A stretch of DNA of 37,144 nt from Candidatus Woesearchaeota archaeon (GTDB lineage: Archaea > Nanobdellota > Nanobdellia > Woesearchaeales > GW2011-AR9). Below the pieces are notes generated by a model, which was not told the origin of the DNA, made no database searches, and saw only the letters and a list, made by a program, of their open reading frames with translations. Positions within the stretch are counted from its first letter, which is position 1. Each line of letters opens with the position of its first letter. Shown one piece after another: positions 1-37,144 of this stretch. Made by a program: the position numbers and the translations under genes. Location: NCBI GenBank assembly GCA_018670095.1, contig JABHRR010000062.1:1-37144 (forward strand). The letters are read 5' to 3'.

Positions 1-126
1 CGGTTCTCTACTAACAATTTCTTCACAAGTGATACCTTTATCGCTCGGTCCTTTAGATTCATAGATTAGCCCATAACCTATTAAAAGAATATCTAATCTT
101 TCTCCAGTTTTAACGTCAAATTTCAT
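1..126 (-). CDS. Partial CDS, 5' end only (MKFDVKTGERLDILLIGYGLIYESKGPSDKGITCEEIVSREP...), runs off window; unknown function
   Basis: Open frame on minus strand from ATG at 126 to window edge; CTTATAAA TATA-like element just upstream. Confidence 0.6.
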   Translation of the reverse strand, partial: MKFDVKTGERLDILLIGYGLIYESKGPSDKGITCEEIVSREP

Positions 127-206
127 TGGAGAAACGATTTCTTCAAGTGGGTTTATAAGTGTTTCGCAGAGAAAGATTTAAAACAAATCAATCAATTCTC
201 TTAACT

Positions 207-998
207 ATGAAACTAGTAGATATTCATTGTCACTTGAACCAGAAATTATTTGAGAAAGACCTAGATGAAGTTATCAAAAGAGCGAAGAAAGTTGGAGTGA
301 AAGCAATTATTGCTTCCGGAACTAATCCGCTTGCTAACAAAGAGATATTGAAGTTAGCTGAAAAAGACGAAATCATCAAAGCCAGTTTAGGATTACATCC
401 GATTGATGCTCTCGGTTTATCAGAAGGAGAAACTGGGATCTCTAAACCAGAAGGAAAAATAGATTTAGAAAAAGAGTTTGAATTTATTGAAAAGAATAAA
501 GATAACATTGTTGCCATTGGTGAAATTGGTTTAGATTACCATTGGGATAAAGAACATCATGATGAACAGAAAGAAATTTTTAGAAAAGTGTTACAATTAG
601 CTGTTAAAATTAAAAAGCCAGTAGTGATTCATACTTGGGCAGCAGAAGAAGATTGTATTAATATTCTTGAGGAAGAAATTCAGGATAAAGTTCCAGTAGT
701 GTTACATTGTTTTGGCGGCAGAAAATCATTAGCTACTAAAGCAATAGAATTAGGTTATTATTTCTCAGTTCCGCCATCAACAGTAAGAACTGGAAACTTT
801 AACACTCTTATTAAAAAAGTTCCAATTAAACAATTATTAACGGAAACAGATGCCCCTTGGCAAAGTTTGCTTAAAGGCGAGAGATGTGAACCGGCTCATG
901 TTTTAGAAACTGTAAAGAAGATCGCTGAGATTAAAGATATTTCTGTAGAAGAAGCGGCTGAACAAATTTGGAATAATTACGAGTCTGTTTTCGGTTAG
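207..998 (+). CDS. tatD: TatD family metal-dependent DNase
   Basis: DIHCHLN near start, GEIGLDYHWD, HCFGG, LLTETDAPW motifs; likely start is ATG at 207 (track start 159 adds 16 aa). Confidence 0.9.
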   Translation: MKLVDIHCHLNQKLFEKDLDEVIKRAKKVGVKAIIASGTNPLANKEILKLAEKDEIIKASLGLHPIDALGLSEGETGISKPEGKIDLEKEFEFIEKNKDNIVAIGEIGLDYHWDKEHHDEQKEIFRKVLQLAVKIKKPVVIHTWAAEEDCINILEEEIQDKVPVVLHCFGGRKSLATKAIELGYYFSVPPSTVRTGNFNTLIKKVPIKQLLTETDAPWQSLLKGERCEPAHVLETVKKIAEIKDISVEEAAEQIWNNYESVFG

Positions 999-1020
999 TT
1001 ATTAGTTAAAATTAATTATT

Positions 1021-1701
1021 CTAAAATCCTTGCATTATAGCTGAAGTAAGTAAATCAATTATTAACCATAAAACAAAGAATAATGTGGGGAACAGTAAAT
1101 ACCATAAAAATGTTTTATATTCTTTACTTTTAATAATAGAAATGATTACAAAAATATTACAACACAGATAAAACAACATTGCGGCAAGAACAGGATTCAT
1201 ACTAGGTGAAAAAATATTTATTAAATCTGCATATCCCCCGGGAGAGAAATTTTGGTTTGAAAACTCTGACAATTGTGCAGAAAGATTTTGTAATATTTTT
1301 AATGAAGTGATAATCATAATTAAAGAAAATCCAGGAGAAAATATTCCTAAAATAGCACCAAATCGTTCCGTAGCATTTAACTTTTGTTTAAGATGATAAA
1401 TAAAATAACCAATTCCTGTTCCAGATAAAATCATTAAAAAATATCCGATGATTAGGCCAGCTGATGACGAAAACAGAAGTACTATTGTTGTTAATATCAA
1501 AGATATAAGACCAAGACCAACTAATAATGTAAACGAAATTGAAAAAGGAGTTTCTTGACTTTTTTCTTTCAATGAACTAAAAGCTTCCTGAATGTCTTGA
1601 GCAGAATATTTCTGTTTTAGAAGAATTTTTGTTAAAGATTGTTCCGAATGTCCCTGAGCTTCCTCTGATTTTATCCAATTTATTAATTCTGGGTTCACCA
1701 T
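1021..1701 (-). CDS. Multi-pass membrane protein with short N-terminal helical domain, unknown function
   Basis: 226 aa, several hydrophobic segments after a soluble MVNPELINWIKSEEAQGHSEQSL N-terminus. Confidence 0.7.
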   Translation of the reverse strand: MVNPELINWIKSEEAQGHSEQSLTKILLKQKYSAQDIQEAFSSLKEKSQETPFSISFTLLVGLGLISLILTTIVLLFSSSAGLIIGYFLMILSGTGIGYFIYHLKQKLNATERFGAILGIFSPGFSLIMIITSLKILQNLSAQLSEFSNQNFSPGGYADLINIFSPSMNPVLAAMLFYLCCNIFVIISIIKSKEYKTFLWYLLFPTLFFVLWLIIDLLTSAIMQGF

Positions 1702-1757
1702 CTTTTATGAATTAGTAATACTTGTTTACTTTTAAATGTTATCCCCAGATCTACACC

Positions 1758-1852
1758 CACTGGTCAACTTGATTTGTCCAGTGCGAGAAGAGTTAATTCT
1801 TATAAATTATACAGAGAGAAGAGTTTTCTATAGCCACTGGACACACTGGTCA
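1758..1852. repeat. Nested direct/inverted short repeat array
   Basis: CACTGGTCA at 1758-1766 and 1844-1852; TGTCCAGTG at 1775-1783 is inverted CACTGGACA at 1835-1843; GAGAAGAGTT at 1785-1794 and 1816-1825. Confidence 0.7.
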
Positions 1853-1867
1853 GGTATGGGTAGAGAA

Positions 1868-1873
1868 TATAAA
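1868..1873 (+). promoter_or_regulatory. Putative archaeal TATA box (TATAAA) for the smORF at 1896
   Basis: TATAAA 28 bp upstream of ATG, compatible with a leaderless transcript. Confidence 0.45.
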
Positions 1874-1895
1874 GGGGTTGTTCTACTAGGATGTT

Positions 1896-2018
1896 ATGAA
1901 AAAAGTAAAATTGTTTAGAAAAGGAAGATTAGTTGGATTAGTACAAGAAGATTTTCATCAAGAGAAAAAGAAAGTTAATTTATTGTGGGAAAATTTAGGA
2001 ATTAACAATTTATACTAA
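1896..2018 (+). CDS. Putative 40-aa small protein (MKKVKLFRKGRLVGLVQEDFHQEKKKVNLLWENLGINNLY)
   Basis: Complete ATG-TAA ORF not in supplied track; TATA box at -28; fills the space before the convergent gene. Confidence 0.45.
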   Translation: MKKVKLFRKGRLVGLVQEDFHQEKKKVNLLWENLGINNLY

Positions 2019-2021
2019 GAA

Positions 2022-2405
2022 CTACAATAAACTAAAAGTATTAACTCGCGGAATATCTTCGTTACAGAAAGGGCAAGTTGATGGTTTCTTCCGAAAAGGA
2101 TCATATTTGAAAGAATATTTACATCCTCGACAAATGCATTCAATGTGATCAGTACCAGGAATTCTTCTGAACTGTGGTTTCTCTTTTTCTCTCATTCGCT
2201 GATGTTTCTCTAAATAATCATCTTCGATATCCCAACCAGGCGGTTTTACAGGCTTTTCTAACTTCGCTTTCTCTTTTTCCTGTTGCATCTGGGTCTTACC
2301 ACGAAAACAGTCTGGACAAACCATCATTCTCAGCTTATAATGCAACTGAAACTGTTCTGCGGGAACTTCTTTATTACAATTTCTGCATTTAGCTTTAATG
2401 ATCAT
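2022..2405 (-). CDS. Zinc-ribbon protein with three paired-Cys clusters
   Basis: CRNC...CPDC, CICRGC, CPFC knuckles in 127 aa. Confidence 0.75.
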   Translation of the reverse strand: MIIKAKCRNCNKEVPAEQFQLHYKLRMMVCPDCFRGKTQMQQEKEKAKLEKPVKPPGWDIEDDYLEKHQRMREKEKPQFRRIPGTDHIECICRGCKYSFKYDPFRKKPSTCPFCNEDIPRVNTFSLL

Positions 2406-2521
2406 TGTATTATAAGAGAAAAATTAATTGTTTTTATAGTTTTTGCTTGTTGAGAAGGTATGAAAAAAATCTAAGAAATAACAGTAAACTTTAAATAGTT
2501 TATACACCCCGTAGTAACAAC

Positions 2522-3199
2522 ATGGGGATATCACAACAACAATTAATGAAATTAACGGGACGACACTTGAATTTTAAATCAAAACCAGAAAATTTAGTTC
2601 TTGCTACAACTACAGATGATGTAAGTTTAAGAGAAACTCTTGAAGGAAAAGCAAGAAAGCCGTATGAATGGTTCCAAATTTTTGATCAAAATGATCAACC
2701 AATTGTTGTTGATGGCAAGGAAGTTGTTATGTATAGAAAAGAATGTCACGGTGATGATAGAATTAGGGGCGTTTATCATAGAGGAGCAAACGCTTTTATT
2801 GTGAGTCCAGATCATAAACTACTTGTTCCTATTCGATCATCTGATAAAGATTTATATCCTTCTATGGGAGATGTTAGTGTCTCAGAACATGTTAATGTTA
2901 GAGAAACTTACTTTGATTCTACATTGAGGGGGTTTCATGAAGAACAAGGAGTAGATATTGATTCAAGACAATTGAGATTAATAATGAAACTTCCGATGAA
3001 TGATTCTGATCAATCAGAAATGTGCGAATATTATGTCTTTGCTCACAATGGAGAGACATACAAAATATCTGATGAAACAGCTTCGCAAAGGTGGGTTAAT
3101 TTGAAATCATTAGTTGGAAAAAATATTGGAAAAGAATTAAATTTTAGACCAGACCACCTACCTGCTTTAGAAAGGTTTGTAGCAGATTATGAATTTTAA
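2522..3199 (+). CDS. Nudix hydrolase-like protein
   Basis: Nudix-box-like E-x5-E-x7-RGFHEEQGV; TTTAAATA promoter upstream. Confidence 0.75.
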   Translation: MGISQQQLMKLTGRHLNFKSKPENLVLATTTDDVSLRETLEGKARKPYEWFQIFDQNDQPIVVDGKEVVMYRKECHGDDRIRGVYHRGANAFIVSPDHKLLVPIRSSDKDLYPSMGDVSVSEHVNVRETYFDSTLRGFHEEQGVDIDSRQLRLIMKLPMNDSDQSEMCEYYVFAHNGETYKISDETASQRWVNLKSLVGKNIGKELNFRPDHLPALERFVADYEF

Positions 3200-3255
3200 T
3201 TTTTTTGCCTTTCTTTATTTTATAGCTTTTTTCTTGATTTTAATTATCAAGTATA

Positions 3256-4500
3256 TCAAACAACTTTAAGATCTTTAACTTTACTCACTTTCTCTTTGAA
3301 ATATTTATCTTTCAACAAATTCTTAACAAACTTCTCTAATTCAGGAAATTCAACTTTATCTATGGAAAAGATTCTACCATGTTTCTCAAAAGTATCTTTA
3401 TTTTTCTTCTTGAACGCTTTAACTGCATTTTCCATTTTTAATGGCGGGCCTTGTCGATCCTCAACATCAGGCAAACGTAATTGTTTAAGAATAAAATAAA
3501 ATACTGCTTTCTTTTGCTGATCCCAATCCCAACCAAACTTTTTTACTTCAAACGGAGCCAATTCTTTTTTAAGAAAATTGAAAGCTTTCAATAACCTCAT
3601 CCCAATAACATCTTCTTTACCAGACGAAGCTTCAATGGTAATAAAAACCAAGTTACGTTTTGTTTTCTTATTTAATTTAGCAAAACTAATTTCTTTCTTT
3701 TCATAAAATTCTTCAGTAGGATTATCTAAATATTTACGAGCAACTTTTTTCAAAAGCATAAATTTTTCTTGTGATAAAGCAGCAGCCGCATTTCTGGATT
3801 TGTCAACAGGATCAATAACAATGATTGCAGAATTTAGTTTAGATTTATTTAATTCAAAGAAAACATCTTTTTTGTGATAATATTTCTCAAAGTCAATAAC
3901 TTCATTTAAACGCATGTGAATAATTGCTTTTAAGAATTTATTGAACGAACCGAAATTAGCAACCAAAATTTCTAACACATAACCAGAAAATCCTGAGATA
4001 TAAGATTCTGCTCCGTACAGATCGTTTGCTCTACAGAATTGTTTAGCCAAACGAATATCATCTTTAAGTTTCTTAGTATGTTTATTCACCCATAACGCAT
4101 GCAAAGGAGAGATGTCAGTTATGTTTAGGGCTTGTTTTGATTTAGTAATTTTTATAATCGGCACAACTTCAAAATGATAGGTCTCATAAATAAACTGGAA
4201 ATAATCTCTGCTGCCATGAATAGTATTAAATTTAATTTTAGGAAAAGCTTTCTTTAACGATTGTTTTAGTAAATCTGAGAGTTCTGAGGATTGATCTTTA
4301 TATTTCTTAAAATCATACTGAACAAAAATATCAATGTCATGGTTTCCAGAAAGCCAAGTATCTTTTGCTCCAGAACCGCCCAAGATTGATTTCGCATTGC
4401 TTAGTTTAGAATCTAATTTCTTGATGAAAGTATTAATTACTTTTTTAACTTTAACTTGTTCGGCTGTACTAGGTTTGATTACTTTAAGTACTTCTTGCAT
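3256..4500 (-). CDS. cca: Archaeal class I CCA-adding tRNA nucleotidyltransferase
   Basis: GGSGAKDTWLSGNHDIDIFVQY nucleotidyltransferase motif; 414 aa archaeal architecture. Confidence 0.93.
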   Translation of the reverse strand: MQEVLKVIKPSTAEQVKVKKVINTFIKKLDSKLSNAKSILGGSGAKDTWLSGNHDIDIFVQYDFKKYKDQSSELSDLLKQSLKKAFPKIKFNTIHGSRDYFQFIYETYHFEVVPIIKITKSKQALNITDISPLHALWVNKHTKKLKDDIRLAKQFCRANDLYGAESYISGFSGYVLEILVANFGSFNKFLKAIIHMRLNEVIDFEKYYHKKDVFFELNKSKLNSAIIVIDPVDKSRNAAAALSQEKFMLLKKVARKYLDNPTEEFYEKKEISFAKLNKKTKRNLVFITIEASSGKEDVIGMRLLKAFNFLKKELAPFEVKKFGWDWDQQKKAVFYFILKQLRLPDVEDRQGPPLKMENAVKAFKKKNKDTFEKHGRIFSIDKVEFPELEKFVKNLLKDKYFKEKVSKVKDLKVV

Positions 4501-4539
4501 AGGTGTAGGAATGTTTGTGATTATATTAATGTTTTTGTT

Positions 4540-5268
4540 TCAAATCTTTTTAAATTCTTTTTCTAATAACTTTTCTTCTTTTTCCAAGAGATGTAATTCT
4601 TTAATTAAGAACTTCTTAATCTGATTCTTGAAGATTAATAGTAATAATAACAAACTAACTACAATAGTAATCAGAATCATAGTAACACTTACTTCTCCCG
4701 TAGCTAATTCTGAACCAAAATAAGTTAAAATAACCATCTGTAGAATAAAGCCAAAAGTAGAAACCCAATTGAAATCTCTTAGTTTAATTGAAGTTAAACC
4801 AGCCATAAAGCTAACTAAATCGTTTGGGAAAATTGGTGCAACTCTAGCCAGAAACAAAGCCCACCTCTTTTTCTGTTTAAAGAAAATGTGGAAATGAACC
4901 ATCTCTTTTTTACCAAACAATTTCAAAGCAAGTTCTTTACCATACTTTCTCCCTACTAAGAAAATGATCATCGAACCGAAAAAGGCACCAATTAAACTGT
5001 ATACTAAACCTAAAACTGGGCCGAAAACAAAACCAGCCACAATAGTAGTTATTTGTGATGGAATAATGGAAATAGTAGTTTGAAATGTTTGTAAAAGAAT
5101 TATCGCAATTGGAGCTAAGATTCCGAAGCTAAGAATTAAAGATTTTAATAATTCCGGGTTAGCTAAATAGTATTGGACAACTTTTGATTCTGTCATCAAA
5201 TAATAAAGTAAAATAGCTAAAATTAGGAGTAAGAAATACTTTAATTTATGAGGCCCCTTTTTCATCAT
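4540..5268 (-). CDS. TVP38/TMEM64 (DedA/VTT-like) family membrane protein
   Basis: IPSQITTIVAGFVFGPVLGLVYSLIGAFFGSMIIFLVGRKYGKE VTT-type signature. Confidence 0.85.
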   Translation of the reverse strand: MMKKGPHKLKYFLLLILAILLYYLMTESKVVQYYLANPELLKSLILSFGILAPIAIILLQTFQTTISIIPSQITTIVAGFVFGPVLGLVYSLIGAFFGSMIIFLVGRKYGKELALKLFGKKEMVHFHIFFKQKKRWALFLARVAPIFPNDLVSFMAGLTSIKLRDFNWVSTFGFILQMVILTYFGSELATGEVSVTMILITIVVSLLLLLLIFKNQIKKFLIKELHLLEKEEKLLEKEFKKI

Positions 5269-5343
5269 ACTATTAGTAAACAGCTTTTATTTATAAATTT
5301 TGTTTTAGAAAGGTTTAATTATGACTAAACATTTCTTTTACTT

Positions 5344-5772
5344 ATGAAACTTAAATTAAACTATTCAGTAAAATTTTATTGGGGAGCAATACTGATTATA
5401 GCTAGTTTTGTGTTTGGATTGATTACCAAATTTCTTTTTTTCTATCCAACCACTAATCAAAATACTAGATTATCTATGGTAGTAATTTATATTATCACTT
5501 GGCCAATGTTATTTCTGGGTGTTTATTGGATGGGTAAAGATTATGCAGAAAGTTTACAGAAATATATGCGGTACAGATATTACCACAAATATGTTAAAGT
5601 AAGAACAAAGAAAGCCTATCATGCTACTAAAGAAAGAACAAGAAAGATAAGAACTAAAACCAAAGAACGAACAACAAAAATAAGAGCTCAAGCGAAGGAA
5701 AGATCAAACACATTTAAAGCAAAAACTAAAGTAAGAACAGATCAAATTAAAAACAGATTAAAAAGAAAATAA
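5344..5772 (+). CDS. Two-TM protein with highly basic C-terminal 11-residue repeats
   Basis: Two hydrophobic helices, then KVRTKKAYHAT/KERTRKIRTKT/KERTTKIRAQA/KERSNTFKAKT/KVRTDQIKNRL. Confidence 0.75.
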   Translation: MKLKLNYSVKFYWGAILIIASFVFGLITKFLFFYPTTNQNTRLSMVVIYIITWPMLFLGVYWMGKDYAESLQKYMRYRYYHKYVKVRTKKAYHATKERTRKIRTKTKERTTKIRAQAKERSNTFKAKTKVRTDQIKNRLKRK

Positions 5773-5783
5773 AAAGAAAAAAA

Positions 5784-5993
5784 TTATTTACACATTTTAT
5801 TATGGAGCATTAAAATAATTCCTTTTAAAATTATAATTCCTCCAATAAAAACTCCCCAGGTAAACCAACTATACATTGCATTAAGTAATACTAAGATACC
5901 TAAAACAATTAACATCCCACCATAACAACCCATATGACAACTAGTAGAACAAGTTGGTACACTTTTAATTCTTTTTTTTGCTATTTGAATCAC
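5784..5993 (-). CDS. Small two-TM protein with N-terminal Cys cluster, unknown function
   Basis: 69 aa; CSTSCHMGC followed by two hydrophobic helices. Confidence 0.6.
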   Translation of the reverse strand: MIQIAKKRIKSVPTCSTSCHMGCYGGMLIVLGILVLLNAMYSWFTWGVFIGGIIILKGIILMLHNKMCK

Positions 5994-6100
5994 CTCTTTT
6001 GTTAGAATTAAAGTTTTAGGGTATTTAAATCTTACTAAAATAAATACTATTGTTGGAAGACAATAAAATATATATACTCTATATAAAAAGTGAAGCGTTC

Positions 6101-6898
6101 ATGAAAAAATTAACAGAGATTGTTGATAGTTGTAAAAAATATTGGCAATTAGGTAAGGATCGAGGAGAACTTGCCCGTAAAAAGAAAGGGCATGATGGTT
6201 ATTTCTCAAGACACATTAATAGAAAAATATCTGCGCCAATAGCGGCATTACTATATGAAGCCAATTCTAATATTAATCCAAATTCAATTACTGTAGTATC
6301 TTCAGCAATTGGAGTAGTTGGAGCAGGAGTATTAATTCTTAGCGGAGGTGATCCAGCTTATGCAATCATCGGCGCATCACTAGTTCAGACATCAAGTATT
6401 GCTGACGGAATTGATGGTGATTATTCTCGTTATTTACCAAAAGAAAAACGTAGTGATCAAGAAAGAGAATTTGGTGGTCATCTTGATACAATGTTTGACA
6501 GAGTTGTTGATAGTACTGCAATTTATGGAGCAGGAGAATATTTAGATGCGGTATTCCCCGGAAATAATTGGGCCAAACCATTGTCGTACACAATGATGTT
6601 TCTATCGCAATTATCACCTTTTTCTGGCCATCATGTTAAAGAAGTGTATAATAAATTCAAGAAAAAAGGAATTAAAAAAAGTAAAGCTATTAAGTATATG
6701 CCTGCAGCCAGGGATTACCGTATCTTTGCATTATTCTGTGGTGGTGTAGGAGAGGGAATAAGTTATTTTGTTCCAGAGATGCAAGGCATTCCGATGACGG
6801 CAGCATTAACAGTATCAACGATAACTCACTCAGTAAAAATAATTGATAGAAGTCTAATTCTTAAAAAAGATCTTTACAATATTCCAAAAAAGAAATAA
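6101..6898 (+). CDS. CDP-alcohol phosphatidyltransferase family membrane protein
   Basis: DGIDGDYSR...GGHLDTMFDRVVD matches the CDP-OH-P motif with an insertion; likely start ATG at 6101. Confidence 0.85.
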   Translation: MKKLTEIVDSCKKYWQLGKDRGELARKKKGHDGYFSRHINRKISAPIAALLYEANSNINPNSITVVSSAIGVVGAGVLILSGGDPAYAIIGASLVQTSSIADGIDGDYSRYLPKEKRSDQEREFGGHLDTMFDRVVDSTAIYGAGEYLDAVFPGNNWAKPLSYTMMFLSQLSPFSGHHVKEVYNKFKKKGIKKSKAIKYMPAARDYRIFALFCGGVGEGISYFVPEMQGIPMTAALTVSTITHSVKIIDRSLILKKDLYNIPKKK

Positions 6899-6901
6899 TT
6901 C

Positions 6902-7162
6902 TTAACGCCATTCACTATGGCCAAACTGCACTAACAAATCAAAATCTTTCACATTAGGAACATCACAAGAACCATAACAAGAACCTGCCCAAAATGTTAA
7001 TTTTACGTTAGGAAATTTTTCTTTTACTAACTCTTGAATTTCTTTTGCTTTTGGTTTTAATCCGTCTGGTAATTGTACCAAAACAGTTTCGGCTTTACTT
7101 TTAGAAATAGCAGAATTTAATTTATCCAACTCTAAATTTAAAGAAAGATCAGTCTTCGTCAT
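6902..7162 (-). CDS. dph2: Short protein corresponding to the N-terminal domain of diphthamide synthase Dph2 (fragment)
   Basis: VLVQLPDGLKPKA...FWAGSCYGSCDVPNVKDFDLLVQFGHSEWR, then stop; no further Dph2 sequence downstream. Confidence 0.75.
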   Translation of the reverse strand: MTKTDLSLNLELDKLNSAISKSKAETVLVQLPDGLKPKAKEIQELVKEKFPNVKLTFWAGSCYGSCDVPNVKDFDLLVQFGHSEWR

Positions 7163-7622
7163 CTTCTCTACGAATAACTTTAACAGCGTCCATTTTAACA
7201 GTTATTGGAATTGGTACAGCAGCTTCTAATAGTTCAACAACAATTTCTTCTTTCTGCTTATTAATTCTGATAACTTTTGCATTTTCACGTTTAAATGGTC
7301 CAGAGATAACTTCAACAATATCGTTTTTCTTAACATTCATTTCTATTTTAACTTGTTCAAGCATATGTTCAATTTCAGGATAAGGAATTTCATGAGGTAA
7401 AGTTCCACGAGCATATGGAACACCTTGTAAGGCCATATCTAAAGCATCTTTAGAAGTTGTTTCTGCAAAAACATAACCACGCATTCCATGTGGTTTAATA
7501 AGAGAAAAAACTCCTTGATCTGGATTTCTTTGTAGTTTTGAAATAAAGAAGTCTATTACTTGATCTTCTCTATTAGCTGAAGTTCTAATTGCAAATATTT
7601 TTGTTTCTGTTTCCATTTTCAA
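7149..7622 (-). CDS. spt5: Transcription elongation factor Spt5 (NusG-N plus KOW)
   Basis: NGN-like FAIRTSANREDQV..., KOW VEVISGPFKRENAKVIRI; adjacent to secE. Confidence 0.93.
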   Translation of the reverse strand: MKMETETKIFAIRTSANREDQVIDFFISKLQRNPDQGVFSLIKPHGMRGYVFAETTSKDALDMALQGVPYARGTLPHEIPYPEIEHMLEQVKIEMNVKKNDIVEVISGPFKRENAKVIRINKQKEEIVVELLEAAVPIPITVKMDAVKVIRREDDED

Positions 7623-7807
7623 AATAGTAGTTGTCTAATCAGGAAAATTACAAAACCAAGAGCGCCAATGATAGCGATACCAATCCCAGTGATTTTAACA
7701 CTAGTAGCAAATTCTTCTTTACCGGGCTTTTTAGTAATCCTCAATACCCGAACAGTTTCCTTCCAGAAACGTCTTAATTTGTTTGGTCTTACGTTTACTT
7801 CCTGCAT
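7619..7807 (-). CDS. secE: Preprotein translocase subunit SecE/Sec61 gamma
   Basis: 62 aa, RFWKETVRVLRITKKPGKEEF then single TM; overlaps spt5 start. Confidence 0.9.
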   Translation of the reverse strand: MQEVNVRPNKLRRFWKETVRVLRITKKPGKEEFATSVKITGIGIAIIGALGFVIFLIRQLLF

Positions 7808-7864
7808 TATTTAGGTTAAACTAGCCGTTTGCTTTATAAAATTTACTGTTTTTTATTAAGAATC

Positions 7865-9043
7865 CTACTTCATGAAATCAATCCCAAGCTCATGTTCAAA
7901 AGATTCCTTCTGATTAGAGAAATATTGGTTCTCAGTGCCAAAAATTTGTTCAGAGCTCACTCCAGTAACAATAAGCATCGTTCTTACCGTCTTTTCAAGA
8001 TCTTTATAGATTTGTGCACCCCAAATAATTTTAGCTTTAGGATCAAGAGTATCGGCAATAGTTTCCACAATCTTTCTTGCTTCTTCTAAAGTTAAACTTT
8101 CACCACCAGAAATGTTAATCAAAGCACCAGTAGCGTTAGAAATATCAACATCAATCAAAGGATTAGCTAAAGCTTTTTGCACAGATTCTTCTGCACGATT
8201 ATCAGAATCAGATTCACCAACACCAATCAAAGCAACTCCTCCCTGACCCATAATCGCTTTAACATCAGCAAAGTCAAGGTTAACCAAACCAGCTTTAGTT
8301 ACCAATTCTGCAATTCCTTTCACGGCGTTTGTTAAAATTTCGTCAGCAACTTTAAATGCAGTTTGTAATGGTAAATTAGGAGCTAATTCCAACAACTTCT
8401 CGTTTGGAATAACAATCAAAGTGTTAATGTTCTGTTCCAACTTTTCCAAACCAATAAGAGCGTTTTCATGTCGGTGAGAACCTTCCATCATAAAAGGCAT
8501 TGTAACAATGGCCACACTTAAAATGCCCAATTTTTTAGCTAAATGAGCTACGAAAGGAGCACTACCAGTTCCAGTTCCGCCACCTAAACCGCAAGTGATG
8601 AAAATCATATCTGCGCCAGTGATTAATTTTTTAAGATCGTGTTCATTTTCTTTAGCTGCTTCTTCGCCAATTTTTGGATTTGAACCAGCACCAATACCGC
8701 CAGTTAATTCTTTACCAATCAGCAATTTCTTAGCAGCAGTAGTATACAACAAATCTTGAGCATCAGTATTAATAGCAATAGTTTCTACCCCTTTAACGCC
8801 AACTTCAGAAATTCTATTAATAGTATTATTTCCACCGCCACCACAACCGATAACTTTAATTCTGGTTTTTTGTGCTGCCAAAAGTTTTTCTAACTCTGCA
8901 TCAATATCAGCATTAGCTTTCTTATGAGAAATTTCTTCTGCCCGAACTGGATTAACAGGGGCAGCAGTTACTGGCTGTGGTCTAGCAGGTACAGCTTCTG
9001 TTTGTGTTTGATTAGTATAAGTATCTTGATTGTCGTATTCCAT
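7865..9043 (-). CDS. ftsZ: Cell division protein FtsZ
   Basis: GCGGGGNNTINR, GLGGGTGTGSAP tubulin signature, NLDFADVKAIM. Confidence 0.97.
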   Translation of the reverse strand: MEYDNQDTYTNQTQTEAVPARPQPVTAAPVNPVRAEEISHKKANADIDAELEKLLAAQKTRIKVIGCGGGGNNTINRISEVGVKGVETIAINTDAQDLLYTTAAKKLLIGKELTGGIGAGSNPKIGEEAAKENEHDLKKLITGADMIFITCGLGGGTGTGSAPFVAHLAKKLGILSVAIVTMPFMMEGSHRHENALIGLEKLEQNINTLIVIPNEKLLELAPNLPLQTAFKVADEILTNAVKGIAELVTKAGLVNLDFADVKAIMGQGGVALIGVGESDSDNRAEESVQKALANPLIDVDISNATGALINISGGESLTLEEARKIVETIADTLDPKAKIIWGAQIYKDLEKTVRTMLIVTGVSSEQIFGTENQYFSNQKESFEHELGIDFMK

Positions 9044-9138
9044 TTTATAAAATTACCCTCATCCCTTTTTTAATATAATCTCATATAAGAACTAATTTAT
9101 AAATATTGTTGTGCTGGGAAAGTGAGAATAAAAAATAA

Positions 9139-9843
9139 TCAATTATTCTCGTTAGTTTCTGCTACTACATTCTCAACAGGTTCCTTCTTCTCAGCAACAA
9201 ATTTAACTTCTTTCAATTTAGTTAATTCTACCAATTTCTTACCAACGGCATCCGTAAACTGTTCAGGAAGTTGCATTGGCAACTTAATTTCTGCTTTTTC
9301 TTCATTAACAGTAACATTAATCTTATCTTTTGGCATTCGCATCGAAGTACTTAAGAAAGTAATAATTTGTTCTTTAGGATCAGTTATCTTCTTATTAACT
9401 TTAACAACATAAGTTACTTCTTTACCAGCCAAAGGATGATTAAAGTTTACAATAACTCTACCACCAGAAACTCTCGTAATAGTTCCAGTTTCACCATCAG
9501 CTTCAATTTGTAAGCCTGGTTGTGGTTGCATATTATGTTCTTTAAATGCAGCGACAGGCATGATTTTCATTTTTTTAATGTCACGTTTACCAAAAGCTTC
9601 TCCTGCAGACAGTTTAACTTCAAATTCTTTACCTAATTCTTGATCAATAAGATTTTTATCTAAGCCAGGCAGGATTTGGTTTTCGCCAACACAAATAGTA
9701 GCGGGACCAAACTTCATTTTCTCTTTATAGAAACCATTGTCTTTAGCAACTTTTTCTTCAGTAGTATCAAATACAGAACCGTCTTCTAATTTACCAGTAT
9801 AATCTAATTCAATGAAATCATTTTCTTTTATTTTTTCAGTCAT
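9139..9843 (-). CDS. FKBP-type (SlyD-like) peptidyl-prolyl cis-trans isomerase
   Basis: DFIELDYTGKLEDGSVFDTT, VNFNHPLAGKEVTYVVKV; likely start MTEKIKEN at 9843. Confidence 0.92.
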   Translation of the reverse strand: MTEKIKENDFIELDYTGKLEDGSVFDTTEEKVAKDNGFYKEKMKFGPATICVGENQILPGLDKNLIDQELGKEFEVKLSAGEAFGKRDIKKMKIMPVAAFKEHNMQPQPGLQIEADGETGTITRVSGGRVIVNFNHPLAGKEVTYVVKVNKKITDPKEQIITFLSTSMRMPKDKINVTVNEEKAEIKLPMQLPEQFTDAVGKKLVELTKLKEVKFVAEKKEPVENVVAETNENN

Positions 9844-9865
9844 TTTTTCTCCTCTTATTTTAAGT

Positions 9866-10141
9866 TTAATCTTTATAAATTTTCTCTCCATTTTGTGGAG
9901 AATTTAAATAATTTCTAATAACCATTTGGTAATCAGTAACCACATTTTGCATTCTTCGACACCCATCCATTACCATCATCATCCCCCCAAGAAGAGTAAT
10001 GGTTTCGGCAACCAACGCATATTCCCCTTGAAAATCAAAAATTTGTTTAGCAAAAATAACAACTCCCCCTACTGCAACCTCGGCAGCATAAGGCAAAAGA
10101 GAACTTTCTTTTTTTACAAGTTTTTCAAGTTTATCTGTCAT
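9866..10141 (-). CDS. Small membrane protein, unknown function
   Basis: 91 aa with hydrophobic segments; start overlaps end of cmk. Confidence 0.65.
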   Translation of the reverse strand: MTDKLEKLVKKESSLLPYAAEVAVGGVVIFAKQIFDFQGEYALVAETITLLGGMMMVMDGCRRMQNVVTDYQMVIRNYLNSPQNGEKIYKD

Positions 10142-10677
10142 TTTTTCTCCTCAATAAACTTAATTATTTTCTCAGCAACTTCTTCTGCTGGAATTTCAGT
10201 TGTATCAACAACTAAATCATAATTATTATGGTCATAATAATTCAAATTATAATAATCCAGATATCTTTTAATCTCAGATGCTCTTCTGTTTTTAATATTT
10301 TCTAATGTTGCATTTAAGTCCGTATTATATTTTTCATCCGTTCGACCTTCTTTAAAGATTCTTTTTGCCGCTTCTTCATCAGTTACATCTAAGAAGATTT
10401 TAATGGAATTAGGAATGAAATGCCAGCCCAATCTTGCATCGATAATGAAGTTGTCTTCATCTTTTCCAAGCTTGATTTGATAGTCATCTAATTCTTTATC
10501 AACAGAACGATCAGTTTCTGCTAACTTACTCAGTTCAAGAAGAGTTACTTCTCGTTTAGCAGCAATCTCACGCATAAAGTCGCCAGTAGAATAATGTTTT
10601 AAATTGAATTTCTGAACTAGAATCTTTGCCACAGTACTTTTTCCTGAACCCAGAGCACCAGAGATTGTTATTATCAT
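10138..10677 (-). CDS. cmk: Archaeal-type cytidylate kinase
   Basis: P-loop SGALGSGKST, YSTGDFMREIA, FIIDARLGWHF. Confidence 0.87.
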   Translation of the reverse strand: MIITISGALGSGKSTVAKILVQKFNLKHYSTGDFMREIAAKREVTLLELSKLAETDRSVDKELDDYQIKLGKDEDNFIIDARLGWHFIPNSIKIFLDVTDEEAAKRIFKEGRTDEKYNTDLNATLENIKNRRASEIKRYLDYYNLNYYDHNNYDLVVDTTEIPAEEVAEKIIKFIEEKK

Positions 10678-10711
10678 TGTTTTGTTATAATTTTAAGTTA
10701 TATAAAAATCT

Positions 10712-11407
10712 TTACCTTATCTTTTCATAATCTGAATCTTTTAAATCAGAAAAATAATTCTTCGCCCATTCTTTAATCCAAAAAGTAGTGGCTTTAGTTA
10801 AACCCCATTGTTTAAATCTACGCATAGATGTGGTTACTTTAGTATCAATACACTTAAAGTTTTTATTAGTGTGACGTTTCAAATTAATGATCAATTTCCG
10901 ATGCTCTTTAACAATAATTTCTGGATAGCCATTGACGGCATTAAAATCTTCTTTGCGACAAATTAATACTCCACTACAACCATGATATAAATTAGTAGAA
11001 TGATATAGGTTCTTGAATCCCATGGCAAATTTAAACTTAAACTTTTTGTCTTCAGGTTGAACTTTAGTTGTTGCTACAACATGTTCTTCCATGAAAGAAT
11101 CTTTGATTTTTTGTAAAGAATCTTCTTCCAAAGTAGTGTCTGCATCTAAAAACAATAAAATTTCACCATAAGCAAATTTCACCCCAAAATTCCTGGCTTT
11201 AGAAACGTTTGCTTCTGAAATTGAGAAATGTTTTAGTTTATCATTAGTTCTCTTATTAACAATTTCTTCTGTTTTATCTGTACAGCCATTACTAACGACA
11301 ATTGCTTCATAATTCTGATAAGTTTGCTGTTTAATAGAATGGAGAGTCTTCTTAATATAGTTCTCTTCGTTATGTGCAGGAATAATTATAGATATCTTCG
11401 GGTCCAT
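10712..11407 (-). CDS. Glycosyltransferase family 2
   Basis: ISIIIPAHNEENYI, FLDADTTLE. Confidence 0.9.
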   Translation of the reverse strand: MDPKISIIIPAHNEENYIKKTLHSIKQQTYQNYEAIVVSNGCTDKTEEIVNKRTNDKLKHFSISEANVSKARNFGVKFAYGEILLFLDADTTLEEDSLQKIKDSFMEEHVVATTKVQPEDKKFKFKFAMGFKNLYHSTNLYHGCSGVLICRKEDFNAVNGYPEIIVKEHRKLIINLKRHTNKNFKCIDTKVTTSMRRFKQWGLTKATTFWIKEWAKNYFSDLKDSDYEKIR

Positions 11408-11517
11408 TCTTCTTTTTTGTTATTAGTAACCGGTTGCTTTTTAAATATTTATTGTTCTGGGATATCTATACTTGAAATGTATAAAGTATAAAAAGGATTA
11501 CGCATTAGTTATTTATA

Positions 11518-12351
11518 ATGACAAATCAACCAGAAAATAGCTTAACAAAGGCAGAGAGAAAAACTAGAGCCAGGTTCAACCAAGTAATGCGAGATTTAGA
11601 AGCCGATGGGGTAACTTATAATTATTGGGGAGAAGATGCTAACTTAGAAACAATGTTTAGAGGAGAAAAAACAAGATGTTTTATGCAAGACTTAATGATG
11701 CCTCCACCGTTTATGTATATGTTTAAAAATTTTTCAAGTAAAGAAAAAATCCCCTTAGAGATTAAAGAACAATTAACAGAAAACTTAGGACAAAAAGTAG
11801 AAGATATTTTTGCTTATGCTCAAAATTGTCAGGGTTTAACAATTCCTGTTCCCGAGGGATATTTGGCAGAGGATGATTTTATTGACATTGCGAGAATTTA
11901 TCTCACCAAGATTTTTGGGGGAGAAGGCAGTAGAAAAGTAATAGAACACGTTGCAGATAGTTTAGAGATTGTGGATGATACGAGATTACGAATATCTAAA
12001 TCACTAAAAGCAGAAGTGGCTTTGACCACTTATTTATTGAACCAAATTATTTTTGAAGAAAAAAAAGCAGATTACTTTTATGTTGTAAATAATGAGTTAT
12101 CTTTCCCTATTGGAGATAAATTAAATAAATTAGGACAGATGGATCCAGAATCTTTGGTAACGGGATACATGACAGACGTAGATGTTGAAAAATTTGAACC
12201 GCCATTGGGGAATATAGTCTTATTATCAAAGTTAGGTACAAGAATGATAGTAACTGAGAGTTTAAGAGAAAAATTATTTTCTGGAGAAGTTCCCCCACAC
12301 AAGTTTGGAGATTTATATCAAGTGCATGAACTAAGACAAAAAATCAATTAA
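11518..12351 (+). CDS. Hypothetical protein, 277 aa
   Basis: Long ORF with no recognised motif; convergent with the GH-like gene. Confidence 0.7.
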   Translation: MTNQPENSLTKAERKTRARFNQVMRDLEADGVTYNYWGEDANLETMFRGEKTRCFMQDLMMPPPFMYMFKNFSSKEKIPLEIKEQLTENLGQKVEDIFAYAQNCQGLTIPVPEGYLAEDDFIDIARIYLTKIFGGEGSRKVIEHVADSLEIVDDTRLRISKSLKAEVALTTYLLNQIIFEEKKADYFYVVNNELSFPIGDKLNKLGQMDPESLVTGYMTDVDVEKFEPPLGNIVLLSKLGTRMIVTESLREKLFSGEVPPHKFGDLYQVHELRQKIN

Positions 12352-12353
12352 TT

Positions 12354-13436
12354 CTACAAAGTCAAGTAATTAGCTGCCCATAACATACCAGAGTCACAGT
12401 AATAATAAATACTGCTGAACGGTTTGCCTTTAGAATTGAACACTTCTAAATAATTTTGATGTTTCTCAATCATTTCTGTATAAGCGTCTTTATACTCTCT
12501 AGCTTTTTCTTTATCAACTTGCTGAGCCAATTTAATGAACAACGGTCCCATATGGGTCCAGATTGCGTCAGATTCATAATTTCTCATAAACAATTCTTGC
12601 CAGACAAACTTAACTTTATTTCTGCTGTTAGTATATTTCAAAGGCAATGGTTGATCCAAACCGGCTTTGTTGATTTTTTGTAAAGAGGATCTTAGCATCT
12701 CTTTATCAGTTGTAATTCCAAGAATGAAAGGAAACAAATTAGCATCACCGGCAACATAATCTTGTCTAGATAAATCATCATAGAAATACATGCCATTCCA
12801 GAAATGTCTTTTAATCAAAGCAGGATAATCAAATTGTTTAAAGGGGTTTTCTAATTTCATTTCACTCAAATCTCTAGAAAGCATCGCTAACATACAATTA
12901 TCATAACAGGAACTTTTTCTTAAAGCAAAATCTTTCATGGAAGAGAAATGTTTTTCTGGATCTACTAAACCAGTATGTTCATTGACAACATTCTTAAAGA
13001 ATTTTCTGATTTGGTTGTTTAAGAAAAGTTTGTAATGGTGATAAGGAAATTTTGAAGCTTTAATACTATGGATTAACCATGGTAAAGAATCAACTGCTTC
13101 GGTAGGGAAATCATAAGTTCTACCTCCAGGAGTAATGGTAGTAGTGATTTTATTATAATGTTTAAAACGGTTCAATGCATATCTGATGGTTTGATGAACT
13201 TCTTTCTCATAATTCAATTTCATTAACGAACCGACACACCAACCAAAATCTCTACTCCAGAATTGTTTAAAATTTCCGGTTGAGGTTTGAAAGAATCTTC
13301 CGTTCCAGCAATCTTTAACAATATTTTCGCAAATTTGTTTCGCTGTCCCTTCATATTTCTTTTTAATAAGTCTATTCTTCCAGCTACTGAAGAATACTCT
13401 AGGAGTTTCTGTTAAGTATATGCTTATCCCCACCAT
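12354..13436 (-). CDS. Six-hairpin (alpha/alpha)6 glycoside hydrolase-like protein (GH15/debranching-like)
   Basis: GNFKQFWSRDFGWCVGSLMKL, YDFPTEAVDSLPWL, QDYVAGDANLFPFILGI. Confidence 0.6.
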   Translation of the reverse strand: MVGISIYLTETPRVFFSSWKNRLIKKKYEGTAKQICENIVKDCWNGRFFQTSTGNFKQFWSRDFGWCVGSLMKLNYEKEVHQTIRYALNRFKHYNKITTTITPGGRTYDFPTEAVDSLPWLIHSIKASKFPYHHYKLFLNNQIRKFFKNVVNEHTGLVDPEKHFSSMKDFALRKSSCYDNCMLAMLSRDLSEMKLENPFKQFDYPALIKRHFWNGMYFYDDLSRQDYVAGDANLFPFILGITTDKEMLRSSLQKINKAGLDQPLPLKYTNSRNKVKFVWQELFMRNYESDAIWTHMGPLFIKLAQQVDKEKAREYKDAYTEMIEKHQNYLEVFNSKGKPFSSIYYYCDSGMLWAANYLTL

Positions 13437-13477
13437 ATTTAATGTAGAATCGAATTAGTATAAATATTTATTGGAAA

Positions 13478-14260
13478 TTATTTTACCAACTTAGCATTAA
13501 GAAAGTTATCTGTCCATTCTTTAACTTCTGGTCGATCTGCAAAAGGATTCATGCCACGAGAATCATCACAAAAAGCAAAGTTTAGTAAATAGGCGGCAAC
13601 AGTTTCTGCTAACTCTTCATTGATAGCGGTTAATAAGTTTTCAGGATTGAATTTATTATCTGCAGTTCTATAAGTAGAAGAGTAATGTGAAATAGGAGAG
13701 TGATTTTCTGCCAGATTAGCGAACTGATGAACATATTGAAAAGCATCCACAACAGTTCCGTCTGGTAATTTTAAATTATAATTTTGAAAATAAAGTGCAG
13801 GAGCATTAATTGTATGTGCTAATTCGTGTACAAACCCTTCTGTAAGGATAATTTTTTTAACATCTTCAGAACAAGCTTCTGGACTTATTTGATATAACCA
13901 AATGTTAGTATAATCTGGCCACCCTTTTCTGGTAACTTCATGAAATGAAGGAATAATTGCTGTTGGAGAAATTGCTTCTTCTAAATTAGTTGTAGGTACT
14001 GGGTTAGAATCAGTAGAATCTGAATGAAACCAAGTTTCTGGCTTACCAATAATATACTTTAACAATGATCGTTCTCTTGCCTGTTCAGGGAAAAGATGTA
14101 AAAGAGCTGCTAATTCGGAAGTAGGTAATTGAATCTGTTCTCTGTTCCGAGTTCTGAAACCAAAAGGTTGATTTGTTGCTTGAGGAAGTCTAGCAAGTAG
14201 TTCTTCTTTATTTTGTTCATACCAAGCAATGGTATTCTTCATATCAAATCCTAACGTCAT
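13478..14260 (-). CDS. Putative zincin metallopeptidase-like protein
   Basis: GFVHELAHTI (HEXXH at 13814-13828) plus downstream Glu-rich helix NEELAETVAAYLL. Confidence 0.6.
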   Translation of the reverse strand: MTLGFDMKNTIAWYEQNKEELLARLPQATNQPFGFRTRNREQIQLPTSELAALLHLFPEQARERSLLKYIIGKPETWFHSDSTDSNPVPTTNLEEAISPTAIIPSFHEVTRKGWPDYTNIWLYQISPEACSEDVKKIILTEGFVHELAHTINAPALYFQNYNLKLPDGTVVDAFQYVHQFANLAENHSPISHYSSTYRTADNKFNPENLLTAINEELAETVAAYLLNFAFCDDSRGMNPFADRPEVKEWTDNFLNAKLVK

Positions 14261-14309
14261 TCTTTCTTACCTTTAGTTTTTTTCATCATTATTATTTTAA
14301 ATATCATTT

Positions 14310-14990
14310 TCAATCAAATAAATATGTTGGATGTTCTGTTACTTGCCAGGATTCACCATCGAAGTTTGCTTCATCAACTTGATTTAATTTTTCTCTATCT
14401 AAACCAGAATATTTTCTAAAGTTAAAATTACGATAATTCCAGATAGTGAAATCTCTTCTTTTCTTTGATTTCAAATTATGTTCTAATCCCATATGTCCTG
14501 CACCATATACCATACCAATCTTAGGTTTTTCTTTCCCAGAGATTTCTCTAACTCTTGGAACAACAAACTCTTCAATATTTCTAGCGTTAGTTGCATTTCT
14601 TGCTTCAATAAGTGAGGTTTGAGTTAATAAAGAATAAGATGAGACTAATTGACTGATAGTATTATTAATAGGGGATTTTGATAAAGAAAAATAAACCAAA
14701 GGCAAATATATTGGAGAACCAACTACTTCAGTAAGAACACTAAATAGAAGATTACTAACATCGACATCAGTTCCAAAAACAGGAACCTGATTATTTTTAC
14801 AAAAATCTAAAGGCATTTGATATTGAGGATCATCACCACCAAAAAGATAATCGCCTAATTTATATCCACTGGTTTCAATTATCATAGAATCAATCCCTTC
14901 AAAGATAGAGACTTGAGTATTTCTAGCTTCATGAGTACTTAACTGTAAGACATAATCTGCATTATCTGTAGAGAATAATCTATACGCCAT
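14310..14990 (-). CDS. TraB/TIKI-like protein (tentative)
   Basis: LSTHEARNTQVSIFEGIDSMIIETSG, ARNATNARNIEEF, GMVYGAGHMGLEHNL resemble TraB motifs; likely start MAYRLF at 14990. Confidence 0.5.
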   Translation of the reverse strand: MAYRLFSTDNADYVLQLSTHEARNTQVSIFEGIDSMIIETSGYKLGDYLFGGDDPQYQMPLDFCKNNQVPVFGTDVDVSNLLFSVLTEVVGSPIYLPLVYFSLSKSPINNTISQLVSSYSLLTQTSLIEARNATNARNIEEFVVPRVREISGKEKPKIGMVYGAGHMGLEHNLKSKKRRDFTIWNYRNFNFRKYSGLDREKLNQVDEANFDGESWQVTEHPTYLFD

Positions 14991-15609
14991 CTTTCTTCCC
15001 CTTAGCTTTCTTCTTAGCAACTTTTCTAGCAATATGAATTGGTTCCGGCATCTTATGTGGGAACTGGATAGTTTTAGAAACAATGTTTAATGTTGATCCT
15101 AAAGTAATTAAATGTCCAGGGGCAACGTAAACCGGATTAGCATGTTCTCTGGTTTTAATTTCAAAACCAACATGATCACGTTGATCAAATATTTTTCCGT
15201 TTTCAACTTTACCGAAAGGTAATTTTTGCGTTACACCAATGGTAGGTTTGTTTAACGCCAATCCCAGATGGGCGGCCATGCCAAACTTTCGCGGATGGTT
15301 AACGCCTAGCCCGTTAACTAAAATAACGTCCGGTTCTTCATCTAACAAATTATATGCTTCAATAATTGCCGGCATTTCTCGATATGCTTGAAACCCTGCT
15401 CGATATGGTAACGGATTTGATAAGGAATAAGTTTTCTTTTCAACAAATTCTAAAGAAGGATATTTACAAACAACAACAGCAGCAAGAACACTATTCTCAG
15501 TTGGAACACAATCTATTCCTGCAATAGTTTTCACTTTATCGAAATCGTCATGCAGTTGTATTTTTCTAGCAAGTTTTGCTTGCTCTCTCTTTAGTTCGTA
15601 TAAGTCCAT
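14980..15609 (-). CDS. nfi: Endonuclease V homologue
   Basis: GIDCV, PYRAGFQAYREMPAI, NGLGVNHPRKFGMAAHLGL, PTIGVTQK; likely start MDLYELK at 15609. Confidence 0.85.
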   Translation of the reverse strand: MDLYELKREQAKLARKIQLHDDFDKVKTIAGIDCVPTENSVLAAVVVCKYPSLEFVEKKTYSLSNPLPYRAGFQAYREMPAIIEAYNLLDEEPDVILVNGLGVNHPRKFGMAAHLGLALNKPTIGVTQKLPFGKVENGKIFDQRDHVGFEIKTREHANPVYVAPGHLITLGSTLNIVSKTIQFPHKMPEPIHIARKVAKKKAKGKKDGV

Positions 15610-15610
15610 T

Positions 15611-16354
15611 TTATCTGAATTCCTCTCTTCGTGGATTGTATGCTTTCCAAAGTTCAAAATCTTGAGTTTCAGAAGGAGCAACAATATCACTAATCCCATT
15701 TTTTACGACAACTTGATACCAAGAATAAATTTTTGTCACAAAACTTTTAAAGTCTTGAGTATAAAAGTGTTTGATGTCAATTCCAGTAATAACACTGTTA
15801 TTATAGACTAAATCGTCAGACCATTTATCAGCACGAATTCCATCAATAAAAAGACATTCTCCGGCATGATTATTTTGATTCATATATTTTGTATTTTCTA
15901 AAGCAAACAAACGAGGATTATGTCCAATACCAGGAAAATCTGATTCAGCAACATTAAGAAAATCAAATTGGTAATAAAGTGCGGGATTGGCATCCATAGT
16001 TTGTTTTAAACTAGCAAAATCGTCTTTAGTCAATCTTTCATCTGCATCTAGAACAAAAGCTTTTGAAGTCTGTACTTGTTGAAGAGAAAAGTTCCTGGCA
16101 TCAGCATAGCCTTGAAATGGATGATCTAAAACTGTTAAGTTAGGATATCTCGCTTCTAATTCTTCCAGAGTTTCTCGAGTACCATCTTTTGATCCAGTGT
16201 CAACGATAACTGCTTCTTCAACAAATGGAACTGTGCTTTCAATAAAGTCAATAATACCACCGGCAGGATTCATCATTTCATCTCGCACGATAGCAGCAAG
16301 ACTTACGTCTGGCAGAACTGTTTGTGGGGTTGCTATTGCTATATTTGATTCCAT
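15611..16354 (-). CDS. Glycosyltransferase family 2
   Basis: SLAAIVRDEM, VIVDTGSKDGTRE, FVLDADERLT. Confidence 0.88.
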   Translation of the reverse strand: MESNIAIATPQTVLPDVSLAAIVRDEMMNPAGGIIDFIESTVPFVEEAVIVDTGSKDGTRETLEELEARYPNLTVLDHPFQGYADARNFSLQQVQTSKAFVLDADERLTKDDFASLKQTMDANPALYYQFDFLNVAESDFPGIGHNPRLFALENTKYMNQNNHAGECLFIDGIRADKWSDDLVYNNSVITGIDIKHFYTQDFKSFVTKIYSWYQVVVKNGISDIVAPSETQDFELWKAYNPRREEFR

Positions 16355-16472
16355 TAATTCACCTGTTTTATGTTATAGATACTTCAGAATACTAGTTATT
16401 TATAAATGTTTTGTTACTTGGGAGTGGTTGTTTATTGGAAAAGTTTATAAAAGCGAGAATTTTTTAAGAATT

Positions 16473-17261
16473 ATGTCCAATAAAGATGATAATCCAGAAA
16501 ACCCAAAAAAAGAAGAGAACTTAGAAAAGAAAACAGAATCCGAATATAATTATCTAAGTGACAAAGGACAAGAATGGAGAGTTTCTCTTGTTAATGGAGT
16601 AAGAAGAAATCATTTATATGAGTTCTTGGGAACTGTTTTTATGAGAACTCTGTTCTTTGCAGGAATCTTACTAACACAATATGGAAGAGAATCACTAAAA
16701 GACCCAAATATTAGAAAAATGTTTTTTGATAAAAAATACAGAACCGGTTTTTCTGAAGGATCAATATTTCAAAACCCATTATATTTCCCTAATAAAAATG
16801 GAAGTTCATTAACAAAATTAGAAGCAAGGGCAGGAAGTTGGGTAAGTTATGATTTTAAAAAACCATCAACCTCAAAAATTGGTGGCAAAAGAAAAACTGG
16901 AAAATTGAATTCATTTTTATTAGATGAAATAAAAGATAACCCAAAAGAACTTTATACACCTGATTATACATTTGATTGGTTTAAGTTTGAACATGTCTAT
17001 AGTCTTGAATGTCCTTCAATGACTTATTTAGAAGAACATGGTTTAATGGAACAAAAAACATATCGGGAGGCTTATCAAAGAATGGGAAAATATGAACAAT
17101 ATGCACAAGCAATAGAAGTTCTTGGAATTGCAGAAAAACCAGTATTTCAAATTACTCCAAAAGGAAATAGTTTAATTATGCTTTTAGGTGATGGGGGAGA
17201 CAAAGTTCCCAAAAGAAAAGAAGTAAAAAAATTAGTTTTAGCTGATAACAAAATATACTGA
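16473..17261 (+). CDS. Hypothetical protein with one probable TM segment, charged N-terminus
   Basis: Start MSNKDDNPENPKKEEN at 16473; the upstream extension in the track overlaps the GT2 gene antisense. Confidence 0.65.
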   Translation: MSNKDDNPENPKKEENLEKKTESEYNYLSDKGQEWRVSLVNGVRRNHLYEFLGTVFMRTLFFAGILLTQYGRESLKDPNIRKMFFDKKYRTGFSEGSIFQNPLYFPNKNGSSLTKLEARAGSWVSYDFKKPSTSKIGGKRKTGKLNSFLLDEIKDNPKELYTPDYTFDWFKFEHVYSLECPSMTYLEEHGLMEQKTYREAYQRMGKYEQYAQAIEVLGIAEKPVFQITPKGNSLIMLLGDGGDKVPKRKEVKKLVLADNKIY

Positions 17262-17314
17262 GTAACTAATTCTTCATCCAAAAACTTATATAATCCATTC
17301 TCTTTCAATATTAA

Positions 17315-17776
17315 ATGATGAACAAAAGAGGGATATCGCCATTAATTGCAACTTTATTATTAATTTCTTTTGCAATAGCGATTGGAGTAGTAGTGATGAA
17401 TTTTGGTCAGGCACAAGTAGAATTAGAAGCAAAGTGTCCAATCAATATTGGATTAAAATTATCTAAAATAAGTGGAGAGAAGCAATTCTGTTATGATGCT
17501 GATAAAAAAGAAATTTCTTTCAATGTAGAAAACGGAGTTAACATTAATGTAGAAGGATTAGTAGTTAACGTGATTGGATCTCAACAAGCACAATCTTTTG
17601 AATTAAATGATGCTAAGATAACTAAAGCAGGTGTTTATGATGGAAAAGTTTCTTACGATTCTTCTAGTGGCGGAGAATTGCGACAGATTAAAATCACTCC
17701 AAAAATAGTTTTACATGATAATGAAGAAATTTGTACAGATAAAGCTTTAGTGGTTGAAGAAATTAGGCCTTGTTAA
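17315..17776 (+). CDS. Archaeal type IV pilin-like protein with class III signal peptide
   Basis: MNKRGISPLIATLLLISFAIAIGVVVM N-terminus; TATA-like element upstream. Confidence 0.85.
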   Translation: MMNKRGISPLIATLLLISFAIAIGVVVMNFGQAQVELEAKCPINIGLKLSKISGEKQFCYDADKKEISFNVENGVNINVEGLVVNVIGSQQAQSFELNDAKITKAGVYDGKVSYDSSSGGELRQIKITPKIVLHDNEEICTDKALVVEEIRPC

Positions 17777-18048
17777 AATTCTATTTGAAATTCAGTAAAC
17801 TCATCTTTACAATCTTCCCAATGTTCTTCAAGATTATCAACTTGAGAAGATTCTGGACTTTGTTTACAGAATTCTAATAAATCTTTAAGTTTATCTTCTT
17901 CGCCTTCAATCATTGCTTCAACAGTTCCGTCAGGATTGTTTTTAACCCAACCAGTCAATCCTAAGCTTTGAGCTTTCTTTCTAGTATTATCTCTGAAAAG
18001 CACTCCCTGAACTTTTCCGTGGATGATTAAATGTAGTCGTTTGTTCAT
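17773..18048 (-). CDS. acyP: Acylphosphatase
   Basis: HGKVQGVLFRDNTRKKAQSLGLTGWVKNNPDGTVEAMIEG. Confidence 0.95.
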   Translation of the reverse strand: MNKRLHLIIHGKVQGVLFRDNTRKKAQSLGLTGWVKNNPDGTVEAMIEGEEDKLKDLLEFCKQSPESSQVDNLEEHWEDCKDEFTEFQIEF

Positions 18049-18092
18049 AGTTTATACAAACATTTTAATAGAATAAATAGTTTTCCTTTTCC

Positions 18093-18911
18093 ATGGACAT
18101 TGAAATAGACTTAACTAAATCCGTAGATGAAAATGCTGGCACGTACTTTAACCTAGCGAAGAAAGCAAAGAAGAAGTTAGCTGGAGCTAAAGAAGCGGTA
18201 GAAATGAGTCAAAAGAAGTTAGAAAAACTACAGCAAGAAGAAGATAAGTTTATGGAAAGAGAAACCAAAAAATTAGAAAAGAAAGAACGGAAAAAAGAAT
18301 GGTACGAAAAGTTTCATTGGTTCATTTCTTCAGAAGATTTTCTTTGCATCGGCGGGAAAGATGCTACTTCCAATGAAATTGTGATCAAGAAACATACAGA
18401 TAAAGATGATTTAGTATTTCATACTGATATGGCTGGTTCGCCATTCTTTGTAATTAAAAACGGACAAGAAGCTACTGAAATTACCATTGAAGAAACTGCC
18501 CAGGCAGTAGGGGTTTATTCAAAAGCGTGGAAACTTGGCCACACTACAGCAGACGTGTTTTACGTTAAACCAGAACAAGTAAGTAAAGAAGCGCAATCCG
18601 GCGAATACATGAGCAAAGGCAGTTTTATGGTTCGAGGAAAAACAACTTATTTGCATCCAAAATTAGAGTATGCTATTGGTTTATTGAATACTCAGCAGCC
18701 AGGGACTTCTGATGCCCCTTACGACAATGAAGAGATTATTGGTGGGCCAGTTACTGCGATTAAAAAGAGAACAAACAAATTTGTGAAAGTAATTTCTGGA
18801 AAGACGAAGAAATCCTCTTTAGCTAAAAAAATCAGGTCTAAACTGAAAGGTGGCGAGTTAGATGATATTATCAAGTTCTTGCCAGCCGGTGGCGCTGAAA
18901 TTAAGAAGTAA
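18093..18911 (+). CDS. NFACT-R domain protein (C-terminal part of Rqc2/NEMF/FbpA family) with coiled coil, no NFACT-N
   Basis: EWYEKFHWFISSEDFLCIGGKDATSNEIVIKKHTDKDDLVFHTDMAGSPFFVI preceded by Lys/Glu coiled coil. Confidence 0.88.
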   Translation: MDIEIDLTKSVDENAGTYFNLAKKAKKKLAGAKEAVEMSQKKLEKLQQEEDKFMERETKKLEKKERKKEWYEKFHWFISSEDFLCIGGKDATSNEIVIKKHTDKDDLVFHTDMAGSPFFVIKNGQEATEITIEETAQAVGVYSKAWKLGHTTADVFYVKPEQVSKEAQSGEYMSKGSFMVRGKTTYLHPKLEYAIGLLNTQQPGTSDAPYDNEEIIGGPVTAIKKRTNKFVKVISGKTKKSSLAKKIRSKLKGGELDDIIKFLPAGGAEIKK

Positions 18912-18959
18912 CTACTTTCTAGGGAAAAACTTATATATGATTGACGTTAATAGTGTTTT

Positions 18960-19208
18960 ATGGCTATTGATGATGAAGTAAGTTGCAACACAAATATTGA
19001 AAAACATTTTTCTAGATTGATTGATAATGTTGAATCCTGTTTTTCTAGAATGGACAAAGAAAAATATAGATGGGATTTCATGGAAAGTAATTTGAGTCAT
19101 ATTTATAACAATTTACCAGAATCAGTTCAGGACAAATATAAAAAAACTTATCTTGAAGCCATATCAAAAATAGAAACTGCGAAAGATTTCAAATCTGAAA
19201 AATATTAA
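18960..19208 (+). CDS. Small hypothetical protein, 82 aa
   Basis: Complete ORF with TATATATG-like promoter upstream. Confidence 0.55.
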   Translation: MAIDDEVSCNTNIEKHFSRLIDNVESCFSRMDKEKYRWDFMESNLSHIYNNLPESVQDKYKKTYLEAISKIETAKDFKSEKY

Positions 19209-19295
19209 TTTTATTATCATTTAAGCACATATCTTCTCTGTAATAACAATTAAAGCACTACAATATATTTAAGATAAAACTATTTCCTTATTGTT

Positions 19296-22200
19296 ATGGA
19301 AACTATTCTTCGAGAATTTGAGTTTAATCAATGGGTAGGCTATATGAACTTAAAAGGGCTGGGAGGATTCTGGATAAAGAATTATATCCATACTTCTTCA
19401 ACTTTAGCATTTCAGCCAGAAGAAAGTGATAAGATTGAGAAAATTATTGAAAAAATAAATAATAGTCCGCACTTAAGAAAACTTAAACATAGGACTGTTG
19501 GTAGCAAATATCCGGTTTTACAACTTGACGTTCCAATCAGACAAATGGGGCCACGGCATTATTCGTTAACCCAGTTAAGAGATCATTTTGTGTGGGCAAA
19601 ATTAGATGACGATCAAAGTCAGAATCAAGATTACAAAAATAAAGGAAAAAGAATATTTGATTATTTGTTAAATAATGAAGGAGCACAAGAACAGATTAAA
19701 AAAATAACTTCTACCAAAGGGCATATTTTAACTATTGACGATTTAAAGAAAGTTTTGTTTAATAGTGCGGTAATGAAAGAATTGCCTTATCACAAACGTA
19801 AACAGCATCGAAATACTATCGAGGAAGTATTATCTTCTTTAGAATTAGGACACCCTTTACGTTCAAGAGTTAAAAAAGATAAAACTACAAAAGTAAATAT
19901 TCCCAGTCCGTTACCTGAAGAATTTATTAAAGGCCATTATGTGGAGTGTGGTGAGATTAATATTGCTCCAGAAGGAAGTATTGTTGAAATTGTAAATGAA
20001 GATTTAATTTCAATCTTAAGATACAGAAAAAGAGTTAACAAATTGGTAGGACTTTATGAAAATAAGATTATTAATTATTTGAAGTTAAGAAAAAGAAAGA
20101 ATACTAAAAGCAATCTTTCTCGGGTCAGAAATGATCTTGAGAGATTTTTCTCAGAAAGTAATGATCAAGATAAAGGTGAACTATTAATCAAAACTGTTGG
20201 TGGGACAATAACTGAAGAAGTCTTAATTGCCAGAAAAAAGTTGTACACAGGAATTGATAGATTAGTTTCTCGGGGAGAAAAGTTGGGTGGTTGTGAAGCA
20301 GTTCCTAACTATGATTATGAAAGAGTAATGTTATCTTTTGAGAAAGATGTTTCTAAACATGTTAAGTATGTCCGGATGCGTAACGATAAAGAAATTAAAA
20401 GAGAAAAAATGTTTATTGTTGACTGGGAAAATTTTGAGTTTGGTACAATTCATGCTGGAACTGTGCAAGGAGCAATGTGTTATCTAGAAAATATGAAAGT
20501 TCTGGGAAGAAGAATTAAATCTCGGGGTAGAATTAGAAAAGACAGATTTAGTGAAACAGTAATTGAAGATTGTTATCCATCTGTTGAAGAAATTATTTCA
20601 GATACCGCAAATGAGATTAATGAAAGTGGAGCTTCAATAATGGTGGCTTATAACGCTTCTTATGATTTCTTAGAACCGAGAAAGTATGGTAAGTTTAGAA
20701 TTGGTAGTCTTAACCGAGAACCGAGAAAAGTTTCTACGGTGCCTTTCTTTGAACGAGTAGGAATTCCTGGTCGAGAAGTATTAGATCCGTTAAGAGCGGC
20801 AAAGGCGCAGTATGGAGAGATATTACCTAACTGTAAGTTGGTTGCCATTTCCAGTAAACTAAGCGAGGAAGAGAACTTTGGGATAGAGGAAGACGAATTA
20901 GGAAAGATTATTAATTATCGGCACGGAAGAGAAATGGAAATTGGGAGACGAACAGGTAATTGGGATCATCTAAGCAAAGATACGGTTAGCATTTTAGAAA
21001 AGTTTTCTGGTCAAAAGATTAATGAGATTGAAGATTTAGAAGCTGCTGCGGGAGAATTGCAATGTTATTATGCAGACACAGATTTAGAGAAGTTAATTAA
21101 AATAATTCAATCTGAAAGACACGATAAAATTCTGAAAGATGTTAGTTTTATGAGCGGAGTTTTTAGGGTTGATCCTTTTCTTTTGTACCATGATCCAAAA
21201 CGGGTTGATCGGTTTTTGAACAGGGCCTATTTTGAAAAGAATGGTACTTGGCGTTCAGAGATGATGCCCCGTTTTGATAATATTGTTAAAGCTGAACAAA
21301 GGGCAAGAAATTATTATCAGAGACATAAAAGTAAACGTTTTCCTAAACAAAAAGAGGTAGGTTTCTTTAAAGACGTTTACAAGGTTCACATTCCTTTGGG
21401 AAGATTTTTCAGAGATGAGATAAGTTCATTTATGAAATCAATGTCAAATAAAAAAGAAGATTATAGTCATCTGGCAAAGGAAATGTTTGAATATGTTGAT
21501 TCTCATCAGGATGATAAATTGAGAAGTTTCTTTTTGTCTAAATATGAGGATGCGGTTTTTGAATGGCCACTTAAAGATTATACATTTTACAAGTACACTA
21601 AATTCCGTTATCAAAAACTTAAAAAAAATCATGAAATTGAAAGTGGTGAAACTTTAGATGACAGTAATGTTAGTTTTTTTAGTATGATTTATAATCAGTT
21701 GAAAGCTGTAGCAACAAAAAAAAATGATGTCTTTTTACTAAAAAAATTGAGAAGTTCTAACTTAGATCAAGATAGTCTCAAATCTGCATTAAAATATTAT
21801 GGCACTGATTTTGTAGAAGAGTTAGGTTTAGAGAATAAAACATTACAAGCGTTGTTTAACCTCTGGTTAAGTAAACGTAATCAGGAGAATAGAATTTCTG
21901 CAGTTTACGGAATTGATACTGATGAATTTGAAAGAAAGTTTGACCAGGTTTATGAAACGATTAATAATTATTTGGAAGAGAAGGGTTTATCTCTGATTCA
22001 TTCACAGAACAATGTTTTGTATTTGAAAGGAGATAAAGATAAGATAGCTAGTAGGGATGCGCCATTCATTTTGGTAGATGAAATTGAAAATGTTTTTGTT
22101 GCTGAACATTCATCTGAAAGAAGGAAAGATCAAAGTAAAAGTGGTAAAAAGATATATTATCCTCGTTGCGGTGCTTGGGAAGGGATTAAAAGTGGAGAAG

Positions 22201-22817
22201 ACCCGATGTATAATTTAAACATTTTTGAAATGGAATATTATAATAATTATTTAGATGATATTATGGTGGTGGGGGGGGAAAAAGCGGTTGAGAATTTATA
22301 TGTGGGTTTGGATACTTTGGCTAGTGAGAACATTGACAAACACGACTTATTATGGTACAGTAAAAATAAAGAACAGTATGTTGGTTTTATGGATGAAGAG
22401 AAAATTACTTTTTGTGATTGGGATTTAGAGAAAATTCTTTTTGATGAGAATAAAGAAAAACATTATTTCTTAATTGAAGTAGAAGGGAAAAAGAGAAGGG
22501 AAAGATTTTACATTGAACAGGAAGACAGTAAGTTTTTCTATATTGAGAAAAGTAAAAGACGAGTTGAGGATGATTTTGGTAAAGGCAGTTATGTAGAGGT
22601 TGAGAAGAAAATTTATGTTTTGCCTTTGGATGATTTTCAACCAGATTGGGAAATGTATAATGATAGAATGGGGGAGAGGGCAGAAATATTTCTTAATCCT
22701 TTAATCGGAAAAGAAGATGCTGAAATGTTGGTTGAGAATGCTTTAAATTTAGAAAGCCCACCTTTATTTGATTGGATTAAGAAAAAGTTTGAACCTAAGA
22801 AAGGAATGTTATTGTGA
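19296..22817 (+). CDS. Large protein with DEDDy 3'-5' exonuclease motifs and apparent degenerate family B DNA polymerase co-linearity
   Basis: VDWENFE (20421-20429), YNASYDF (20649-20669), YADTD (21069-21083); PolB motif C-like GLSLIHSQNNVLYLKG (21984 onward) with QNN in place of DTD. Confidence 0.65.
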   Translation: METILREFEFNQWVGYMNLKGLGGFWIKNYIHTSSTLAFQPEESDKIEKIIEKINNSPHLRKLKHRTVGSKYPVLQLDVPIRQMGPRHYSLTQLRDHFVWAKLDDDQSQNQDYKNKGKRIFDYLLNNEGAQEQIKKITSTKGHILTIDDLKKVLFNSAVMKELPYHKRKQHRNTIEEVLSSLELGHPLRSRVKKDKTTKVNIPSPLPEEFIKGHYVECGEINIAPEGSIVEIVNEDLISILRYRKRVNKLVGLYENKIINYLKLRKRKNTKSNLSRVRNDLERFFSESNDQDKGELLIKTVGGTITEEVLIARKKLYTGIDRLVSRGEKLGGCEAVPNYDYERVMLSFEKDVSKHVKYVRMRNDKEIKREKMFIVDWENFEFGTIHAGTVQGAMCYLENMKVLGRRIKSRGRIRKDRFSETVIEDCYPSVEEIISDTANEINESGASIMVAYNASYDFLEPRKYGKFRIGSLNREPRKVSTVPFFERVGIPGREVLDPLRAAKAQYGEILPNCKLVAISSKLSEEENFGIEEDELGKIINYRHGREMEIGRRTGNWDHLSKDTVSILEKFSGQKINEIEDLEAAAGELQCYYADTDLEKLIKIIQSERHDKILKDVSFMSGVFRVDPFLLYHDPKRVDRFLNRAYFEKNGTWRSEMMPRFDNIVKAEQRARNYYQRHKSKRFPKQKEVGFFKDVYKVHIPLGRFFRDEISSFMKSMSNKKEDYSHLAKEMFEYVDSHQDDKLRSFFLSKYEDAVFEWPLKDYTFYKYTKFRYQKLKKNHEIESGETLDDSNVSFFSMIYNQLKAVATKKNDVFLLKKLRSSNLDQDSLKSALKYYGTDFVEELGLENKTLQALFNLWLSKRNQENRISAVYGIDTDEFERKFDQVYETINNYLEEKGLSLIHSQNNVLYLKGDKDKIASRDAPFILVDEIENVFVAEHSSERRKDQSKSGKKIYYPRCGAWEGIKSGEDPMYNLNIFEMEYYNNYLDDIMVVGGEKAVENLYVGLDTLASENIDKHDLLWYSKNKEQYVGFMDEEKITFCDWDLEKILFDENKEKHYFLIEVEGKKRRERFYIEQEDSKFFYIEKSKRRVEDDFGKGSYVEVEKKIYVLPLDDFQPDWEMYNDRMGERAEIFLNPLIGKEDAEMLVENALNLESPPLFDWIKKKFEPKKGMLL

Positions 22818-23351
22818 GTTTGAAATCACCACAATTCCTCGTTCTTTGTCATCAAATTTGTCTGAGATTGCTTCTGAAAGTTTGTTTATAGAAGTTTTCC
22901 AATAAGATTTATCGCCATAAGAAGGATCACAGATTTCTAATTCATCATTTTCAATGGCAGAAATTAAAGAGAAATGGCCCCAATCTTTTTCTGGATCATA
23001 AGCAGCTCTTTTGAAGTTTACAATAATATCGTTATTTTTTTCTAAGTTGTTGGTGATTAATTCTTTGAAATCTTTAATTTGAGTAGACTTAATAATTTCT
23101 AACTTCAATCCTTTCTCTTTAAGAAAATCTGCTGCTTTAGAAAATTCTTCTAAACGCAAACCCGCATCATCTTCACTAACTTCGTACTCGTGGGTGAACA
23201 AATGGATATTTTTGTTCTTTATTCTTGCTCCGAGAAGTTGAGCTAGTTCTTCCTGTTCTACCCAATGCCCTCTTCTGAAGAGAACCATCTGTAAACTGGT
23301 TGGGCCACAAAAATGTGCTTTCTGAACAAGATGTTTATAATTTATTTTCAT
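22809..23351 (-). CDS. Peptidase C39-like (papain-like fold) protein
   Basis: HFCGPTSLQMVL, DWGHFSLISAI, EICDPSYGDKSYW: Cys/His/Asp arrangement. Confidence 0.7.
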   Translation of the reverse strand: MKINYKHLVQKAHFCGPTSLQMVLFRRGHWVEQEELAQLLGARIKNKNIHLFTHEYEVSEDDAGLRLEEFSKAADFLKEKGLKLEIIKSTQIKDFKELITNNLEKNNDIIVNFKRAAYDPEKDWGHFSLISAIENDELEICDPSYGDKSYWKTSINKLSEAISDKFDDKERGIVVISNSQ

Positions 23352-23442
23352 TATGTGTTAAATCACTTCATTTTTTTTAAATGTTTAGTTAACTATTGTA
23401 GAAGAAATAAATATTTATAAAATCACGCACTCTAGAAGAGAT

Positions 23443-24027
23443 ATGCCTAATCAATTAATTTCTTTAGAAGGAATAAGTGCTAGTGGTAAAACTTCGATAG
23501 CAAAAGCTTTGGAAGAAAAGATTGGTGCACATTATATTCATTCTCCACCAAAAGAATATGAAGAACATCATGAAGCTGCAAAAGAATTAGGAACAAAAGC
23601 ACTTTACAATTTTTATTTGGGTGGAAATAGACATGTAATGAATGAAATTAATGGATTCTTACAATTAGGACAACCAGTTATTATCGAACCATACATTTAT
23701 TCAACAATCGCTTTTGGATTATTGAATAGAAAGTGTCAGAATCCACCCCCATGTATTAGTTATGGACCTTTTCTTGTTATGCCCCCGGGACTTTTAGAAC
23801 CAGACCAAATAATTTACGTTACTGCTTCTTGGGGAGAGATTGAAAAACGATTATTAATGATGGGAAAGAAAAGAAAAAATAATGAGAACATTTACAATCT
23901 GAAAAAGTTTAAAGAAGTTTATGATCAAGTATTAATGGAAAAAGATAATGTTATTATTGTGGATACTACTAGAAGAAATGTAGATGAAGTTGTAGAAGAA
24001 TTATTGCCAAAACTTAATCTTCTTTAA
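23443..24027 (+). CDS. Thymidylate kinase-like/deoxynucleoside kinase-like P-loop kinase
   Basis: ISLEGISASGKTSIAKAL P-loop, EPYIYSTIAFG, C-terminal VIIVDTTRRNVDEVVEEL. Confidence 0.75.
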   Translation: MPNQLISLEGISASGKTSIAKALEEKIGAHYIHSPPKEYEEHHEAAKELGTKALYNFYLGGNRHVMNEINGFLQLGQPVIIEPYIYSTIAFGLLNRKCQNPPPCISYGPFLVMPPGLLEPDQIIYVTASWGEIEKRLLMMGKKRKNNENIYNLKKFKEVYDQVLMEKDNVIIVDTTRRNVDEVVEELLPKLNLL

Positions 24028-24322
24028 GTTTCTTGATTTTATTCTTAATTTCTTTATAGAACGGAACTTTACCGGTTTTAAAGATATAAGCAGCCATAAC
24101 TAGAAAAATACCGAGAATTGCTGCAGAACTAATGTAATTGGTTTGTTTAACAATTATTTGATCAGGAAATTCGTGACATTCATAATCTGTTCCACAATAA
24201 GCATTTCCTGGACAATCTCTGTTACTATTACATTCCCTTTGCGCAAAAGTGATTAGTAAATAAGCTAAGATGATTAACGCCAATACTAAAGCAACAATTT
24301 GAATCGCACCTTTTTTATTCAT
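24014..24322 (-). CDS. Two-TM protein with four-Cys extracytoplasmic segment
   Basis: MNKKGAIQIVALVLALIILAYLL then CNSNRDCPGNAYCGTDYEC then second TM. Confidence 0.65.
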   Translation of the reverse strand: MNKKGAIQIVALVLALIILAYLLITFAQRECNSNRDCPGNAYCGTDYECHEFPDQIIVKQTNYISSAAILGIFLVMAAYIFKTGKVPFYKEIKNKIKKLKED

Positions 24323-24426
24323 AAGTTTTGAAATTGATGTTGGTTCATTTAAAAAGATTCCGGAAGTAGAGTATAGGTGAAATTAATGCAAATCTTTTTA
24401 AAGAAGCGATAACTTTTTAGTTTTAT

Positions 24427-24501
24427 AGCGGGGTGGGGCAGCTAGGAGTGCCCGCCGGGCTCATAACCCGGAGGTCGGAGGTTCAAATCCTCCCTCCGCT
24501 A
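24427..24501 (+). tRNA. tRNA-Met(CAT), initiator type
   Basis: Acceptor AGCGGGG/CTCCGCT with A1:U72, anticodon stem CCGGG-CTCATAA-CCCGG (three consecutive G:C at its base), T-arm GGAGG-TTCAAAT-CCTCC, discriminator A; CCA not encoded; T-run follows. Confidence 0.95.
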
Positions 24502-24567
24502 CTCTTTTTTAAATAACTAATTAACAATATTTATATATTTATCAACTTTCTATATTAATTGATCATC

Positions 24568-25578
24568 ATGGCAGATAAATATGTGGGTAAAGTTACAAAA
24601 GTAAAAAAAGAAAGTGGAAAGATTATTGTTCATGGAACTTTGATGAAAGGAAATCTTCATGGACATAGTGCAATGCTAGTTTTTGAAGATAACCCTGAAG
24701 TAAAAAAAATAATAGGTAATAATTACAGTTATTTAGTTACTTTTGGACGCCGTTCTTTTTGGGGAAATCGTTTCAATGGCAGAATTGCCAAAGATATAGA
24801 ACTGCCCGAGAAAAAGAATGATCAAGTAGTCATACCGATAATAAAAAGCCCATTGTTGGAAATAATATTTTTAGATAATGTAATGGCAGATGACAATTTT
24901 CTCACTAAATACCTAAAAAGAAATAAGAAAGTTTCTGTACAATTTTTTGATGATAAGAAATCAGAGACCACTTTAAATGATAATTATGAAAATATTTACA
25001 AAGTTCGAGATATTGGCCCTTGGACTAGTGAAGAGCCACCAAAACAATTAGTAGACTTAATAGAAAAAGGAATAATTAAACCTTGCAGAGCTCTTGATGT
25101 TGGTTGTGGAGAAGGTTTCTATTCTAAATTTCTAGCAGAAAAAGGTTTTGAAGTTACAGGTATTGATTTCTCTAAGTTAGCTATTGCAAAAGCCAAACTT
25201 AACGCCCCAGAGGTAGATTTCAAAGTGATAGATGCGGTTAAAGATAATTTGACTCGACTAGGAAAGTATGATTTCTGTTTAGAGTGGTCAATCATGCATT
25301 GTATTCCTCCAGAACAAAGAAAACAATACGTGGCTAAAATAGCAGATAGAATGAATCCAAAAGGATTATTATTATCTACCAGTTTCAACTACATGGCAGA
25401 AAAACATGGCAAACCAAAACAAAGAAAAAGAAACACCTCTGGAAGCACTACTTTATGGTTTTCTTCATTAAATGAAATGAAAAAATTATTCAAATCACAT
25501 TATAACATAATTGAAGCAAATACACAAAAGATTTTAGGTAACCATTTAACCAATTATTTGTTGCTAAAAAAGAGATGA
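24568..25578 (+). CDS. Class I SAM-dependent methyltransferase with ~120-aa N-terminal extension
   Basis: ALDVGCGEGFYSKFLAEKGFEVTGIDFS; likely start ATG 24568 (track start 24559 is TTG). Confidence 0.85.
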   Translation: MADKYVGKVTKVKKESGKIIVHGTLMKGNLHGHSAMLVFEDNPEVKKIIGNNYSYLVTFGRRSFWGNRFNGRIAKDIELPEKKNDQVVIPIIKSPLLEIIFLDNVMADDNFLTKYLKRNKKVSVQFFDDKKSETTLNDNYENIYKVRDIGPWTSEEPPKQLVDLIEKGIIKPCRALDVGCGEGFYSKFLAEKGFEVTGIDFSKLAIAKAKLNAPEVDFKVIDAVKDNLTRLGKYDFCLEWSIMHCIPPEQRKQYVAKIADRMNPKGLLLSTSFNYMAEKHGKPKQRKRNTSGSTTLWFSSLNEMKKLFKSHYNIIEANTQKILGNHLTNYLLLKKR

Positions 25579-25652
25579 ATTGACTTAAATGTCTCACTTT
25601 TTCTAGAAAGAAATATAAGCAATAATGCATTCTTATCATAATAGAGATTAAA

Positions 25653-25976
25653 ATGTCACAAGGAAACGATGCTGGGCACGAAGTTGCCGCAATAATGAAG
25701 TACATTGCTAAATCTATAGAACCACAGATTTATCTAGGCATGCATCCAAAAGATGATTATTTACAAAAAGCACATTTAATGCCAGAAATGGATAAACCTA
25801 GATTATTGAATGATGATATTAGTAAAAGAGTAGATTACAAATCAATTGGTTCAGACTTATTGAACTTAAGAACAAAAGATTCTTTGTATCAGAAAGAAAC
25901 TTTAGCTACGGGATATAAACCAGAACAGAAAGGGTTTGATTATTCTTCATGTAAAGGATTGTATTGTCAGAATTAA
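25653..25976 (+). CDS. Hypothetical protein, 107 aa
   Basis: Complete ORF in its own intergenic space. Confidence 0.6.
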   Translation: MSQGNDAGHEVAAIMKYIAKSIEPQIYLGMHPKDDYLQKAHLMPEMDKPRLLNDDISKRVDYKSIGSDLLNLRTKDSLYQKETLATGYKPEQKGFDYSSCKGLYCQN

Positions 25977-25986
25977 AGAAAAAAAA

Positions 25987-26181
25987 TTAATTACAGATTT
26001 CACCGATTTTCTTAGCAATCTCTTCTAACTTAGCTGAAAGAATTTCTGCAGTGTTAACTTCGATTCTAGTTGTAACGTCTTGCATCTCTTCTTCTTTATA
26101 GACAGCAATTAGATTGATCAAATCTCTAATCATATCTTCAGCAGATTTAGTGCAATCAGTTGAACAGTCAGAATCGCTCAT
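25987..26181 (-). CDS. Small hypothetical protein, 64 aa
   Basis: MSDSDCSTDCTKSAEDMIRDL; starts 1 bp after the EAPAEE gene stop. Confidence 0.6.
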   Translation of the reverse strand: MSDSDCSTDCTKSAEDMIRDLINLIAVYKEEEMQDVTTRIEVNTAEILSAKLEEIAKKIGEICN

Positions 26182-26182
26182 T

Positions 26183-26545
26183 TTATTCCTCAGGTTTCTT
26201 CAAATGAAGAGCTTCTTCAACTTTTTCAACTACGTGATGAACTTTCTCACCAAAACTTTCGTGTGCTTCTGGCGTAGGTTCTGCAGCTGGTTCAGCAGGA
26301 GTTTCTTCTTCAGTTGCAGGTTCTTCTGCAGGAGTTTCTTCTTCAGCTGGTTCTTCTGCTGGAGTTTCTTCTTCAGCTGGTTCTTCTGCTGGAGTTTCTT
26401 CTGCAGGAGTTTCTTCTGCAGGAGCTTCTTCTTCAGGAGCAGATTCTTCTTCTGGAGTTGTTTCTTCTTGTGTTTCTTCTACAGGAGCTTCTTCTGCAGG
26501 AGCTTCAGTTTGTTCTTCTTCAGTTGTTTTTTGTTCTTCTTCCAT
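26183..26545 (-). CDS. Glu/Pro/Ala/Thr-rich low-complexity acidic repeat protein
   Basis: Tandem EETPAEEPAE repeats; structured C-terminus ESFGEKVHHVVEKVEEALHLKKPEE. Confidence 0.7.
   Translation of the reverse strand: MEEEQKTTEEEQTEAPAEEAPVEETQEETTPEEESAPEEEAPAEETPAEETPAEEPAEEETPAEEPAEEETPAEEPATEEETPAEPAAEPTPEAHESFGEKVHHVVEKVEEALHLKKPEE
26311..26400. repeat. 30-bp tandem repeat, two perfect copies plus one degenerate
   Basis: CTTCAGCTGGTTCTTCTGCTGGAGTTTCTT at 26341-26370 and 26371-26400; near copy 26311-26340. Confidence 0.85.
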
Positions 26546-26642
26546 TTTTTATATTACACCTCAATTAGATTTTTAATAGTATTAACTAAACTCAGACCTT
26601 TTAAAAAGATTTGTATTGTAAAAAAGATAAGAAAAAAGAAAT

Positions 26643-28034
26643 TTATTCTTTGAAAAACGCTTTGTAAAACAAATACGAAGAATAAATGTCTGCTTTTGAA
26701 GTTACTTCACAAGGCGAATGCATTCCTAACAAAGATGGACCAGCATCTAGACAGTTCATTCCATAGCGAGATAAAAACATTGCAATTGTTCCGCCACCGC
26801 CAAGATCAATTTTTCCCAACTCGCCAGTTTGCCAAGCAATTTTATTTTTATCAAGAATTTCTCTAATGTATTGCATATATTCTGAGTGAGCATCCTGTGT
26901 AGAATACTTTCCACCGCCACCGCCATACTTCTCAACAGAAACACCCCTGCCAAGATAAGATGCATTGCTAGGATCATGCACATCTTTATAGTTCGGATTC
27001 ATTCCTGCAGTAACGTCAGCAGAAACAGCGTTAGAATTTTCAAAAAGATTAGAGACAGTTATTTTCAGTTTAGTTAACTGTGCATAATCATGAGCAAAAT
27101 TTTGCAAAACAAAACTTGCTGCTCCTGTATCACCCACAGAACCAATCTCTTCTTTATCAGCGAAAAATGCTACTGAAGTATTCTTTGGCTCTTTTGTTTC
27201 TAGTAACGCCATTAAAGAAGCATAAACACAAACTTTATCGTCTTGCCCATAAGCAGCAATTAATGAACTATCAAAACCAATATCCATTGGGTTAGTTACA
27301 GGAACTAATTCCAATTCGGCAATGGCAAAATCTTCTTCAATTAATCCGTACTCTTTATGCAAATATTTCAGAACAGTAAATTTAACTTGTTCTTTGATTT
27401 TATCGTCATCTACAGGAATACTGCCCACAAGAATGTTTAACTCTTCTCCTTCAATAATCTTATTTGCTTTTCGTTCCATTTGATTTCTTGCCAAATGAGG
27501 AAGCAAATCAGGAATGATAAATTTTGGTTCGTCGTCTTTATCGCCAATAGCAATGGTAACTTTCTTACCTTCTTTAGTAAAAGCCACACCATGCAAAGCT
27601 AACGGAGTATTAACCCAATGGTATTTCTTTACACCACCATAATAATGAGTTTTAATTAATCCAAATCCTGAATCTTCATACACCGGATGAGGTTTCAAAT
27701 CTAATCTGGGAGAATCAACATGGCTACCAATCAATTGCCACTTACTAGGATTTTTACCGATAATGGCAGCAAGAAGTGCTTTTCCTCGAACATTTTTGTA
27801 AATTTTATCGCCCTCTTTAACATTAGTAATAGTATTAATATCTTTAAAATCATTCTTTTTAAGAACTTTAACAACATTCTCAATACACAAACGTTCAGTC
27901 TTACTTTCTTTCAAGAATATTTTGTAGCTGTCTGCAAATTTGAAAACTTGGTCTTTCTTTAAATCGTGCCAGGAACTTTTTTTATCTAAGAAAATCTTTT
28001 TTTGTAACTTTTCGTTAACGCTCTTTTTTGCCAT
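26643..28034 (-). CDS. M18 family aminopeptidase (aspartyl aminopeptidase-like)
   Basis: LIGSHVDSPRLDLKP, FFADKEEIGSVGDTGA, GGGGKYSTQDAHSEY, LLGMHSPCEVTSKAD. Confidence 0.9.
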   Translation of the reverse strand: MAKKSVNEKLQKKIFLDKKSSWHDLKKDQVFKFADSYKIFLKESKTERLCIENVVKVLKKNDFKDINTITNVKEGDKIYKNVRGKALLAAIIGKNPSKWQLIGSHVDSPRLDLKPHPVYEDSGFGLIKTHYYGGVKKYHWVNTPLALHGVAFTKEGKKVTIAIGDKDDEPKFIIPDLLPHLARNQMERKANKIIEGEELNILVGSIPVDDDKIKEQVKFTVLKYLHKEYGLIEEDFAIAELELVPVTNPMDIGFDSSLIAAYGQDDKVCVYASLMALLETKEPKNTSVAFFADKEEIGSVGDTGAASFVLQNFAHDYAQLTKLKITVSNLFENSNAVSADVTAGMNPNYKDVHDPSNASYLGRGVSVEKYGGGGGKYSTQDAHSEYMQYIREILDKNKIAWQTGELGKIDLGGGGTIAMFLSRYGMNCLDAGPSLLGMHSPCEVTSKADIYSSYLFYKAFFKE

Positions 28035-28146
28035 AGTGACCCACCTCTGATTATAATGTAATAAATTATATGATTTAAGTATATAAGTGTTTTGGATTAG
28101 TTGATTTCAATTAACTTTTTATACATTAGCGATTTCTAATTGATAT

Positions 28147-28977
28147 ATGGATAAACTTCTCTTTGGGACAGCAGGAATACCAATCTCAACAATTAAAGCG
28201 ACAACTCTTACAGGAATTGAACAAGTTCGGAAGTTAGGATTGGATTGTATGGAATTAGAGTTTGTTCATTCAGTAAACATTACTGCAGAGAAAGCGCCGT
28301 TAGTAAAAGAGATTGCTGAGAAAAATAATATCCAGTTAACTTGTCATGGACAATATTTTATCAATTTAAGTTCTCTTGAACCAGAAAAGATTGCAGCCAG
28401 TAAAGAACGGATTTTGAAAGCAGCGAGAATAGCTCATCTTTGTGGCGCTAAATCAATGACTTTTCATGCTGGTTTCTATATGAAACAAGATCCGGAAGAA
28501 GTTTATCAGATGATCAAAGAAGGGATTATTGAGATTGTTGAGATTTTGAAAAAAGAAAATAATCCTATTTGGATTCGACCGGAAACTACAGGTAAAGCTA
28601 CGCAATGGGGTTCTATTGAAGAGATTGTAAGATTATCTAAAGAAGTTGAACAAGTTCTTCCTTGTATTGATTTCTCCCACATTTATGCAAGGTCAATAGG
28701 CAAATTAAATTATTTAGAAGATTTCCGAGAGATATTGAAATTAGTTGAAACAGAGTTAGGAAGAAAAGCGTTAGACAATATGCACATTCATCTTTCTGGA
28801 ATTCATCATGGTGAGAAAGGTGAGAGGCATCATTTGATATTAAAAGAATCTAAGTTTAATTATTCAGCGGTCTTACAAGCATTAAAAGAATTTGATTGTA
28901 AAGGGATTGTTATTTGTGAAAGTCCGATTATTGAAAAGGATGCGTTGTTGTTGCAGAAGAAATACAAAGAGATATGA
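28147..28977 (+). CDS. nfo: Endonuclease IV-like TIM-barrel (AP endonuclease family 2)
   Basis: CHGQYFINLSS, FHAG, RPETTGKATQWGS, CIDFSHIYAR, HIHLSGIHHGEKGERHH, ICESP metal-ligand pattern. Confidence 0.87.
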   Translation: MDKLLFGTAGIPISTIKATTLTGIEQVRKLGLDCMELEFVHSVNITAEKAPLVKEIAEKNNIQLTCHGQYFINLSSLEPEKIAASKERILKAARIAHLCGAKSMTFHAGFYMKQDPEEVYQMIKEGIIEIVEILKKENNPIWIRPETTGKATQWGSIEEIVRLSKEVEQVLPCIDFSHIYARSIGKLNYLEDFREILKLVETELGRKALDNMHIHLSGIHHGEKGERHHLILKESKFNYSAVLQALKEFDCKGIVICESPIIEKDALLLQKKYKEI

Positions 28978-29048
28978 TGTTTAAAACAGAGATATAATTT
29001 CTAGAGTAAACAAATATTTATAACCAATAATCAAAAATAAGAGTAAAG

Positions 29049-29495
29049 ATGAAAAAATTAACTAATATTGTGTTATCTTTGTTGTTAGGTTCAGCACTTT
29101 CTTGTAAAGAAATTAATAGCGAAATAAATTTAGTTGACAAACCAGTTACAAGCCAATCATACCAAGAGATAGAATTAAAAGATGCTTTAAATTCAGATAG
29201 TTATCTCCAGTTAGGATTATCACAAAGAACTTATTCTAATGGTCAACAGTTATGGGGATACGTTTTAAAAGCTAAAGGAGAAAAAACAATTTATGCTTCC
29301 TCAACTGTTGCTTTTTACAAAAACTTAGAGTTAGTATTAGATGAAGTTAAAAGAGAAGTGGGTCCTCTTCCATCTATGTTAATTTTTGATAATGATCTAG
29401 ACAGAAACGGAGCAGATGATTTTAGTCAACAAACAATGACAGAAATAATCTCTCAATTAGGAAGTAAAAGAGTTGCTTACCTTAACAAAAAATGA
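29049..29495 (+). CDS. Putative secreted or lipoprotein-like hypothetical
   Basis: MKKLTNIVLSLLLGSALSCKE signal peptide with lipobox-like Cys; overlaps the next start. Confidence 0.6.
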   Translation: MKKLTNIVLSLLLGSALSCKEINSEINLVDKPVTSQSYQEIELKDALNSDSYLQLGLSQRTYSNGQQLWGYVLKAKGEKTIYASSTVAFYKNLELVLDEVKREVGPLPSMLIFDNDLDRNGADDFSQQTMTEIISQLGSKRVAYLNKK

Positions 29496-30007
29496 CATTT
29501 GCATTTGGTCATCTGATTGGGGCTTGGATAGTTGGTAAAGGATATGAACTTATTTCTAAGAAAAAGATTCATCGTTATGGTTGGTTTTTCTTACTTTTAG
29601 GAGGAGTTCTACCAGACATTGATTATTTGTTTGAATGGATTTTAAGTTCTTCATCACATCGAACTTTTACTCATAGTCTTACTTTTGTTTTACTTGTTTT
29701 TATAACGTTATTCATCATTTCACTTTTTATTAAAGAAAAAGAGATTAAAAAATTAACTTTTTTTTTATGTTTGGGAATGTTAGTGCACATCTTTATTGAC
29801 TTTATTTCTCTACAAGGAATACCTTTATTTTGGCCGTTAAATTATTATTACTCTATTTTTGGGGTTACTTTAGGTAAAATTGGTCCCTCAATGATTAATG
29901 CCACCACTGAATTTATGAGAACCTCATTAAAACTAGCAATCTTAGACATGGGTTTAGGAACAATTTGGATATTTTATCTGTGGTTTAGTAAAAAAATAGA
30001 TTTCTAA
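29492..30007 (+). CDS. Membrane-bound metal-dependent hydrolase, YdjM/DUF457-like
   Basis: GGVLPDIDYLFEW, HRTFTHSL, HIFIDFIS motifs in a multi-TM protein. Confidence 0.82.
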   Translation: MTFAFGHLIGAWIVGKGYELISKKKIHRYGWFFLLLGGVLPDIDYLFEWILSSSSHRTFTHSLTFVLLVFITLFIISLFIKEKEIKKLTFFLCLGMLVHIFIDFISLQGIPLFWPLNYYYSIFGVTLGKIGPSMINATTEFMRTSLKLAILDMGLGTIWIFYLWFSKKIDF

Positions 30008-30047
30008 ATGGTAAATATTTATAAATTAAAGAAATCTTCCATCTAAT

Positions 30048-30665
30048 ATGCCAGCACATCTTGATAATAAGAAGTTAATATCTTTATTTCCCGAATTTCA
30101 ACCAATGAGGGTTAAGTACAAAGACGTCTTTAACTTAAAAGCGTTCTATGAAGCGTTACGTGAATGGTTAGTTGAACATGAATGGAAAGATTTGGAAGAT
30201 GGATTTGATCATTGGGAAACATTTTACGGAGAAAGGATTTCACAAGGTGGTTCCAGAGAAATTTGGATGCAATGGCGACCAACAAAGAATGCAGGAAATC
30301 CACAAATACAATATTATGTTGACATTGACTGGCATTGTATTGGAGTATCATCTACTGAAATAGTACATAATGGTAAGAAAATTAAAACTAATAAAGGGGA
30401 AGTAGAACTAAACGTCCGTGTTTATATTGAAAAGAAATATGAAGAAGATTGGAAAAAAAATTGGTTCTTAAAACATTTTATTAAACTGTTTACAAATAGA
30501 ATTTATAATCAAACAATAGAGTTAGCAGAAAAAGAACTTTATCAAGAAATTTATGCCATGCAGAACTTTATCAAACAATGGTTTAAAATGAAAAGATATT
30601 TACCATATGAAGAAACAAAAAGCTTCTTCCCATCAGAAGCTTATCCTAGTCATATGAAAGAATAG
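30048..30665 (+). CDS. Hypothetical protein, 205 aa
   Basis: Complete ORF with ATATTTATAAATT promoter just upstream. Confidence 0.7.
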   Translation: MPAHLDNKKLISLFPEFQPMRVKYKDVFNLKAFYEALREWLVEHEWKDLEDGFDHWETFYGERISQGGSREIWMQWRPTKNAGNPQIQYYVDIDWHCIGVSSTEIVHNGKKIKTNKGEVELNVRVYIEKKYEEDWKKNWFLKHFIKLFTNRIYNQTIELAEKELYQEIYAMQNFIKQWFKMKRYLPYEETKSFFPSEAYPSHMKE

Positions 30666-30670
30666 GTTTT

Positions 30671-31639
30671 CTAGAGAAAGTTAAAATAGTTAATTCCATA
30701 TTCTTTTGAAATGATAACTGATTCATAACCTCTAATAAAATCAAACTTATTTTTTAAGTCTCTCATAATTTGATGGAACTCTGTGAAATTGTCAACATTA
30801 AATTCAAATTCTAAATCCCAACTTCCTACACATTTAATAATTGTAAATATTTGTGGTAATTGTTCAACATAACTAATCAATTTTTTTTCTTTAGCCGAAG
30901 TCCGGTTTGTTAAATAAACCATACACTTAATAAATTCTTTTTCAAATTTTTTATAATCTAAGCCAATCCGATAAGCATTAATCACTCCTGATTTTTCCAT
31001 CTTCTTAATTCGATGAATTATTGCCCCGCTAGTTAATTTTGTTTTTTTTGCCAATTCTAACACTTGCACACGAGAATTATCTGAAAGGCAAGCAAGAATA
31101 TGATGGTCCGTTTTGTCTAATAAATTATTAGTGATTTCACCACCAACAATTGTGTTCTTAATCTCTTTAGAATTTGTTAACCATTTACGATTATAAGTGC
31201 TAAAGAATAAGGTGGTAGAGAGTTCTCGGTTAAGAATGTTACCAGAAAATTTATTCATGATCTTAGTTAAGTATTCATTAAAATGATTAATGTCCTTTGC
31301 GCCAAAACTAATCACCATATCATATTTCCCACTACAACTAGTAACCCAAGGAATTTTTAATTCTTCAGTAAAATAATGGTACATCTCTTTTTCTTTCTCT
31401 TCTGTAACATGTTGAAATGATAAATATATTTTATAAACTTGCATTCCTAACTTTGCCAAATTAATTTCTGTAAAGAAACGAACAATGATTTTTTCATTAA
31501 CTAATCTCTTAACTCGATAATTAACTACTTCTTTACTAGTCTTTAACTTTTTTGCAATGATATTAAAACTAGATCGGGAGTTGTTCTCTAATTCCCACAA
31601 GATCTTTTTATCTAACTTATCAAGTTTTATTAGACTCAT
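30671..31639 (-). CDS. Tandem-duplicated Lrp/AsnC family transcriptional regulator
   Basis: Two HTH units (LDKLDKKILWELENNSRSSFNIIAKKLKTS; LDKTDHHILACLSDNSRVQVLELAKKTKL), each followed by an Lrp-like region. Confidence 0.88.
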   Translation of the reverse strand: MSLIKLDKLDKKILWELENNSRSSFNIIAKKLKTSKEVVNYRVKRLVNEKIIVRFFTEINLAKLGMQVYKIYLSFQHVTEEKEKEMYHYFTEELKIPWVTSCSGKYDMVISFGAKDINHFNEYLTKIMNKFSGNILNRELSTTLFFSTYNRKWLTNSKEIKNTIVGGEITNNLLDKTDHHILACLSDNSRVQVLELAKKTKLTSGAIIHRIKKMEKSGVINAYRIGLDYKKFEKEFIKCMVYLTNRTSAKEKKLISYVEQLPQIFTIIKCVGSWDLEFEFNVDNFTEFHQIMRDLKNKFDFIRGYESVIISKEYGINYFNFL

Positions 31640-31768
31640 TTTTTACCATAATTTAATATAGTTTATAAAATTTTCCATTAAAATATAAAAAGTAGCTGAA
31701 AGTTTTATTAAGTACGTTGATGCAATTTAGATTGAGGTTGAGTTCTAAGGATGTTTTGGAGATAAAAA

Positions 31769-31984
31769 ATGAGAAATTACAACCCATTACACAAAGCAAC
31801 CAAATATGTAGGGATAACAAAAAGTTTAATTGGCGGAGCAGGAGCTGCTTGCTTCTATTTTGAAGAACCAAAAGCTGCTGCCGTGCTGGCGGGAGTGTAT
31901 CTAGCAGGAGAGATTTTCTTACGGAAGGCCAATGAGAAAAAAATTAGTGATTTAGAGAAGAGGTTAAAAGATGAAAAAAGATAA
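31769..31984 (+). CDS. Small hydrophobic protein, 71 aa
   Basis: ORF preceded by GGAG at -13; overlaps next ORF by 14 bp. Confidence 0.6.
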   Translation: MRNYNPLHKATKYVGITKSLIGGAGAACFYFEEPKAAAVLAGVYLAGEIFLRKANEKKISDLEKRLKDEKR

Positions 31985-32273
31985 TCCATTTGCACATTTA
32001 CCGGATTTGACAGATCGGTTGGACGATTGGAGAGAGAATTTTAAACCAGTAGAAATTGCTGAATTTAAATTTTATTCTCCTAGGTCACCAACTAAGTTAA
32101 GATACGTTGCCGGCAGAGCTACTCGCGAAGATGGAAGAGAGTGGTTAGTTTCTGGTTCTGAAATGCACAGCTTGGGAGTAGTTCTTGGTGATTCTTTTAC
32201 ACTTGATAGTTGCCTTAATTACAGGATAATAAAAAAATACAAGAAAGATGGAGAAAATAAAAAATGGAAATAA
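31971..32273 (+). CDS. Hypothetical protein, 100 aa
   Basis: Overlapping ORF in apparent operon. Confidence 0.65.
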   Translation: MKKDNPFAHLPDLTDRLDDWRENFKPVEIAEFKFYSPRSPTKLRYVAGRATREDGREWLVSGSEMHSLGVVLGDSFTLDSCLNYRIIKKYKKDGENKKWK

Positions 32274-33064
32274 TAAACTCATCAAGAAAAGATGAAATTT
32301 TAGAAAGAATTCAAGAGGTTAGAGAAAGTAAAAGATTTAACACAGATGGAAGTTTGAGAGAGATAATTCGTAATTTGGAAAGAACTAAAGCTCTTAAAAG
32401 AGTTAGGGGAGGTCACGAGATTAATTATTCTAATTGGCAGGATTATGATGCTGGAGAAAATCGGTTGTTAGGGTGGGCTTCTTTTCACGATCGAGGTGCA
32501 GCAAGGAGGGAAGTCGCAGCTTACAATCGATTAGTTAGGGGCGGAAGAACGAAGAGAGAAAAGTTCTTTGAACTGTGGACGGAAATATTTGCTTCGTTTT
32601 CTCCGACTGTAGTATGTTATACTGGAGGAACTAACCTTGCTGAGGATCTTAGTTACCACCTGAGTCACGAACTAAATGAAAAAGTTAGAAACGTTTACTT
32701 CCATGGTGAAGTTTGGCGTGATGACGACTTTTGGCCTCTGTTGCCCAATTTGACTAAAGAAGGAAATATTCCATTTAAAGAATTTGTCGATGTAAAAAAA
32801 GGAGACCGAGCAATCATCTATGATAGTTTAATGGATCCATTCACTATTGGAGGGATAGCAGAACTATTACAAGAGAAAGGAGCAAAAGTTTTAGGAGTGG
32901 CAGGAATGTTTGCTACAACACAATTTGATCCTGAGTATGCTTTACCAATGGCTAAAATTAATCTTAAAGGTTCTCCAAAAGGAGTTGGCAAGTGGAAGTT
33001 TTATTGTCCAGAAATCTATGATAACGCGAAAAATGAAAAAGATTTAAGATTAAGAAAAAAATGA
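32264..33064 (+). CDS. Putative type I phosphoribosyltransferase-fold protein
   Basis: VKKGDRAIIYDSLMDPFTIGGIAELLQEKGAKVLGVAGMF resembles the PRPP-loop strand-loop-helix, degenerate. Confidence 0.5.
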   Translation: MEIINSSRKDEILERIQEVRESKRFNTDGSLREIIRNLERTKALKRVRGGHEINYSNWQDYDAGENRLLGWASFHDRGAARREVAAYNRLVRGGRTKREKFFELWTEIFASFSPTVVCYTGGTNLAEDLSYHLSHELNEKVRNVYFHGEVWRDDDFWPLLPNLTKEGNIPFKEFVDVKKGDRAIIYDSLMDPFTIGGIAELLQEKGAKVLGVAGMFATTQFDPEYALPMAKINLKGSPKGVGKWKFYCPEIYDNAKNEKDLRLRKK

Positions 33065-33139
33065 GAAACTTAAAATAAAAACAATAATACTAATATTTCC
33101 CAGAAATATTTATATAACTATTACTATTAGTCCTATTTT

Positions 33140-34717
33140 ATGGCTAAAGAAAAAAATGAAAAGAGATCTTATCATTGGACAGACATCACTGCTGAGAATA
33201 TTATCCGAGAGAAAGGAGATAAAGATAGTTACGTTTTAGCAGCAGGGATAACTCCTAGTGGGGTAGTCCATGTAGGAAACTTCAGAGAAATGATTACTGT
33301 TGATTTAGTTAAGCGAGCTTTAGAAAAGAAAGGTAAAAAAGTTCGTTTTATTTATTCTTGGGATGATTACGATGTATTCAGAAAAGTTCCTAGTAACATG
33401 CCGCAACAAGAGATGTTAGAAAAACATTTAAGGAAAGCGATTGTTGATGTTCCCGATCCGTTTGATAAAGATGAAAGTTATGCTCGGCATAATGAACTTG
33501 CTGTTGAAAAAGATATTGCAAAAGTAGGAATAACGCCAGAATTTATTTATCAAAGTAAGATGTATCGTGATGGAAAGTATGTTGAAGAAATTAAAACTGC
33601 TTTAGAGAATAATAAAATTATCAAAAAGATTCTTAACGAACATAGAGAAAATCCGCTTGATAAAGATTGGTTGCCAATATCTATCTTTTGTGAGAAATGT
33701 GGTAAAGATACGATTAAGAAACTTGAATGGAGAGGCGGTTATGACATTTATTATAAGTGTGAATGTAATTTTGAAGACGAATTTGATTTCAAAAAGAAAC
33801 CATTATTAAAACTTAAATGGCGTATTGATTGGCCAATGCGTTGGCATTACGAAAATGTTGACTTTGAACCAGGCGGAAAAGATCATTCAGCTTCCGGGGG
33901 TAGTTTTGATACTGGCAAACGAATTTGTAAAGAAGTTTATGGTTCTGATGCTCCATCATATATCATGTATGAATGGATTGGTATCAAAGGAAAAGGACAG
34001 TTTGCTTCCTCTTCTGGAAATGTAATTACCGTTAATGAACTACTTGAAGTTTATGAACCAGAAATGGTTAGATATTTATTTGCAGGTACTCGACCAAACA
34101 GAGAATTTCAAATTTCTTTTGATACTGATGTTTTAGCTCTTTATGAAGAGTTTGACAAAGTTGAAAGAATTTATTATGGATTAGAAGATATTAATGAGAA
34201 AGAAAATAGTAAAGCCAAAGTTGCTTATGAATTAAGTTATATCGGCGAAATTCCGAAAACTATTCCTTACCAACCAAGTTTTAGACATTTAACAACTTTA
34301 TTACAAATATACGATTTTGATATCAATAAAGTGATTGGTTATTTTGTTAACGAATTAAAGAATGAACATGATAAAAATCGGTTAAGAACTAGAGCAGAAT
34401 GTGCAAAGAACTGGATCCAAAAACATGCTCCGGAAGATTTTAGATTTCATGTTCAGGATAAATGTCAAGTAACTTTAGTTGACAAAGAGAAGAAGATTTT
34501 ACATCAGATTGCTGAGAAATTAGTTGAGAAGGATTGGAATGATAAAGAGTTACATGAAGAAATGTACATCTTAGTTAAAAATAACGAATTTCCTGTTGGA
34601 GATTTCTTTAAATTAGCTTATCGAGTATTGGTTAATAAAGATAAAGGCCCAAGGTTAGCTAGTTTTATCTTAGAAATTGGGAAAGAGAAAGTAGCTGAAT
34701 TGTTTAAGAGCGTTTAA
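33140..34717 (+). CDS. lysS: Class I lysyl-tRNA synthetase
   Basis: GITPSGVVHVGNFREMITVDLV (HIGH-like), YSWDDYDVFRKVP, KGQFASSSGNVITV (KMSKS-like). Confidence 0.95.
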   Translation: MAKEKNEKRSYHWTDITAENIIREKGDKDSYVLAAGITPSGVVHVGNFREMITVDLVKRALEKKGKKVRFIYSWDDYDVFRKVPSNMPQQEMLEKHLRKAIVDVPDPFDKDESYARHNELAVEKDIAKVGITPEFIYQSKMYRDGKYVEEIKTALENNKIIKKILNEHRENPLDKDWLPISIFCEKCGKDTIKKLEWRGGYDIYYKCECNFEDEFDFKKKPLLKLKWRIDWPMRWHYENVDFEPGGKDHSASGGSFDTGKRICKEVYGSDAPSYIMYEWIGIKGKGQFASSSGNVITVNELLEVYEPEMVRYLFAGTRPNREFQISFDTDVLALYEEFDKVERIYYGLEDINEKENSKAKVAYELSYIGEIPKTIPYQPSFRHLTTLLQIYDFDINKVIGYFVNELKNEHDKNRLRTRAECAKNWIQKHAPEDFRFHVQDKCQVTLVDKEKKILHQIAEKLVEKDWNDKELHEEMYILVKNNEFPVGDFFKLAYRVLVNKDKGPRLASFILEIGKEKVAELFKSV

Positions 34718-34803
34718 AAACCGAATTATTTATATACAAAAAAAACTTGTTTTTTTGGATTAAAAATAGAAGATTTTAAAAACCCTTAAAAAATACTATT
34801 AAT

Positions 34804-35175
34804 ATGGTGATAGCTGATACTGCGATAGATGGAATTCAACCATTGATAGATTTCTTTCAACCAATCTTTGTTAAAGCTAGTTTAGTTGTCGGTGGTATAT
34901 TTGGAGTATATCTTTTATTATTAATTGCTAGAGTGCATTATGAACGGAAAAAAGTTAAACTTTTACAAGATATCCGTTTTGATTTAGATCAGTTAAATAT
35001 GTTTCACGGAATTAAAACTCACAAACAAAAGTATGGGATTATTAGGGGTACATTTGATTTTTTCAGAAGAAAGAGAAGAGAAAAGAAAGTTGCTAAAGAG
35101 TTTAGTTCTAATAGTGAAACAGAAGAAAAACCACATAAAAAGAAGCACAGACATAAACGTAAACACAAAAAATGA
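34804..35175 (+). CDS. Single-TM protein with extremely basic His/Lys C-terminus
   Basis: TM SLVVGGIFGVYLLLLIA; tail KPHKKKHRHKRKHKK; overlaps next start. Confidence 0.65.
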   Translation: MVIADTAIDGIQPLIDFFQPIFVKASLVVGGIFGVYLLLLIARVHYERKKVKLLQDIRFDLDQLNMFHGIKTHKQKYGIIRGTFDFFRRKRREKKVAKEFSSNSETEEKPHKKKHRHKRKHKK

Positions 35176-35858
35176 AGATTACTGTTAAGAAGAGTGTTTT
35201 TAGAAAATTTAATTCTTTAAAGATTGGGATTGTATTAGTAAAAGGAATTGATAATAAAAATAAACTAAATGAATCTCGACATTTATTACATGAAATTGAA
35301 GAATTGATCAAATTAACTTTTAACAAAGAGACAATAAAAAATCACGATTTAATTTCTCCTTGGGCAGTTGCTCAGGAAGAGTTTGGTAAAAAAGCTAAAC
35401 ATTATCATACCGCTGTGGAGAAGTTGTTAAAGAAAGTTTTAAGCGGAAAAAATATTAAAAGTAAAGATGTGTTGACTAATTTAATGAGGTGTGTTGCTTT
35501 AAAACATATTGTTCCTTTTGGAGTGGACAATTATTCTAAGATTAATGGTGATCTTACTTTTGCATTGTCTTCGGGAAAAGAAAAAGTAGGTGCTTTAAGA
35601 GAGATAAAGAAAGGTGCTCTTTATTACAAAGATGAAAAAAGTATTTTAGGAACAAAGTTAGATTATTGGAAGTCTAAAAGAACAACGTTAGATAATAAAA
35701 GTACTTCTGCATTAATTCATTTTGAAGTTATGTTACCGGTCACACAGAAAAAATTGAACGAGATTGTTAAAGAAACGGCTGATTTAGTGAAAACGTTCTG
35801 TGGTGGCGATGTTAAAGTTTATTTCTTGAATGAGAAAGTTAATAGCGTTATGGTTTAA
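35172..35858 (+). CDS. B3/B4 tRNA-binding-domain protein (PheRS beta-like free-standing)
   Basis: SPWAVAQEEFGKKAKHYHTAVEKLLKKVLSG...VPFGVDNYSKINGDLTFALSSGKE. Confidence 0.8.
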   Translation: MKITVKKSVFRKFNSLKIGIVLVKGIDNKNKLNESRHLLHEIEELIKLTFNKETIKNHDLISPWAVAQEEFGKKAKHYHTAVEKLLKKVLSGKNIKSKDVLTNLMRCVALKHIVPFGVDNYSKINGDLTFALSSGKEKVGALREIKKGALYYKDEKSILGTKLDYWKSKRTTLDNKSTSALIHFEVMLPVTQKKLNEIVKETADLVKTFCGGDVKVYFLNEKVNSVMV

Positions 35859-35859
35859 A

Positions 35860-36546
35860 ATGAATCTTAAAAATAGAATTTATCCGGGAATAACTTGTAC
35901 TTCTGCTATTCGTAAAAAAGACCATTGGCGAGCACAATTGAAAGAAGTTAATAAATTAGGAATTAAAGAAGTAGCTTTATTTCCGACAACTCTGGGAATT
36001 AAACAAAGAAAAGAATTGTATCAAGAGTTAGAAAAATCTTGCATCAAGAAGATTAAATTAGTACACATGCGTGGAGAAGATTTTACGGAAGAAGAGATGG
36101 AATATTTCTATAAACGTTGGAAAACAAGATTGTTTAATTGTCATGAGAAATATTTTGATCAATTGTACAAGAAATTTCCTAAGTTTAGAAAGAATATTGT
36201 TTTAGAGTTAAATTATGATAATAAAATTGAAAATAAACTTCTTCCTAAGAAGATGGGTGGATTTTGTATTGATTTATCACATATTAAATGTGCGAAAGAG
36301 TTACATAAATTAGAATGGGATTATATGATGAATCATTTGAAAGATACAAAGTTTATGGCTAATCATTTGAACGGCTATAGTAAAAACAAAAAAAGAGATT
36401 TACATTTTGTTAACAATGTTAAAGAATTCGATTATCTGAAAGAATTACCGAAGAAGATTTTCAGTAAAGTAATTGCTTTAGAGTTAGAGAACACGATTAA
36501 AGAGCAGTTGAAGTTTAAAGATTATATTGTGCGGTTGATGAAATAA
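35860..36546 (+). CDS. Putative TIM-barrel-like hypothetical protein
   Basis: MNLKNRIYPGITCTSAIRK...; starts 1 bp after previous stop; alternating beta/alpha pattern. Confidence 0.6.
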   Translation: MNLKNRIYPGITCTSAIRKKDHWRAQLKEVNKLGIKEVALFPTTLGIKQRKELYQELEKSCIKKIKLVHMRGEDFTEEEMEYFYKRWKTRLFNCHEKYFDQLYKKFPKFRKNIVLELNYDNKIENKLLPKKMGGFCIDLSHIKCAKELHKLEWDYMMNHLKDTKFMANHLNGYSKNKKRDLHFVNNVKEFDYLKELPKKIFSKVIALELENTIKEQLKFKDYIVRLMK

Positions 36547-36550
36547 TAAT

Positions 36551-36982
36551 TTAATCTTTACTCTTTTTTCTTCTATAACCTTGGGATTCATGACATTTAT
36601 TAATAAAATCTTTATGGCCAACTGTAACATATTCTGCATCTTTCGGCATATTCTCGGTTGTGTGATAGAAAATAAAAGAAGGTTCGGGAGGGATAGTAAC
36701 TTCATTTTCTGTGTTTAATAAAGTTAATTCTAATTGGCCATCTGTTCTAAAAAGAGTTTTTAAAATTCTGTGACGCATATCTATACCCCGAGTCTGTATA
36801 GATGGATAAAAACAAGAAACAACTTGATCATCGTAAGCAGGGCCAACAAGGTATTTTGAATTGCGAGACCTGGCAACTTTAAATTCCAAAGGGTTTTTAC
36901 TTTGCCTATTTCCAATAACTCTTAAATCCACGTGGCACTCAGAATCTGCCAATATTTCCAAAGCATCTGGTAATTTGTCCAT
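36551..36982 (-). CDS. Hypothetical protein, 143 aa
   Basis: Complete convergent ORF, no known motif. Confidence 0.6.
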   Translation of the reverse strand: MDKLPDALEILADSECHVDLRVIGNRQSKNPLEFKVARSRNSKYLVGPAYDDQVVSCFYPSIQTRGIDMRHRILKTLFRTDGQLELTLLNTENEVTIPPEPSFIFYHTTENMPKDAEYVTVGHKDFINKCHESQGYRRKKSKD

Positions 36983-37104
36983 TTTAATATTAAAATAGTT
37001 AGTTACTATTTAATAATTTATTTAGTATAGAAGTATGATTGTATACAAAAACAATTAACTTTCTTACCGTTACTTATATAAATAATATAATATTCTTTAC
37101 TTCT

Positions 37105-37144
37105 ATGAACTTCCAACAGGAAATAATTAAACTTTTAGTAAAAG
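37105..37144 (+). CDS. Start of a CDS running off the window (MNFQQEIIKLLVK...)
   Basis: ATG with upstream TATATAAATAATATAATA; truncated by window end. Confidence 0.55.
   Translation, partial: MNFQQEIIKLLVK

Follow-up and report, generated by a model that had tools for sequence, protein, structure and literature searches.

A woesearchaeal protein family derived from family B DNA polymerases, with lost polymerase motifs and a conserved DEDDy exonuclease site

Introduction

Family B DNA polymerases (PolBs) in which an active site has been lost or altered are well established, and those known have given up either the exonuclease, as in PolB2, Pol alpha and Pol zeta, or both sites, as in the C-terminal half of Pol epsilon. 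In the latter, a dead PolB body is kept by selection, but it is fused to an active PolB. PolB2 (Dpo2, or G2 in bacteria) is an accessory and patchily distributed paralogue with an altered polymerase site; it has lost its exonuclease motifs (ExoI and ExoIII) while retaining motif A and one of the motif C aspartates (PMC7544198), and its gene shares an operon with arCOG07300 and with a RadA-like gene that is inactive (PMC4104785). A nuclease that is kept without its polymerase, or that matters more than the polymerase, is represented by bacterial PolX1 and by solo Pol I nuclease domains (PMC12926913), although these belong to other polymerase families and have other nuclease folds.

Here we describe a gene from a Candidatus Woesearchaeota archaeon, found in a stretch of 37,144 nucleotides (the window; contig JABHRR010000062.1, order Woesearchaeales), the product of which shows the reverse of the PolB2 pattern and which, unlike the C-terminal half of Pol epsilon, has an intact exonuclease site and is a stand-alone protein. 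With archaeal PolB3, represented by the 825-aa PolB of the same genome, this dead PolB shares the domain order, a DEDDy exonuclease and a palm/thumb-like region, for which PolB3 is the best profile match; it differs in being devoid of motifs A, B and C, in having 100-200 aa more before the exonuclease, and in its tail. The active B7 polymerases found in parts of the order (bacterial Pol II-like; the B7 label is assigned here from a match to E. coli Pol II) have the active exonuclease domain most often matched in our genome searches, and their QKTLF-type tail resembles the QxxLF tail of many dead members; they have active polymerase motifs, however, and no C-terminal profile match with the dead PolB was detected. 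We found no description of an exonuclease-only PolB family in these archaea in the open-access literature searched, which is not proof that none exists.

Results

The source genome is 1.2 Mb in size and 84% complete, and the window corresponds to its contig 14. A genome of the same genus codes for an orthologue of equal length, 79% identical and with the same flanking genes. When the window protein was used as a single sequence against Pfam, NCBIfam and, with phmmer, the PDB, nothing relevant was returned, so that its relationship to PolB is missed by standard annotation; moreover, since neither Pfam nor NCBIfam recognises the polymerase part of the window protein, members of the family are probably annotated as hypothetical proteins. 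The features of the gene are collected in Table 1. An earlier, sequence-only reading had placed DWE at 20421-20429, QNN at 22005-22013, and YNASYD and YADTD where the table has them, and translation reproduces all four positions exactly.

Table 1. Features of the dead-PolB gene, in window coordinates
Feature	Position	Strand	Basis
Dead-PolB paralogue gene, 1173 aa	19296..22817	+	ORF; same-genus orthologue; dN/dS
Probable PolB N-terminal domain, aa 1-110	19296..19625	+	Model of the L097 relative
Helical insert before the exonuclease, aa 111-360	19626..20375	+	Part family-wide, about 100 aa lineage-specific
DEDDy 3'-5' exonuclease domain, aa 361-605	20376..21110	+	Profile match, hhalign
ExoI, VDWE, putative catalytic Asp and Glu	20418..20429	+	44-member alignment
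ExoII, YNASYD, putative catalytic Asp	20649..20666	+	44-member alignment
ExoIII, YADTD (YxxxD), putative catalytic Tyr and Asp	21069..21083	+	44-member alignment
Motif A equivalent, DVYKVHIPLG replacing xIxxxDFxSLYP, catalytic Asp lost	21372..21401	+	hhalign, alignment columns
Motif C equivalent, LIHSQNN replacing VIYADTD, catalytic Asps lost	21993..22013	+	hhalign
Helical C-terminal region, corresponding to the PolB thumb end	22644..22814	+	Ends KKGMLL

The N-terminal segment is probably a PolB N-terminal domain, given the beta-beta-beta-beta-alpha-beta-beta-alpha order seen in the AlphaFold model of a 976-aa relative (L097), which has a pLDDT of 72-93 in this part; the model of the window protein itself is poor there. 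The ExoI Asp is residue 376 of the window protein and residue 177 of the active PolB of the same genome. Thus, the insertion of about 250 aa suggested earlier is roughly right in size; about 100 aa of it, helical, are common to the family and about 100 aa are specific to the window lineage.

A PolB-type DEDDy 3'-5' exonuclease domain is present in the window protein. When 44 family members (30 long-form and 14 short-form sequences) were aligned with active PolBs, the DEDDy columns fell in register with those of the active enzymes and read D in 44/44, E in 43/44, D in 43/44, Y in 44/44 and D in 44/44 members, in a family in which identity is only about 20-40%. In a 17-sequence family alignment with a mean column identity of 24%, four of the seven invariant columns are DEDDy residues and the Glu is nearly invariant; in a separate alignment of the short form, all five are invariant. 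The best matches of the family profile among solved structures are archaeal PolBs, over the exonuclease (E 2.3e-9), and hhalign of the family against the active PolBs of the order gave E 4e-14 at a probability of 98%. By these alignments the DEDDy set of the window protein is far beyond chance, and the family is likely to have nuclease activity.

In contrast to the exonuclease residues, motifs A, B and C were found by pattern search in none of the 44 family members, as against 15 of 15 active controls, in keeping with the earlier remark that no DFxSLYPSI motif A is visible in the window protein. The region following ExoIII was compared separately, with the exonuclease left out. Against the same part of the PolB group to which the genome's own enzyme belongs, hhalign scored 34.3 (E 0.002), whereas 60 column-shuffled controls scored 16.4 +/- 2.9 (maximum 27.3) and the reversed alignment 14.0; the likeness of this region to archaeal PolB that had been read from the letters is therefore borne out. 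The same comparison with the B7 group and with the PolB2 group did not rise above the controls. hhalign pairs GFFKDVYKVHIPLG with GLYEDIIIFDFRSLYP and KGLSLIHSQNNVLYL with SGFQVIYADTDSCFLL, a pairing from which it follows that the catalytic aspartates are gone from the dead PolB; QNN falls opposite the motif C aspartates of active PolB, and the equation of FERKFDQ...HSQNNVLYLKG with the helix plus motif C, made before any alignment, agrees with this. The AlphaFold models have a pLDDT of 58.3 (window protein) and 75.9 (L097 relative). For both, the 50 PDB matches listed by Foldseek include only PolB-type polymerases, and the alignments extend over most of the polymerase chain; global TM-scores are low (about 0.2-0.5), which we attribute to uncertain domain placement. 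The profile alignments, together with these models, the confidence of which is moderate to low, identify what follows the exonuclease as a remnant of the PolB palm/thumb. A stand-alone exonuclease of the DnaQ type does not fit, since a PolB body follows the exonuclease according to both hhalign and Foldseek, the predicted folds matching PolB along most of their length and not a stand-alone DnaQ fusion. The DEDDy set, the loss of the motifs and the palm/thumb remnant together uphold the proposal of a polymerase-dead, exonuclease-intact PolB paralogue, and we regard the ancestry from a family B DNA polymerase, with loss of the polymerase motifs, as close to settled.

In a profile search, about 34 of the 359 genomes of the order matched the long form strongly, with a best E of about 2e-20 or lower; the many weaker matches, sorted by reading the sequences, were active PolB exonuclease domains and the shorter form. 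The short form (about 770-840 aa), searched for separately, gave full-scale matches in 11 genomes. The short form is present in a sister genome of the genus (G001), in which the long form was not found. Among 380 genomes drawn from the phylum, a single one outside the order (G406) carried the long form, and a few divergent relatives were found in the class. The distribution is patchy. The suggestion that the protein may be lineage-specific is thus refined: it is not the oddity of one lineage but belongs to a family that occurs throughout the order, and one relative of the long form was detected outside. In a quick tree of the exonuclease, which has many long branches, a branch with SH-aLRT 93 separates all 44 dead forms from the active B3 and B7 polymerases, and a single inactivation event is the likely origin of the family.

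Divergent PF00136 matches were considered as intermediates between active and dead forms, but the eight that were fetched proved to be PolB2-like, with the PolB2 pattern and hence the opposite of that of the dead PolB. Membership of the dead-PolB family in PolB2 is rejected, because exonuclease motifs are kept and motif A and the motif C Asp lost; accordingly, the tie to known inactivated archaeal PolB paralogues that had been drawn earlier does not extend to the PolB2 group. Two PolB2-like polymerases (L132:1159-3612 in G083 and L136:783-3338 in G054) carry a C-terminal extension, PDFICYRHQKFKFVECKLQYESLSDVQKRCI, that by eye resembles a VRR-NUC nuclease domain.

A QxxLF-like motif occurs within the last 22 residues of 16 of 43 members (QIELF, QLSLF, QLEIF, QRRLF, QGVLF and others), whereas 1000 shuffles gave 1.8 on average and never more than 7; the members share ancestry, however, and the true surprise is smaller than the shuffles imply. 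We infer from these sequences that the tails would tether many of the relatives to PCNA. The window protein (ending in KKGMLL) and its orthologue (KKGTLL) are without such a tail.

As to other polymerases, the earlier suggestion to look for an active PolB elsewhere in the genome led to one canonical enzyme, with active motifs. The catalytic domain of the PolD subunit DP2 is also encoded (G000:C19:1114-2022, near a contig start); neither the N-terminal domain of DP2 nor DP1 was found in the assemblies of the window genome (G000) or of G002. That PolD is missing and the dead PolB compensates for it is rejected, as the DP2 catalytic domain is there and the absence in the window genome is an assembly gap. 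With an active PolB and a PolD catalytic domain, polymerisation is covered, and most genomes of the relatives have both PolB and PolD.

The neighbours of the relatives, chosen by eye and confirmed with Pfam, include PCNA, a HhH-GPD glycosylase, RNase HII, SMC, an ERCC4-domain helicase, Topo VI B, RIO kinase and a Toprim protein of the DnaG type. At L055, the PCNA gene is divergent from the dead PolB, and at L052 a Rad50-like AAA_23 ATPase overlaps it on the same strand; several distant members lie near a ribosomal protein S8e gene (identified by eye). No RadA-like gene was recognised in the neighbourhoods read. These settings, the neighbours being chosen by eye, suggest that the family has long been resident in the chromosome and is linked to DNA repair or replication.

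The immediate neighbours in the window, NFACT-R and C39/phytochelatin-like genes, give no pointer to repair. The former (18093-18908, +), upstream of the dead PolB in both genus genomes that carry it, codes for an NFACT-R domain protein without most of the NFACT N-terminal part; the latter (22812-23351, -), which is convergent with the dead PolB and kept beside it in G002, codes for a small protein with phytochelatin synthase and C39 peptidase matches. Elsewhere in the window are a gene for the DNA repair enzyme endonuclease V, a few genes upstream of the dead PolB (14983-15699, -; PF04493, E 1.5e-48), and an ORF for a very acidic 120-aa repeat protein with EETPAEEPAEE repeats (26183-26545, -).

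The window gene is under strong purifying selection. Compared with its orthologue (dS about 1.0), the overall dN/dS is 0.125. The exonuclease has a value of 0.084 and the 195 aa that follow it 0.090; the remainder of the C-terminal half gives 0.13-0.15, and the insert before the exonuclease, the least conserved segment of the gene, 0.17. The low values after the exonuclease indicate that the polymerase body is also under selection, for some purpose.

Discussion

We propose that the window protein serves as an accessory 3'-5' exonuclease built on the body of a dead PolB, acting in repair or in proofreading in trans (probability about 0.6), its activity, substrate and role being deduced from the features above. 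An ancestral family B DNA polymerase would have lost nucleotide addition and kept its proofreading nuclease; the retained polymerase body would most probably bind primer-template or frayed 3' ends, the DEDDy site would trim the 3' strand, and the protein would work beside the active PolB and PolD of the cell. In many relatives the tail would hold the enzyme at PCNA, whereas the window copy, having none, would need another contact. The patchy distribution is not what a general proofreading role predicts. Extended to the whole family, as an order-wide woesearchaeal group of 3'-5' exonucleases that derive from PolB, are often tethered to PCNA and act in trans on the 3' ends made by other polymerases, editing or processing them, the proposal is tentative and, on balance, we would not yet bet on it.

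The sequence-only reading had left the choice between a nuclease and a structural factor of the replisome or of repair. A body that does not polymerise and is nevertheless under purifying selection could be a scaffold with an incidental nuclease, and dead PolB scaffolds are known, as in the C-terminal half of Pol epsilon (PMC7544198). That half is inactive at both sites, however, while here no positions in the family are better conserved than the nuclease residues, and a scaffold would have no need of them; we thus prefer the nuclease and consider the structural alternative improbable.

Slightly less probable still is a nuclease directed against foreign DNA, as part of a defence system or another mobile system. 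The patchy distribution and the fast divergence of the sequences would fit, and a tyrosine recombinase adjoins one relative (L072). Against it, there was no match to defence models, no member was found in phage records or, with the peptide patterns tried, in viral contigs, and several distant members share chromosomal neighbourhoods with housekeeping genes, those for ribosomal protein S8e, Topo VI B and RIO kinase being examples. A viral or phage origin was likewise discarded, the viral-contig scans, the phage search and the defence models all being null.

PolB2 was itself once called inactivated and was later shown to take part in translesion synthesis (PMC7544198, PMC8764526), and a cryptic translesion polymerase whose catalytic residues have been rearranged, an idea put forward for PolB2, might be suspected here too. 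But PolB2 retains motif A (DFSSMYP) and one motif C Asp, also in the eight PolB2-like proteins of the order, whereas the dead-PolB family has neither the motif A Asp nor motif B nor a conserved acid in motif C, and we think this very unlikely. Least credible of all is that the gene is a one-time polymerase in decay or an artefact of assembly: one copy is split over two frames (G036; L020:7862-9256 and 9240-10334) and the match in another contains a stop (G156; L037), both possibly recent losses or assembly errors, but the 1173-aa frame is open, with its orthologue of equal length elsewhere, dN/dS is 0.08-0.17 throughout, and full-length members occur in many independent assemblies.

The reading that we favour is therefore that of an accessory exonuclease. 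A large family in which the polymerase is lost and the exonuclease kept indicates that the function under selection can shift to the proofreading half of a polymerase, and the dead-PolB family offers a concrete candidate for proofreading in trans, or for the repair of 3' ends, in archaea with small genomes.
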